Translations under genes and position numbers: made by a program
Shown: positions 1 to 64,000 of the stretch, in pieces
Layout of the letters: every line of letters begins with the position of its first letter
How positions within the stretch are numbered: position 1 is the stretch's first letter
DNA from: Planctomycetota bacterium
GTDB lineage: Bacteria > Planctomycetota > Planctomycetia > Pirellulales > Lacipirellulaceae
Reading direction: 5' to 3'
Assembly (NCBI GenBank): GCA_013152205.1
Contig: JAADGV010000050.1
Location: 57,321-121,320 of the forward strand
Length of the DNA: 64,000 nt
Notes under the pieces: generated by a model
Told to the model about the DNA's origin: nothing
Seen by the model: only the letters and a program-made list of their open reading frames with translations
Database searches by the model: none

Positions 1-1021
1 GCCGAACGTAACCGAGGTGTTGACCGACAAACGCGAACTTCCCGATCTGCTGGGACGGTTTGGAGTGACCGATGTGCCAACCGGCATCTCGGGCTTTGGG
101 CGTCGGCATCGGGCTTATGTGAAAGTGCAGGATGGCTGCATGCTGCGATGCAGCTTCTGCATTATTCCGCATGTTCGGCCGCAGCTTACCAGCCGGCCTT
201 TGTCGCATATTCTCGATGAAGTACGGCGTTTGGTCGACAATGGTTATCGTGAAGTGGTGCTTACGGGGATTCACCTTGGACACTACGGCGTGGATTGGAA
301 TCGTAATCTACCGAAGGATAAATGGACGCGACTCTCGCACTTGGTGCGTTCGATTGCCGAGTTGCCGGGCGATTTTCGTGTGCGGATTTCCAGCATCGAG
401 GCGACCGAAGTAACTCGCGAGTTGATCGAGGTGATGCAGGACCACGGCGACCGGGTTTGCCCGCATCTGCATATTTCGATGCAAAGCGGCAGCGATAGCG
501 TGCTGCGGCGAATGCGTCGTCGCTGGGGGAGCCGCCGGTTTGTCGATCGTTGTGGGTTGGTAAAAGAAAAACTCGACCAGCCGGCGATCACCACAGACAT
601 CATCGTCGGGTTTCCTGGCGAAACGGACGAAGAGTTCGCCGAGACCTGCGAGGTGGCCCGTCAGGTTGGGTTTTCCAAGATTCACATCTTTCCGTTTAGT
701 GCCCGCCGCACCACCCCCGCCGCTGAAATGCCGGGTCAGCTTGCTAAGAAGGTGAAGCAACAACGAGGGCGAGAGTTGGCTCGTATCGAAGCCGAATTGC
801 GAGACAAGTATTTTTCGAGCCTGCTGGGCAAACGCCTGCGGGTGTTAGTCGAATCGACGCTTGAAGATCGACCGGGCTGGGCCATTGGAACCTCATGCCG
901 ATATGCTCCGGTTGAAGTCGAAGTATCTGACGCTGAGGCTAGGGTGGGCGAGTTTCTCGACGCTACGGCAAGTCGCACGAGTAGTGGGCGTATTCAAGTT
1001 TTGGGGGAAGAAAGCATCTAA
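1..1021 (+). CDS. mtaB: tRNA (N6-threonylcarbamoyladenosine37-C2)-methylthiotransferase MtaB-like radical SAM protein, 5' end outside window
   Basis: Radical SAM motif CMLRCSFCIIP, VVLTGIHLGHYG, TTDIIVGFPGETDEEF and a C-terminal TRAM-like region. Frame stays open to the window start. Confidence 0.85.
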   Translation, partial: PNVTEVLTDKRELPDLLGRFGVTDVPTGISGFGRRHRAYVKVQDGCMLRCSFCIIPHVRPQLTSRPLSHILDEVRRLVDNGYREVVLTGIHLGHYGVDWNRNLPKDKWTRLSHLVRSIAELPGDFRVRISSIEATEVTRELIEVMQDHGDRVCPHLHISMQSGSDSVLRRMRRRWGSRRFVDRCGLVKEKLDQPAITTDIIVGFPGETDEEFAETCEVARQVGFSKIHIFPFSARRTTPAAEMPGQLAKKVKQQRGRELARIEAELRDKYFSSLLGKRLRVLVESTLEDRPGWAIGTSCRYAPVEVEVSDAEARVGEFLDATASRTSSGRIQVLGEESI

Positions 1022-1303
1022 GTGCTTTCTATGAAATAGTTTGCGTACTATTTTGGACCGATCGGTAGGTATCCCCGCCCGTGCGACAAGATTAAAATAA
1101 AATTCTGCCGCAATTACCTACCTAATCCTTGCCGTTGCTGTATCGCCTAGTACAATCTGCTACCAGAGGGTTGTTCTGTTGCCCCCCAGTCTAGGTGGTG
1201 CCTTTGGCACTTCATTTATTCATTTTCACCAATGTTTTGCATCGTTCAGGTTGGGTTCGGCAACGAAGGATTTGCCCTTCCGGTGTCTATTAGGGAGAAG
1301 TTC

Positions 1304-1969
1304 ATGAGAAGCTCACGCTGTTTAGTTCTTTTTTTCGCCGCGGCTTTAGTGCTGAAGGCAAGCACTAGTTTCGGTGCTATTGTTACGGATTCGGGACCGT
1401 TCTCGTTTCCGCTATCCCCAAACTCGGCCATAGTTGCCTTGGACCTCTTCAACCCAGCTCTGGGTACGCTCAATTTCGTTGAATTGGCGATTGACGGTAC
1501 TGTTCAAGCCAATGTTACGGCCGAGAATGATTCCGCTATTGCTGGAAACATGAGCGTCAATCTTACTGGCATTCTTGATGCCACGGCTTTTGGGCTTTCA
1601 GCTGCGGCCAACATCATTCAGGCGGCAGGCCCAGTGGCTGTTGCTGCGACCGATGGCGTCTCGGGTTCAGGACCAGACTTCAATGACTTCGGGCTTGTCA
1701 GCGGTACGGACAGCGACACTGACCTAACCCTCACTGTCGGATCGTTCATCGGGCCGGGCACTTTCAACGCAAATGTTGACGGGTCGGGTGGTTTCTCGAT
1801 CAGTGGTGTGACTGATAGTACACTTCAAATATCTAGCTTTGAAGGCTTCGGTACCGTAACTGTTACGTACAATTACACTCCCATCCCAGAACCGGGAACC
1901 CTTGCTCTCGGTGCTTTGGCCTTGGTAGGAATGGCTAGCCTCAGAAAACGCCATCGACTTACCGTCTAA
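1304..1969 (+). CDS. Secreted protein with C-terminal PEP-CTERM sorting signal
   Basis: Signal peptide MRSSRCLVLFFAAALVLKASTSFGA after a purine-rich RBS (gggagaag). C-terminus PIPEPGTLALGALALVGMASLRKRHR. Confidence 0.8.
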   Translation: MRSSRCLVLFFAAALVLKASTSFGAIVTDSGPFSFPLSPNSAIVALDLFNPALGTLNFVELAIDGTVQANVTAENDSAIAGNMSVNLTGILDATAFGLSAAANIIQAAGPVAVAATDGVSGSGPDFNDFGLVSGTDSDTDLTLTVGSFIGPGTFNANVDGSGGFSISGVTDSTLQISSFEGFGTVTVTYNYTPIPEPGTLALGALALVGMASLRKRHRLTV

Positions 1970-2001
1970 ATCGATTCTAAAGTAGAAATCCTAGTAAACA
2001 C

Positions 2002-2037
2002 AAAACGGCCCCGCGAAAGCAGGGGCCGTTTTTTTTT
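2002..2037 (+). terminator. Rho-independent terminator downstream of PEP-CTERM gene
   Basis: AACGGCCCC-gcgaaagca-GGGGCCGTT followed by a T run. Confidence 0.9.
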
Positions 2038-2071
2038 GCTAGCTCAACGTGAAAAAAAGGAGCCCAGGCAA

Positions 2072-2138
2072 AGTCATCCTAGCCGCGAGCGGAAGCCGCG
2101 GACGAGCCTGAAAAAACCGCGGCTTCCGCCCGCGGCTA
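2072..2138. repeat. Family D intergenic hairpin repeat (GCCGCGGGCGGAAGCCGCGG type), copy 1
   Basis: tagccgcgagcggaagccgcgg...ccgcggcttccgcccgcggcta inverted arms. Related copies near 25.8k, 43.2k, 47.8k and 61.6k. Confidence 0.8.
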
Positions 2139-2187
2139 CAACGAGACCGATTCGGTTGCTGTTCCGCATTCAATTGTTCCTAAACCA

Positions 2188-2257
2188 TACACCCTTGGCA
2201 GCTCACGCCACTTCATGGCAAGATGTGCGTATGACCTCACAAAATTCCCCCTCGCCC
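2188..2257 (+). promoter_or_regulatory. 70-bp duplicated upstream element, inverted copy at 43115-43184; candidate promoter
   Basis: Same sequence as revcomp(43115..43184) with one mismatch by eye. Contains TTGGCA-N18-CAAGAT and an ATG 6 nt after the -10-like hexamer. Confidence 0.6.
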
Positions 2258-3156
2258 CCTGCCGAGAAATTCCGTTGCCCCCTTCGACGTGTCATATCCC
2301 TGTCTTGCTCGACGAAGTCATTCAATGGCTAGAGCCTGCTGCTGGCAAGATTATTGTTGATGGCACCCTCGGGGGCGGTGGTCACTCGGCTGCCCTTGCC
2401 TCGCGTGTCCTGCCCGGCGGGAAAATCATCGGCGTCGATCTCGACCCCGAAGCCCTCGAACGCGCCCAGCCCGCGATCAGCTCGTTACCTGTCACCGTCG
2501 CCGTGGGCAATTACACCGATATCCCACAAATTCTTCGTCAGCTAGAAATCGACGCGGTCGATGGTATTCTTCTCGATCTGGGCCTGTCTAGCGATCAGCT
2601 TGCCGACGAAGAGCGAGGCTTTAGCTTCCAAAGCACCGGTCCGCTCGATCTTCGCTTTGACCGCAGCAGCGGCAAACCTGCTTGGCAGCTTATCGAACGA
2701 CTCAGCGAGCGCCATCTGGCCGACTTGATCTACCAATTCGGCGAAGAACGGCTTAGCCGACGCATCGCCCGCAAGATCGTTGCCCAACGCCGCTCTGAAC
2801 CTATTCGCACAGCCGACCAATTGGCCAGTCTGGTTCGTAGCTGTGTTCCCCGCAGCCGTGGCCACCGCATCGACCCAGCAACTCGCACTTTTCAAGCACT
2901 GCGCATCGCAGTCAACGATGAACTCAAATCGTTGCAAGAAGCGCTCGCCCACCTGCCCACTTGCCTCAAGCCAGGAGGCCACCTTGCCATTATTAGTTTC
3001 CACTCGCTCGAAGACCGTCTGGTCAAACACGGTTTCCGCAATGACGACCGTCTCGAAGTGCTCACCAAACGCCCCGTCCGAGCAACCGACGAAGAAACCG
3101 CCCAGAATCCAAGAGCCTCTAGCGCCAAACTCCGAATCGCGAAACGGGTTGACTGA
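2215..3156 (+). CDS. rsmH: 16S rRNA (cytosine1402-N4)-methyltransferase RsmH
   Basis: HIPVLLDEVIQWL, VDGTLGGGGHSAALA, DAVDGILLDLGLSSDQL, RGFSFQ..GPLDLRFD, SFHSLEDRLVK. Start codon uncertain. Confidence 0.9.
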   Translation: MARCAYDLTKFPLAPCREIPLPPSTCHIPVLLDEVIQWLEPAAGKIIVDGTLGGGGHSAALASRVLPGGKIIGVDLDPEALERAQPAISSLPVTVAVGNYTDIPQILRQLEIDAVDGILLDLGLSSDQLADEERGFSFQSTGPLDLRFDRSSGKPAWQLIERLSERHLADLIYQFGEERLSRRIARKIVAQRRSEPIRTADQLASLVRSCVPRSRGHRIDPATRTFQALRIAVNDELKSLQEALAHLPTCLKPGGHLAIISFHSLEDRLVKHGFRNDDRLEVLTKRPVRATDEETAQNPRASSAKLRIAKRVD

Positions 3157-3176
3157 CGAACGGGATGGCAGCGATT

Positions 3177-3911
3177 CTACGGCTTGCCCCTTGGTTCAAC
3201 ATCCTGCACGCACCGAAAACCGACATGGTATCCGCCCATCATATCGGGCGGGAGATAATATCGGTGCGTTGTTCGCATCATGGCTCGGCCATTAAAAGTG
3301 GCCCCGCCGCGCATGACCTTGTTCGTTGTTCCATAGGCCTCGCAGGGCGTCTTGTTGCCTGGGTAGGGCTGATACCAGTCAGCCGTCCATTCCCATACGC
3401 CGCCAGCCATGTCGACGCAACCATAGGGGCTTACCGGACGTGCTGCCGAGGCCCCCGGCAGATACGACTCGTCCCAGTTGGTAAATGTGAAGTCAAACGA
3501 ATTGCCCCAAGGATAGGCACGCCCATCCGTGCCGCGAGCAGCCTTCTCCCATTCCCTTTCCGTCGGCAGACGTTTGCCCGCCCACTTCGCGTAGGCATTG
3601 GCTTTTTGCCAAGTGACCTCGGCAGGGAAGTCTTCGCGACCATCCCTAAATCGATGGTCGGCGTCGAATTTCTGAAAAGCTGCGTTTCTCACCTCGTAGA
3701 CATCGATAAAGAAAGCCTTGGTCGAAGCCTCTTGCTGCGGCTTCTCATCGTCGTCGCAGTTGTTGCTGCCAAAGATAAACGAGCCCTCGGGCACAATCGC
3801 CATGCCACTGGGCGGCGCAGGGTTCGCACCTTCCGCTGTAAGCCCCATGAAAAATAAGGCCAAGGTCAGTAGGAATATCATCGTTATACTCTTGTCGATT
3901 GTAGATCGCAT
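3177..3911 (-). CDS. SUMF1/formylglycine-generating-enzyme-like domain protein, secreted
   Basis: MAIVPEGSFIFGSN, RLPTEREWEKAARGTDGRAYPWGN, GNVWEWT-like GGVWEWTADWY, VMRGGATFNG. Confidence 0.8.
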   Translation of the reverse strand: MRSTIDKSITMIFLLTLALFFMGLTAEGANPAPPSGMAIVPEGSFIFGSNNCDDDEKPQQEASTKAFFIDVYEVRNAAFQKFDADHRFRDGREDFPAEVTWQKANAYAKWAGKRLPTEREWEKAARGTDGRAYPWGNSFDFTFTNWDESYLPGASAARPVSPYGCVDMAGGVWEWTADWYQPYPGNKTPCEAYGTTNKVMRGGATFNGRAMMRTTHRYYLPPDMMGGYHVGFRCVQDVEPRGKP

Positions 3912-3912
3912 T

Positions 3913-5136
3913 TTACCATTTGGGGTCGATGATGCCGTAATGCCGTCCAAACCAATATGCGCGGATCATGGTCGAGGCGTCGCCTTCCTCCTCCGATTCC
4001 ACGGTGACCGAGCCCTCCGCCGTAGGGAAGGTGAACATCCGCTTGTTTCGGTCGAACCCCCACATCTCCTTAATCGCCGTTACGGTCGGCTCATCGACGA
4101 CCTGCTCGCCCGTCAGTACTTGATACACCATTCGATAAAACACTTCTTTGTCGTTTTTTGGCGACGACTTCTTCCAAGCATGCCAATGCCGATTCAATCC
4201 CATTCGATATTTTTGGAGAAGGTCAGGGTCGGTTTCATACCGCATCACCGTGTAATACGATCGCACTGCGAGTTGGTCGTCCCAGGGCGTATACCACTCA
4301 TCCGGCCACAATACCTTGGCCAGAATCGCCTCGTCGTCGTAGTGGTACTTCTCGATCAACATGTGATACGCATCCAGAAACCGATCCTCACCAGTCACAT
4401 GGTGCGTAGCACGCAGCGCCGCTAAAATCTCTAAGGCGTTGAGCGGCTCATGCGAGAGATGCGGACTGAAATTGCCCCACAACGTCATCTTGTTGTCGAT
4501 ATCCACGAGCCGAAAGTCATGGTCGACAACCCGCCCGATAAACCGTCCGAGAAAATCGGCCGCGATTTTTTTGTGTTTTTCATCCGCGCAAAAATCGTAA
4601 TACGTGCTGACCCCGTAAACAAACGCCACCAATTTGTCGCTACTAAGATCCCCTTGCCAACGATAGCCGGGCATCGCAGTCGACTTGTGCCATTCCAGCT
4701 CGAAGAAGTTGGTCTTCTCGTGCCAGAGCGGTTTGTCGGTCTTATTGAAACTGCGAGCAACCCACCCCGGAACGCCGGTTACCGCTTCGAGCTTCAGCAG
4801 GCCATCCATAATTTCGTCAGCCCACTCTCGCACTTGCGGGTCTTTCGTGACGGCATAGCGGTGTGCATACGCCGCAAGAAACACGGCTGTATGTCCGGCA
4901 CAATCTTCCTGATTGCCCACAAGGGGCGCTTCCTCTCCGGCCGGCGGAAAGATGACATGCTGCATGATCGCGCCTTCGTTCCAATGATTGCCACGCATGA
5001 GCGCATCAAACATATCGATCCGCACATGCAACGGGTCCGTGCGCTTCGGAAATGCATTTACCGTTTGGGCACTCGCAACGCCCTGCACGCAGCATACAGA
5101 AATTAGAACAGCGGTGATTGCCCGATAAAAGATCAT
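3913..5136 (-). CDS. Secreted hypothetical protein, possibly a helical-barrel glycan-active enzyme
   Basis: Signal peptide MIFYRAITAVLISVCCVQGVASAQ. Stop abuts the SUMF1 start (operon-like). Family not recognised. Confidence 0.5.
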   Translation of the reverse strand: MIFYRAITAVLISVCCVQGVASAQTVNAFPKRTDPLHVRIDMFDALMRGNHWNEGAIMQHVIFPPAGEEAPLVGNQEDCAGHTAVFLAAYAHRYAVTKDPQVREWADEIMDGLLKLEAVTGVPGWVARSFNKTDKPLWHEKTNFFELEWHKSTAMPGYRWQGDLSSDKLVAFVYGVSTYYDFCADEKHKKIAADFLGRFIGRVVDHDFRLVDIDNKMTLWGNFSPHLSHEPLNALEILAALRATHHVTGEDRFLDAYHMLIEKYHYDDEAILAKVLWPDEWYTPWDDQLAVRSYYTVMRYETDPDLLQKYRMGLNRHWHAWKKSSPKNDKEVFYRMVYQVLTGEQVVDEPTVTAIKEMWGFDRNKRMFTFPTAEGSVTVESEEEGDASTMIRAYWFGRHYGIIDPKW

Positions 5137-5244
5137 ACCCGTACCGTGATTTAGGTTCGACTGACACCGCCAATGCAACAACGCGTGGAGTATAGTCTTG
5201 GCCCAACGGAGCCGCAACTAAAAAATGAACTGCGGCATGTGGGT

Positions 5245-6270
5245 TCAAGCATCCAGGTTGATACGGTTTTCCACTTCAGAAATACGGGCCATAATCTGAT
5301 CGAAGGGAGGTGGCTCACGAAAGAACATTGGCTGCATCGCGACGAAGTCCCGTGCGAGCATATCAATGATTTGTGACTTGGGAACCAACTTCAGCGTTCC
5401 CGGTCGTGCCTCCGCGTACTTGGCCCAGGCGGCTTTGAAAAAGGTCTCTTTGAAAATAGCAACACGTTTCAAAAGGTGCATTTCATCGAGCGATTGGTTC
5501 CAGATGGGGCTATTCGACAATTGGAAGACATCGTAATAATGGCGCGACATACGAGGCGCGATTCTCTTGCCTTCGGGTTGGTGGTGAAGCATGTGGAGAA
5601 TTGTTGCCTTTTCCCAAAATGTGCGAGCCGCCGACAGAACTCGAACATGGACTCGCGTGTCGGAGAACGCGTCGGGGATGGCATCTGATAAGTAGGGCGC
5701 CACGGTGGACTGCTCTACAGGAAAATGATCCGATCGGGCACCCAACTCAATTTTAACCGCCGCCGCAATGTACGGGCTCAAGTTTCCACCCATCGCGGAT
5801 GGGTAACGATACAACAGCGTTTGCTGGTCTGGATCAGTTGAATCAAGGGATAGATTCCACCCGGTCTCCGTACCCAGGCTTGCCGCGATCGCTTCACGTA
5901 ACTGTGGCTGGAGCCGATTCGCGACCGCTGCCTGGCACGCCTCTTTGAGTTGGGCAATGCGTCGTTGTTGCTCCTTTCCACTCGCACCTTTTTCCGGCTC
6001 CTTCTCGCCGCCAAAACCGAGGAAGTCGCGTTCGATGGCAACGTCCACATCTTCGGAAAACCGTTCGATCACTCGGTATACTTTGGACAGAGACGTTCCA
6101 CCCTTGAACGTTAGGTGGTCACGAAACTCATCGAGTGAAAACAACCGTCGCAGGCTCCAGCAGACCCAATAATCCTTTTCGATGATCTGGACGCTCAATC
6201 CAAGCTTTGCTGCGGCTTGATCAAAATAGATGCGGCGTTCGGCACCAGGTAGTTTTGCGAATTCGTCCAC
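5245..6270 (-). CDS. AbiEii/AbiGii-type nucleotidyltransferase toxin
   Basis: FKGGTSLSKVYRVIERFSEDVDVAIERDFLGFGG nucleotidyltransferase motif; partner with AbiEi-like gene immediately upstream. Confidence 0.8.
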   Translation of the reverse strand: MDEFAKLPGAERRIYFDQAAAKLGLSVQIIEKDYWVCWSLRRLFSLDEFRDHLTFKGGTSLSKVYRVIERFSEDVDVAIERDFLGFGGEKEPEKGASGKEQQRRIAQLKEACQAAVANRLQPQLREAIAASLGTETGWNLSLDSTDPDQQTLLYRYPSAMGGNLSPYIAAAVKIELGARSDHFPVEQSTVAPYLSDAIPDAFSDTRVHVRVLSAARTFWEKATILHMLHHQPEGKRIAPRMSRHYYDVFQLSNSPIWNQSLDEMHLLKRVAIFKETFFKAAWAKYAEARPGTLKLVPKSQIIDMLARDFVAMQPMFFREPPPFDQIMARISEVENRINLDA

Positions 6271-6273
6271 AGC

Positions 6274-6885
6274 TTACTCGTCCTTTTCGGCCAAGCGCCG
6301 AAAGATTGTGCCGATCCAGGCCGGGGCATAACGTATGTCTTTGATGAGCTGCTGGCGGTCGTCAAGACTGAGCCGCCCAGCCAAGGTGTCAATGACTTGG
6401 TCGTCTACGTGTGCCTTTCCCAGGTAGCGTAAAGCTTGAATCACAAGTCCACTGGTTCGACCCGCTGTTGCCATGTTCTTGGGCGTCGTCTGCTTGAGGA
6501 TGATTTCCTGGTTTCCAACCTTGATTTTTCGGTTGGTGCCATCGGTCAGGAACACGGCCTTCGCCGGCACTTGCTCAGACAGCCCCAGCAGGTTCGCGGC
6601 GTAGGCGCCCGAGGGCTGAATCCGCAAGTTGTCTTTTCCGGCCAGGGCCAGGGCGATTTGCTCAGGCGTTGGAGAAAGTACTCCCAGCTTGGGATGCGTC
6701 TGAGGATAGGAGTACAGCCCTCTGGCTAGACGGTGGATCGTCCCCCGGTCCGCTAGGCTTTGGAGGGCTTTCCGGATGCCCAGGTCGTTCCCTAAGTCAC
6801 GAAAATAGACCGGAGTGAAGACCCATCCCCTCTTCTTGCCATAAATTCTTCTAAGTATCTTGATGGATAGAGTTTGCGTCGACAT
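6274..6885 (-). CDS. AbiEi-like antitoxin (DUF6088 type, N-terminal HTH)
   Basis: VFTPVYFRDLGNDLGIRKALQSLADRGTIHRLARGLYSYP winged-helix N-terminus; 3-bp gap to AbiEii. Confidence 0.75.
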   Translation of the reverse strand: MSTQTLSIKILRRIYGKKRGWVFTPVYFRDLGNDLGIRKALQSLADRGTIHRLARGLYSYPQTHPKLGVLSPTPEQIALALAGKDNLRIQPSGAYAANLLGLSEQVPAKAVFLTDGTNRKIKVGNQEIILKQTTPKNMATAGRTSGLVIQALRYLGKAHVDDQVIDTLAGRLSLDDRQQLIKDIRYAPAWIGTIFRRLAEKDE

Positions 6886-6900
6886 ATAGGCACCTCATTT

Positions 6901-6928
6901 TTCACGAATATTACCTAGTTTTCGTGAA
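6901..6928. promoter_or_regulatory. Candidate AbiEi operator (inverted repeat)
   Basis: TTCACGAA-N12-TTCGTGAA centred about 30 bp upstream of the abiEi-like start. Confidence 0.5.
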
Positions 6929-6967
6929 TTGTCAATAGATAGTTACATGCGAGCACCCCTTTGCAGC

Positions 6968-7041
6968 GGCCATCAAAAGATGTTATCGTCATCAAAGAAC
7001 TTATGACAAATACCGGATGACGATAACATCTTTTGATGGCC
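6968..7041. repeat. 26-bp perfect inverted repeat with 22-nt spacer
   Basis: GGCCATCAAAAGATGTTATCGTCATC ... GATGACGATAACATCTTTTGATGGCC, all 26 positions paired. Confidence 0.95.
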
Positions 7042-7274
7042 ACTCTCTCTGTTTGCCTATTCTCTTATCAGAGCATTGAGCCACAAGGCAAATCACGAGG
7101 CGGCGAAGCGTCTCATCTTCCGACGCCCGGCGTTAACCCGCACCCCGCTGTAAAACCGAGAGCGCCGCATCGGCGGAAACCCTTGCGACAAAGGCCGTAA
7201 ACACAAAACGCCCGGCGGCCGGGATTCGGCGTCGGGCGTCAACTGGCGGGTCGGTTCCGTAGAATCGGAAAAAG

Positions 7275-7347
7275 CTCCTCGGGCAAGACTCGAACTTGCG
7301 ACAAGGCGGTTAACAGCCGCCTGCTCTACCAACTGAGCTACCGAGGA
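7275..7347 (-). tRNA. tRNA-Asn (GTT)
   Basis: Revcomp TCCTCGGTAGCTCAGTTGGTAGAGCAGGCGGCTGTTAACCGCCTTGTCGCAAGTTCGAGTCTTGCCCGAGGAG; acceptor, D, anticodon and T arms all pair. Confidence 0.95.
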
Positions 7348-7521
7348 ATGTTGGTCGTAGAATGCTCATCGGGCGTAACGCCCAAGGAACCCACTATAAT
7401 ATCGGACACGCTACGGGGCAACAAGAGGCGAAAATCGACTTGCCAGATACCGTTTCTATGCCGGGTGAACCTTAAAACTAAGCTATCAGCCAGGAATAGA
7501 TGGCCTACGGTCGCTGAGGTC

Positions 7522-7944
7522 TCAGTCGGCGATTACTTTTTCCATGGTCAAGCAATTGCCGCATTGGCTTAGCTCGACCGAAGTCATGTAAGCACGGATG
7601 AGGGCCAGTCCGCGTCCCCCGGTTGCCTCGATATTCTCACTGCAACGACAATCGGGCACCTCGCTGGGGTCATAGCCGTCGCCTTCGTCGCAGACTTTTG
7701 CCCAGAAGCGATCGGGGCTCAACTGGCACTCGACATGGACACGTTTGGCGGGGTCTTCTTTGTTGCCGTGGCGGATGGCGTTGCTGATCGATTCTTCGAG
7801 TGCCAGGTGGACCCCGAATAAATCTTTTTTCTGCCACTCAAGTTCCGTAAGGACATCCAATATCTGCTGGACTAACTCTTGGTAGGCGGTTAACGAACTT
7901 GACAGTTCGCATTGAATAGTACGTGGCAGATTGTGATGGGACAT
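7522..7944 (-). CDS. Anti-sigma regulatory factor / RsbW-like Ser/Thr kinase (HATPase_c_2)
   Basis: LALEESISNAIRHGN (N box), VCDEGDGYDP, GGRGLALIRAYM. Confidence 0.85.
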   Translation of the reverse strand: MSHHNLPRTIQCELSSSLTAYQELVQQILDVLTELEWQKKDLFGVHLALEESISNAIRHGNKEDPAKRVHVECQLSPDRFWAKVCDEGDGYDPSEVPDCRCSENIEATGGRGLALIRAYMTSVELSQCGNCLTMEKVIAD

Positions 7945-8072
7945 TCCGCAGCTCAGCTAAAAAAGCACAATCAGCATTGCTGCCTGATGTCATCATCAGC
8001 ACAGCGTAAACTAACGCCTTGCAGGGGTAACCTGGATCTCACCCGTATTCTGCTACGAGTCCGAACGTTGCT

Positions 8073-8426
8073 CTAGAGAACCGCCAGAGCGTCAGCTTCG
8101 CTATCCTTGATCCGAAACAATTTATCCAGGTTGGTAATTGCGAAAACCTGAAAGATTTCGGGAGAAATATTTGTGAGTATCAACTCGGCATCGTGCCGTT
8201 TCGATTTCTTTTCAAAGGTGATTAGCTTTCCTAGCGCAGCACTGGAAAGAAACTCGACATTAGAAAAGTTTAACACCATCTTCTGGCAGTTGTCTTTCTC
8301 GACCAGATCGAACAGTTCTTGCCCAAGCTCCTGAATGGCTTCGGGGTCGATGATTTTCTGATCTTTGAAACGAATCACACTTACGTTGGACGATTCGCTA
8401 ACTTCGATACGGCGGTAAGTACCCAT
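8073..8426 (-). CDS. STAS-domain anti-sigma factor antagonist (RsbV-like)
   Basis: KMVLNFSNVEFLSSAALGKLITFEKK STAS signature. Confidence 0.85.
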   Translation of the reverse strand: MGTYRRIEVSESSNVSVIRFKDQKIIDPEAIQELGQELFDLVEKDNCQKMVLNFSNVEFLSSAALGKLITFEKKSKRHDAELILTNISPEIFQVFAITNLDKLFRIKDSEADALAVL

Positions 8427-8592
8427 ACTCGAAATTCTACCGATAGAAATGAACCACTGTTAGCCGCTGTCGGCGGGGTGCTGGCGACACGTTCGACGCA
8501 TCTCCCAACCACATCAACCTTCAGCTCTCGATGATATCCGGCCAGTACCAAGTGTCAAGTCGCCGGAGCAGGGAGACAGCAAAGTCGGTACG

Positions 8593-8680
8593 ATCGACCA
8601 AAGTTTAGGAAAAAAGAATAACCACAGAGGACACGGAGGGACACAGAGAAAAGCTATTTTTCAGGTCTCTGTGTTACTAA
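8593..8680. repeat. Family A repeat fragment (accacagaggacacggagg type)
   Basis: cgaccaaagtttagg...aataaccacagaggacacgg is near-identical to revcomp of about 53500-53547. Confidence 0.7.
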
Positions 8681-8737
8681 CGATTCAAATTTACGTAGCG
8701 ACCAAATTTTTTGCTGATTGGGCCATTAAAGAGAGGA

Positions 8738-8882
8738 CTTTCGCAAAGGCGCTAAGGCGTAAAGAATGGGGGAAATAATCCTTATAAGCTCTCGTGTGTG
8801 GCACCGTAAGGTAATCGGATCTCGCAGAGACATCCTTTTCTTGTTTCCTTTGCGACTTATCGCCTTTGCGAAAAATTTCTAC
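8738..8882. repeat. Family B long hairpin repeat (cgcaaaggcgctaaggcg type)
   Basis: tttcgcaaaggcgctaaggcgtaaag ... ctttgcgacttatcgcctttgcgaaa; second copy at 18000-18128. Confidence 0.7.
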
Positions 8883-8948
8883 CTGTTTGATGGTGGCTCT
8901 GCCACGTTGTGTTCGCGTATGTTGGCATAGGAGTCGAGGTCGCCTGGA

Positions 8949-9392
8949 TCACTCGCTAAGTTGATCTGGTGCTGGTGGCTGAGCGGCAGATTTGTAGACG
9001 GCTCGGCTTATCAAAAGGAAGTTTCGGTTCATGAATTCGGTTACGGTCCCACTTACGCTCCACATGAGACGCTTCGACTCGTCGGCACCTTTTAGTGTGC
9101 GAGCTATCCGCTCGAGATTGAGGTTCGACAAACCGCCGAACTCTTGTCCATCGTCGGTGACGAAGGTTGCCCCGTCGCCATCTTGTCGAAAGTGTCCGAC
9201 CACATCAACAATCAGAGTGCCTTCGCGGAGGCGACGTTGCGAGTCTCCCTCTTCGGAGTCCAATAAAGCTCTGGCAGACGACGGTGTCCCAAAGTCATCC
9301 GGCGCAGCGTTTGTCGTGCTAAACTGGGCAGCACCGACTACTGCTATTACGCACAAAGCGACACCGCCCCAACGATAGACTTGTGTTGGCAT
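8949..9392 (-). CDS. Hypothetical secreted protein
   Basis: ORF with signal peptide; no family recognised. Confidence 0.5.
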   Translation of the reverse strand: MPTQVYRWGGVALCVIAVVGAAQFSTTNAAPDDFGTPSSARALLDSEEGDSQRRLREGTLIVDVVGHFRQDGDGATFVTDDGQEFGGLSNLNLERIARTLKGADESKRLMWSVSGTVTEFMNRNFLLISRAVYKSAAQPPAPDQLSE

Positions 9393-9452
9393 AACTACAG
9401 ATTCCTATGTCGTTGCTGAACGGATGCTAGTTGCTCGCAAGGCCTGCAATAG

Positions 9453-9836
9453 CTAGGAGCCTGGCCTCTTCATCGCCAAGCTGTGTAATATCAGGACCGA
9501 ACCGACCGAGATTAAACACCAACCAAGCCACTCGGGCGGTTTGATGACCTTTCGTTGCAAATTTCCCGTATCACTGGCGAGCGATACCATCAGGCCCTCT
9601 GCTGCCGTCGATCTAGTCCGCTCGGCTAGAAATCGTGTTGCTTCGTCCGTCAGGACATAGGTGCTAACCATACGGAGCTGTACACCCATGAGCACAATCA
9701 CTACGCCCAGAAAAAAGTATTGATTGCGATTGAATTCCACGTAGTCACCCCTTGTTGATTTGGGCCTGCAAAGATACGAGGAGCGATAAACTTGTTTTTC
9801 AACAGCGCACTGGCAGCCGAAAACGAGCGTTCGCAC
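9453..9836 (-). CDS. Hypothetical small membrane protein
   Basis: Two hydrophobic segments (YFFLGVVIVLMGVQL, WLGWCLISVGSVLIL); start probably internal to the listed ORF. Confidence 0.4.
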   Translation of the reverse strand: MRTLVFGCQCAVEKQVYRSSYLCRPKSTRGDYVEFNRNQYFFLGVVIVLMGVQLRMVSTYVLTDEATRFLAERTRSTAAEGLMVSLASDTGNLQRKVIKPPEWLGWCLISVGSVLILHSLAMKRPGS

Positions 9837-10132
9837 GTCATTGCTCAGTATCGAGTCGTCTACCCGTGCTTCTGCATCGAACCGTCCGCTTTAGCAATCG
9901 TGTCGATCGTAGGGCTGTCAGCGCAAGAAACGGACATGCCGATTACTGCTATTTTTTCGTCAACCTATCGATGGCGATGTTGGTTGTACGGCGTCGATTT
10001 TTCAATTTCTATGGGATTTAAGGGCTAGAACGCCTTGCCCTTTTCTGTTCGCAAGAGTGCTCTGCGCGAGAATGTTGTGGCCGATACCGCTAACGAATCC
10101 ACTTTGGGATCATAGTGACTCTCGGGTAAGGG

Positions 10133-11998
10133 CTACTCAACCGTTACGCTTTTTGCCAAATTGCGCGGTTTGTCGACATCGCAGCCGCGTACTAGGGCGA
10201 TGTGGTACGCCAGTAGTTGCAGCGGTATCGAGGCGACAATCGGTTGCAGGAAGTCGGCGACCGCGGGCACAAGTAATACGTCGTCGGCGATGTCGGTGAC
10301 GCGGCTGTCGATATCGTCGACCACGGCAATCACTGGCCCACCGCGGGCTTTGATTTCTTCGAGATTGGCGATGACTTTGTCGTAGACGGCTCCTTTGGGA
10401 ACGATAAATACGCTAGGCGTGTGTTCATCGACCAAGGCAATCGGCCCATGCTTCATTTCTGCCGCAGGATACCCCTCGGCGTGGATGTAGCTGATTTCTT
10501 TGAGTTTGAGTGCCCCTTCCAATGCGGCTGGGAAATTGTACTGTCGGCCCAGGTATAGGAAGTTGTTGCAGTGCGCATATTTTTCGGCGATGCGGCGTGT
10601 TTCGTCATGCGTCTCGAGTGCTTGTTCGATTTGGTTGGGCAACGCTTCTAACTCGGCAATGATGTTCAGCCCTGCCTCGTAGCTAAGATGGTGCAGTCGG
10701 CCAAAGTACAAAGCCAACATCGACATCACTACGCATTGCGAAGTAAAGGCTTTGGTCGAAGCGACGCCAATTTCTGGACCCGCGTGCAGATAGATCCCGC
10801 CATCGGCTTCCCGGGCGATCGTGCTGCCAACGACATTGCAAATGGCCATGGTGGCATGGCCTTTGCGTTTCATCTCGCGCAGTGCTGCCAGCGTGTCGAT
10901 CGTCTCGCCGCTTTGAGTCAGAGCAAACAGCAGAGTTTGCGGAGACAACGGCGGGTTGCGATAGCGAAGTTCGCTTGCATATTCCACTTCGACCGGAATA
11001 CGAGCCAAGGATTCGATCATGTACTCGCCCACGAGCGACGAGTGCCAACTGGTTCCGCACGCGGTCAACACAAATCGCTGCACGGATTGCAACTGTTGGG
11101 CGGTAAGGTTCAAACCGCCGAAGACGGCCGTCGCTGCATCTTTGTCGAGCCTGCCGCGGACGGCATTGCGCACTGATTCGGGTTGTTCGAAAATCTCTTT
11201 GAGCATGTAGTGAGCGTAGCTGCCGAGATCGATATCGGTGCTTTCAATTTCAAGCAATTTCACGTCATGGTGCACATCCCCTTGATCGCGATGGATCACG
11301 CGAATTGCCTCAGGGGTGATGACCGCGATTTCATGGTCGGCCAGATAAACGATTTTGTCGGTATGCCCCGCCAAGGGCGAGCCATCGCTGGCAATAAAGT
11401 GTTCGCCATCACCAACGCCGATAACTAGCGGGCTACCCAATCGGGCGACGACGATTGCTTCGGGCCAATCGCGAAATACGATCGCCAAGCCGTAGGTGCC
11501 GCGCAGTTGTAAGAGGGCGTTTTGTACGGCCTCGACTAACGGAGCGTAGGGATCGATCGAGTCGTGAACTTCGGCAGGCAGATTTTCAAGCTCGGTGGCG
11601 ATCAAGTGCGCTACCACTTCGCTATCCGTCGCAGAATGAAATTCGCAACCTTGCTCGACAAGCCGCTCTTTGATGGCCCGAAAATTCTCGATCACGCCGT
11701 TGTGAACCAGCGCCAACTTTTTGTTTCCGCCAAAATGAGGGTGAGCATTTTCATTGGTTGCCTTGCCATGGGTCGCCCAACGGGTGTGGCCGATGCCGAT
11801 CGAGCCGGGGGTTGGGGAGTCGACAAGTGCCCGAGACAAATCCTCCACTCGCCCTGCCGTCTTGGTCACCGAGAGTCGGCCCGCTTCAAGCGTCGCCAAG
11901 CCTGAGCTGTCGTACCCTCGGTACTCAAGCCGTCGCAAACCTTCGAGTAAGAAGTCTGAGGCTTCGCCTCGACCCACGTATCCAACAATGCCACACAT
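10133..11998 (-). CDS. glmS: Glutamine-fructose-6-phosphate aminotransferase (isomerizing)
   Basis: MCGIVGYVGRGEASDFLLEGLRRLEYRGYDSSG, GIGHTRWATHG, TACGTSWHSSLVGEY, CDVDKPRNLAKSVTVE. Confidence 0.97.
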   Translation of the reverse strand: MCGIVGYVGRGEASDFLLEGLRRLEYRGYDSSGLATLEAGRLSVTKTAGRVEDLSRALVDSPTPGSIGIGHTRWATHGKATNENAHPHFGGNKKLALVHNGVIENFRAIKERLVEQGCEFHSATDSEVVAHLIATELENLPAEVHDSIDPYAPLVEAVQNALLQLRGTYGLAIVFRDWPEAIVVARLGSPLVIGVGDGEHFIASDGSPLAGHTDKIVYLADHEIAVITPEAIRVIHRDQGDVHHDVKLLEIESTDIDLGSYAHYMLKEIFEQPESVRNAVRGRLDKDAATAVFGGLNLTAQQLQSVQRFVLTACGTSWHSSLVGEYMIESLARIPVEVEYASELRYRNPPLSPQTLLFALTQSGETIDTLAALREMKRKGHATMAICNVVGSTIAREADGGIYLHAGPEIGVASTKAFTSQCVVMSMLALYFGRLHHLSYEAGLNIIAELEALPNQIEQALETHDETRRIAEKYAHCNNFLYLGRQYNFPAALEGALKLKEISYIHAEGYPAAEMKHGPIALVDEHTPSVFIVPKGAVYDKVIANLEEIKARGGPVIAVVDDIDSRVTDIADDVLLVPAVADFLQPIVASIPLQLLAYHIALVRGCDVDKPRNLAKSVTVE

Positions 11999-12257
11999 GC
12001 GATTTCCAAGTTCTTGCTATCGATTCCATGGGTGCTAGCACAAGCCGCGAGGTTTCCCGGCGTGTGTTCCTACTGGCAGGGTAGCAGTTTGGGCGAAATC
12101 GGGCCAACGGAGTTCTGCTGTTTCTCTGCAAAAATAGGGGATTCAGCGAATGTATGCCGGAAAGAGTTCGCTGACAGTTTGCCTCAATTGCCGTGGAGCG
12201 GTTTTGTAGATTTAGCTATTACTGATCGCCTCAATCCCTATTGCTAGAGTTCCGACC

Positions 12258-13028
12258 ATGACTTCACCTCGATCTACGAATAGCTGCACGCTGGTTATCC
12301 CGGCCCGACGACGCTCGACTCGGCTGCCGGATAAGCTCCTCTTGCGCGAGACGGGCAAGAGCGTTTTGCAGCATACCTATGAAGCTGCCTGTCAAACTCG
12401 TTGCCCAAGTGTGATTTTGATTGCCACGGACGACAACGAAATTGCAGCCGAGGCGCGGCGTTTTGGAGCCCAGGTGGTGATGACTAGCCCCGACTGTGCC
12501 AGTGGCACCGACCGCGTGGCTGAGGCAGTGCGCGACAGCGATCGATCAAGTGTTGTCCTCAACTTACAAGGTGACGAACCAGACATCGATCCACAAGCGG
12601 TTGACGCACTCATCGAGTCGCTGTGGGCCAATCCCTTGGCATCGATGGCAACACTCGCCACGCCGATCCATGATCGGACGTTGCTTGAAGACCCGGCATG
12701 TGTAAAGGTGGTGTTCGATTTTTCTGGGCAAGCGCTCTACTTTAGTCGCAATCCAATACCCCACGCCAGAGATTGGCAAGACGACTTGCTCGAAGCCACG
12801 CCGCCGCTGTTCTACCAGCACATCGGCGTCTACGCCTATCGGCGCGATCTCTTGCTGCGCATCGCTTCGTTGCCGCCTGGCCGCATGGAGCAGCTTGAAA
12901 AACTCGAACAATTGCGAGTTTTGGAAAACGGCGAGAAGATCATGATTACGGTCGTCGACGAGCCGTCCCGCGGAATCGATACGCCCGACGACTACGCGGC
13001 CTTCGTCTCGCGACGCCGGGCTGGCTAG
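12258..13028 (+). CDS. kdsB: 3-deoxy-manno-octulosonate cytidylyltransferase
   Basis: VIPARRRSTRLPDK, NLQGDEPDIDPQAVD, ALYFSRNPIPHARD, GVYAYRRDLLLRIA. Confidence 0.92.
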   Translation: MTSPRSTNSCTLVIPARRRSTRLPDKLLLRETGKSVLQHTYEAACQTRCPSVILIATDDNEIAAEARRFGAQVVMTSPDCASGTDRVAEAVRDSDRSSVVLNLQGDEPDIDPQAVDALIESLWANPLASMATLATPIHDRTLLEDPACVKVVFDFSGQALYFSRNPIPHARDWQDDLLEATPPLFYQHIGVYAYRRDLLLRIASLPPGRMEQLEKLEQLRVLENGEKIMITVVDEPSRGIDTPDDYAAFVSRRRAG

Positions 13029-13103
13029 AGGCAGTAGTTCCAAGTTTGGTGTGCCTGATCGCACAGAACGCAAGCCTTTTACGCCAAAGGCGTTTCACAC
13101 CGT

Positions 13104-13139
13104 AGCCCAGGGTCGCCGCGCAGCGGCGCACCCTGGGTT
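13104..13139. repeat. Family E hairpin (CCCAGGGTCGCCGC...GCGGCGCACCCTGGG)
   Basis: Inverted arms; related hairpins near 32220-32270 and 32424-32477. Confidence 0.6.
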
Positions 13140-13365
13140 GCAGGTCTCCGAAAACCCCAACCCTGAAAGGGTTGTACAATCAGCGTACGATCGAAAAGAA
13201 TTGCCCAGAAAACGTGATGTTTCAACTTGTAGAACCCTTTCGGGGTATTCGCCTAATGGCGAGTCGTCTGGTTAGACCAAAACTTGGGACTGCTGAGTGC
13301 GGCTTTGCCACACAGTGCTTTGAGATAGGTATCGGTCGGAGCTTGTGTACCGTAAAATTGCACCG

Positions 13366-14379
13366 ATGGCTGATGCAACTTCCAAAATGCCCCTCCCGCT
13401 GCTCGTTACCGGTGTTGCCGGTGTTGCAGGGTACAATGCGCTGGCCTATTTTCAACAAAAATTCCCGGGACAAGTCGTTGGCATTCGGCAAAAAGACAAT
13501 TGGCCCCTCTCGGGACCAGGAATCGAAGCCTGCGATGCTGAAGATCGGGCGGGCTTAGCCAAACTCTTCGACCGTTATCAATTTCGCTCCGTGTTGAACT
13601 GCGCTGGCAATTGTGCGCTGCGCAGCTGCGAACTCGACTCTCGGCTAGCTTGGCGTACCAATGTCGAAGGGCTGGTCAGTTTGCTGTCGATTGTCGCGGA
13701 CGAGCCCGTGCGTTTGGTTCACACTTCGATCGACCTGGTTTTTGCGGGCCTCGATTCCTACCCAAGCGATTGGGCCGGTTACACCGAACAACAGACAACC
13801 GATCCCATCACGGTCTACGGAAAAACCATGGTTGCAGCAGAACGGTTGCTAGCCGATTGGATGCCGCAGGCGTGTGTGCTAAGAATCTCGTTGCCCATGG
13901 GAATAAGCTTCAACGGTCATGCTGGGGCCATCGATTGGATTCAATCGCGTTTTAAGAAAGGTCGCCCAGCGACGCTCTACTTCGACGAGGTACGCACTCC
14001 CACTTATGTCGACTGCCTAAATCGCGTTTACGAAAAATCGTTTCTCAGCAACCTCAGCGGGTTGCATCATGCCGGTGGCCCGCGGCAATTGTCGCTCTAC
14101 GAGATTGCTCAGGTGATTAACCGAGCGGGTGGCTACGATCCCGATTTATTGATGGGTTGCCCTCGGCTTGATGCAGGCCCCATCCCTCCGCGGGCTGGCA
14201 ACGTGACTCTCGATTCCTCGCAGCTTGCGCGAGAACTTGATTGCCTGCCATTCGATCCCTGGCCCCTCGACGAGGCCTTGGTGCCAACCCACAAACAATG
14301 GCACTACGAGCGAAATGGCAACCCAGGATCGCCAGAGCTACTGGCCGACGTGCTTTGCAACAACCCGCGGTTTTGCTAA
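13366..14379 (+). CDS. RmlD/SDR-type NAD(P)-dependent reductase-like protein
   Basis: TGVAGVAGYNALAYF Rossmann motif, VLNCAGNCALRSCELDSRLAWRTNVEG, VYGKTMVAAERLL. Confidence 0.75.
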   Translation: MADATSKMPLPLLVTGVAGVAGYNALAYFQQKFPGQVVGIRQKDNWPLSGPGIEACDAEDRAGLAKLFDRYQFRSVLNCAGNCALRSCELDSRLAWRTNVEGLVSLLSIVADEPVRLVHTSIDLVFAGLDSYPSDWAGYTEQQTTDPITVYGKTMVAAERLLADWMPQACVLRISLPMGISFNGHAGAIDWIQSRFKKGRPATLYFDEVRTPTYVDCLNRVYEKSFLSNLSGLHHAGGPRQLSLYEIAQVINRAGGYDPDLLMGCPRLDAGPIPPRAGNVTLDSSQLARELDCLPFDPWPLDEALVPTHKQWHYERNGNPGSPELLADVLCNNPRFC

Positions 14380-14387
14380 TTGACTCA

Positions 14388-14552
14388 AACTGAAAACAAG
14401 GACAGAATTTTACCACGGAGTCACGGGGGACACAGAGTATTTCGAATTGAAAAAAGTCGAATCATACCCTACTCCAAATTGGATGGGGTGGCTGTTTTCT
14501 CAGTGTCCCCCGTGACTCCGTGGTTATTCTCTTTTCACTTTGAGTAATTGAG
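14388..14552. repeat. Family A long hairpin repeat
   Basis: accacggagtcacgggggacacagag ... ctcagtgtcccccgtgactccgtggt. Confidence 0.85.
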
Positions 14553-14560
14553 TATGCTGC

Positions 14561-14617
14561 CGGACCGCCACGCAGTCCTGGGGACTCCGGAGGCAAGTGT
14601 GCCTCCGGCTATCAGTC
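14561..14617. repeat. Family F hairpin repeat (ccggaccgccacg..ggaggcaagtgtgcctcc)
   Basis: Inverted related copy at about 24755-24815. Confidence 0.6.
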
Positions 14618-14641
14618 AAGTCGCAATTTTGAAAGCGGCAC

Positions 14642-15214
14642 TTACGCTTGTCGCAAGCGTTCCCACATCAAAATTGCAACGATCGTTTTTGCGTCTTCAA
14701 TTTCGCCCCGTTCGACCATAGCAACGGCATCTTGCCAGTCGACAATCAAGTTTTCGATCTGTTCGCCCGCCTCGCGAGCCGGGGGGCCCTGCTGTAGACC
14801 TTCAGCCACGAACACATACATCCGCTCGTTAAGAATTCCCGGGGACATAAAAAACGCCGGCAGTTCCCGCCAGTTGTCGGCCGTATAGCCAGTCTCCTCT
14901 TGCAATTCGCGCGAGGCGGTAACCCCCGGCGGTTCGTTGGGGTCGATCGTTCCAGCGGGAAGTTCGATCAGCGTCTTAGAAACGGCAACCCGAAAGTTGC
15001 GGATCAAGCAGACACGGTTTTTTTCGAGCAAGGGGACAATCGTCACCGCCCCGGGATGTATGACGACTTGGCGTGCTACCGCAGGTCGATTGGGCCCTGT
15101 CTCGACAAATCGCTCCACGACGTCGAATCGAGGGGTTTTTAGGAGAATTTGTTCGTTGTCGGGCATGGCAGGGCTCCTGGAGGGCGGATTTTGAGGGGGG
15201 CTGGATCTGGGCAC
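14642..15214 (-). CDS. NUDIX hydrolase (ADP-ribose pyrophosphatase-like)
   Basis: GTIDPNEPPGVTASRELQEETGYTAD NUDIX box. Confidence 0.88.
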   Translation of the reverse strand: MPRSSPPQNPPSRSPAMPDNEQILLKTPRFDVVERFVETGPNRPAVARQVVIHPGAVTIVPLLEKNRVCLIRNFRVAVSKTLIELPAGTIDPNEPPGVTASRELQEETGYTADNWRELPAFFMSPGILNERMYVFVAEGLQQGPPAREAGEQIENLIVDWQDAVAMVERGEIEDAKTIVAILMWERLRQA

Positions 15215-15394
15215 TCAAATTCTTTTCGTTAACTGGCGATTGTGCAAGCAGTTTCAACGGTCTCTATGGAAATCTGATGCGAGAAGCTGGCATTTACTGG
15301 CTACGGCGATTTGGAAAGGTTTGCCGAGTCTGCCAACCGTTGATAGTATATCTGTAACAAACCACGTCGTCTCAAAGCTGGCCTACGTGACATC

Positions 15395-16453
15395 ATGCTG
15401 AATCACTCGACCGAAAAATGGAGCTTACGTGTTGGACGCTGGCGCAATGTCGACCTGCGTCTGCACATTCAATTGCCGCTGCTGGCGTTAGTAGCCTTTA
15501 TGGCGGACCTCGCTGAGCCTTGGACGGTAATGTGGGCCCTCGTGGTGCTAGTCGTAAGCGTCGCCCTGCACGAAGTGGCTCGCGTCGTTGCAGCAGGTCG
15601 TGTGGGTGGCCACGCCACCTCGGTCGTTCTCGGACCAGTTGGCGGGTTGACGAAGCTTCACTTGCCAGTTGATCCACCTGCGCATTTGATCACCGCCCTT
15701 GTGGGGCCGATGGTTTTTTTCGTCCTGATGGTACTTGCCGGCTGTGGTTTGGCCTTGGCAGAAGATCGTCAGGTCCATCGACTTTTGCTAGACCCAGTTG
15801 CTCCGCCGATCGCTGTCGCGTTTAACGCCTCGACATTCCACACCGTTGGCCAGCTCGTTGTTTGGGTCAATTGGTGCTTGCTTCTCGTCAGCCTATTGCC
15901 AATCGAACCGTGCGCAGGAGCCGAGCTGTTGCGAAGCGTACTTTGGCCGATTGTTGGTAGGGCAAGCGCCCGAGTTGCTACCTCGCACTTTGCACTCGTA
16001 ACGGGAGCAATCCTGACACTAGTTGCGCTGGTACTACTTCAAAAGGAAAGCTCTACGGTAATGCTTAGCACTCATGTACCGGCGTGGTTCCCATTGGCGA
16101 TCGCCTCGGTTTTTCTACTCTACGGCGGCAGAAGAACTGCGACTACGCGGCGTTACGATGTCGGGATTGGTATCGATGAATTCGACTCGGACGACGAAGA
16201 ATGGCTAGCGAGCGAGTGGCTCGAGGACGACCGTGAAGCCGTGCTCGTCGAACATTTGCAAGACAAGCAACAAGAAGCTCTCGACCGTAAGCGTCGCCAG
16301 CGCGAAGCCAACGAAGATGCTCGCGTCGACGCCATTCTCGCAAGGCTGCGTGATTCTACTTTCGAGCAGCTTTCAGAAGAAGAACGAGCTACGTTGAAGC
16401 GAGCAAGTCGCCGATACCGCCAACGCCGCAACCAACCTAGCAATGACGAGTAG
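15395..16453 (+). CDS. Site-2-protease (M50)-like membrane protein with altered catalytic motifs
   Basis: LHEVARVVAAGRVGGHATSVVLGPVGGL aligns with the M50 HExxH region; multiple TM segments; charged C-terminal tail. Confidence 0.6.
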   Translation: MLNHSTEKWSLRVGRWRNVDLRLHIQLPLLALVAFMADLAEPWTVMWALVVLVVSVALHEVARVVAAGRVGGHATSVVLGPVGGLTKLHLPVDPPAHLITALVGPMVFFVLMVLAGCGLALAEDRQVHRLLLDPVAPPIAVAFNASTFHTVGQLVVWVNWCLLLVSLLPIEPCAGAELLRSVLWPIVGRASARVATSHFALVTGAILTLVALVLLQKESSTVMLSTHVPAWFPLAIASVFLLYGGRRTATTRRYDVGIGIDEFDSDDEEWLASEWLEDDREAVLVEHLQDKQQEALDRKRRQREANEDARVDAILARLRDSTFEQLSEEERATLKRASRRYRQRRNQPSNDE

Positions 16454-16696
16454 TTCGTCCTCTCTATTCTATGGCCCCGTCATGCCAATATTTTGCGCTG
16501 CCCTCGCCGGGCGATTTTCACTATTGCGAGAGCAGGGCCTTTGCTCGCACAATCCGCATGACCGGTCTAATCGAAAACTACTCTGGTTTTACTCGGCTTC
16601 TATGAGCCTTGCAGCAGGCGACGTTTACTCTTGGCTCGTATGCTTGTGAAGAGTTCGCCTTGATAACTACTAGGGCATCTTTGCCCAGAGATTGCG

Positions 16697-17446
16697 TTGA
16701 GTCTTTCGCTGCAAACAATCGAAAACGAAGTCGGTCCCGACGCCGTAGAACTCCAGCTTCTCGGTAGTGTTGGAACGATCTTAGGTATCCCTAGCTGCAA
16801 CTTAGGCCTCTACCAGAAGCAGTCGGAGCTATTTTCGGGTTTAGTGCAATCGATAACCCATGCGATTGACGCCAAAGACCATTACACTTCGGGCCATGTC
16901 AACCGCGTTGCCAAGTTGTCGGTCGCATTGGCAAAACAGATGGGGCTCGATAAAGAGTCGCTCGAAACGGTTTACCTCGGCGGGTTGCTACACGATGTTG
17001 GTAAAATTGGCCTCGACGACAGCATCCTAAACAAGCCGGGGCAACTGACGGTCGAAGAGTACGATCAGGTCAAGCAACATCCGGAATTCGGATATAGTAT
17101 TCTCAAAGGCATCCAAGAATTAGACGAAGTGCTACCCATCGTACTACACCATCACGAAAACTGGGACGGCAGCGGTTATCCCCATAGGTTGGCTGGTAAC
17201 GAAATCCCTATTATGGCGAGAATCGTAGCCGTGGCAGATGCGTTTGACGCCATGTCGAGTGATCGCCCTTACCGAAACGGCTTGCCAAACGAGGAAGTCG
17301 ACTCCATCTTGCGCGAAGGCGCAGGCGTACAATGGGACGCCCGCGTCATTGAAGCCTTTTTTGCCATCCGAAGCGACATTCCCCTGCTCACTTCAAATCT
17401 TCCCACTCAAGAGACTTCGCCAGAAGAGGTTCTTGTAGTAAACTGA
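16697..17446 (+). CDS. HD-GYP domain phosphodiesterase-like protein (N-terminus uncertain)
   Basis: GHVNRVAKLSVALA, GGLLHDVGKIGLDDSILNKPG, HHHENWDGSGYPHRLAGNEIPIMARIVAVADAFDAMSSDRPYR. Confidence 0.85.
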   Translation: MSLSLQTIENEVGPDAVELQLLGSVGTILGIPSCNLGLYQKQSELFSGLVQSITHAIDAKDHYTSGHVNRVAKLSVALAKQMGLDKESLETVYLGGLLHDVGKIGLDDSILNKPGQLTVEEYDQVKQHPEFGYSILKGIQELDEVLPIVLHHHENWDGSGYPHRLAGNEIPIMARIVAVADAFDAMSSDRPYRNGLPNEEVDSILREGAGVQWDARVIEAFFAIRSDIPLLTSNLPTQETSPEEVLVVN

Positions 17447-17450
17447 GCCT

Positions 17451-17939
17451 ATGGCTCGATATGCACAAGACCGCGAAGATTTGCTCCGTGATGCGAAGGC
17501 GCTCCGGCATCGTGTTGAGCTACGGATCACGGACGACGACCGCTCGACGATTGTCTTCGCCGGTTTCCGAATGCATGGCGCCCTTAGCCTCTATTTCGAC
17601 CAGGATCCCGCCTACCATTTCAATAGCAGCAAACAGCTTCGTCGGGCGTATTGGGAAGGGCAAATAGTAAAGGCAGAGCTGGGCCAACTGGTTGCGTTGC
17701 GAACTTCTCGCACCGAGGCCGCCGTCGTTATGCTCCGACACGAAATGACCGCCGACGAGCAACAGCAATTTTGCGACCAGCTAACAGACCGCCTGCAAAT
17801 ATTGGCGGATCGACTACAGAAAAACCACTTCGAAATCACTGGGGTTGTACCCGAGGGCAGCGATGTCGTCGATCGGCTAAAGACTTGGCTAGATCAATTC
17901 CAGAGCGTACTGATTGCCGAGACCCCGCGAGTTGCTTAA
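17451..17939 (+). CDS. Conserved-looking hypothetical protein next to HD-GYP gene
   Basis: ORF begins 4 bp after the HD-GYP stop; no family recognised. Confidence 0.5.
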   Translation: MARYAQDREDLLRDAKALRHRVELRITDDDRSTIVFAGFRMHGALSLYFDQDPAYHFNSSKQLRRAYWEGQIVKAELGQLVALRTSRTEAAVVMLRHEMTADEQQQFCDQLTDRLQILADRLQKNHFEITGVVPEGSDVVDRLKTWLDQFQSVLIAETPRVA

Positions 17940-17999
17940 CTCAAAGTGAAAAGAGAATCACCCCAGCGAGGTAGAGCCGCAACCCAAAAAGTAAATATT

Positions 18000-18128
18000 T
18001 CTCGCAAAGGCGCTAAGTCGCAAAGGAAAGACAAGAAAGGGATTGTCTCGCAGAGGCGCAGAGACAGCAGAGAAAACTGGAAAGCCGTAGATCTGCCGTC
18101 TCAGCGTCTCTGCGAGATCCAATAAATC
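18000..18128. repeat. Family B long hairpin repeat, copy 2
   Basis: tctcgcaaaggcgctaagtcgcaaagg and a nested ctcgcagaggcgcagagac / gtctcagcgtctctgcgag arm pair. Confidence 0.7.
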
Positions 18129-18131
18129 ACC

Positions 18132-19127
18132 TTACAGAACTGCTTGTGAGAACGAAACTACCGTTGCTTCGCCGGAGTTGCTTTCTAGTTTTTTTCCTAA
18201 TTCGTTCGAGCCGCGGCGCACCATCGCCAAGGCAAACGGTGCGTCGAATTTCGGTGACCAACAGGCGGAGGTGATCGTTCCGACTTCCTTTTCTCCCTCG
18301 GCAACTTTGGTGCCTGGCGAAGGGATTGCCTTGCCCGTAAATTGCAGCCCGACGATCTGTTTGTTCACATGCCCCAATGCATCAATGCGTGCAATCGTTT
18401 CCTGACCTAAGTAGCAACCTTTGTTAAAATTGATTGCCTGCGTGTTGCGATCGACCTCTTGGGGAAGATTCGAACTATCAAAATCGACGCCAAACAGCGG
18501 CAAGCCCGACTCTATGCGGATTGCTGTCCATACAGGCTCGGCAATACGATTCGCGGCAGACCTGCCGAGTGAATCAGTAAGTTGCTCGACAGAATCGTTA
18601 GGGCAACGTAGCAAAAATCCCTGCGGCCAAACGAGATCGAATCGCACAACAACCCCAGTAACTTTGCCGGCAGCATACGGATTACTTTGCCACGAACGCT
18701 GTAGCTCCACGACTTTCGTTGCTGCCACTTCAGCAATCGCTTGATTTGCTTTGGGACCGAGGATCGCCAACCAAGCAGATTGCTGCGAATCATCTTGTAA
18801 TTGAATATCCTCTCGAATCACATACCGCTCGAGATGACCAACGATTTGCTCTGCCTGATTCGGTACGGTCAGCAGAACAATCTCATCTTCTCGTAGCATG
18901 ACGAACGTATGAGCAACAATCTTTCCATTCACATCAGTAAAAAAAGCTTCGCAGCCCTCGCCCGTACTAAGTTTGTGTATCTCGTTAGTACACATATTGT
19001 GCAAAAAACTGGCCCGATCTTTGCCTTGGACGCTGATCGTGGTCCAGTTTTCTAATTGAACAAAGCCGCAACCCGAGGTTGCCGACTGGTATTGAGCAAG
19101 AAAATCTTCGTCAGGATGGTTCGGCAT
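18132..19127 (-). CDS. ygfZ: YgfZ/GcvT-type folate-binding protein
   Basis: KGCYLGQETIARIDALGHVNKQIVGLQF signature; DRASFLHNMCTNEI. Confidence 0.88.
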   Translation of the reverse strand: MPNHPDEDFLAQYQSATSGCGFVQLENWTTISVQGKDRASFLHNMCTNEIHKLSTGEGCEAFFTDVNGKIVAHTFVMLREDEIVLLTVPNQAEQIVGHLERYVIREDIQLQDDSQQSAWLAILGPKANQAIAEVAATKVVELQRSWQSNPYAAGKVTGVVVRFDLVWPQGFLLRCPNDSVEQLTDSLGRSAANRIAEPVWTAIRIESGLPLFGVDFDSSNLPQEVDRNTQAINFNKGCYLGQETIARIDALGHVNKQIVGLQFTGKAIPSPGTKVAEGEKEVGTITSACWSPKFDAPFALAMVRRGSNELGKKLESNSGEATVVSFSQAVL

Positions 19128-19246
19128 GGTGATGCTCGGTTATTTGGCTCTTCGGGAACAAAATTAGTAGCCGGCTTCCTAAAAAAGCTACCGATAAACC
19201 CGTAAAATCTTGTTTTCGTGACACAAGTTTCTGAAAGAAGAAACCG

Positions 19247-19345
19247 CTAATCAGCGCTAATAATCGCTAATCTCATTTCTGTTTTTCGCATCTCGTTCAC
19301 CTATTAGCGTGTATTAGCGCTGATTAGCGGTTCCCTCTTTTTGTT
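19247..19345. repeat. Family C hairpin repeat (ccgctaatcagcgctaata)
   Basis: aaccgctaatcagcgctaataatcgctaat ... attagcgtgtattagcgctgattagcggtt. Confidence 0.85.
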
Positions 19346-19418
19346 TGCGGCCAAAGGCTGCGCTGTGTTCATCTGTGGCTAACTCTTCCGTACTTTCGCA
19401 ATCCCTAGTTGCAACAGG

Positions 19419-20648
19419 CTATTTGGCAATCGCTTTGAATTGTGGCAACAATAGTTGGGCCTCGTCTAAAACAATACAGTGTTCGTGGCTTCGAGAGAGG
19501 CGCGCCAATTCTTCGCCTTCTACTAGAGGGGCCATCCCTAGACTTTCGACGATCTCTGGTGCAAGTTTGCTTCGCAAGTAAACTGCTCCTCGCTGTAAAG
19601 CGCGGCAGAGCAGCATTGCGGGCCAACTGTCGGGCAAACGATCTCGCATCAATTCACGTTCAATGGTCTCGACCCCTTCATTCCCAGCCAATCGGCTGAG
19701 CGAACCGCCGGGAGTATCGGTAATCTCGGTCCAAATTACCAGCACCCCGCCAACGTCGAGCGCAGGTTCTGTTAATTCAAGAACGCGGCCAACATTTTGC
19801 CACGTTTGTTGACTTGCATCGCCGTTGATCGTAGCAACGACAAGGTCGCCACAGCCATCAATCGACTGAGCCCAAATCTCGCGGTACTTGGCCGACGCCG
19901 CCTTGGCCACCGCTGCCGGCTCTCCTGCAAACAGAGCGGCAACCTCGCCTGTTGGGTTAGGCACAATCTGCACGGTAAGCCCCACCCCCAACATCCAACC
20001 CGCCTCGTTGATTTCGTTCTGACGCTCTGCGTTGATCACCTTTGAGTCTGCTGCGATCGGCGCACGATAACGGTCGATCGCTTCTCGATCGGAGAATAAC
20101 GGAAACAAGCCGCTGAAGCTGGGGTACGCTTGCTCTGCCGACGATGTTGGCTTGCACAACCCAATCGATACGACGAGATCCGCGTCGCAAAGCTCGCGAC
20201 TGAGCCGCAGCGGCTGCCCAGATCGGTTTACTCCCAATAGGGTGGTGCCTAATTCTTCGTCGGGGTTGTGAATCGCAAGCGAGATTTCCTCGTCGCTAGC
20301 GAGGCTTTTCAAATCGTCACACAACTCTGTATGTTTCGAGAATTCACTCGATAGCAACAAAGTAACCAACGACCGTTCTACCTCAGCATCCTGCAGGGCA
20401 GCCAAGATGCCTGCGATACACTGGCGCCCTTGAGGGACTCCGTACTCGAGGGCGATCACAGCGCGATCTCCGGGGACCGTCGCGCTGGCTAGAGGCGGAA
20501 AGTTCAATGGTTCGCCCAAAGCTGTTCGCAAATCGGCGGCTAATCGGGTGCTTGGAATCGCTGGGTGAGCCGCTGGGCGAATGCGGGTGACTTGGGTCGA
20601 CTCGAGCGTGCAGGCGTCGCCTTCGCCAAAGTTTAGTGTGGTCGGCAT
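19419..20648 (-). CDS. LarA/DUF2088-like (nickel-dependent lactate racemase fold) protein
   Basis: PGDRAVIALEYGVPQGRQCIAGILAAL N-terminus and overall length; moderate recognition. Confidence 0.55.
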   Translation of the reverse strand: MPTTLNFGEGDACTLESTQVTRIRPAAHPAIPSTRLAADLRTALGEPLNFPPLASATVPGDRAVIALEYGVPQGRQCIAGILAALQDAEVERSLVTLLLSSEFSKHTELCDDLKSLASDEEISLAIHNPDEELGTTLLGVNRSGQPLRLSRELCDADLVVSIGLCKPTSSAEQAYPSFSGLFPLFSDREAIDRYRAPIAADSKVINAERQNEINEAGWMLGVGLTVQIVPNPTGEVAALFAGEPAAVAKAASAKYREIWAQSIDGCGDLVVATINGDASQQTWQNVGRVLELTEPALDVGGVLVIWTEITDTPGGSLSRLAGNEGVETIERELMRDRLPDSWPAMLLCRALQRGAVYLRSKLAPEIVESLGMAPLVEGEELARLSRSHEHCIVLDEAQLLLPQFKAIAK

Positions 20649-20866
20649 AAATTGGGCAATTGTTGTAGTCTGTAGGATCGTAAAGACGTGGTGATATTTA
20701 TTGAACGGGCTTTGCCGCCTTATTTTCTTCTGGTATTTTTATGGCTGCGTACGCTCGGCTGACTTTGCCCATATTGGCGCAGTCTGTTGCACGTTGGTCA
20801 AGTGGGCTATTACTGATACCTTCAAATCCGCTGCCCCTCCATTTTATTTGCAGGCGAAACTAATCG

Positions 20867-23311
20867 ATGGCTACCCGCCACCCCCCCCTACCCTTGTGTG
20901 CTATTTGCTTGTTTTTCTCGGCCATAGCGATGCTGTCGTCCGGTTGCAGCAATTCTTCCTCGCCATCTCTGCCGGTGCAGAAAACCGATTCCGGCTTGAG
21001 TGCCGACAAGCTTCTCGAAAAAATGCAGGCGGTGTACCGCGAGGCGAAGACTTACTCAGACAATTCCACCTTCGTTCAGCAAACCGTGCTACGTAGCGAA
21101 GGGGTCGAGCGTGAGACGCCGTTTCACCAAGTGTCGTTGGTTTTCGAACGGCCCAACAAGATGCGGTTTACCTTCCAGAAAACCCGGCCGAATGCGCCTG
21201 GCACCGACAATTACGATGTCGCCAGCGATGGGCTGCGAGTCCGATCACATGCCAGCGAGCTTCCTGAACAAGTCCACGAGGCGATCGCCCCGCTCGAACT
21301 CACGCCAGATAACTTCATCCCCGAGCCTGAGATGCGTTCGGCCATCTTCGAGGTCTCGTTGGAGAATGTTTGCCCCCAGTTGCCGATGCTGTTCGCAGGT
21401 GGCCATTTTTTCCCTAACGATAGTAACCCTACTTTGCTCGGCGAGCAAAAACTGGGCGAGGCGAATTGCTACCGTGTTGGCCTCAACAGCGATGCCGGGC
21501 GTCGTGTACTGTGGATTGACGACAAGACGTTCGCATTGCGGCGAATGGAATTGCCCCTCGACGGCCAACGTGCCCTTCTCGACCCTCGCGGCTTGTATTC
21601 GAAGATGGCGATTTGGATCGACTTCGAGAACATTCAATTCGATGCAGAAATCAGCGGCGAGACCTTTGTGCTTGAAGTGCCCGAAGGTAGTCGTCGAGTT
21701 CGTCGGCTGATCGCCCCACCCCCGCCTGGGCCTTCGCCTGCCCTTGGCCAACCGGTGGGAGAACTGACCTTCACCACATTGGAAGGCGAAGAACTGACCT
21801 CCGCAGACTTGGCCGAAAAAATCGTAGTATTCGATTTTTGGTATACCGGATGCCCGCCGTGCAAAATGCAAACGCCGACCGTCGAAAAGGTCTACCAAAA
21901 TTTTAGCGAAAACGCCGAGGTTGCCTTTTATGCTGTCAGCACGGACGCTCCGCGTGTCTCAAACGACGTGGTTGCTAAAACCATGAAATCGTGGGGAGGC
22001 AGCATGCCTGTGATTAGAGATAGCAGCGACTCGGGCTATAATCTGCTCAACGTACGTGTCACCCCAACCACGGTTTTAATTAGTCGTGATGGTCGGCTGC
22101 AAATGTTCCAGCCGGGGGCGCACCTCGATCCGGCACCTCTTACCAAAGCCATTCAAGATTTGGTCGATGGCGAAGATTTGGCTGCAAATGCCATTGCCAC
22201 GCATCAACAACGGGTTGAAGAATACGAACAAGCCCTGGAAGCAGCTACGATTAAAGATTCGATCGTCGAAATCAAGGTTGCTCGTCCCGAAGTGCCAGCT
22301 CAACAACTTCCAGAGAATCTTCAGCTAAAACAAGTTTGGCAAAGCACTGCCGACATCTTGAAGCAGCCAGGCGATGTGTTAGCCATTGCGTCAGAATCAG
22401 ACACCTCGGCTCGGGTACTTGTTCTTGATCGCGGCAAAGAAATTGTCGAGCTGCAATCGGATGGCACGCAGGTCGCCCGACATCCGCTGCCAGAACATGG
22501 CGAGCAGGCCAACGGGTTTTTACGTTCAACCGTCGATGGCGAAGGCCGGCGCTGGTATCTGGCCAGTGGCGTGGGTTGGCAAAAGGTCTATGTGTGGGAC
22601 GAGCAATGGCAGTCGACGTTGACGTTCCCCGATGAGCCGCATTCAGGGATTGGCGATGTGATGCTTGCCGATCTAAATGGCACCGGTTTGCCTGTGATGT
22701 ACGTCGGCTACTGGGGAGGCTTAGGCATCCACGGTGGGGCCCTCGATGGTCGACGACTTTGGGCAAATCGCCGCCTAGATCATGTTCTGCAAATCGTGGC
22801 GGGGCCTACCAACGCAGAAAAGCAACGACCTGCCTTGTGTACCAGCACACGGGGCACCGTCATGAAATTAACGGCCGAGGGCAAACCGATCGAGGAGTTG
22901 GATATCTCTGGACGCTCGCTGATGTATGTCGCTTTTGACCAGGGGACCGAGGAGCAACCGCCGAGTTACTGCGGCTTGGCAATCGGACAGGTTGGACAGT
23001 ACACGGCTGTCGGGTTTGATTCCACGGGCGAAATCTTATGGAGCTACGACCTCCCTCGGGGTGAGTACGTGCATCAAATCCCACGAATTCAATCTGTTCG
23101 CCTACCGGGCACCGATGTCCACTGGCAAATTGCCGCAGCAGATGGTTCGATCCATTGGCTGACCGAGACGGGCAAACTGGTCGACCAATTCAAGGTCGGC
23201 GAAACTCTTACGGGATTGGCCATTAGCCAAAACGGCGAGACTACTCTACTCTGGGTAGCAACCAACAACCACTTAACCGCCTGGGCAATCGGCCCAAATA
23301 CCGAGCGGTAA
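20867..23311 (+). CDS. Lipoprotein with TlpA-like thioredoxin domain and C-terminal beta-propeller-like region
   Basis: Lipobox-like LSSGCSN; FDFWYTGCPPCKMQTPTVEKVY thioredoxin CPPC motif; long C-terminal repeat-like region. Confidence 0.75.
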   Translation: MATRHPPLPLCAICLFFSAIAMLSSGCSNSSSPSLPVQKTDSGLSADKLLEKMQAVYREAKTYSDNSTFVQQTVLRSEGVERETPFHQVSLVFERPNKMRFTFQKTRPNAPGTDNYDVASDGLRVRSHASELPEQVHEAIAPLELTPDNFIPEPEMRSAIFEVSLENVCPQLPMLFAGGHFFPNDSNPTLLGEQKLGEANCYRVGLNSDAGRRVLWIDDKTFALRRMELPLDGQRALLDPRGLYSKMAIWIDFENIQFDAEISGETFVLEVPEGSRRVRRLIAPPPPGPSPALGQPVGELTFTTLEGEELTSADLAEKIVVFDFWYTGCPPCKMQTPTVEKVYQNFSENAEVAFYAVSTDAPRVSNDVVAKTMKSWGGSMPVIRDSSDSGYNLLNVRVTPTTVLISRDGRLQMFQPGAHLDPAPLTKAIQDLVDGEDLAANAIATHQQRVEEYEQALEAATIKDSIVEIKVARPEVPAQQLPENLQLKQVWQSTADILKQPGDVLAIASESDTSARVLVLDRGKEIVELQSDGTQVARHPLPEHGEQANGFLRSTVDGEGRRWYLASGVGWQKVYVWDEQWQSTLTFPDEPHSGIGDVMLADLNGTGLPVMYVGYWGGLGIHGGALDGRRLWANRRLDHVLQIVAGPTNAEKQRPALCTSTRGTVMKLTAEGKPIEELDISGRSLMYVAFDQGTEEQPPSYCGLAIGQVGQYTAVGFDSTGEILWSYDLPRGEYVHQIPRIQSVRLPGTDVHWQIAAADGSIHWLTETGKLVDQFKVGETLTGLAISQNGETTLLWVATNNHLTAWAIGPNTER

Positions 23312-23346
23312 CGACTTTTACAATACAGCGAGAGGGATCAATACTC

Positions 23347-24747
23347 ATGGCTATTTCTTCGGAACAAATGACCCAATGGTGCCAAACCATGCTAGCCGGT
23401 CGTGCTGCGGCCCCCGAGCTAGAACTGGTCGACTATTTAGAAGCGATTCCTCGGCTAGATTCGCTGGCGGATTTGCCGTCGGGCACGCGTGTCGTTATCC
23501 GAGGCGATGTCGACGCCAAGCCGGGTGCCCAGATTGGCGAGGGCGACATCCGGCTTCGCTCGATGGTCGATACGCTGAGCTATGGCCGAGAACGTGGCTG
23601 GAAGCAGATCGTCTTCGGCCACATTGGCCGCAAACCCGAGGGCACCTTAGACAAGGTTGCCACTCGCCTTGGTGAACTTCTAGAGTGCGAAGTCTCGCTA
23701 ATTACTGATTGGCTCGATGAAGAAACGATGACCATCTCAGCCGCAACGGCTGCGCAGATCGAATCGGCAGATCCTGGTGCCGTGATCGTGCTCGACAATA
23801 CCCGACGCTACGACATCGAGCGCGTCCTCTGGAAGGCCTCAGCCGAGGACATTCCCCAACTAGCAGAAAAGCTTGCGAAGTTTGCCAACGAGTTCGCTGA
23901 GAAGATTGCCAACGTCTATATCCATGAAGCCCTGTCGGCGGGCAGTATGGACGCTTCCAGCACCATCGTCCCGGCAGCCATGGAGCGTGTCGCCCTGGGG
24001 CAGTACGAAGCGAGCGAATTCGATGGGCCCATGCGAAAATGCTTGGAAACCCAACTCGTCGTATTTAGTGGTCTGAAGATCGACAAGCTCGATGACCTGG
24101 AAGTGATGATCAATCGCGGAACAATCCGCCACGTCTTTGCCGCAGGTTCGTTGGCAATGGCCTTAAAAAAGGCAATCGGCGAAATCGACGGCAAGCCGTG
24201 CTGCCTGGGCTTGGCTGAAGATCCTTCACATGCCGACAAGCCATACTATATCCCTGCGGAGCGTATCGAGCAGGCAAAGCAGATGGTCGCTAATGGTCGC
24301 GAAAAGGGGATTGAGTTCGTTGTCCCCATCGATTCGGTTATCGAAGATGGGTCGGTCGTCGATCAACTCGCGCCCGATCAACAGCAGTTCGACATCGGCC
24401 CAAAATCGAGCGAACTATTTGAAGAGCGAGTGGGTGCCTTCCTAGCCACCAACCCCAAGGGAGCGGTCGCATTCCACAACGGCGTTTTCGGTATGTTTGA
24501 AGACCCAAGGTTCGAAGCCGGAACCAAACGGTTTATCTCACAGTTAAAACGGATGACCGAGGCTGGGGTCGAGGTCTTTGTCGGCGGCGGCGAAGGCGGG
24601 AAGGCTCTTGAAAGATATGGCCAACCCGATTGGGTAACGCACGTCTTCACCGCGGGCGGCACCGTATTGAATGCTCTCGGCGGCGAACCCGTCCCCTACT
24701 TGGCTGCCCTACGAGCAGCGGCTCAGCGCCCGGTTGCTCAGGTCTAA
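23347..24747 (+). CDS. Phosphoglycerate kinase homologue (divergent)
   Basis: RVVIRGDVDAKPGAQIGEGDIRLRSM, FGHIGRKPEGTL, SGLKIDKLDDL, FHNGVFGMFEDPRFEAGTK, VGGGEGGKAL follow the PGK motif order. Confidence 0.8.
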   Translation: MAISSEQMTQWCQTMLAGRAAAPELELVDYLEAIPRLDSLADLPSGTRVVIRGDVDAKPGAQIGEGDIRLRSMVDTLSYGRERGWKQIVFGHIGRKPEGTLDKVATRLGELLECEVSLITDWLDEETMTISAATAAQIESADPGAVIVLDNTRRYDIERVLWKASAEDIPQLAEKLAKFANEFAEKIANVYIHEALSAGSMDASSTIVPAAMERVALGQYEASEFDGPMRKCLETQLVVFSGLKIDKLDDLEVMINRGTIRHVFAAGSLAMALKKAIGEIDGKPCCLGLAEDPSHADKPYYIPAERIEQAKQMVANGREKGIEFVVPIDSVIEDGSVVDQLAPDQQQFDIGPKSSELFEERVGAFLATNPKGAVAFHNGVFGMFEDPRFEAGTKRFISQLKRMTEAGVEVFVGGGEGGKALERYGQPDWVTHVFTAGGTVLNALGGEPVPYLAALRAAAQRPVAQV

Positions 24748-24754
24748 AATCGCT

Positions 24755-24815
24755 ATGGGAGGCACACTTGTCTCCTGGCTCCCTGGACCACGTGGCGGTC
24801 CGGCTACTCTCGAAA
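24755..24815. repeat. Family F hairpin repeat, inverted copy
   Basis: ggaggcacacttgtctcctggctccctggaccacgtggcggtccggctac. Confidence 0.6.
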
Positions 24816-25116
24816 ACGGCGTGATTTGGTGCAAACGGGCCCCTCTGCGGCTCTCCGAATCGGCCTTGCGCCGTCGCAATCGTTACGAACACGATACCCG
24901 GACTCCTCGAGGAAAACACCGTTGGTAATTTCATGAATCGCGTCAAGCGTTTATGAGCAACTCGTCGATAGCCTTGATATCCAAATGAGAGTTAGCCGCA
25001 AGCTTTTGGAACGCGCGTTATTACTTCGCCCGGCACACCCACCTAAGTATGTGCGAGCGAGACGCCAACCACACAATCGCGGCACTGTGTTTCCCCCCCC
25101 ATTAAGGAGCCTCCCG

Positions 25117-25665
25117 ATGAAAAATCACCTTCTTCTGTCGACGCTGGGCCTGAGCGTTGCTATCGTCCTGAGCAGTGCTTCGAACGCAAATGCGTTCTTT
25201 GGCATGCTTGGCGGCTGTGGCGCTGAGCCTAGCTGTGGATGTGCCGACGACTGTTGCGAGCCAAGCTGCGGCGTTGCCGACGCTTGCTGCGATCCTTGTG
25301 CCGACTCGTGCTGCCCCACCAAGAAGCGTTGTGGCCTGTTCGCCAAGTTGCGTGCCCGTCACGCTGCCCGTAAAGCTTGCTGTGAGCCAAGCTGTGGATG
25401 TGCAGACGACTGCTGCGAGCCAAGCTGTGGTGCAGCCGACGCTTGCTGCGAACCTTCCTGCGGAGTTGCCGACGCGTGCTGCGACCCTTGTGCCGATACT
25501 TGCTGCAAGAAGAAGCGTTGCGGCCTGTTCGCCAAGTTGCGTGCTCGTCACGCTGCCCGCAAAGCTTGCTGTGAGCCAAGCTGTGGATGTGCAGACGACT
25601 GCTGCGAGCCAAGCTGTGGTGCAGCCGACGCTTGCTGCGAGCCTTCCTGCGGTTGCGCTGGCTAA
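25117..25665 (+). CDS. Secreted Cys-rich repeat protein (CCEPSCGCADDCCEPSCG repeats)
   Basis: Signal peptide MKNHLLLSTLGLSVAIVLSSASNANA; about 63-aa repeat unit including KKRCGLFAKLRARHAARKAC. Confidence 0.85.
   Translation: MKNHLLLSTLGLSVAIVLSSASNANAFFGMLGGCGAEPSCGCADDCCEPSCGVADACCDPCADSCCPTKKRCGLFAKLRARHAARKACCEPSCGCADDCCEPSCGAADACCEPSCGVADACCDPCADTCCKKKRCGLFAKLRARHAARKACCEPSCGCADDCCEPSCGAADACCEPSCGCAG
25330..25660 (+). repeat. 189-bp-period intragenic tandem repeat
   Basis: tgtgagccaagctgtggatgtgcagacgactgctgcgagcc occurs at 25381 and 25570 (period 189 bp = 63 codons). Confidence 0.9.
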
Positions 25666-25712
25666 CTTAAAGCCTAGCAAATCGTCAGGGCATCAGCCCT
25701 AAGAAGTAACAC

Positions 25713-25751
25713 AAAAGCGACCTCTTGCACTTGCAAGGGGTCGCTTTTTTT
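25713..25751 (+). terminator. Rho-independent terminator of the Cys-rich gene
   Basis: AAGCGACCTCTTGCA-ct-TGCAAGGGGTCGCTT then T run. Confidence 0.9.
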
Positions 25752-25769
25752 ACGCGCTAACCAAGTCCC

Positions 25770-25865
25770 CTTGCTAGCCGCAGGCGGAAGCCGCGGTCGA
25801 ATCTGAAAAAACCGCAGCTTCCGCCCGCGGCTACTACAGAATCAGCGACTTTGCAATCGTCCTGC
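25770..25865. repeat. Family D hairpin repeat, copy 2
   Basis: gctagccgcaggcggaagccgcggtcgaatctgaaaaaaccgcagcttccgcccgcggctac plus 3' tail agaatcagcgactttgcaatcgtcc. Confidence 0.85.
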
Positions 25866-25993
25866 AATCAGTTTTCCAAAAGCTGGACACAGCGACCGCT
25901 CTACGAGACAATGAACAGCACGTTTATTGGTCTTCACCATTGGCAGGTGTCGATCCGCAGTAGTCTCTTTTCGGAACAGAACGAGGCACAAAG

Positions 25994-27523
25994 ATGAATC
26001 TACGGCATCGATCTACATTTTGGTGGCCTGCTATTGGCCCTCTGGGCACGGTTCTCTTGCTGGTTGTGCTTGCCATTGCCCCTCAGGCGAACGCAGAAAC
26101 AGGCCCACAAAGTGGCACACCGGGCGGTTCTCAAGGCGGAGCGGCACAGGCCGACTTTGATTCGCTCATCGATCTCATTCAATCAACCGTCGCCTTCGAC
26201 TCCTGGGCAGAGAATGGGACGGGGGAAGGGGAAATCTCTCCCTTTGCCATCAACGGCGTTTTCGTCGATGCGACTGGCACCCTCAAGTTCTCCCCACGCC
26301 ATCTAACGAAAACTTCGCTAGAAAAAATTGCTCGCACCCCAGCTCTCAAATCGGCAAACGACGATGTACGACAATCCTCACCGCTACGATTTGTCTCGCT
26401 ATCGCGTCTCGAAGCAACGATTGCCAACCGACGCCAGCGGGGCGAGTCGCTTTCGCTCGAAATGCTAACGCTCGCAGGTCTGCAACGCATACAGTTCGTC
26501 ATCGCTTACCCCGAAACAGGAGACCTCGTGCTTGCTGGCCCCGCAGGCAATTGGCAAATCCTACCCGATGGAAAAATACTGAGTGTCGAGACGCGTCAGC
26601 CCGTAGTTCGACTTGACGACTTGCTCACACTCTGGCGGCGGCAATACTCTCGTGGGAACACAGGGTTCGGTTGTTCGATCACACCCCGGCAGGAAGCGCT
26701 GGCGCGGACTCAAAAATTTGTTCGTGCAAGTAACTCAAAACCTCTTGAACCGAGCCAGCGGAAAAAGTGGCTTCGCGACCTTCGCAATTGCCTCGGCAAG
26801 CAAGAGGTGGAGTTCTTTGGCATCTCGGCGGATTCCCACGTTGCTAAGACGCTCCTGTTTGCCGACTATCACATGAAACTCATCGGCATGGGAATCGCAG
26901 ACCGTGTCGAGGGTGTAGAAAGCTACCTCGATACGGTTCAACTCTTGCCCAACGGCCAAGCCCCACCGATGGCGGTGCTACGCTGGTGGTTTGCTATGAA
27001 TTATGAGCCAGTCGAGGCCTCGACAGACCGAACGATCTTTCGGCTGAGTGGCCAAGGGGTGAAAGTTCTCAGCGAGAACGAGCTATTGGCCGCCAGAGGG
27101 CAGCGCGTTCATACGGGGCAATCGAACGAACTCAACAGACGATTTGCCTTGTCGTTTACCACTCAGTTCGAGCAGATTTGCCAACGTCATCCGATCTATG
27201 GCGAGTTACGAAACGTGTTCGACTTGGCCTTTGCACTGGCACTCATCCGGCACGAAAATCTGGCCGAAAAAGTTGGCTGGCAACCAACGATTTTCGCCAA
27301 CGACGAGCAGCTACCTCTGCCAACGGTGAAAGTGCCGCGCGAGGTCGATACGGTCATCAACCATCGAGTGCTGAAAGGCCGGCACATTGTTGCTGGCATA
27401 AGCGGCGGTGTGTGGATGGACGCACGCGGTTCGCTTGAAGTTCGTGTTGCTAACGCCGCCAACACTTCGCAGCTTCCGGCAGCGCCGCCCAAACCAACCA
27501 AAGAGCAATGGTGGTGGGATTAG
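25994..27523 (+). CDS. DUF1598-like secreted planctomycete protein
   Basis: NTGFGCSITPRQEALARTQKF, KQEVEFFGISADSHVAKTLLFADYHMKLIGMGIADRVEGVESYL resemble DUF1598. Confidence 0.65.
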   Translation: MNLRHRSTFWWPAIGPLGTVLLLVVLAIAPQANAETGPQSGTPGGSQGGAAQADFDSLIDLIQSTVAFDSWAENGTGEGEISPFAINGVFVDATGTLKFSPRHLTKTSLEKIARTPALKSANDDVRQSSPLRFVSLSRLEATIANRRQRGESLSLEMLTLAGLQRIQFVIAYPETGDLVLAGPAGNWQILPDGKILSVETRQPVVRLDDLLTLWRRQYSRGNTGFGCSITPRQEALARTQKFVRASNSKPLEPSQRKKWLRDLRNCLGKQEVEFFGISADSHVAKTLLFADYHMKLIGMGIADRVEGVESYLDTVQLLPNGQAPPMAVLRWWFAMNYEPVEASTDRTIFRLSGQGVKVLSENELLAARGQRVHTGQSNELNRRFALSFTTQFEQICQRHPIYGELRNVFDLAFALALIRHENLAEKVGWQPTIFANDEQLPLPTVKVPREVDTVINHRVLKGRHIVAGISGGVWMDARGSLEVRVANAANTSQLPAAPPKPTKEQWWWD

Positions 27524-27532
27524 AGCTACTCC

Positions 27533-28234
27533 CTAGGCAACGTCTTCGCCCTGCGAACCGTCTGACGGATCTCCGTTTTTTGTGGAGTCGTCGTCAGCCT
27601 GATTCAGCATCGCTTTATCTAACATTTGTTGACGCCGGCGGCGCATCCACCATAGAAACACGAAACCGATAATGGCTAGCACGATTAGCGTTAGCTTCAT
27701 CTCGGCGTCGCGGAGCAACCGGGTGATATGTTCGCCGTAGGAGTAGGACAAGCCGAAAAATGTTCCCACGACGAGCGTCGCACAAATCAGATCCCAAAGC
27801 AAGAATCGTTTGAATGGCATGCGCACCACGCCCGCAGCCAAGTACACAGGCCCACGCACGCCGACCAAAAAACGGGCGAGCAGCATCACTTTGAATCCGT
27901 GTCGCTGAATGGCTTGCTCGAAATACGCTTCTCGCTGGGCGCCGACAAACTTCCCAAACTTTGGGTGGGCTGCCACCAAGCCATGGCCAAAGTGATAGCC
28001 AATGGCGTACATCAGGCTGTCGCCCAATAACGCCCCGAACAGACAAGCGGCGAACGCCCATTCCGGTACCAAACGTCCCTGCGAGCTAAATATGCCCGCC
28101 AAAACGATCGGCACTTCCTCAGGAATCGGCAGACCACAGCCAGTCAGCACCAAAAAAACAATGATGCCCAGATAGCCGCCATTCTCAAGCAAGAATTCCA
28201 CGAATCCTGTTCTCCTGGTCCATTCCAGAACCAT
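27533..28234 (-). CDS. DedA/SNARE-associated family membrane protein
   Basis: LTGCGLPIPEEVPIVLAGIFSSQG, FGALLGDSLMYAIGYHFGHGLV, RFLVGVRGPVYLAAGVVRMPFKRFLLWD. Confidence 0.85.
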   Translation of the reverse strand: MVLEWTRRTGFVEFLLENGGYLGIIVFLVLTGCGLPIPEEVPIVLAGIFSSQGRLVPEWAFAACLFGALLGDSLMYAIGYHFGHGLVAAHPKFGKFVGAQREAYFEQAIQRHGFKVMLLARFLVGVRGPVYLAAGVVRMPFKRFLLWDLICATLVVGTFFGLSYSYGEHITRLLRDAEMKLTLIVLAIIGFVFLWWMRRRRQQMLDKAMLNQADDDSTKNGDPSDGSQGEDVA

Positions 28235-28254
28235 CCGTCCAATGATTGTGCAAA

Positions 28255-28420
28255 TAACTCAAACTGAAAAGAGAAAAACCACAGAGCCACGGAGGGCACT
28301 GAGAAAACAACCATCCCGTAAAATTTGAAGTCGGGTATGATTCAGCATTCTTTCGATTCAAAAAACTCTGTGTCCCCCGTGACTCCGTGGTGAAATTTCG
28401 TTCTTGTTTTCGCTTTGCGA
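28255..28420. repeat. Family A long hairpin repeat
   Basis: aaccacagagccacggagggcactgag ... tctgtgtcccccgtgactccgtggt. Confidence 0.85.
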
Positions 28421-28525
28421 AAAAAAAGACTGCCTATCTACTATCGGCTAACCTCCTCAGCATCGCCAATTTACAGCGTTAGCTCTGCCGATCCGAATAC
28501 CCTGCACAATCTGAATCTACCGCAA

Positions 28526-29635
28526 CTATTCTAAACGCAACTTCTCGTCGACGTTTGTCCAATCTCCCTCATTTAAGCCATAGGCACGAACCGTTACCTC
28601 GTCAGCCCCATCCTCGGCGGCGACCAAGACCGCACCGATTTTGGGGTGTTTCGAGCAGTACTCGCCAACCTCCTTAGCATCCATTACGAAAAATGCCGTT
28701 GCAAGCGCATCAGCTTCTGCCGCCGTGGGGGCAACCACCGTCGCAGTAAATACTCGCTCAGCAGGCCAACCGGTACGCGGATCAAAGATGTGGCTATATC
28801 GTCGCCCTTCATGCTCAAAAAACTGAGTCGCCCCGCCAGCCGTGGCCAGTGCTTGATCGCGCAGATGAAATTCCGCCAGGCATCGCTCTGGCTGCAATGG
28901 GTGACGTATCCCCAGCGTCCAAGACTGTTTCGAATCGGCCCGATTTTGGCCCCGAGCCAAAACGCTACTACGCCCCCCGTGCCACAGATAGTTGTTCACA
29001 CCATAACTGTTGAGGTGCTTCGCAACTTCGTCTAGCGCATAGCCTTTGCCAATCGAGTTGAGATTGATTTCAACCTTAGGTCGCAAAAATCGAATCGTAC
29101 GTTGCGAACTATCCAACTCGACTTGATCGAACCCAACGCAAGAGCGGGCCGCTTCGATCTCCTCCTCCGAAGGCATTCGACCTTCGCGCCGCATAAAACC
29201 CCAGATCCGCGATAGCGGGCTGCTAGTGATATCGAAGGCGCCAGAAGTTTCGCGGTAAAGTTTCGCCGACAGTTCCAAAAGGCGAAACAACCCGGGCTCG
29301 ACAACCACCGGCCCATTCGCAGCCTGCTGGTTGATTTCGATCACTTGGCTATGCTCGCGATAGACGGTCATTTGGGCTTCGAGATCGTCAATCAAGTCGA
29401 ATGCAGCCAGGATGTCGTCTGTCGGCACATCATCCGACAAGTGATATTGCACGGCAAACTCACACGCCATCGCGCGTCGGCTGGCGTGAGCAAGCATAAT
29501 CTGCTTACCCGGCGGCGTGGGATCGAGCAATTCCGTCGTGGTATCTACCCACGATTTCACCTTGTCCACCAAAGTTTGGGCAGCAGCACGGCCTTGCAAA
29601 AAATCGCGGCGCGAGTGGTTGGACGGTTTTTCCAT
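28526..29635 (-). CDS. apbE: FAD:protein FMN transferase
   Basis: SGAFDITSSPLSRIWGF, NLNSIGKGYALDEVAKHL, TAGGATQFFEHEGRRYSHIFDPRTGWPAE. Confidence 0.92.
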   Translation of the reverse strand: MEKPSNHSRRDFLQGRAAAQTLVDKVKSWVDTTTELLDPTPPGKQIMLAHASRRAMACEFAVQYHLSDDVPTDDILAAFDLIDDLEAQMTVYREHSQVIEINQQAANGPVVVEPGLFRLLELSAKLYRETSGAFDITSSPLSRIWGFMRREGRMPSEEEIEAARSCVGFDQVELDSSQRTIRFLRPKVEINLNSIGKGYALDEVAKHLNSYGVNNYLWHGGRSSVLARGQNRADSKQSWTLGIRHPLQPERCLAEFHLRDQALATAGGATQFFEHEGRRYSHIFDPRTGWPAERVFTATVVAPTAAEADALATAFFVMDAKEVGEYCSKHPKIGAVLVAAEDGADEVTVRAYGLNEGDWTNVDEKLRLE

Positions 29636-29758
29636 GTTTGTATTATAGACATCTTCTCCCTACGCTGGGCAGACACGAGGTTTTGCTAAATTCGCGATCC
29701 TGGTACGATCGGCTCTGCAACGGCCACCCATTTTGCTCCTCTTACGATATCATTTGCT

Positions 29759-31102
29759 ATGAATGAACCGATAATCAGCGTCTCTGGATTGCGGGGGATC
29801 GTTGGCGAGACACTCACGCCCGAAGTCGCCATCCGCTACGTAGCTGCCTACGCCGACTCTCTGCCAGCAGGCCCCGTGGTAATCACGAGAGATGGCCGCC
29901 ATACCGGGCCGATGGTCGTCGGGGCGGTCCAATCGGCTTTGATGGCCATGGGGCGTACTTGCCTGGATGCTGGCGTGGCAGCCACGCCCACCACGGGTGT
30001 TCTCGTTCGGCATCTCGGCGCAGCGGGCGGTATCCAGATTTCCGCCAGCCACAATCCGCCTGAATACAACGGCCTGAAGCTTTTCGATGGTGCTGGCCGA
30101 ATCATCCCCGCTGGCCCAGGGCAACTGGTGATCGACCGCTATCGCAACGAGACGCCCAACTGGAAATCCTACGATCAACTCGGTCAAAGCCAAATCCTCG
30201 ACGACACAATCACAGCCCACTTGGCCATGGTGGCGGCTATCTGCGATGTCGAGCGAATACGCAAACGGCGTTTCCGAGTGTTGCTCGATGCCAACAACGG
30301 ATCGGGCAGCGTCCTCGGCGTGCCGTTGCTGCAAGAACTCGGCTGCGATATCACACTGGTGGGGGGCGAACCCGACGGCCTCTTTGGCCACCCTGCGGAA
30401 CCGACCAGCGAAAATCTCGCTTCGGTTCTTCAACTTGTCCAATCCGCAAAGGCCGACCTCGGATTTTGCCAAGATCCCGACGCCGACCGACTTGCGGTGA
30501 TCGACGAATCGGGCCGCTACCTGGGCGAAGAATACACGCTTGCCATCTGTGTCGACCACGTTCTACGGCACCAGCCTGGGCCGGTGGTCACCAATTGTTC
30601 GACCAGCCGCATGTCGCAAGACTTGGCCGAAAAATACGCGGTCCCCTTCTTCCGTTCGAAGGTAGGCGAAGCCAATGTGGTCGATCTTATGTTGGCAGAA
30701 AACGCCATCATCGGTGGCGAAGGCAACGGCGGCGCCATCGACCCTCGCGTCGGCCTGGTCCGCGATAGCTTCGTGGGCATGGCCCTGTTGCTCGATGCCA
30801 TGGCTGCTCGTAACGAACCGATCAGCGCCTTGGCCGACGAGCTACCCCGTTATGCGATTCACAAAACGAAGATCGAACTCCCGTTGGAAAAAGTTGCCGG
30901 CGCGCTCGATGCCTTAGAAAGCCACTTTGCCGACGCAACGGCAGACCGCCTCGACGGCCTACGCCTCGACTGGCCCAACAAGTGGCTGCTCATTCGGGCA
31001 AGCAATACCGAACCGATTGTGCGTGTGGTGGCCGAAGCGCCAACGGAGAGTGAGGCTAGTGAGCTGTGTAACGCTTCTGCTGAGGCGATCAGGCAGGCAT
31101 AG
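29759..31102 (+). CDS. Phosphoglucosamine/phosphomannomutase family protein
   Basis: SGLRGIVGETLTPEVAIRY, ISASHNPPEYNGLKLF, CQDPDADRLAVIDESGRYLGEEYT, RASNTEPIVRVVAEA. Confidence 0.9.
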   Translation: MNEPIISVSGLRGIVGETLTPEVAIRYVAAYADSLPAGPVVITRDGRHTGPMVVGAVQSALMAMGRTCLDAGVAATPTTGVLVRHLGAAGGIQISASHNPPEYNGLKLFDGAGRIIPAGPGQLVIDRYRNETPNWKSYDQLGQSQILDDTITAHLAMVAAICDVERIRKRRFRVLLDANNGSGSVLGVPLLQELGCDITLVGGEPDGLFGHPAEPTSENLASVLQLVQSAKADLGFCQDPDADRLAVIDESGRYLGEEYTLAICVDHVLRHQPGPVVTNCSTSRMSQDLAEKYAVPFFRSKVGEANVVDLMLAENAIIGGEGNGGAIDPRVGLVRDSFVGMALLLDAMAARNEPISALADELPRYAIHKTKIELPLEKVAGALDALESHFADATADRLDGLRLDWPNKWLLIRASNTEPIVRVVAEAPTESEASELCNASAEAIRQA

Positions 31103-31137
31103 GCTTGGGTAACCATTCACAGGATGGAAGAAGATGA

Positions 31138-31306
31138 ACCACAAAGATCACGAAGGACACGAAGAATAGAATTCAATAGTCATCCATCAGAATAGATTTA
31201 GTCCTTCAGACAAAGCCAAAGGTGCAAGTGAAAGCAAGCGATTTGCCCCCCAATCTTAGTGCTCTTAGTGTCCTTCGTGGTTCAACCTTTTTCATTCCGT
31301 GAACGG
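31138..31306. repeat. Family A' hairpin repeat (ccacaaagatcacgaaggacacgaag)
   Basis: accacaaagatcacgaaggacacgaag ... cttagtgtccttcgtggttc. Confidence 0.75.
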
Positions 31307-31451
31307 TTACAGGCTTGGACGCCATGCCGTGCAGCATCGGACATCCTCCGCAGGAAAAGTACGTCAGCAACGATTCGTTACATCGCTTGCCACATCATTC
31401 GGTCGAGTAGTTTTTTGCAAACGTCGTAACGCGTGGTAAATCTATTCGCGA

Positions 31452-32021
31452 TTATTCGCGGGCAACCGATTTTTGGCTGGCAAGCTGTGATTGCAATTGC
31501 TGGATCACCTTGGCGGTGATATCTGAATTTGGAGAATAGTTGAGAACCACCGAATCGTTTTTGGTGAGTACGATGTCGTAGCCGTTTTGCAGGGCGACTT
31601 CCATGCTTATCTGCTTGGCCTGCTTGCGGAAGTTGTGGATGATTTGGGTACGAGCCGCGGTGATGTGTTGCTCAGCTTCGACTTTGGCTTGTTGCAGTTT
31701 TCCGTTTAGCTCCTGCTGGTACGTGGCCAATTGGGCCTGTTGTTCTTGAGGCAAGGCATCCTCGGAATGATGGGCGGCAACGACTTCGGCGTGCCTGACT
31801 TTAAGCTGTTGGTTGAGCTGTTGTTGAAAACCGACGAGCTGTTCGTTGACCTTCGACTGCCTGTTTGCAAGATCGGCAGACCATTGTTCGCTGAGGCCCA
31901 ATTGTTTTGCCACTTCGTCGAGGTCGACCACGGCAACATTGCCTTGCGTGGTGGATGAAGAACTGCAACCCAACGAGCATATTTGCAAAGCGACAACAAC
32001 GAAAATCCAGCGGTGGGCCAT
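31452..32021 (-). CDS. OmpH/Skp-like periplasmic chaperone family lipoprotein
   Basis: LGCSSSSTTQGNVAVVDLDEVAKQLG, long coiled coil, NGYDIVLTKNDSVVLNYSPNSDITAKVIQQL. Confidence 0.8.
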   Translation of the reverse strand: MAHRWIFVVVALQICSLGCSSSSTTQGNVAVVDLDEVAKQLGLSEQWSADLANRQSKVNEQLVGFQQQLNQQLKVRHAEVVAAHHSEDALPQEQQAQLATYQQELNGKLQQAKVEAEQHITAARTQIIHNFRKQAKQISMEVALQNGYDIVLTKNDSVVLNYSPNSDITAKVIQQLQSQLASQKSVARE

Positions 32022-32542
32022 GAGGGCACCTCAATCTCTTGTCCATACGGGGAAGAAGCGAAACAGCCGGAAAGATAGAAAGTCCGCTGCTACCCGTCCA
32101 GGGAAGCTGAACATGCAGTGCTATCACCCAAAGAAGACGGTTTTCAGTGATTTTAGTGGCTGAACATTGTATGGAAGCAGCAAAGCTGCTTCTGCCCCAA
32201 CGGGGCAAAACATCACAGCCTAGGGCAAGGCAAGCGAGCATCGCGAGGCTTGCCGCCGCCCTAGGTTCAATTTGCCTCCAGGTCCTCGGCCGAGTTTGTA
32301 GCTCAGCCAATCAACGGCACGTAACCGAGGCCGAAACTCATTTGCGGCTTGATTTCGTCCTCAGCAACGTGCCGTTGTTAAATCACGCTATTCTCTCGGA
32401 CGATTGTTGGGTTGCCTACCAAACCCAGGGCGACTCCAACCTCTGCTGCGCTTCGGTTGGCTTTGCCCTGGGCTATCATATTTTGCCCTGTCAGGGCATT
32501 TGCCACAAAATGTCTGAAGAACCAAGAAAACCTACCTGCGGC

Positions 32543-33586
32543 TCACGCATAGCGAGAAACCGAAGCTTTGGCGATCTCAAGCAAAGCTTGTTTTGCTGGC
32601 GAATCGGAGATGCTGGTCAACTTTTCGGCTGCTTGCTGGGCGTAGTCGTTTGCCAGGTTCTGAGCTTGTTGCAGCGAGCCGCTGCGCTGGAGCCAGTCGA
32701 GCAAGGTCGCCATGTTTTCGTTGTTGGGTGCTTCTAATAGCTCCCGAAGTTCCTGTTGCTGACCTGGGTTTAGGCTGTCGCGAAGTTCGATCAATGGCAA
32801 CGTCATGCGATGTTTTGCCAGATCGGTGCCCAACGACTTACCAACGGTCTGTTCTTTGCCAACCAAATCAAGCAAGTCGTCGGCAATTTGAAAGGCAATG
32901 CCTAGCAGATGGCCGTACTGTTCCAGGTCGCGTAAGGTTTGTTTATCGCCACCCGCATAGTGGGCGCCAAGCTGGCAGCAGCAGGCACAGAGGGCGGCCG
33001 TTTTTGCTTCGATGATGGCAAAATATCCGTCGCGGCTGAGCAAGAATTTTCCGCTGGCGGCCATCTGCAGTAGTTCGCCCTCGCAAACCGTGTTGGTAGC
33101 TCGCCCGATCGTGCGACATCCAAAAGTGGTTTCCAGCGAACTGGCAAGATAAAAGGCGTGGGTGAAAAGGTAATCGCCTAGCAAAACACTCGTTTGATTA
33201 TTCCAACGGGCATTCACCGTGTTTTCGTGGCGACGGATGGTTGCTTCGTCAAGTACGTCGTCGTGTACCAGGGTTGCCGTGTGAATCATTTCCACAACGG
33301 CTGCCAAGGTATGATGGTCGTCGTTGATTTCACCCACTGCTTGCGCTGTGAGTAGCAGCAGGGCAGGGCGGAGCCGTTTGCCACCAAAGCGAAACGAATG
33401 CTGTGCCAACTCATCGATAAAGGGATCGGAATGCCGTAGCTCGCTCTGCAAACGACTTTCGACCAAAGCCAAATCAGTCTGAATCGACTCGAACAACGAG
33501 GACATGGCCGTCGCGTTGCTTGGCTTTGTGGGGTTGGCAGTACTCATCGAATTCCTTTCACCGCGGCGTCTTCGTCGTTGACTCAT
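32543..33586 (-). CDS. Polyprenyl synthetase (trans-isoprenyl diphosphate synthase)
   Basis: [43 protein letters not shown] (two Asp-rich motifs). Confidence 0.92.
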
Positions 33587-34077
33587 CCGGTCGGAGTATT
33601 TTGAGGGGGCTTGATGTAATGGCCGCTCGCTCCGCCAGACTTTTCTTCGAGCTGCACTTGTTGGATAACCATCCCCCGATCAACCGATTTGCACATGTCG
33701 TAGATCGTAAGCGCTGCCACGGAAGCAGCCGTCAGGGCTTCCATTTCGACGCCAGTCTTGGCCGACACTTCAACCATTGCTTCGATTCGTATGGCACGGT
33801 CGCCGATCGGTTGCAAATCGAGGCGAACGGAATCGAGCGACAAGGGATGGCAAAGGGGAATCAGCTCCGCAGTTCGCTTGGCAGCCATGATCCCTGCCAA
33901 ACGGGCGACTTCCAGCACATCGCCCTTCGCGTGCCCCCGATCGACAATCATTTGCCGGGTCTGCGGCAGCATCTGGACGAGCGCACTGGCCACGGCACGG
34001 CGGCGGGTGACCGGCTTTTCGCCGACATCGACCATCCGGCTGGCGCCATGTTCGTCAAAATGGCTAAGATTGCTCAT
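33583..34077 (-). CDS. moaC: Cyclic pyranopterin monophosphate synthase
   Basis: [69 protein letters not shown]. Confidence 0.95.
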
Positions 34078-34485
34078 ACGGTTCTGCTAAACGAGGGTAA
34101 TTGGCTTGATACGTATGTTCATTGTAAGCAAACCGCCGCTATCGTCGACCCAGGATACAGCGAAACCAGCAAGGGCCAGACGGTTCATTTTTTACCATCC
34201 TCGCAGTAAGATAGGACGCAGATAAACGCAGATCAGACGGATTTTCGCGGATACGAAGAGAAGCGATTTCCGAGGTTATAGGCCGATGGATCGAAACAGA
34301 CGGTTGGCACAAAATAAGGTGTCTGTTTGGGACAGCAGACTGGATGAAAGCAACCGTCCAACGATTGGGCCTCGAATCCACCACACGTCCAAGAGGCCGG
34401 CCTAAGAAACTGACCCAAACAGCTAGAACGGTACTTGCCTCCTTTGTTGCCACACCTTTTTGCCCGATTTGAGGAGCGGATTGCC

Positions 34486-35964
34486 ATGCTGACTGCCACT
34501 TGCCCGGACTGTGGCATCCAACTGTCTTTGGAGGAAAGCTGGCTCGGAAAGCAGGTTACCTGTGGCAGTTGCTGCAATAGTTTTTCTTTGTCAGCCAATC
34601 TGGAATCGAAGACTCAATCGAGTCTTACGGAAGATTTTCCGTCTTCACTACGCGCCCCTGTGCCGCTCTATAAGCAAAAGAGAAGGCGGAAATCGTTTCT
34701 GGTCCGCGCAATTAGTTTAACCATACACTTCTTTATCACATGCGCTTCTGTTTACGTCGGCTACCGCGTGGTCATGAGTCGTAGAGCGCTGCCACCCAAA
34801 CAGGTAGCCGTCCGGCAAGAGCTGCCAAAGAAGGTCATTCCCCCTAAACCTCTAATGAGAGCTCGGCCAGAAAACCCCATACAGCCGGCTGAAGAACCTA
34901 CACGCAAGCCTAAACCGGAAACTCACATTCCGACGGAAATGCCTTTCAAAGACGCGACTGACTACGTAACATTGTCACCTTTGGATCATAAGGCTCGTCA
35001 AGTCTTACTGGCGGACATGGGCGGTACGGAGTTCGTGTTTTCAACGAACACTGAGTCACTCACACATACAAACAAGGTTCTCGAGTGGCGCAGCGCAGAA
35101 AATGAGAAGCCGACAGTCATTGCCGGTCTAACAATCCTTGACGGAGCATTGCAGTTCATTTGGGTGGAGGAGGTGCCAGAAGATGCGGTTGCTGCCGTCT
35201 GGAATTCCGTTGTTTTTCTCAAGGCCAAAGGGATTGAGCATACCGTCTCACTACGAGCGCCCAGTGAAGTAGAGCCGCTATCCATCGACCTGACAAAAGC
35301 ATTGCAACGCATCCCATGTAAATGCGAGTTCTTGCCGCATCTCGATGAAATCTACTTCGAGTTAACGGGAATTGCACGGTTCCCAGCGAACAATAGGACT
35401 GGAATGTTGCCACTTAAGATTAAGCTTCGAGAAAGTCTCGACATACGCTATACGGGAGCGCAAAACGCCGGGACGACGGTTGCGATGAAAAGAAAAGGAA
35501 ACATCGTAGTTGTTGAGTTATCCAGCCTGTACACGTTACCCTCGGGTGATAACGAGCCGATGTCGATTCCTGCTGGAAACCGCAAGATGAAAGAGCTATC
35601 AGAGATCGAAGCCGAGGCAAAATGGTCCAAAACGAATGTCGGGAACATGAAAAGTTCGCTCTCATCTGCAAAAACGGAATTCGCGGCGATTCAAAGACGT
35701 AATGCCGGATTAAACACAGCAGCCGCTGCTGCAAAAAGTCTTGCCCTTGGTGAATTGGCTGCAGAAATCCGTAGTCGTGAACTCGCAATCAATCGAGCAA
35801 CTCAATTGATCCAGAATCTACCTGCCATTGGAACAGAAATTCGTGAACTCGACCGCGTATCGGCGGTGGCTCGTGAACTTCATGGAACGAAAGGGATTGA
35901 ATACCGTTTCTTTACAATTGTCAACGGAATCGAAGTGGACCTTGTCGTTGCCAAGCTGCAGTAG
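34486..35964 (+). CDS. Zinc-ribbon (MJ0042-like) membrane-anchored hypothetical protein
   Basis: MLTATCPDCGIQLSLEESWLGKQVTCGSCCNSF followed by a TM segment. Confidence 0.6.
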   Translation: MLTATCPDCGIQLSLEESWLGKQVTCGSCCNSFSLSANLESKTQSSLTEDFPSSLRAPVPLYKQKRRRKSFLVRAISLTIHFFITCASVYVGYRVVMSRRALPPKQVAVRQELPKKVIPPKPLMRARPENPIQPAEEPTRKPKPETHIPTEMPFKDATDYVTLSPLDHKARQVLLADMGGTEFVFSTNTESLTHTNKVLEWRSAENEKPTVIAGLTILDGALQFIWVEEVPEDAVAAVWNSVVFLKAKGIEHTVSLRAPSEVEPLSIDLTKALQRIPCKCEFLPHLDEIYFELTGIARFPANNRTGMLPLKIKLRESLDIRYTGAQNAGTTVAMKRKGNIVVVELSSLYTLPSGDNEPMSIPAGNRKMKELSEIEAEAKWSKTNVGNMKSSLSSAKTEFAAIQRRNAGLNTAAAAAKSLALGELAAEIRSRELAINRATQLIQNLPAIGTEIRELDRVSAVARELHGTKGIEYRFFTIVNGIEVDLVVAKLQ

Positions 35965-36039
35965 CACGAAAATGTGCTGGTTGCACCTGCAATTTCATGA
36001 TACAATACCAAAAGTCATTCTGATACCGGGGAGGGTATT

Positions 36040-36921
36040 GTGGACGAAAAAGTGAAAGCATCTTCTACATCGAGGCAACAGCTTTCGAAAAGCCCAAGGA
36101 TTTATTTGCGCTGTCCTTCATGCGATAGTCCTCTTGGTATCAAGGAAATTTCGATAGGAAAAGTCGTTACTTGCCCCAAGTGTTCTGGCAAAATCAGCCT
36201 CGAAGTTCAGACTCGGGTTCACGAGGCGCATCGGTCGCAACCGACGGCCTATCCCATTACCCAACCAGCCACTACGACAACAGCTGAGACTTTTCCATCA
36301 GTGGTGTCGGTCAGGACTTCGCCACATCGGCGAAAACATTCTTTATACGGAGCATATTTCCTCTATATCCTGTTGCTCGGTTTTGGCTTCTTGCTAGGGC
36401 TTGTGTATTTCCAGCAGGCTACCATCAATTTGAAAGAAGCAGAAAAAACTGGTTCTAGCATAGCTTCTGTTCCTATTGCAGCAGAGGAGCCTGAGTCACC
36501 TGCATCTCCTAAAAAAATTCAGTCTCTTTCCAAACATCGGACTGTAACTGAGGAGCAATCCAGGATGGCAAAAGTAAATCTCGAAGGTGGACCGAAGCCC
36601 GTCAGAGAGGAACCAGTAGTTTCAGGTTTCGGGAATTCTTTTTCTCTACTTTCTGTTCGCGCTGAGCCAAGCAATTTCGACAAAGATCAGACAGTATTCA
36701 CTTGCACTGTGAAAATCCGAAACACTTCCGGCAAAGCATTAACAACATTTGTTCATGTCCACCTTTATGATATTGGTGACAAGAAAATCGCAAGCAGTGG
36801 CTTAGTGAAGTCGAGCTTTGCCACCGGAGAAACACGCTCGGTTTCCACTATTCTTTCGTGCCCAAACGATAAAGTCGACTTTGTCGATTCCGTGAAAGCC
36901 GATGTAAGGGCATCTTTCTAA
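36040..36921 (+). CDS. Second zinc-ribbon + TM protein, GTG start
   Basis: LRCPSCDSPLGIKEISIGKVVTCPKCSGKISLE, TM HSLYGAYFLYILLLGFGFLLGLVYF; ggagg upstream of the GTG. Confidence 0.6.
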   Translation: MDEKVKASSTSRQQLSKSPRIYLRCPSCDSPLGIKEISIGKVVTCPKCSGKISLEVQTRVHEAHRSQPTAYPITQPATTTTAETFPSVVSVRTSPHRRKHSLYGAYFLYILLLGFGFLLGLVYFQQATINLKEAEKTGSSIASVPIAAEEPESPASPKKIQSLSKHRTVTEEQSRMAKVNLEGGPKPVREEPVVSGFGNSFSLLSVRAEPSNFDKDQTVFTCTVKIRNTSGKALTTFVHVHLYDIGDKKIASSGLVKSSFATGETRSVSTILSCPNDKVDFVDSVKADVRASF

Positions 36922-36970
36922 ATTTCGCGCCCCTCGGCCAAATAGCATGTAGGGTGAAACTATGAAAGAA

Positions 36971-37078
36971 GTCGGTAGGGTGCTGGTCGTCGCCAAATCT
37001 GGTGCGTTAATACCAGTTCACTCTTTGAAGCCACGAAACGAACGCACCGTTTTTTCAAAAACCACACACCCTACTCAC
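36971..37078 (+). repeat. Right half of dispersed element (inverted match to about 61325-61440)
   Basis: gtcggtagg...ggtcgtcgccaaatctggtgcgtta...accagttcactctttgaag...gcgaacgcaccgttttttcaaaaa.cac.caccctactcac is shared. Confidence 0.85.
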
Positions 37079-37696
37079 TTGCCACCTTTTTGCCTGCAGC
37101 GGGTAGCCCAGACAACTTGGTTGTCTGGGTGACGAAGGAACAAGAGGCTTGCAAACCGCGTTGTTGTTGGCGAAAATGTTGGCGTGCCACGACAGTGCCA
37201 CCCGGCCCGCAAGATTTTCCGATAGGATTTACAAGGGCAAACAAGATCGTGGTTGACTCGATCATCTCGTCCATCCAGTAAATCCCGTCAAAAAAAACTC
37301 TGCCGTCTCCGCATCTCTGCGAGAAAAAACTCTCCCCGGCCAACATTTTACAGTTGAAATTGGGCCACCACATCTGAGACAATAGCGATTAGCTTTTAGC
37401 CGTCAGCGATCAGTTTTTCGTCATTCGTCATTCAGATTTCGTCATTGATAGCGCCTAGCGCCCAGCAACTATCAACCAAAATGGACAATATTATCCCCTT
37501 CCGCACTCCGATTTCCGCATTCCGAGCTCCCTTTTGTCCACCCCATGGGCCTTCCCAGCAATTCGTGCCAAAACTAACCCACCATACGCTATTATTTCAG
37601 CACCAAGCAGCACAATTTTGTCCAATAAAGTCACCCCAGCCGCTCGCGGCTTAGCCAATATCAACAATTAAACATTACACATCAAACATCCCCCTC

Positions 37697-37808
37697 AATG
37701 GGCCACCCACGCGATCAACCGTTCTGCTTTGACGCGTCAATCGTAATGTGAAAGGAAAACACTTCGTGAGATTCTCGAATGTTATTTGCATGTTTTCATC
37801 GGTCGTAG
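37697..37808 (+). repeat. Left half of dispersed element (inverted match to about 61432-61544)
   Basis: gcgatcaaccgttctgctttgacgcgtca.tcgtaat.tgaaagg..aacact..gtgagattctcgaatgttatttgcatgttttcatcggtcgtag is shared. Confidence 0.88.
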
Positions 37809-38854
37809 TACTCATCGCGATCATTGTCGAAGTTAGCGACACTACTAACGCAGCGCCAGCCGAGAAGCCGGTGGGGGGCGCAGCGAAGCAGGTTGATTTG
37901 GGTCGGGGTGTGACTCTCGAACTGGTTTTTATTCCGTCTGGTGAATTCAAGATGGGGAGCACGCCCGCCGAGCGCGCTTGGGCCACTGGAATCGAAGGTG
38001 GCGCCACACCGGGGACGTCGCGTGAGTCATTCGAAGGCGAACAACCGCTAAAAATGCGAGTGAAAAACGGTTTCTGGATGGGGCGTACGGAAGTCAGCGT
38101 GGGGCAATTCAGGCGTTTCGTGGAAGAGAGCGGTTACGTGAGCGACGCGGAGAAACCGGGCGGCAGGACGCAGTGTTTTGATCCGGAGTGGACGATAACG
38201 GCAAAGGCACCGCCGCATCCTTGGAAGTCGATGGAAGGCAAGAGTTGGCGCGATCCGAATTTCGGATTCCCGTTGCGAGACAGCTATCCGGTCGTCTGCG
38301 TGAGCTGGAATGATGGGAGAGCTTTTTGCAAGTGGTTGACGAAGAAGGAACGCGAAGGGGGGCGGCTGCCTGAGGGTCTGGAATATCGCCTGCCTGCGGA
38401 AGCCGAGTGGGCCTACGCGTGTCGGGGCGGCCGCGAAAGCACCATCTATTGGTGGGGAAATGATCTCAAAGACGGCGAGGGTCGGTTGAACATTTCCGCG
38501 GTCGATTTTCTGCCGGGGCGGAACAAGATCTGGCCGCTGGCGAACGTGCCGTGGAGCGACGGTTTTGCCTTTGTGTCGCCGGTGGATCATTACGGCGAAA
38601 AAGGTCGGAACGGCTTTGGCCTGGCGGACATGTGTGGCGGGGTGTGGGAGATTGTCTTGGATCATTTTGATCCGAAAGGGGGCCATGAAGATGTGTATTT
38701 TGTAGACGCTAATCTGCGGCCCGTATGTCGCGGCGGCAACTATTTTGATGTGCCCGGCAATGCCCGCTGCGCCGTTCGTTTGGGGCTTGGGAGTCCCAGC
38801 TACTCAGACTCCCGTGACGGATTTAGGATATGTTTGGGCGTGCCGCGAGGCTGA
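37748..38854 (+). CDS. SUMF1/formylglycine-generating-enzyme-like protein
   Basis: GSTPAERAWA, FWMGRTEVSVGQFRRFVEESGYVSDAE, YRLPAEAEWAYACRGG, DMCGGVWEIVLDHF, CRGGNYFDVPGNARCAVR. Confidence 0.85.
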   Translation: MKGKHFVRFSNVICMFSSVVVLIAIIVEVSDTTNAAPAEKPVGGAAKQVDLGRGVTLELVFIPSGEFKMGSTPAERAWATGIEGGATPGTSRESFEGEQPLKMRVKNGFWMGRTEVSVGQFRRFVEESGYVSDAEKPGGRTQCFDPEWTITAKAPPHPWKSMEGKSWRDPNFGFPLRDSYPVVCVSWNDGRAFCKWLTKKEREGGRLPEGLEYRLPAEAEWAYACRGGRESTIYWWGNDLKDGEGRLNISAVDFLPGRNKIWPLANVPWSDGFAFVSPVDHYGEKGRNGFGLADMCGGVWEIVLDHFDPKGGHEDVYFVDANLRPVCRGGNYFDVPGNARCAVRLGLGSPSYSDSRDGFRICLGVPRG

Positions 38855-38904
38855 GTCTTTCGGCACGGATCGCTACTCAACCGGGCAAAGTCGACCGTTG
38901 GAAA

Positions 38905-41184
38905 TTACGGTTGCGATGGTTCGTCGCTCATTATGAATCGTAGCGTTCCGCCTTGGGAGATTTCGTCGTGCGTGAACCACCAGCGGTCTAGCGGCTTGCC
39001 GTTGAGTTCGACTCGCTCGACATAAACGCGATCGGGGGCGTAGTTGTCGGCGACGATTTCTAAGCGTTGGCTGCCGATCTTTACGATGGCCCGTTTCCAG
39101 AGCGGGCTGCCCAGTTCGTAGCGGTCGGTGCCGACCACCGGATAGAACCCGAGCGAACTGAAGACGTACCATGCCGAGAGCGTGCCGCCGTCGTCGTTGC
39201 CATCAAGCCCGATCGGGCCATCATCGTGTTTATGCTTGAGAATCCAACGCACCCATTTTTGCGTTAGATCGGGACGTCCTGCGGCGTTGAAGAGGTACGC
39301 GGCGTGAATATCGGGTTGATTTCCCTGCCAGTAGTAGCCGTTCGGCGTCATCCCGATGCGCGGGAACGAGCCGGCGAAAAACTTTTCCAGTTCCTCGACA
39401 AAATACTCTGGGCTGGAGAAAAGCGAGACCAGCCCGGCGGCATCGTGTGAGACGGCCCACCGCCATTGCAACGCGCTGCCCTCGACGTAATCGTCGGTGT
39501 ATTTGTGGCTGAAGTCGAAGTAGGTGAGCAACAGCGGCTTGAGCGGTGTTGAAAACTGGCCAGCCGCATCGCGTGCTTGGAAGTATTGCGTCTCGGGGTT
39601 CCACACGTTGCGATAAAACTGAGCGCGTTTTGCAAACAGTGCGGCATCGTCGTCGTGGCCAAGCGCGGCTGCCAACCGACCGATGGCTGCGTCGGTCGAG
39701 GCGTATTCTAGCGTTTTCGAGACAGCTCGAGTCATCGTGTCGGAGGGGCAGTAGCCGTATTTCACAAATTCGGCGATGTCTGGGCGAGTGGCGAACGACG
39801 ACTTGCTTGGCGCCGGTTGCAGGGCCGCTTTGCGCATTACGCGGTAAGCTGTCTCGACGTCGAAGTTGCGAATGCCCTTGAGATAGGCTTCTGCGATTAC
39901 GATTTCGGCGGGCGCACCAAACATCGAACCGGAGTAGCCAGCCCCGGCAGGCCAACGGGGGAGACTGCCGCCCTGCTCTGCCATCTTGACCAGCGAGACG
40001 ATCATGTCTCGATGACGATCAGGAGTGAGCAGCGTGAACAGCGGATGCGTGGTGCGAAACGTGTCCCACAGCGACATGTCGGTGTAATACTGAAAACCCT
40101 CGGCTTGGTGAACCTGCTGATCAAACCCCAGGTATTGCCCATTCACGTCGTTAAAAATCGTAGGCATGTTTAACGAGTGGTACAGGGCGGTGTAAAAAAT
40201 TCTCTGATCCGAAGCACTGCCGCCTTCGATCCGTGCAGTCGAGAGCAGTGCATTCCACTCGGCCTCGGCTGCCGTGCGTACGTCGTCGAAGCTGCGATCC
40301 GATAGTTCTGCTTCCAGGTTTTCGCGTGCATTTTCGATACTCACGTGCGACAACGCGACGGCCAATTCGATGGTCTGTTCTTGTTCGGTGCTGGCAAAAG
40401 TAAAATCGACGCCAACATCCTCGCCCGTGGCGACAGCGCGGCTATCGACGACACGATTGTCAGACCAGGTGGCAAAGCTTTTCCAGGGCTTACGAAAACG
40501 GGCTACGAAATAGACTTGCAGGCCGCCGTAGCGGCTCGAAAACGTGCCGCGGGTCCGCGCGGTGCCAGTGACTTCCGCTCGATCAGGAAACACATGCACT
40601 TCGCAGGCTTCGCTTTGTCCGTTGCCTAATGCGCTGCCTACGTCGATCAGAATCTTCGGCACCGCGCCGGCATCAAAACGATAGCGATGCAAACCCACTC
40701 GCTGGGTGGCTGTCAGCTCGGCCTTTAAGTTGAGTTTGGGCAGCGCGACTGAGTAGTAGCCCGGCGAGGCTGATTCCGTTTTGTGGTCGAATTTGGTGCG
40801 CATGCCGCGCCGTCGAACTTCTAGCGGCGTGTCGTTTGTGCCGAGCATCACGCGAAAGTGCCCGCCGTCGACTGCCCCGGTTCCGCAGAGCCGCGTATGG
40901 CTGAACCCAAGAATTAGAGGATCGTGGTAAAAATAACCGGACTTGTTAGCCGCCGTTATTCCGCCCCTTGAGATCGTATCGGGGCTTAGCCGCACCAAGC
41001 CGAACGGCGTGGTTGCTCCGGGAGAATTGTGGCCACACAAAAAGCGATTGCCTCCCGTGCTGATGAAGGGGTCGACCGCACGACTCGGATTTGATGTATC
41101 CAGGTCGTCACCACGCGAGCCAGAGACAACGAAGCCGAACACGACGATCGTTGCTGCGATCGTTAGAGAGCATTTTGTTGGCAT
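38905..41184 (-). CDS. Glycoside hydrolase family 92 (alpha-mannosidase-like)
   Basis: GGNRFLCGHNSPGATTPFGLVRLSPDT, YYTDMSLWDTFRTTHPLFTLLTPDR, GNDDGGTLSAWYVFSSLGFYPV. Confidence 0.92.
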   Translation of the reverse strand: MPTKCSLTIAATIVVFGFVVSGSRGDDLDTSNPSRAVDPFISTGGNRFLCGHNSPGATTPFGLVRLSPDTISRGGITAANKSGYFYHDPLILGFSHTRLCGTGAVDGGHFRVMLGTNDTPLEVRRRGMRTKFDHKTESASPGYYSVALPKLNLKAELTATQRVGLHRYRFDAGAVPKILIDVGSALGNGQSEACEVHVFPDRAEVTGTARTRGTFSSRYGGLQVYFVARFRKPWKSFATWSDNRVVDSRAVATGEDVGVDFTFASTEQEQTIELAVALSHVSIENARENLEAELSDRSFDDVRTAAEAEWNALLSTARIEGGSASDQRIFYTALYHSLNMPTIFNDVNGQYLGFDQQVHQAEGFQYYTDMSLWDTFRTTHPLFTLLTPDRHRDMIVSLVKMAEQGGSLPRWPAGAGYSGSMFGAPAEIVIAEAYLKGIRNFDVETAYRVMRKAALQPAPSKSSFATRPDIAEFVKYGYCPSDTMTRAVSKTLEYASTDAAIGRLAAALGHDDDAALFAKRAQFYRNVWNPETQYFQARDAAGQFSTPLKPLLLTYFDFSHKYTDDYVEGSALQWRWAVSHDAAGLVSLFSSPEYFVEELEKFFAGSFPRIGMTPNGYYWQGNQPDIHAAYLFNAAGRPDLTQKWVRWILKHKHDDGPIGLDGNDDGGTLSAWYVFSSLGFYPVVGTDRYELGSPLWKRAIVKIGSQRLEIVADNYAPDRVYVERVELNGKPLDRWWFTHDEISQGGTLRFIMSDEPSQP

Positions 41185-41223
41185 GATTCTCGCTCGGGTT
41201 CTGGCGTCGCCTCTCTTGGTGAG

Positions 41224-42177
41224 CTACACCGGCGAAACGAAGAGTCGGCTTACCGATTCGTTGCGGTGGATTCGCTTGACGGCTTCGCCTAGTAGAGGGG
41301 CGATCGAAAGGATTTTGGTGTGGGGCAAGATTTGGTCGGGGGACAGAGGTATCGAATCGGTGCAGACGATGCTGGCCAAGTTGGCTGCTTCGAGTCGTTC
41401 GACGGCTGGGCCGCAAAGTACGGCGTGGGAGGTGGCGACGTGGATTTCTCGGGCGCCTCGGTCGTGCAAGACTTTGGCCGCCCCGCAGATCGAGCCGGCG
41501 GTGCTGATCATGTCGTCGAACATCAGTACGATTTTGTCTTTGACCGGGGCGCCGATGACATTGGCTTGCACGGTTTCTTCGGCGCTGGTGCGACGTTTGT
41601 CGATGATGGCCACTTCGCCGCCGAGCCGTTTGACATGGCCCAACGAGCGTTTGATGCTACCTGCGTCGGGGCTGGCGATGACCAGGTCTTTGCTGGGGAT
41701 GTTTTGCTTGAGAAAATGCTCGTTGAGAACCGGGGCTGCGTAAAGGTGATCGACGGGGACATCGAAAAAGCCCTGGATTTGGGCTGCGTGGAGGTCCATC
41801 GTCAGCACGCGGTCGGCGCCTGCTCGGGCGATAAGGTTGGCCACCAGCTTGGCGGTGATGGGGACGCGGCCTTCGTCTTTGCGGTCTTGGCGGGCGTAGC
41901 CAAAATAAGGGATGACGGCTGTGACACGTTCGGCACTGGCTCGCTTGCAACTGTCGATCATCACCAGCAGTTGCATCAGGTTGTCGTTCACCGGCGGGCA
42001 GGTCGGCTGGATGAGGTAGACATCGCGGCCTCGGATATCCTCTTCGATCTTGCAAGAGATTTCGCTATCGGGAAAGGTGCCGAGCGAGATGTTGCCGAGC
42101 GGTACGCCAAGATACTTGGCAATGCGCTGGCCGAGTTCGGGATTGGCGTTGCCGCTGAAAAGCTTTAGGTCGGTCAT
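41224..42177 (-). CDS. prs: Ribose-phosphate pyrophosphokinase
   Basis: FSGNANPELGQRIAKYLG, QPTCPPVNDNLMQLLVMIDSCKRASAERVTAVIPYFGYARQDRK, VLTMDLHAAQIQGFF, VLMFDDMISTAGSI. Confidence 0.96.
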   Translation of the reverse strand: MTDLKLFSGNANPELGQRIAKYLGVPLGNISLGTFPDSEISCKIEEDIRGRDVYLIQPTCPPVNDNLMQLLVMIDSCKRASAERVTAVIPYFGYARQDRKDEGRVPITAKLVANLIARAGADRVLTMDLHAAQIQGFFDVPVDHLYAAPVLNEHFLKQNIPSKDLVIASPDAGSIKRSLGHVKRLGGEVAIIDKRRTSAEETVQANVIGAPVKDKIVLMFDDMISTAGSICGAAKVLHDRGAREIHVATSHAVLCGPAVERLEAANLASIVCTDSIPLSPDQILPHTKILSIAPLLGEAVKRIHRNESVSRLFVSPV

Positions 42178-42249
42178 GATTTTTTTGCTTGGCCCGTTTA
42201 TTGCATTGAAAAAAGTTAGGCTGACTCGCTTAGCTGTGGTGAGTTAGCA

Positions 42250-42388
42250 TTTAACCACAGAGACACGGAGGGCACGGAGAAAAATAGTCTTTAATTTCAA
42301 TCGAGAGAAAGACCTGATTCATCGTTCAAAAAAGCTCCGTGTTCTCGGTGGTGAATATTTATATTTCTTTTCAGTTTGAGTTCGTTAC
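42250..42388. repeat. Family A hairpin repeat
   Basis: aaccacagagacacggagggcacggag ... gctccgtgttctcggtggtg. Confidence 0.75.
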
Positions 42389-43141
42389 ACTTCGTTGTAG
42401 TTCGGCTTCGACTAGTTCTAGGTCGGCCATGCTGTTGATGCTCATGGCTTCGCAAGGTTGGAGTACGTTTTGTGCGATTACGGCTTTGCCAGCGGCTAGC
42501 ATCAGCCCGGGGCAGTCGGTGATGTAGTACTCGCCTTGGGCGTTGTTGTCGGTGAGTTGGTCGAAAGCGGCTAGTAAATCTTGGGCGTCGAAAACGTACA
42601 TGCTGACGTTGATCTCGTGGATTGCACGTTGGCTGTCGGTGGCGTCTTTTTCTTCGACAATTGCTTGGAACTCGCCAGCGGCGTCGCGTACGATGCGACC
42701 GTAGCCGGTGGGGTTTTCATTGTTGACGGTGCCGATGACACAGGCGGGGGATTGCTGTTGGAAGTATTCGAGTAGTTTGCGAACCGAGCTATCTTGCAGC
42801 ATCGGCGAGTCGCCAGCCACGACCAACACTGGGCCTTGATGGTCTTCAAGTTGCTTTCGGCACATCATCACGGCATGGCCTGTGCCGCGTTGTTCGAGTT
42901 GCTCGGCAAACTCGATGCCCGATTCGTTTTGTAGCTCGGCACGGACCAGATCGGCACGGTAGCCGACGACCGTTACGATTCGGTGGACTCCGGCGGCAGC
43001 GAGGGCGTCGGTGACGTAACGGAGCATGGGCCGGCCAGAGACGGGCACTAGCACCTTGGGCAGCTCGGACTCCATCCGAGTTCCTTTGCCAGCTGCGAGG
43101 ACGATCGCCATGGTGGGCGAGGAGGAATTTTGTGAGGTCAT
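42371..43141 (-). CDS. Sugar-phosphate nucleotidyltransferase resembling the GlmU N-terminal domain only
   Basis: MAIVLAAGKGTRMESELPKVLVPVSGRPMLRYV, QRGTGHAVMMCRKQL, VVAGDSPML; ends without a left-handed beta-helix acyltransferase domain. Confidence 0.8.
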   Translation of the reverse strand: MTSQNSSSPTMAIVLAAGKGTRMESELPKVLVPVSGRPMLRYVTDALAAAGVHRIVTVVGYRADLVRAELQNESGIEFAEQLEQRGTGHAVMMCRKQLEDHQGPVLVVAGDSPMLQDSSVRKLLEYFQQQSPACVIGTVNNENPTGYGRIVRDAAGEFQAIVEEKDATDSQRAIHEINVSMYVFDAQDLLAAFDQLTDNNAQGEYYITDCPGLMLAAGKAVIAQNVLQPCEAMSINSMADLELVEAELQRSVTNSN

Positions 43142-43184
43142 ACGCACATCTTGCCATGAAGTGGCGTGAGCTGCCAAGGGTGTA
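43115..43184 (-). promoter_or_regulatory. Inverted copy of the 70-bp element found upstream of rsmH
   Basis: Revcomp tacacccttggcagctcacgccacttcatggcaagatgtgcgtatgacctcacaaaattcctcctcgccc. Confidence 0.6.
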
Positions 43185-43189
43185 CGGTT

Positions 43190-43238
43190 TTTCCAGACTC
43201 GACCGCGGCTTCCGCTCGCGGCTAGGATGACTTTGCTT
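43190..43238. repeat. Family D half-repeat, copy 3
   Basis: gtttttccagactcgaccgcggcttccgctcgcggctaggatgactttgct. Confidence 0.7.
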
Positions 43239-43272
43239 GGGCCTCTTTCGCCGGGTCGCTAAAAGCGCTAAA

Positions 43273-44232
43273 ATGCTAGATTCGCTAAAATCACCGCCTT
43301 TGAGCGAAACCCGCCGACCGCGAAGCAAAGGAAAACCTGTCTTGCAAGATGCCATTCAAAAGGCCGACGTTCTGATCGAGGCGATGGGATGGATCCGCCA
43401 ATTTCGCGATAAGATCACCGTGATCAAGCTGGGGGGCAGCGTGATGGAAGACCCTGAGGCGTTGCGCCATCTGCTGGTCGACATCGTGTTTATGGAAACG
43501 GTCGGCATGCGACCGATTGTGGTACATGGCGGCGGGGCCGCGATCAGCCGTGAAATGGCGAAAGCAAAAATCGAGCCGAATTTTATTCAGGGACGTCGTT
43601 ACACCGATCAAGCGACGTTGGCGATTGTCGAGCGCGTGTTAGCCGGGACCATGAATGAGTCGCTTGCAACGCGGATCGAAGAGTTTGGCGGTCGAGCTAT
43701 GCCGTTGAACTTTTCGGGGATGAATAACAACGTGTTGTTTGGCGAACGGCTGAAGCTGGAAGATGGCGACGGGAAGCCTGTAGACTTGGGGTTTGTGGGC
43801 GACGTGACGCGAGTCGATCGCGAAACACTCGACAATCTGACGTACGCGGGACAGGTGCCGGTGATTCCGTCGATGTGTGAAACCGAAGCTGGCGAGCGGC
43901 TGAATGTGAATGCCGACACGGCAGCGACGGCGGTAGCCCAAGCTGTGGGTGCCGAAAAGTTGATTTTTTTGAGCGACGTGAATGGCGTGCGTCGGGATAA
44001 GGACGATGCCGACTCGTTGATACACTCGCTAGCAGCCGCCGATGCTCGGGGGCTGATCGCGGGCGGGCAAATCGAGTCGGGCATGATCCCCAAGGTGCAA
44101 GCCTGCCTCGATACGCTAAGCCGGGGGGTGGGCAAGGTACATATTATTGATGGCCGTCTGCGGCATTCGTTGCTGCTGGAAATTTATACTAATAAGGGTG
44201 TGGGAACCGAGATTGTCGGCGAACCTGGCTAG
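43273..44232 (+). CDS. argB: Acetylglutamate kinase
   Basis: [73 protein letters not shown]. Confidence 0.93.
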
Positions 44233-44345
44233 GGCCGACAATGTCATAGTGCTTTGTCAGCGATCCATCAATCCAACATGGTCAAAGCACTCGACGCATC
44301 CCGTGAGTTGCAGCTATTCAATCTTTCTCGAAGGAGTCGTAAGAC

Positions 44346-45560
44346 GTGAGCACTGCCGCAAATCCCAAAATGTCGGAAGATGTTGCCCAACTGTTCAAAG
44401 AGTATGTGATACCGAACTACGGACGGTATCCGCTTGCCCTGGTACGTGGCGAGGGCTCGCAGGTTTGGGACGATCAGGGGAACCGCTATCTGGACTTTTT
44501 TCCCGGTTGGGGCTGCAATCTTTTGGGACATTGCCCTGCGCCGGTGGTAAAAGCAGTACAAGAGCAGGTGGCTGAGCTGATTCATGTGCCGAACACCTGG
44601 CACATGGAGGCCCAAGGTCGTTGGGCGAAATTGCTGAGCGAACGCAGCTTTGGGGGGCAGGCTTTTTTCTGCAACTCGGGCGCCGAGGCGAACGAAGCGG
44701 CGATCAAGCTAGCGAGGCTCCACACGCCGGCGGGTCGTTATAAGATCATCACGTTTGAAGGAGGCTTTCATGGTCGTACCTTCGCGGCGGTGACCGCCAC
44801 GGCTCAGCCTAAGTATCACGAAGATATTGGTCCGATGTTGCCAGGGTTCGTTTATGCCCCGTTTGGCGACTTGGAAGCTGTGCGAGAGAAGATCGACGAC
44901 GAAACGGCTGCGATCATGGTCGAGCCGATCCAGGGCGAAGGGGGCATACGGTTGCCGCCGGAAGGTTTCTTGCAGGGCCTACGGCAACTGGCCGACGAGC
45001 ATGGGTTGCTGTTGATCTTTGACGAGGTGCAAACCGGTTGTGGTCGGACGGGCAAGTGGTTTGCGCATCAACATTTTGGCGTCGAGCCAGACATCATGAC
45101 GTTGGCGAAGGCTTTGTGCGGCGGAGTGGCGGGGGCGGCGATGTTGGCGACCAAGGAGGTGGCCCTAAGCCTGCGGCCCGGGATGCACGCCGCCACTTAT
45201 GGTGGAAACCCATTGGCCGCACGAGCCGGCATTGCCACGATCGAGATGATCGAAGAGCAAGGTCTGCTAGCGCGTGGCGAGCAACTGGCGGAAGGTTTTC
45301 GAGAGCGGCTTTCGCCGCTGGTCGACGAGCTGCCGTTTGTTACCGACCTGCGAATTTGCGGCTTGATGATTGGTATTGAACTGAGCGTGGATGCAACCGC
45401 CGTGGTCCAGCAGTGCATGGATAAGGGTTTGTTGGTGAACTGCACACAAGGCAAAGTCGTTCGGTTGTTGCCTGCGCTGACACTCACCGACGAAGAGCTA
45501 GCCGCGGGTTGCGACATTTTGACAAGCGTATTGCGAGATTACACATGCGACATCTCCTGA
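44346..45560 (+). CDS. argD: Acetylornithine/aspartate aminotransferase family
   Basis: [75 protein letters not shown]. Confidence 0.93.
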
Positions 45561-46462
45561 CCCTGAATGACGTAACGTCGGATGAAATTCGGCGGATATT
45601 TGCGTTGACTGAGGATCTCAAGGAAAAATTCCTGCAAGGCATTCGCGAGCCGTTGTTCCCGGGCCGTGTGATGGCGCTGGTGTTCGAAAAACAATCGTTG
45701 CGAACTCGCGTGAGCTTTCAGGCAGGCATGGCCCACATGGGTGGCAGTAGCATGATGCTGGGAGCCGACGTTGGCTTTGGCAAGCGAGAGCGGGTCGACG
45801 ATTTTACGCGCGTGCTGTGCGAATTTGTGGATGTGATCGTCATGCGTTGCAAACACCACGAGACGGTCGAGCAGGTCGCCAAGTATGCCACTTGCCCGGT
45901 GGTAAACGGTTTGACCGATCAAGCTCACCCCTGCCAGGCGCTGGCGGATTTGTTCACGATTCAAGAACATTACGGTTCGCTGGAAGGTACCAAGTTGGCT
46001 TGGGTAGGCGATGCGAATAATGTCGCGACAAGCTTAGCGATTGGCTGCGGCCGACTGGGCGTCGAATTTTCGATTGCCTCGCCGAAGGGGTATCAGTTTT
46101 CGAGTGAGTTTTTAGATTCGTTGCACGCGCAGTGCCCCGACTTGAAATTTACCGCGACCGAAGACCCCTTCGAGGCGGTACAAAACGCATCGGCCATTTA
46201 TACGGACGTGTGGGCAAGCATGGGGCAGGAGGGCGAACAAGAACAGCGGCGCCGAGACTTTGCTGACTATCAGGTGAACCAGAAATTGATGGATGCAGCC
46301 CCCAGCGAGGCGCTGTTTATGCACTGCCTGCCTGCCAAACGGGGCGAAGAAGTGACCGACGAGGTACTCGATGGGCCGAACAGCGCAGTGGTCCAACAAG
46401 CAGGCAATCGCATGCACGCCCAGAAGGGTGTCCTTGCTTGGCTGTTAGGTGCTCAGAGCTAG
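45545..46462 (+). CDS. argF: Ornithine carbamoyltransferase
   Basis: [59 protein letters not shown]; overlaps argD end. Confidence 0.95.
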
Positions 46463-46621
46463 TCTGCCGTTTTCGCCATCATTTTACTATCCAGGACTCT
46501 GGGGTATTCGCCTTATTTTAAGTACTTCCTCCTTGCCCCTATCTGGAACGACTGCGTGTATCTTACCAACCATTTTTGCCTCCTTGCCCAGCAAGCCGCA
46601 CCGCTCGAGACGATACCGCCC

Positions 46622-46873
46622 ACTACGCGTGCAGCCGCCTACATGGCGTTGATCGGAATCCTGCTACTCGGATTGCTGCTGATAGTTATCATTTTGCTGG
46701 GCGGACATTGGGTGCGCCGCTGGGGTTCGTATCGCCGCGGCCCTGCCGTCCCCGCCGATTTCATCCCAGACGCCCAGCAGCCAAGCAAGTCGCCCGACCA
46801 AAACCTCAAACAACCCGCCGACGACCGAAGTTGCTCTGATACCATCCGCCCCGACGATACGATTGTCTCGTAG
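46622..46873 (+). CDS. Small single-TM hypothetical protein
   Basis: IGILLLGLLLIVIILLGGHWVRRWG; start codon and approximate left boundary uncertain. Confidence 0.35.
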   Translation, partial: TTRAAAYMALIGILLLGLLLIVIILLGGHWVRRWGSYRRGPAVPADFIPDAQQPSKSPDQNLKQPADDRSCSDTIRPDDTIVS

Positions 46874-46888
46874 AGCAAGAGACTACTT

Positions 46889-47055
46889 ACTCAAACTGAA
46901 AACAAGAAAGAAATTTCACCACGGAGTCACGGGGAACACGGAGTATTTTGAATCAAAAGAACGCCGAATCATACCCTACTTCAAATTGGACTTTGAGACT
47001 ATTTTCTCAGTGTCCTCCGTGACTCTGTGGTTATCTCTTTTTCGCTTTGAGTAAA
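46889..47055. repeat. Family A long hairpin repeat
   Basis: accacggagtcacggggaacacggag ... ctcagtgtcctccgtgactctgtggt. Confidence 0.85.
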
Positions 47056-47120
47056 ATTCATCCTATCTTTCGTCGTGTTCGTTGTGTCGTCGTGGTTCAA
47101 TCTTGCGAAGTAGTATTCGT

Positions 47121-47498
47121 ATGTCGTTCAATTTCCCCAAGTCAGCCAAGCTGCTAAAAACTTCGGAGTTCGATCGCGTATTCAGCGCTCGTTCGTCGGC
47201 TGCGAACCGGTTGATTATTGTCCACGCAGCCCGCAGCCCATGCGAACAACCTCGACTTGGCCTCACCGTGTCGCGCAAGTGCGGCAACGCAGTGGTCCGC
47301 AATCGTTGGAAGCGATCGATCCGAGAGGCATTTCGTTTGGTGCAGCACGAACTGCCTCGACATTTCGACTTCGTCGTAATCCCCAAAAGAGGAGCCACAC
47401 CAAACGTAGCCGATCTACAAGAATCGCTACTCAAGCTGACAAAAAAAATCGCCGCCCGACAATCTGCTACCAATGCCAGCAAGAAAGCCGAGCGATGA
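47121..47498 (+). CDS. rnpA: Ribonuclease P protein component
   Basis: FPKSAKLLKTSEFDRVFSARSS, RLGLTVSRKCGNAVVRNRWKRSIREAFR. Confidence 0.9.
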   Translation: MSFNFPKSAKLLKTSEFDRVFSARSSAANRLIIVHAARSPCEQPRLGLTVSRKCGNAVVRNRWKRSIREAFRLVQHELPRHFDFVVIPKRGATPNVADLQESLLKLTKKIAARQSATNASKKAER

Positions 47499-47734
47499 GA
47501 TTCCTCTGGCAAGCTTGCAACTCGCTTCCCAGTTTGGTGCTGATCGGCGCCGTGCGGTGCTATCAACTGCTCATAAGCCCCCTGCTCGGCCCCAGATGCC
47601 GATTCTATCCCAGTTGCAGCACCTATTTCATTGCCTCCATAAGCAAATACGGAGCGATACGCGGCAGCCTCAAGGGTTTGAGGCGAATTACCCGCTGCCA
47701 CCCCTGGAACCCAGGCGGCTACGACCCGCCCTAG
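47495..47734 (+). CDS. yidD: Membrane protein insertion efficiency factor
   Basis: RCYQLLISPLLGPRCRFYPSCSTYFIASISKYGAIRGSLKGLRRITRCHPWNPGGYDPP; ATGA overlap with rnpA. Confidence 0.95.
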   Translation: MRFLWQACNSLPSLVLIGAVRCYQLLISPLLGPRCRFYPSCSTYFIASISKYGAIRGSLKGLRRITRCHPWNPGGYDPP

Positions 47735-47756
47735 ACCAGGACGATTGCAAAGCCAT

Positions 47757-47862
47757 GCTAGCCGCAGGCGGAAGCCGCGGTCGAATCTGAAAAAACTGCG
47801 GCTTCCGCACGCAGCTCCTACAGAACGGCTACTACGGAATCAGTGACTTTGCAATCGTCCTG
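47757..47862. repeat. Family D hairpin repeat, copy 4
   Basis: gctagccgcaggcggaagccgcggtcgaatctgaaaaaactgcggcttccgcacgcagct ... gaatcagtgactttgcaatcgtcc. Confidence 0.85.
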
Positions 47863-47958
47863 GCCCTGTCGCAGCCTGTCTTGACCACGATTCACAGTGT
47901 TTCTAAGCTTCCGCCCCCCTTCTCTTCTTCTATCCCCTTGTTTGGGCGGCTGAGGCGT

Positions 47959-49677
47959 ATGAAATACGTGACGAAAAACACGCTCTTTGCGGCATTGGCT
48001 CTCGCCAGTTGGTGTACGTCAGTAGGCTGCATGGGCCCAATCCTCAGGCATCAGAGCCCCGGCTCAACGCTTGCCGATGACGTGCCTTCTGATGCGACAC
48101 TGGTAAGCAACGTCGCCCATCCCTACGGCATGGGATACGTAAAGCTCGAAGCGGTTGGTCTGGTGACCGGCCTTACGGGCACCGGCGAAGACCCCCCTCC
48201 TTCGCCCCAACGTGCCTCGATTCTTGGCGAAATGAACCGTCGAGACGTTCATTACCCAAACCAAATACTGGCTTCTCCTGATACGGCTCTCGTCTTGGTG
48301 CGTGGCTTTTTAAGGCCGGGCATTCAAGAGGGCGACCGATTCGACATCGAAGTGCGCGCGCCAACACGAAGCGACACGACAAGCCTACGCGGAGGAAAGC
48401 TGCTTGAAACACGCATGACCGAGATGGCCGTCTTAGGTGCGCAAATTCGCAAGGGCCATTTAATGGCAGTCTCCAACGGCGCCGTTCTCGTCGACCCCAA
48501 TGCAAGCATCAAAGACGATCCCGCGTTGGCTCGACGCGGGCGAATTCTTGGAGGCGGCGTAGTCACCAAGTCGCGAAATCTCGGTTTGATCCTCGACCAC
48601 GAGCGCCAATCTGTTCGCATAAGCCAACAAGTCGGTCAGTCAGTCAACCGACGGTTTCATAGCTACATCAACGGACGGCAGCGAGGCATTGCGACTCCAA
48701 AGACCGATGAATTTATCGAGCTAGAACTTCATCCACGCTACAAAGACAACGTCGGACGATTTATGCAGGTGGTGCGAAACATCTCCATCCAAGAATCGCC
48801 CATGCAACTGCAATCTCGATTGCTGTTGCTCAAAAGCCAACTACTCGACCCCGTTACCTCAGCCACTGCCGCATTGCGGCTAGAAGCTGTGGGCAGCGAA
48901 GAAGCGATCGACATTCTTAAACTAGGGTTAGACGCAAACGACCCGGAAGTTCGATTCTACGCCGCCGAAGCTTTGGCCTATCTGGACGCAACCGATGCCG
49001 TCGCACCGCTGGTTTTGATTGCCCGCGAAGAGCCGGCCTTTCGCGTTCACGCACTAGCCGCCCTAAGTGCCATGGACGATGGCGCTGCTTTCGACGAGCT
49101 ACGCAAGCTGCTGAGAGTGAAGAGTGCCGAAACTCGCTACGGGGCATTTCGCTCGCTATGGGCCATGTCTCCTGCCGATCCACTCGTACGAGGCGAAAAT
49201 CTCGGTCGAATGTTTAGCTACCACACTTTGGATGTCTCGGGCCCCCCGATGATCCATGTCACCAACAGCCATCGGCCCGAAATTGTCCTGTTCGGGCGAA
49301 AACACCAACTCAAACTTCCCTTGGTTCTCGATGCAGGCCCTCAGATTCTGGTCAACGGTCTAAGCGGCGGCGAGATCAAAATAAGTCGATTTGGCGAAAC
49401 AACTGAGCAGCGAGTGGTTTCAACCGACGTTGACGAGGTCATTCGTGCCGTGGTTGAATTAGGGGGCACCTACCCCGACGTCGTTCAGATGCTAGCCCAG
49501 GCCAAGGAGTCTGGTGCGCTTGCCAGCCGGTTCCGCATCAACGCGATTCCAGAAACGGGCCGCGAGTATTTGAAGCCGAGCGGCGACTCGCAAAGTTCAG
49601 AAAAAGACGCCGAAACCGCGATCGACTCATTCGATCTCGAAACCCCCTCCCCCGAACTATTCGGCCGCCGAAGCTAA
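47959..49677 (+). CDS. Lipoprotein with FlgI (flagellar P-ring)-like domain and HEAT-repeat-like segment
   Basis: [89 protein letters not shown]. Confidence 0.7.
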
Positions 49678-49688
49678 GCAAAAATCCC

Positions 49689-52600
49689 ATGCTCAAAGCA
49701 CTGGAACTCAATGGCTTCAAGAGTTTTGCCGATCGGACTCGGTTTGAGTTCCCGTCTGGCATCACTGCGATTGTTGGTCCCAACGGGTCGGGCAAATCCA
49801 ACGTCGTCGACGCCATCAAATGGGTACTCGGCACGCAAAGCGTCAAGGCACTCCGCGGCAAAGAGATGACCGACGTCATCTTCAGCGGTGCTCGCAGCCG
49901 AGGGCAAACCAACGCAGCAGAAGTCACCCTCTCGTTCGACAACTCCAACGGCACCTTAGACATCGATGCCGACGAAGTCCATATTACGCGACGTGTCTAC
50001 CGAAGCGGCGAAGGCGAATATCTAATCAATCGCCAGCCTGTTCGGCTGCGAGATATTCGCGAAGTCTTTGCAGGCACTGGAGTTTCGACCGGTGCCTACA
50101 GCATTATCGAACAAGGCAAAGTCGATGCCCTGTTGCAATCGTCGCCTCGCGAGCGGCGGTTGATTTTCGAGGAAGCTGCCGGGGTGAGTCGCTTCAAACT
50201 GAAACGGCAAGAAGCGGCCCGTCGACTTGAGCGAGTGGATCAAAACCTGCTCCGACTTTCTGATATCGTCGACGAGCTAGACTCCCGCCTACGAAGCGTG
50301 CGTTCTCAAGCAGGCAGAGCGCGCAAGTACAAAGATCAATCCGATCGCCTGAAAGAATTACGCACCAAAACTGGTTTGGCCGATTGGCACAAGCTAACCG
50401 CTTCGCTCAACAAACTGCAACAAGGTGCAGGCGAGCATCGTAGCGCTAGCGACGCGATTCAGCAACAGGTTGATGATCGCGAGCAACAGCTAGAGGCCCT
50501 CGAACAAGCCGAGGAAACGCTACAGCAACAAACACGCACGGCAAGCGATCGAGCGGCAACCACTCGCGAACAAATCGCGCAATGCGAATCGACTCGCCGG
50601 AGCCAATCGGCTCGTCTCGACGAATTAGACCAAGAAACACAGCGTATGCAGCGCCAATTGCTGGCAATGTCGTCGCGTGCCGGCGTCACCCAACAGTTGG
50701 TCTCCGAAACCGATCAGGAACTCCAGTCGGCAGAGCAACAGTTTGCTGAACTCGAGTTGCAAGTTCAATCGCAACAAACGGCTTTCGACCTGGCCTTGGC
50801 GGCCCAGAGCCAATGCCGCAGCGAAATCGAGACTTGCCGCGAACAGCAGGCCGCAACGCTACGCGACTCCGCTCAGCTCGAAAAAAACATTCACTTGCTC
50901 GGTTCCCAACATGCCGATGCAATCGCCGCAAGCCAACGATACCAACACCAGGTTCGAGAAGTCGAAGCATCACGTTCCGAGGTCGCTGCCCAATTCGACC
51001 AAACCGAAGCCACTTGCCAGCAATTCGAAAACCGAACCAATCAATCGCAACAGGCACTAACCCAGTTGCAAAAGCAACTGCGCGACGACCGGCGCATACT
51101 CGCTCAAGCTCAAAAACAGTTGGCCGATTTGCGTGGTCGGCTTTCGGGCGCAAAAGAACGTGCCGCCGTTTTGGAAGAGCTAGAACGACGCCTGGACGGC
51201 TTGAGCGCTGGCACCAAAGAAGTCTTACGACTCGCTCGCGAACAGCCCGAGGGGCCATTTGGCGACGTACGTGGGATCGTTGCCGACCTGCTACGAGTCG
51301 ATGCCGACACGGCTCCATTGGTAGAAATCGCGCTCGGCGATCGTGCCAACCACTTGCTGGTTGATCGTGTGAACCCGGCGATGCTTACCTGGGACGGCGC
51401 CGATTGGCCTGGGCGAACGGGCTTTCTTCGGCTCGACGTGCCCCAGCCTGCGAGCGCCGTCGACCGCATTGATTTATCAGCCGAGCCGGGAGTGATGGGC
51501 CGTGCCGATCAGTTTGTCGAGACGGCACCAGAACTGATGACGCTCCCGCGGCGTCTGTTGGGTCGATATTGGTTTGTCGATACGCTGACAACCGCCATGC
51601 GACTGGCCGGCGGGACAGGGCGAGGGTTGAACTACGTAACCGTCGTCGGCGAAGTTGTCGGAGCCGATGGTACGCTTATCGTTGGGCCAGCCCAAACGGC
51701 AACCGGCTTGCTATCCCGTCGAAGTGAATTGCGGGCACTCGTCGACGAGGTGCGTGATATGGAATTACGCATCGAACAGCAACATACGGTCAACGAGAAG
51801 CTCGAAACTTCGATTACTACCCAGGACGAGCAGCAACAAAAAATTGCAGAGCAACATGCGGTACTGGCAAAACAACTTAGCGCCGCCCAGTTGAAAGTTG
51901 CTGCGCTACGAGAGCGACTCGACCAAGCCAATCAGCGACACTCAGCCGCCGAAAGCGAACTTTCTACCACCGAAGAGCAAGCCACCCGATCGGCGCGAGA
52001 CTTAGAGCGCGATCAAAAACAATTAGACGAGCGAAAAAATAAGCTTCAAACCCTGCAAACCCACCTCGAAAGCCGTACCGAGCAGGCAAGTCAACTTGAG
52101 CTTCAAGTCAGCTCGCTACAGCGCACCGTCACCGACCATCGGGTCTCCTTGGCGCGGGGCGAGCAACGGCGCGACGGTCTGCGCCGCCAGATGGACCAAT
52201 TACACCGCGACCGAGAAGAGCACGATCGGGCGTTGGCCGACACTCGCAAACGAATCACTGAGTGCCACGCTCAATGTCAGCAACTTACCCAGTCGACGCT
52301 CGACCTCACCAGCGAAATCGCCGAGCTATTTAGCGACAAAGAACGACTTGCAAGCGAGCTACAGCAGTCAATCCGCCAGCAAGACGAGACCAGAAAATGC
52401 AAGTCGCGCTCGGGCAAAGAACTCGACCAACTACGCAAAAAACTCCTCAAATACCAGGGCGATCTGCAAGCAGCTGAAATGCGGGTCCAGCAACAGGTGC
52501 ATCAGCGTAATGAACTCTCGACACGGCTGTCGGACGATTACGAGATTGATCTCGCTGTGCTTGCCGCCTCGGAATCGGCACCAGAACTAGGTACCCGAGA

Positions 52601-53294
52601 GCAACTCGACGAGGAGATCAAAAAGCTTCGACAGCAGCTACAAAATATCGGACCGGTGAATCTCGAAGCACTCTCCGAATTAGAAGCGGTTGAACAGCGC
52701 CACAGCACGCTTTCTGAACAATACGAAGACCTGCGAGAGGCCAAAGCTCGACTCGAGCAACTGGTCACTAAAATCAACATCGAAAGTCGAGAGATCTTCA
52801 TCAACTCGCTAGACGTCATTCGTGGCCACTTCCAAGAACTCTACAGCAGCCTGTTTGGCGGAGGCGAAGCCGACATCCTGGTCGACGATAGCGGCGATCA
52901 AGACGTGCTAGAGTGCGGCATCGAAATTATCGCCCGCCCACCCGGCAAACAGCCGCGAAGCATCTCGCTTCTCTCAGGTGGCGAACGCACACTCACCTGC
53001 GTCGCCCTACTGTTGGCAATTTTCCGAAGCCGCCCCAGCCCCTTCTGTGTGTTGGACGAAGTCGACGCCGCCTTGGACGAAGCAAACATCGACCGTTTTG
53101 TCGAAGTGCTCAAGCAGTTTATGACATCCACGCAATTCGTCGTCATCTCCCATTCAAAACGAACGATGGCCTGCGCCGACACCCTCTACGGCATCACCAT
53201 GCAAGAGTCCGGCGTCTCGAAACGCGTCTCCGTAAGATTCGAGGACGTATCCACCGAAGGGCGTATCAACCCCAACGACGCCCAAGCCGCCTAA
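49689..53294 (+). CDS. smc: Chromosome segregation protein SMC
   Basis: [48 protein letters not shown], hinge, [45 protein letters not shown]. Confidence 0.97.
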
Positions 53295-53344
53295 AAACCT
53301 TGTCGAAGGCAAAGCCCGGCCATCCTGGCCGCGATCAAAAAAAA

Positions 53345-53383
53345 GGGAAACCGCTAATCAGCGCTAATACACGCTAATAGGTG
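53345..53383. repeat. Family C half-repeat
   Basis: gaaaccgctaatcagcgctaatacacgctaatagg. Confidence 0.65.
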
Positions 53384-53387
53384 AAAC

Positions 53388-53550
53388 TCAAAGTGAAAAG
53401 AGAATAACCACCGAGTCACGGAGGACACTGAGAAAACAACCACCCCGTCCAATTTGAAGTAGAAGTAGGGTAGGATTCGACGTCCTTTCAATTCAAAATA
53501 CTCCGTGTCCTCTGTGGTTATTCTTTTTCCTAAACTTTGGTTGATCGCAC
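53388..53550. repeat. Family A long hairpin repeat
   Basis: aaccaccgagtcacggaggacactgag ... actccgtgtcctctgtggttattc. Confidence 0.85.
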
Positions 53551-53586
53551 TGACTTCGCAATCGTTCCGCCACCAATCATCATATC

Positions 53587-55302
53587 TTAAATCAGCAATC
53601 TAACATCAAACATCCCCCACCCAAAACCCAAAAGCAACAACCCAACAGCCACCCAATCACGAGTCGACCACCGATCGCTACGCGAATGAAATCGAAGAAA
53701 ACCCAGCAACGCCCCCGTGGGGCAACCAAAACGGCAATAAGCCATCGGCACGAACAACGACGCGACGAGTCCAACGACAGCGACGGTAATGGTTGCCCAC
53801 CCGGCCACGTAAAAAACCCAAGCATCGAACGGCTCGAAGTCGACAAGGCTCATCGGCAATGTCAACAGGACAACGGCAACACACCAAGCAAGCAGCAAGC
53901 CAGGAAACATTTTTAACAAGCGTAATACCGCCGGAGAAATCCTCAAACGCCACCCCAATCGATTCCTCAGCAGTTTTTGAGCAGCCCCGTGCGGGCAAAG
54001 ATGCGTGCAATAAATGTTCCGTCGCGTGGTCAGCGGCACCAAGAACGCAACCAGTGTTAGCAGCAACAGCCCTCCCGCAGTGCGCCACGGAATACCATGC
54101 TGGGCCCAACCAGCAATCATGGCCTGTGAAATCATATCGCCATTCACCAACCCAAGATAACCGACCAACAACCACTGAAATCCAACTCGCAACCAACGAA
54201 CCGATCGCAGCGAAGTAAAACCAAGAATGCAGCCGGCAAGAATCATCGCCGCCGTACCCAAGTCTCGAAGCGACCAGCGGATTTGCCGCTCGCGAATCGG
54301 CTGCCGCTCAGAACGAATCAAGTCGCCTGCCGCTAGTACCACCCCCTTGGCAACGGCCAAGCTAGTCATCGTTGCTCCCGAAACTCCCTCAACCTCAGCC
54401 GCCTGCAAGTCGAGTTCCGCCAGTTCAGCCAACGTCAGACCCTCGAACGAATTCAGGAAATAGCTGTCTTCACGCACATAAGTCACATACGGCCGGTTGT
54501 CGTAACTATGTCGCAAAGCAATTGCCGTAACACGTCCATCCGTCCCAAAGCCAATCAACGTTTCGGTCGGCCCCTGATAACCAATAAGGTGATCGGCAGC
54601 CGGAGAGGTTCGCACGAAAGAACCTAACTCTTCGCCATTCCGTCCATAAACTTTCCAAGGAGGTACTGCTGACGCATCCTGTTCAATCGCAATCGCTTGA
54701 GGGAACAGCGATTGAACTTCGCGAAGTGTGGGCGGATCGGGAAACCTCAACGAAGGGGCCTTTCTGCCAAGACAATGAAGAACCGATTCGTAAATCGCAA
54801 GGCTCGTAAGCGTGGCCCCGGTAACGGCGTCGACATCGGTTTTTCCTAGGGCCTCTTGTCGCGTCAGGCCGTTGAACGCTTGCAATAACTGCCCGTCGTC
54901 AATAACCTGCTGAACGTGTTCCTTGGTATCCTGACTGGCAAGTATGCCCAACCCACGAATGCGATCGTTGTCGTCCAATGCAATAAGCACGTTGGTCGGC
55001 CCAGAAAACCCAATCAGGCGATCGCTATCCGGCGAAGTCTGCAAACAATAACCAAGCTGCCGATGGGCGTCATCGAAAACGGCGACCCCACCTTCTGTGA
55101 ACAACTCACCCGACGACGCTGCCTCGGGATAAAACACCTGCAGTTGGCTAAGCGCGACAGGAGCCAAGCTCTCGTTCGCTCGGCGCGCGGCTCGACGAGA
55201 AGCCTGAAGGTGCATTTGCATCAGAACGGTGGCGAAGACCGCGACTCGAACCGCATGAAGAAGAAACCGTCGGGCACGTCGAGAGCGGGCAGGCGGAGCC
55301 AT
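53587..55302 (-). CDS. NosR/NapH-like membrane protein: two FMN-binding domains plus Cys-rich 4Fe-4S-type motifs
   Basis: VDAVTGATLTSLAI and VEGVSGATMTSLAV flavinylation-type motifs; IYCTHLCPHGAAQ and YCRFGCPTGALLGFL. Confidence 0.82.
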   Translation of the reverse strand: MAPPARSRRARRFLLHAVRVAVFATVLMQMHLQASRRAARRANESLAPVALSQLQVFYPEAASSGELFTEGGVAVFDDAHRQLGYCLQTSPDSDRLIGFSGPTNVLIALDDNDRIRGLGILASQDTKEHVQQVIDDGQLLQAFNGLTRQEALGKTDVDAVTGATLTSLAIYESVLHCLGRKAPSLRFPDPPTLREVQSLFPQAIAIEQDASAVPPWKVYGRNGEELGSFVRTSPAADHLIGYQGPTETLIGFGTDGRVTAIALRHSYDNRPYVTYVREDSYFLNSFEGLTLAELAELDLQAAEVEGVSGATMTSLAVAKGVVLAAGDLIRSERQPIRERQIRWSLRDLGTAAMILAGCILGFTSLRSVRWLRVGFQWLLVGYLGLVNGDMISQAMIAGWAQHGIPWRTAGGLLLLTLVAFLVPLTTRRNIYCTHLCPHGAAQKLLRNRLGWRLRISPAVLRLLKMFPGLLLAWCVAVVLLTLPMSLVDFEPFDAWVFYVAGWATITVAVVGLVASLFVPMAYCRFGCPTGALLGFLRFHSRSDRWSTRDWVAVGLLLLGFGWGMFDVRLLI

Positions 55303-57572
55303 CAATCGATCCGTACCACTTGCACCGCGTCAGCATGGACCGCGCCGCCGGCATCCTCAGTCCGCAAAACAATAGCAATCGGCTCGCCTTGCTGTAAATC
55401 GAACTTCCCCAGTGAGACAAACCCATGCTCCAATGGTGGCTGCTTGCGCATGTTGACGGTCGTTTTCGTTACGTGATCATTGATGACAACACTCACGGGA
55501 ACCGTCGTCCCACGGTTTTCATGCGGCTGATAAGCCAATCGCACATCAAATTTTCCGGCACTCGGAGCAGCAACACGAAAACTCAACGTAGCGCCTGAAT
55601 TATTGCCAGCATAACGGTATCCCCAACCAACAAATCCTTTTAGATGGTCTGATTTCGTCCACTTGCCCGACCGAACGGCTTCTTGATCGTCGACCACGAC
55701 GCCGGGCAACTTCTCTGGCGCCAAGCCCGGCGCAACTCCAAACTTGCCTGCCAGCGGCAACGAGTCTTTGGGGATTATCATCTCGCTACTCACCGTTTCG
55801 CGCCGCGCCTTGCCCGGCAATTCGAATAGCTTAATCATCTTTGGCCAGTGTTGCTTGTAGATATCTCGCGGCAAACAGTCGTGCAACACGCACAAACTAG
55901 CCGCCCGGCCAACCACTTCGCCCATCATGCCACAGGTTTTCATCACGCGAACCGTTCCCAAGGCTTCATGGGTCACACTAATACAACGGCCTGCCATGAA
56001 CAGATTGTCGATATTTCGCGAGTAAAAACACCGATACGGCACCGGAAACCCAAACGCCCTATCAACACGAGTGTCGAATTCAGCAACCGAGATAAACGGG
56101 TTATCTGGAAACTTCTTTGCATACTGCTTCTTTGGATAGTGAAGATCGATCGACCAAGTGCTGGCAACACAGCCATCGGCAAACGCACGTTTGGCTACGA
56201 CGTCATCCTGCGAAAGCACGATGTCTCCCATCAGTCGTCGCGATTCTCGCGGCCCGCCGATGTAGGCGATCCAGGTGAGGTAAGCATTCTTGTGCTTGTC
56301 AGCCCCTCCACGATTCTTCATCGCATTGAACGCGCCGTAGACGGCTCGCAGGTTCCAATCACGAATGCCTTCAGCATCCGCAAGCGGGTCTTTATCAAAG
56401 CCACCTTCCCAAAACCATTGGCCGTGATGCTCACGCGGGTAGGGGAAATCTTCCATCTCTAAATCCAAGGCCCAAGATAGGTTTGGGAAGTCGACCTGTT
56501 GATCGCCCTCACCCCAAGCCCACATGTTGCTCATCCCCATACGTCCCTTGGGCGTCATCTCCCAATCGGCACCAGCCAGAAAGCCAATCGTGCCGTGACC
56601 CGTGCAGTCGACGTAGGTACGTCCTGTAAAACGTTTTTGCTCGCTGGTTTTGGTGTCGAAGGCATAGACTGCGGTAATCGCATTCTCTTTGGTCTCCACC
56701 TTGTAGGCGTGATGATTCAAGAACAGGTCGATGTTTTTCTCAGCTCGGACAAGGCGTTCTTTCTTGGCATCCTCGAACTCCTCGTAAGTGCCCGGCGACT
56801 TGGTAGCATGATCGCTAAGCTCTTCGATAATCTCCCCCACCCGCGGATAGATGCCCCGTCGGATGAGTCCCATCGCCCAGACACGCACTTCGCTCGAACC
56901 ATTTCCGCCAAGCACCGAGCGATTTTGGATCAACGCCACTTTGCATCCCATGCGAGAGGCTGAGATTGCAGCCCCCATCCCGGCATACCCGCCGCCTACC
57001 ACCACGAGGTCGTAGCCACCTTTTTCAACGGGCTGTTTGTCTAACGCCAGCAAGCTGCGGCGCCATTGGGGCAATATCTCCGACTGATTGGGCGGAGCTT
57101 TCTCCGACTTCGTGAACAAAATGGCATCGCATCGGCCTTCAAACCCTGTGAGATCGTGAAGCGAGACTTTGATCTGCTTGCTATCAATCTGAACGGTACC
57201 GCCGTCATGCCAAAACCAATCCGCACCGCGAGTACCAAAGGTCTCGCTCAAGGGCTGCCCGGCAATCACGACCTGGAATTTTCCCGGCTGACCCGAAACC
57301 TGCCAGCGAGCAACCCAATCTTTGGTGCGAACGTAAACTCGGTATTCACCCGTCTCAGCGAACTCAACCGTGGTCGTGGCATCTCCCACGGGCTGACCCA
57401 AGCCATGGGCTAGCAAATAAGGAGACCCCATCGCCTCGATCGACTGTGTATCTAGTTTCCATCCCCCCGTCGACTGAAAACTCTCGGCCTCGACAAGCAC
57501 CTCTTGGGCAGTCGTCAAACCTACGCAGCATGCCATTAGCAAACAAACAGCGAAAGTACTTCCAATTTTCAT
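55302..57572 (-). CDS. FAD-dependent oxidoreductase with C-terminal CBM-like region, secreted
   Basis: YDLVVVGGGYAGMGAAISASRMGCKVALIQNRSVLGGNGSSEVRVW; signal peptide MKIGSTFAVCLLMACCVGLTTAQ. Confidence 0.82.
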   Translation of the reverse strand: MKIGSTFAVCLLMACCVGLTTAQEVLVEAESFQSTGGWKLDTQSIEAMGSPYLLAHGLGQPVGDATTTVEFAETGEYRVYVRTKDWVARWQVSGQPGKFQVVIAGQPLSETFGTRGADWFWHDGGTVQIDSKQIKVSLHDLTGFEGRCDAILFTKSEKAPPNQSEILPQWRRSLLALDKQPVEKGGYDLVVVGGGYAGMGAAISASRMGCKVALIQNRSVLGGNGSSEVRVWAMGLIRRGIYPRVGEIIEELSDHATKSPGTYEEFEDAKKERLVRAEKNIDLFLNHHAYKVETKENAITAVYAFDTKTSEQKRFTGRTYVDCTGHGTIGFLAGADWEMTPKGRMGMSNMWAWGEGDQQVDFPNLSWALDLEMEDFPYPREHHGQWFWEGGFDKDPLADAEGIRDWNLRAVYGAFNAMKNRGGADKHKNAYLTWIAYIGGPRESRRLMGDIVLSQDDVVAKRAFADGCVASTWSIDLHYPKKQYAKKFPDNPFISVAEFDTRVDRAFGFPVPYRCFYSRNIDNLFMAGRCISVTHEALGTVRVMKTCGMMGEVVGRAASLCVLHDCLPRDIYKQHWPKMIKLFELPGKARRETVSSEMIIPKDSLPLAGKFGVAPGLAPEKLPGVVVDDQEAVRSGKWTKSDHLKGFVGWGYRYAGNNSGATLSFRVAAPSAGKFDVRLAYQPHENRGTTVPVSVVINDHVTKTTVNMRKQPPLEHGFVSLGKFDLQQGEPIAIVLRTEDAGGAVHADAVQVVRID

Positions 57573-58270
57573 AGATCGCCTCCCGGCGGTAGATTTTTTG
57601 GATGATAGGTCCAAAAGGCTTCCTAACCCAACTTGTGGACAAACCTGTCGCAAAAAATAGCAAACAACGATAGGAGCCCATTATACGATGAATAAGCAGC
57701 AACGCCAGCACGGGCGTTATCCCACAGAATAAGCTTCGTTCAGCAGTTTCAGGCGAGTTCTTCCCCCCCGGCTGATCGCGAGGATCGTTTGAAATAGGGC
57801 ATCGCGAGTAGCTGATATAACCGGTGGAGTCCACGCGAATGGCGAAAGTTTCTAAAGTCTGACCCCCGATTGAATCGACACTATCTTTCGGAAGGGTTGT
57901 TCTCGACAGCACGGCCACACTGGCCAATCTAGCTGAAAGGAATGTCCTACCAAGGGGGGAGCCTGCCAATTGAAACGGACACGCACAATGCTCAGGCAGT
58001 GTGCGCCCGCCCGGACCACACGCGGTCAGCTCTCTCTACGCAACGCGATATGTTGCAAACCTATTTAGCTATGGAGGCATTGAAAGACGCGATCGTATGG
58101 ATTGTAACGACTACTACCTGTAGTCGCCAATTTAACGACTTTTGCCAATCTTCCAGTGCTTGCATTGCCGATAGGACTTACATGACGGAGAGGATCAGAA
58201 GGACCTGAGCCAACCCAACATGCGATTTCGGAGTGCCCCCGACCCAGGTGTGCATTCGGCTATTTTACTG

Positions 58271-58440
58271 CGGAGGTCGTAAGTTTTGAGTTTCGTCGCA
58301 AGCTTTGCGTAGCGAAACACAAGACCAGCTTCAGACGTTGAAACTCACTGGCGGAAGGGAAGCTAACGCCAGGCCGAAGCACAACAAAGGGGCGCCCAGG
58401 CTGACGGACTTTCCCGAAGCCTGACCAGCGTCAACGCAAG
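58271..58440 (+). ncRNA. Candidate structured leader RNA upstream of the BldC-REC gene
   Basis: Nested pairings: GGTC/GACC, TTG/CAA, GTTTCG/CGAAAC, CGCAA/TTGCG; separate junction CGTTGA/TCAACG enclosing CTGGCG/CGCCAG and CAGGCT/AGCCTG hairpins with complementary loops. Confidence 0.5.
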
Positions 58441-58460
58441 ACAATATTGGAGTACCCGTG

Positions 58461-59033
58461 ATGAAGGTCTTTACTACTGGTCAGGTCGCTAAGATCTGTA
58501 AAGTGGCCCCGCGCACGGTCAGCAAATGGTTTGACTCAGGGCGTTTGAAGGGCTATCGCATTCCTGGTTCGCAGGACCGGCGCATACCCCGTGAATATTT
58601 AATCAAGTTCCTAAAAGAACATGGCATGCCATTGGGCGATCTAGAGGACGAGGCGATGGCCAAAGTTCTGATCGTCGCCCAGGATCAGGTCTTGATTGAG
58701 AACCTCAAAAGAGAGTTGCCAGCGGAAAGATCGTTCCGCACATCCATGGCAGCCAGTGGGTTCGAAGCGGGCATCCAAGCCGAAAGTTTCCACCCCGACT
58801 GTATCATTGTCGACTTCTCGATTGGTCAGGTCGAAGCACTGCAGATTTGTCAAAATCTGCGTCGCAGTAGCGACTTCGCCGATACCATCTTGATCGCTTT
58901 GCTACCCGACGATGGAACTACCGCAAGCTTCGATCGTTCTAGCATCAACGAAACGTTCAAAAAACCGTTCGACTCCGCTTTGCTGGCCGAACGCCTACGA
59001 ACGCTCATTGGAGCCAAGAAAGAGTTGGTCTAG
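58461..59033 (+). CDS. BldC/MerR-type HTH protein with C-terminal response-regulator-like receiver domain
   Basis: FTTGQVAKICKVAPRTVSKWFDSGRLKGYRIPGSQDRRIPREYLIKFLKEHGM; VLIVAQDQVLIENL, CIIVDFSIGQ, FKKPFD. Confidence 0.85.
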   Translation: MKVFTTGQVAKICKVAPRTVSKWFDSGRLKGYRIPGSQDRRIPREYLIKFLKEHGMPLGDLEDEAMAKVLIVAQDQVLIENLKRELPAERSFRTSMAASGFEAGIQAESFHPDCIIVDFSIGQVEALQICQNLRRSSDFADTILIALLPDDGTTASFDRSSINETFKKPFDSALLAERLRTLIGAKKELV

Positions 59034-59184
59034 CGAGTGAGGTCGAATTTCGACCCGACACCTTAGCACCCAACCCGTCGGTACGATTGCCAGCGGATTA
59101 CATACGAAAACTGGGGCTGTTGAATGAATCAACTGCGAGGCAACTAATCTCTCCCGGTTAGTTGCCACTTCCCCGCACATACCG

Positions 59185-59221
59185 GCCTCGCTACTGAACT
59201 TTCAGTAGCGAGGCTTTTTTT
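59185..59221 (+). terminator. Rho-independent terminator of the BldC-REC gene
   Basis: GCCTCGCTACTGAA-ct-TTCAGTAGCGAGGC, then TTTTTTT. Confidence 0.93.
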
Positions 59222-59286
59222 ATGCGCCGAGGGGCAAAAGGTGTCCGGTACAGCGACAACGTGTTTTGAAATTGAAAAAGGGGGTT

Positions 59287-59354
59287 AGGGGCTAGGAACT
59301 GGGGGCTAGGGAAAAGGGTCATTTCACTACCCTAGTCCCCAGATCCTAGCTCCT
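59287..59354. repeat. Family H hairpin (aggggctaggaactgggggctaggg)
   Basis: Inverted arms 59287-59311 and 59330-59354, 22/25 complementary by eye. Confidence 0.75.
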
Positions 59355-59580
59355 CTTATGTTCAAGCGATTTTCCAGTTTACGAGGCGAGGGAATTCTAA
59401 AACACGTTCTAAGCCGCCAGCACGAGATTTCAACATTGTCGTGTGGGTTTCTTCAATCGTTCCGTTGCCGCTAAAAAATCCGTCTCTGCACGAAGAATTG
59501 TGCCCCATTGCGGTAGCGGATGGATGTGTTAGACTCGATCGTTCAGAAATACTGTAATGTCTAACCCGTTCGGAGTGTTG

Positions 59581-60381
59581 ATGGAGTTGTTTGGCAACGG
59601 CCGGAATCGAGTCAAAACTGCACTCTTGCTTGCTGCTGGAACTGGCAGTCGCCTTCAACCTCTTACCGATGAATCGCCCAAGTGCTTAACTGAAATCAAC
59701 GGAACAACGATCCTTGAACGTCTCGTTCGCGGGTTGCAGTTGTGGGAATTCGAACGTCTGGTTGTTGTCGTGGGGCACCTTGACGGTTGCCTGCGTGACT
59801 ATCTGGATAACTTAGTGAGTGGGCTAGACTGTCTAGGGAGCGGGCTGACAATCGAGTATGTCAGCAGTGCGAAATATCGCACCACGAACAACATCTACTC
59901 CTTGTGGGCGGCCCGCCAGGTAATTCAAGAGCCGTTTCTACTACTTGAGTGCGATCTCATCTTCGACGACGCCCTATTGGGCAAGATGCTGGTGCCCGAC
60001 CGGATTGCTGTCTCTCACATTTTACCTTGGATGAATGGAACCACGGTTTCGCTCGATCGTTTTCACCAAGTGATCCGTTTTCACATGGGCAAAGATCAGC
60101 CACCTAGTCGACTCACACACAAGACAGTAAATATGTACAGCTTCTCGCGGACGTCTTGGCAGCGCGTGACACGAAGGTTGGAACAATACATTTCGGCTGG
60201 TCGAGTGAACGGATATTACGAGGCGGTGTTCGCAGAAATGGTTGCCGAGGGAGATCTCTCGTTCGAGGCGGTTTTCTTTGATAACGAGTGTTGGTACGAA
60301 ATCGATACTCTTGATGATCTCCACGAAGCGGAACGCCTCTTTCCCGGTAGCAACGGACAGTTGACTTCTGGTGTGGTCTGA
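59581..60381 (+). CDS. Sugar/choline-phosphate-type nucleotidyltransferase (LicC-like)
   Basis: ALLLAAGTGSRLQPLTDESPKCLTEINGTTILERLVRGL; YRTTNNIYSLWAARQVI; start uncertain. Confidence 0.75.
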   Translation: MELFGNGRNRVKTALLLAAGTGSRLQPLTDESPKCLTEINGTTILERLVRGLQLWEFERLVVVVGHLDGCLRDYLDNLVSGLDCLGSGLTIEYVSSAKYRTTNNIYSLWAARQVIQEPFLLLECDLIFDDALLGKMLVPDRIAVSHILPWMNGTTVSLDRFHQVIRFHMGKDQPPSRLTHKTVNMYSFSRTSWQRVTRRLEQYISAGRVNGYYEAVFAEMVAEGDLSFEAVFFDNECWYEIDTLDDLHEAERLFPGSNGQLTSGVV

Positions 60382-60424
60382 CCATGACAACCCTTGATTA
60401 CGCAGCCGCCAGCCGCTAACTCCC

Positions 60425-60560
60425 ACTAGTGTTCTGCCGCAGTTCAATTTTCGGATTAGCCGCTTGGGCGCTAGCCCCGGTTAAGGCGAGAAAAACCGTG
60501 GCTAGCGCCAAAACGGCTAATTTGCTCAACTCGAAAATCAAGCTGCGGTGCAATACTAGT
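60425..60560. repeat. Family G long imperfect inverted repeat between the NTase and CDP-alcohol transferase genes
   Basis: ACTAGTGTTCTGCCGCAG...GATTAGCCG..TGGGCGCTAGCCCCGGTT / AACCGTGGCTAGCGCCAAAACGGCTAAT...CTGCGGTGCAATACTAGT. Confidence 0.85.
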
Positions 60561-60635
60561 ACCGCCCGCGCGCTGCCACATAGAAAAGTACTGTGGACAC
60601 TACTTCTCTCTAACAAGGGCTCTCTGAAATCGTCA

Positions 60636-61328
60636 ATGCATGAACCACCGAAAAATCTTTTTGTCAGAAACTTGGCAAACATCGTCTCGATTCTTGGCGC
60701 GCTTCCGATCTGCCTACTCTTCGGCAAAGATGGATACCAGTACTTGCTCCCGTTGATCATCTACAACAACGTCATGGACGATTTGGACGGCATCTTGGCG
60801 GCCAAGTTGAACATCCAAAGCAACCTCGGCGCTCTCTTGGACAACATTTGTGACCTGGTAGCACACAGCGTCTTCGTAATGATTGTGGGAATGTACTACT
60901 TTCAGGAGATGGGGGCTCAGGAAGCGGGGCATCCCAGCCTGGGCGGAATCTGCCTCGCCGCCAGTCTGCTGGCCACTAGCGCGATGATCCTGCGTGTTGT
61001 TACGCGGATCAATCCGGCTTCTGAGACCGGGACCGGCTCGCCAACGAACGAACTAATCCGCCATGTTTTCTTCGTCTTACTCGTGGCGTCTATCTTTGCA
61101 TTCGATCCGACGCCGTACTTGATCGTCACATTTCTTCTTCATTCCGTGTCGATGCTTGTCCAGTTTAAGATGCCCTACTTGATTCGAAGTCTGACCAAGT
61201 CGGCCACCTCGATTGGCCTCATAAATGTTGCGTTGCTTGTGGCGTGGCTACTGCCCTCTGCGGCCCCGGTCGTCGCAGCGTCGTTCTTCCTTTCTTATCT
61301 GGCTTCATTCGCTGCAGGCAAAAAGTGA
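60636..61328 (+). CDS. CDP-alcohol phosphatidyltransferase family membrane protein
   Basis: MDDLDGILAAKLNIQSNLGALLDNICD (D-x2-DG-x2-A..G-x3-D-x3-D), multiple TM segments. Confidence 0.75.
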   Translation: MHEPPKNLFVRNLANIVSILGALPICLLFGKDGYQYLLPLIIYNNVMDDLDGILAAKLNIQSNLGALLDNICDLVAHSVFVMIVGMYYFQEMGAQEAGHPSLGGICLAASLLATSAMILRVVTRINPASETGTGSPTNELIRHVFFVLLVASIFAFDPTPYLIVTFLLHSVSMLVQFKMPYLIRSLTKSATSIGLINVALLVAWLLPSAAPVVAASFFLSYLASFAAGKK

Positions 61329-61545
61329 GTAGGGTGCGTGTTTTTTGAAAAAACGGTGCGTTCGCTTCTTGTCTTCAAAGAGTGAACTGGTTTTAACGCA
61401 CCAGATTTGGCGACGACCACATATCCTACCGACTACGACCGATGAAAACATGCAAATAACATTCGAGAATCTCACAAAGTGTTCCCCTTTCAAATTACGA
61501 CTGACGCGTCAAAGCAGAACGGTTGATCGCGCGGGTTGCGCAGCA
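61325..61545 (-). repeat. Apparently full-length dispersed element; halves recur at 36971-37078 and 37697-37808
   Basis: See paired repeat features; overlaps the stop of the CDP-alcohol transferase gene. Confidence 0.85.
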
Positions 61546-61563
61546 ACAGGAAGGGTGCGCCAG

Positions 61564-61673
61564 GATAATTGCAAAGTCGCTGATTCTGTAGTAGCTGCGG
61601 GCGGAAGCCGCAGTTTTTTCAAATTTGACCACGGCTTCCGCCTGCGGCTAGCATGACTCTGCAATCGTCCAGG
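61564..61673. repeat. Family D hairpin repeat, copy 5 (inverted)
   Basis: aattgcaaagtcgctgattctgtagtagctgcgggcggaagccgcagttttttc...accacggcttccgcctgcggctagc. Confidence 0.85.
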
Positions 61674-61782
61674 AGGGTGCGTCATAAAACAATATTCCCC
61701 GTGTACTTTCAGCCAACTCGTGGGTAACACCGACACTTGTCCGCAAAAAGCTCTGCCACTCATTTGGCATCATTCGGACATG

Positions 61783-61806
61783 TGTCGGTGTGCGCAGCAC
61801 AAGAGG
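61783..61806. repeat. Left inverted flank of RAYT-like pseudogene
   Basis: TGTCGGTGTGCGCAGCACAAGAGG; pairs 20/24 with 62358-62381. Confidence 0.6.
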
Positions 61807-62382
61807 CTATTCGAATATCCACTCCAGCGGTACTACAGACGATTCACCCAGCAGAAAATGGCGTGCAGAGCTCCAACGCTAATCAACAGCCCGCCCCACA
61901 AGTCCGGCGGTCACCGGATTCTTGTGCATGTAATCCAGCTTCTCTTCCGCTTTCTTTCGGGAGTACAAGTTGAACGGATAATACTTCGGCTACCAGAACG
62001 GATCGGCTAGCGGAATTTTGCTGGCAAACTGCGGAGCCACGCCACGAAGCATCTTCTTGAGTTTCATGCTGGAAGTTTGTTTCCAGCTCTTCATGAATCG
62101 GCTCAGTTCGCCCGGCTTGTCAAACCACACGATGAGATGCACATGGTCAGGCATGACCACAAATCCTGAGCAGATGCCCCTATACTCGTCGAGCTTTTGT
62201 ACAAGCAACTCAAGCAGCGTATCCCGCAACGGTTCGCAGTCGAGCATCCGTCGTCGGTGGTAGCAAGAGAACGTCACGAAGTGAGCATGACGTTCTTGGT
62301 CGTAGATTCGTCGTTGGGCCATGACGTCATTGTGAGTGCCAAGCCAACGCCGATCAACCTCCTGTGCCACACACACCGACAT
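61807..62382 (-). pseudogene. REP-associated tyrosine transposase (Y1_Tnp/IS200-like) interrupted by two in-frame TAG codons
   Basis: HFVTFSCYHRRRMLD, GFVVMPDHVHLIVWF, then [63 protein letters not shown] in one frame. Confidence 0.85.
62358..62381. repeat. Right inverted flank of RAYT-like pseudogene
   Basis: CCTCCTGTGCCACACACACCGACA. Confidence 0.6.
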
Positions 62383-62721
62383 CTATGGATCGAGTTGTGT
62401 CAATGGGCAGACCGGTACTTTCGTTATTTCCTTCGATGGTTTTAGTAGTAAGTGTTTATCGTCACTTCGTGTTGAAGCTTTCCTGACCAGGACCGCCTTT
62501 TTTGCGTGCATCGGAACGTCAGTCCGTGCTCAAACATCTATGCGGTGATCACTTGCCTTGGCAAGCGTCCCATGATTACGTGTGCGATGGATGTTCCATT
62601 CAATCGTTCGTTGGTCGCGAATGTTTCACGCCAGCAGTCGGTGTGTCGAGATCATCCTTACCTACGGTCTGGTCAAAAATTTGCTTCAAACTCGTTGTGT
62701 CATTTCTGAGCCTTTCTTTTT

Positions 62722-63747
62722 CTACGCCGCTGCCGGAAGCTGATAGGCTTTGCCGTCACGAAGCATCGCATAAACCACCAACAGCAAGCGGCGAGCAATC
62801 GCGCAGGTAGCCTTCTTCTTGCCGACTCGCTGGCTGAGCCGATCGAAAACAACCTGCCAACGACAACTATTTCGTTTCATGCGGTGGGCTAATTGGACCA
62901 TGACCCAACGCAGCAACGGTGAACCCGCCTTGGTCAGCCTCAGGTCTTTACGACGGCCATCGCTTTCCCGCACTCCAGGGGCCAAGCCGGCGAAGGCAAC
63001 CACGGCGTCACCGCTGCCGAATCGCTCCCAGTCTCCCAGTTCGGCCAATAGCACGTCGATGGTCACCAATCCCACCCCCGGCATCGTGGCCAATACCGCT
63101 CGGGCCTCGTGTTCCCTGATTGTCCCCTGCGATGCAAAACGAACCAAACGCTCCTCGACTTTCTCAAGCCGCCGACACGCCTCGTCAAAATCTTCCCACA
63201 GGTCTTCGAGCAACCAGCGTTCTTCGGCGAGAAGTTGGAGTTGCTGGCTAGCTAGGCGACCGAGCTTTGAAAATAGGTCTTGGCGGTCGGCATTGTAACG
63301 TGTCAGGACGCCGCGAATGGTGTTCTTGATGGCGGTGATGCGACTTTGGATTTTCTGACGGCGTCGGACCAACGAACGATGTTGCCGAACGCGAGGTGTT
63401 GCTCGCCAGGCCTCGGGGATCATGTTGTGAGCCAGAAACTCGGCCAAGATGCGAGCGTCGATCTTATCCGTCTTACAAGTACTTTCGGCAATAATGCGAA
63501 GCTTGCCCGCATGGGCAATCACCACCCTTTCGGCATACTTTTCTGCTACCCCGGCAAACCAGTCGTAGCCGATGGTTGCTTCCACGGTAATTTGAAAAAG
63601 ACCCAGCATACGAAGGAAGTCCTTAATCTGAGCCACATCCTGGCAAAGAATACGCCGCCTCTGAATGACATGGGTAGTTCTGTCGACTATTTCCACAACG
63701 CAAAAACTGATACTCTTCTTGTGGAGGTCCGCACCGACGTATTTCAT
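62722..63747 (-). mobile_element. IS110-family transposase (DEDD N-terminal domain + Transposase_20)
   Basis: MKYVGADLHKKSISFCVVE, ITVEATIGYDWFAGVAE, CKTDKIDARILAEFL, MPGVGLVTIDVLLAELGDWERF, GLAPGVRESDGRRKDLRLTKAGSPLLRWVMVQLAH. Confidence 0.93.
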
Positions 63748-64000
63748 GGCGAGTTTCCTTTTGTGGAGGGGTTGGAAGTGAACTGCTACCAACGGTCTAC
63801 CACGTTTTCAGGGACCGCCACAATCGCGGTGCGGCCTCTGCTCTCTTCCATGTTTTCAACCGTTCGCGTTAGGCGGACTCGCAGGCAAAGTTTACTCCGA
63901 ACGACTGTCGGTGCCACTCAACGCCGTTAACCCTTTTTATTCGGTAAAAAACAAATCTTGATGCGACTGAGCGTTATGGTCCATGCTTTCTTTGCACAAG

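Follow-up and report, generated by a model that had tools for sequence, protein, structure and literature searches.

A conserved structured leader RNA with GGA-containing hairpin loops precedes the gene of a BldC-type receiver-domain regulator in Pirellulales

The gene for a regulator with a BldC-type helix-turn-helix (HTH) and a receiver domain (BldC-REC) is almost certainly preceded, in the planctomycete genome studied here, by a conserved structured RNA leader. This leader occupies about 280 nt (58181-58460, + strand) of the window, i.e., of the whole 64,000-nucleotide stretch of DNA that was analyzed and to which all positions refer. Its extent is supported by a covariance model (R1), by covariation and by folding energy (58181-58460, z = -2.75, with 2/200 shuffled sequences folding equally well). 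We regard the leader as a new RNA family, which most likely works like a known kind of leader. The favored function, to which we give an even chance, is that it makes translation of BldC-REC responsive to CsrA.

The gene (58461-59033, +) encodes a protein with Pfam domains HTH_17 and Response_reg, and its start codon, ATG at 58461, was confirmed by alignment of orthologues. An HTH-receiver gene at this place had also been described in an earlier note on this DNA. The N-terminal HTH resembles that of BldC family regulators (NF033787); however, the protein scores below the family cut-off (HTH_BldC) and is fused to a receiver domain. Among the 59 nearest genomes, 55 loci carry orthologues that are 82-99% identical, and at E-values up to 1e-60 an orthologue was detected in 229/247 Pirellulales genomes, nearly always as a single copy. 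In other families of the class, orthologues are 60-72% identical. The regulator is thus among the most conserved of the order, and we found no role assigned to it.

The structure of the leader is shown by comparative evidence. Read in the 5' to 3' direction, the elements are a promoter-like block, hairpin P1, stem P2a, the GACCCAG loop, stem P2b enclosing hairpin P3, hairpin P4, a single-stranded tail, the Shine-Dalgarno (SD) sequence and the ATG. P1 (58192-58211, +; GGATCAG-AAGGAC-CTGAGCC) has a covarying stem (helices 1-2) and the hexaloop AAGGAC at 58199-58204. P2 is a long-range stem, in which 58233-58260 pairs with 58373-58395 and which holds a near-invariant GACCCAG internal loop. P2a consists of the 5' strand GTGCCCC (58233-58239, +), with compensatory changes at 5/5 modelled pairs (helix 3), and the 3' strand GGGGCGC (58389-58395, +), supported by covariation, tree events and energy folding. 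The internal loop, (C)GACCCAGG at 58240-58248 (+), keeps GACCCAG almost unchanged across the order. P2b pairs TGTGCATTCGGC (58249-58260, +; 8 covarying pairs, helices 4-6) with GCCGAAGCACA (58373-58383, +; covariation and energy folding). Hairpin P3 (58348-58372, +; CTGGCG/CGCCAG) has the loop GAAGGGAAGCTAA with AGGGA at 58356-58360 and is supported by enrichment of ANGGA loops. P4 (58397-58423, +; CAGGCT/AGCCTG) shows a compensatory change to CAAGCT/AGCTTG in one relative (L010), and folding of the P4 region gave a mean z of -2.36 over 117 leaders. The SD sequence GGAG (58449-58452, +), which contains a third GGA, is kept before the start codon in orthologues, and the spacing of the leader to SD and start codon is largely constant over the order.

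Energy-based folding agrees with this arrangement: the centroid of the full leader (58181-58460) consists of P1, P2, P3 and P4, and the fold with the conserved pairs enforced (-97.1 kcal/mol) lies close to the minimum (-97.8 kcal/mol). No sequence copies of the leader were found elsewhere in the same genome.

Covariation beyond shuffled and slid controls is the decisive evidence for a conserved structured RNA. Among 99 aligned leaders, 91.4% of cells were paired and 18/19 pairs had a double change; double-change (compensatory) cells numbered 200, whereas shuffling gave 35.6 and slid controls gave 18-49. Since these leaders had been aligned by fitting to the model, two additional checks were carried out, by strand swap and by tree. 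A leader's own 5' strand outpaired strands swapped in from other genomes in 1300/1513 comparisons. Mapping P2a onto a coding-region tree gave, over its six pairs, 44 inferred compensatory double substitutions versus 45 breaks, 28 of which fell at the outermost pair. In both checks the 3' strand was picked by pairing score, and the swap control deals with the resulting bias. Variants of P2a visible by eye include GGTCCC/GGGACC, AGTTCC/GGAACT, CGTTCC/GGAACG, TATCCC/GGGATA, TATTCC/GGAATA, GGTCTC/GAGACC and AATTTC/GAAGTT.

The covariance model R1, built from P1 and P2 of 15 leaders, detected the leader in 133/247 Pirellulales genomes, nearly always as a single match and with E-values that are rough; the missing matches in about half of the order are partly due to strict filters and divergence. 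Of 140 matches, 126 are directly upstream of, and on the same strand as, a BldC-REC gene, from which they are separated by a median of 75 nt; six more were confirmed upstream of the gene in fetched loci. Four others are at contig ends. The last four are weak, one (L165) sitting inside a long open frame and the other three having E above 5e-4. Two inspected loci of family f7 had neither P1 nor GACCCAG, and no significant R1 match was found in other families of the class. A related element of the type ACCCC(GAC)..GGGGT with a GGA-containing hairpin is nevertheless visible there by eye. In one such family (f22; L179-L183, orthologue 65-72% identical), the upstream region has a related element, ACCCC(GAC)...GGCTAGGAGAGCC-like GGA hairpin...GGGGTGAAG, which is too diverged for R1. 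A different conserved element, GGAGGGGT...ACCTCCGAGGTCTCGC...GAGTGGAGTCCTCG, precedes the gene in family f21 (L188, L190-L193).

The earlier note, made from the sequence of the window, had proposed a candidate structured leader RNA, not described before, ahead of this gene at 58271-58440. This general claim is strongly supported: homologue search and covariation analysis upstream of orthologues, as the note had proposed, found conservation and strong covariation across the order, and the Rfam cmscan it proposed matched no known family. Every arm it named is present, including GTTTCG/CGAAAC within 58283-58325 and CGTTGA (58336-58341) with TCAACG (58431-58436), and in the window GGGAA and TTCCC are indeed present in the loops. 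Two of its hairpins, CTGGCG (58348-58353)/CGCCAG (58367-58372) and CAGGCT (58397-58402)/AGCCTG (58418-58423), are conserved as P3 and P4; the others are not. The region was drawn too short, leaving out P1 (58192-58211) and the 5' strand of P2 (58233-58260), and the strongest conservation in the aligned upstream regions lies 5' of it. With its flanks (58265-58460) it folded only moderately better than shuffles (z = -2.23). The local reading failed because half of the long-range stem is outside this box.

The architecture proposed in that note, two modules with a kissing contact between loops, turned out to be mostly wrong: what actually closes the structure is P2, the stem that carries the GACCCAG loop. 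Its first module falls within a lineage-specific insertion in the P2/P3 junction (58261-58347, +), delimited by alignment within the genus. This insertion has the same form only in the nearest relative (L004), the rest of the genus having different inserts or none, and the GGTC/GACC arm of the module is lost even in that relative. The supposed closing stem CGTTGA/TCAACG fares similarly: CGTTGA occurs only in the window genome and its nearest relative, and TCAACG is conserved in much of the genus, apparently unpaired. The kissing contact is not supported because its TTCCC half is missing from the corresponding loop in relatives, even of the same genus.

Upstream of P1, the consensus of 108 leaders revealed a promoter-like conserved block (58130-58173, +). 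Its hallmark is GCCGAT (58167-58172; 88-98% conserved per position), which mostly precedes the CAG of P1 by about 27-31 nt and itself follows T-rich and CTTCC-like blocks. From the consensus, this block looks like an order-wide promoter. GCCGAT resembles the -10 box of sigma-28, and no -35 element that would match a sigma-28 reading was found in the leader consensus. A promoter scan for sigma-70 gave no match on the + strand. Transcription probably starts near 58180. A terminator scan covering 57900-59300 detected none separating the leader from the gene; the sole intrinsic terminator (59184-59221, +) follows the gene, and thus leader and gene look like one transcription unit. A short upstream ORF (58182-58208, ATG..TGA, MTERIRRT) was also considered. 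Its frame is broken by one inserted base in three relatives (L008, L010 and L011) and its ATG is missing in other families; therefore, it is not a conserved uORF.

Beyond the terminator, an imperfect, MITE- or REP-like inverted repeat rich in GGGGCTAGG/CCTAGTCCCC (59284-59358) draws spurious microRNA matches in Rfam. GTTAGC-type repeats are also inserted in two of the leaders (L020 and L024). The repeat is followed by genes for a nucleotidyltransferase (NTP_transf_3) and then a CDP-alcohol phosphatidyltransferase (59557-61328, +), possibly a phospholipid head-group pair. Two ORFs on the opposite strand appear by eye to be transposase-like, one of the REP-associated (Y1) type (61990-62382, -) and one of the IS110 type (62722-63792, -).

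Two loops of the leader stand out, both of them containing GGA. The P1 loop is a six-nt ANGGAN in 103/117 leaders, with mostly A or G at position 2 and a free position 6. In P3, ANGGA in a loop of 5-9 nt on at least 3 bp was present in 71/117 leaders versus 17.6 in shuffles, an approximately fourfold excess, and no comparable excess was observed for four rearranged control motifs. The stem of P3 varies among the 117 leaders and the ANGGA loop is retained; in the window, the P3 loop has 13 nt. Leaders lacking the P1 hexaloop tend to lack the P3 motif as well (95/10/4/8, Fisher p = 2e-5, uncorrected for relatedness). About 12/117 leaders without the P1 hexaloop still keep the scaffold, and therefore the scaffold may serve beyond the display of GGA. 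In three members of one genus (g7; L021, L022 and L027), neither P1 nor P3 has a GGA loop and GACCCAG is kept; two of these (L021 and L027) have additional TGACCCAG copies in other hairpin loops. A scan of the window genome for CAGANGGANCTG gave 3 matches versus 13 for the reversed control, so that the exact string is without genome-wide excess.

CsrA sites present ANGGA in a hairpin loop that usually has six nt; in glgC one CsrA dimer bridges such a loop and the SD sequence (PMC7652899, PMC4894983). The leader could be read in these terms. The GGAG of its SD sequence supplies a further GGA site, which is weak evidence given that most SD sequences contain GGA. A G-C pair (GANGGANC) closes the loop of P1 and mostly that of P3 as well, and the SELEX consensus RUACARGGAUGU with its C-G pair was not matched. 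SELEX-derived sites and those of RsmE favor a C-G closing pair (CANGGANG) (PMC4894983, PMC7652899). This consensus is a selected optimum and no strict requirement; it is still a reason against filing the leader as a proven member of the CsrA-controlled leaders. The protein itself is available: csrA was found in 59/59 relatives tested, in several copies, and in the window genome there are six matches. Three CsrA copies examined in this genome retain L4 and R44, and fliW is located about 170 bp from one csrA. Across the order, csrA matches range from 3 to 14 per genome, an unusual expansion; copies in the window genome are on contigs C8, C34, C109 and others.

Because GGA loops, the GGA of the SD sequence and the presence of csrA and fliW fit the CsrA pattern, a CsrA-responsive translational leader is the favored reading. 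In such a mechanism, the P1 ANGGAN hexaloop, the P3 ANGGA loop and the SD GGAG would be three candidate CsrA sites, and the P2 scaffold, with its covarying stem and GACCCAG loop, would position them. A CsrA dimer docked on one loop would also contact the second loop or the SD sequence; by bridging them it would block 30S binding, leaving the regulator repressed. If CsrA were then released, which FliW might bring about, the regulator would be turned on. We infer that the leader is transcribed and bound by CsrA, and likewise the sign of regulation and the signal.

Several features do not fit the CsrA model: the G-C pairs that close the GGA loops, the 13-nt P3 loop of the window, the minority of leaders that retain the scaffold but no GGA loops, and P2 with its GACCCAG loop, which is more elaborate than CsrA leaders need and contains a motif that CsrA does not explain. 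This last part of the RNA might be the sensing part of a new regulatory RNA class, for a ligand or a protein, with the GGA loops as a second, CsrA-dependent input and with two signals integrated; we consider this distinctly unlikely. It is possible but unlikely that P2 and GACCCAG are bound for autoregulation by a protein other than CsrA, be it BldC-REC, a ribosomal protein or some further protein that binds RNA, the GGA loops contacting that protein or the ribosome. Such binding would suit the strict linkage of the leader to one orthologous gene, the position of GACCCAG as the most conserved unpaired element and the persistence of the scaffold where GGA loops are lost, but it would not by itself predict the exact combination of an ANGGAN hexaloop in P1 and an ANGGA loop in P3, and BldC-type HTH proteins bind DNA, which also counts against this reading. 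A riboswitch, in which P2 and GACCCAG form a ligand aptamer, the P1 and P3 loops make tertiary contacts and access to the SD sequence is controlled, appears improbable to us. The compact covarying scaffold, the near-invariant loop and the location directly upstream of the SD sequence would be expected of one. However, a riboswitch class tends to be found with several different genes and in more than one phylum, whereas this RNA is confined to a single regulator gene within one order and gives about one match per genome; in addition, no alternative helix sequestering the SD sequence was identified, and the stem of P3 varies while its GGA loop is kept.

Several GGA hairpins on a stable scaffold behind a conserved promoter-like block of their own would also be compatible with a separate small RNA, e.g., a sponge for CsrA of the RsmZ or CsrB kind, with a gene that merely happens to precede that of the regulator. 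This is very improbable, as the terminator scan of 57900-59300 found none between leader and gene, the spacing to the SD sequence and start codon is mostly kept across the order, and the RNA was not found away from the BldC-REC gene. The two-module model with its GGGAA/TTCCC loop-loop interaction is scarcely credible: its arms exist in the window, but across the genus neither the first module nor the closing stem nor TTCCC is conserved, and folding with its pairs enforced reaches -84.8 kcal/mol, which is 13 kcal/mol worse than the minimum.

Retention of the leader fold over the order suggests that the dose of the regulator matters. If CsrA acts on it, the leader would be a candidate mRNA target in a csrA-rich group; work on CsrA targets in planctomycetes was not found in the literature searched. 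If the dual-input reading were true, a leader integrating two signals would determine how much is made of a regulator with order-wide conservation. The analysis provides a covariance model together with a structure that is exact and open to mutation.

No description of the leader was found in the literature searched. An Rfam 15 cmscan of 58100-58470 gave no match at E up to 10, including to TwoAYGGAY and known riboswitches, and a scan over 2 kb gave none in the leader. Over 18 orthologous loci, Rfam returned only two sub-threshold matches, both on the minus strand of one locus (L016). Among described RNAs, the planctomycete Rhodopirellula-1 motif (Weinberg 2010, PMC2864571) is rated there as probably cis-regulatory and as ambiguous as RNA; it is also listed from Proteobacteria, with no Rfam accession in the table. 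It was compared with the leader by its description only, so that identity is neither shown nor excluded. TwoAYGGAY RNA (RF01731) is a candidate CsrA-binding sRNA with two hairpins whose A-N-GGA-N type loops are proposed CsrA sites (PMC4333381). The leader shares two hairpins with loops of this type, but does not match the Rfam model. Loop position 2 is, by its name, a pyrimidine in TwoAYGGAY and mostly a purine here, and TwoAYGGAY is listed as not cis-regulatory, whereas the RNA described here is a gene leader.

The closest likeness in function would be to leaders repressed by CsrA or RsmA, such as those of E. coli glgC, C. jejuni flaA and P. fluorescens hcnA. Like these, the BldC-REC leader combines ANGGA hairpin loops with GGA in the SD sequence, and, as in CsrA/RsmA systems, its own genome encodes a FliW homologue as well as CsrA that retains L4 and R44. 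Unlike them, it has a far larger covarying scaffold with a near-invariant GACCCAG loop, its binding by CsrA is presumed, and its GGA loops are closed by G-C rather than C-G. In this case, moreover, one leader is kept over a whole order.
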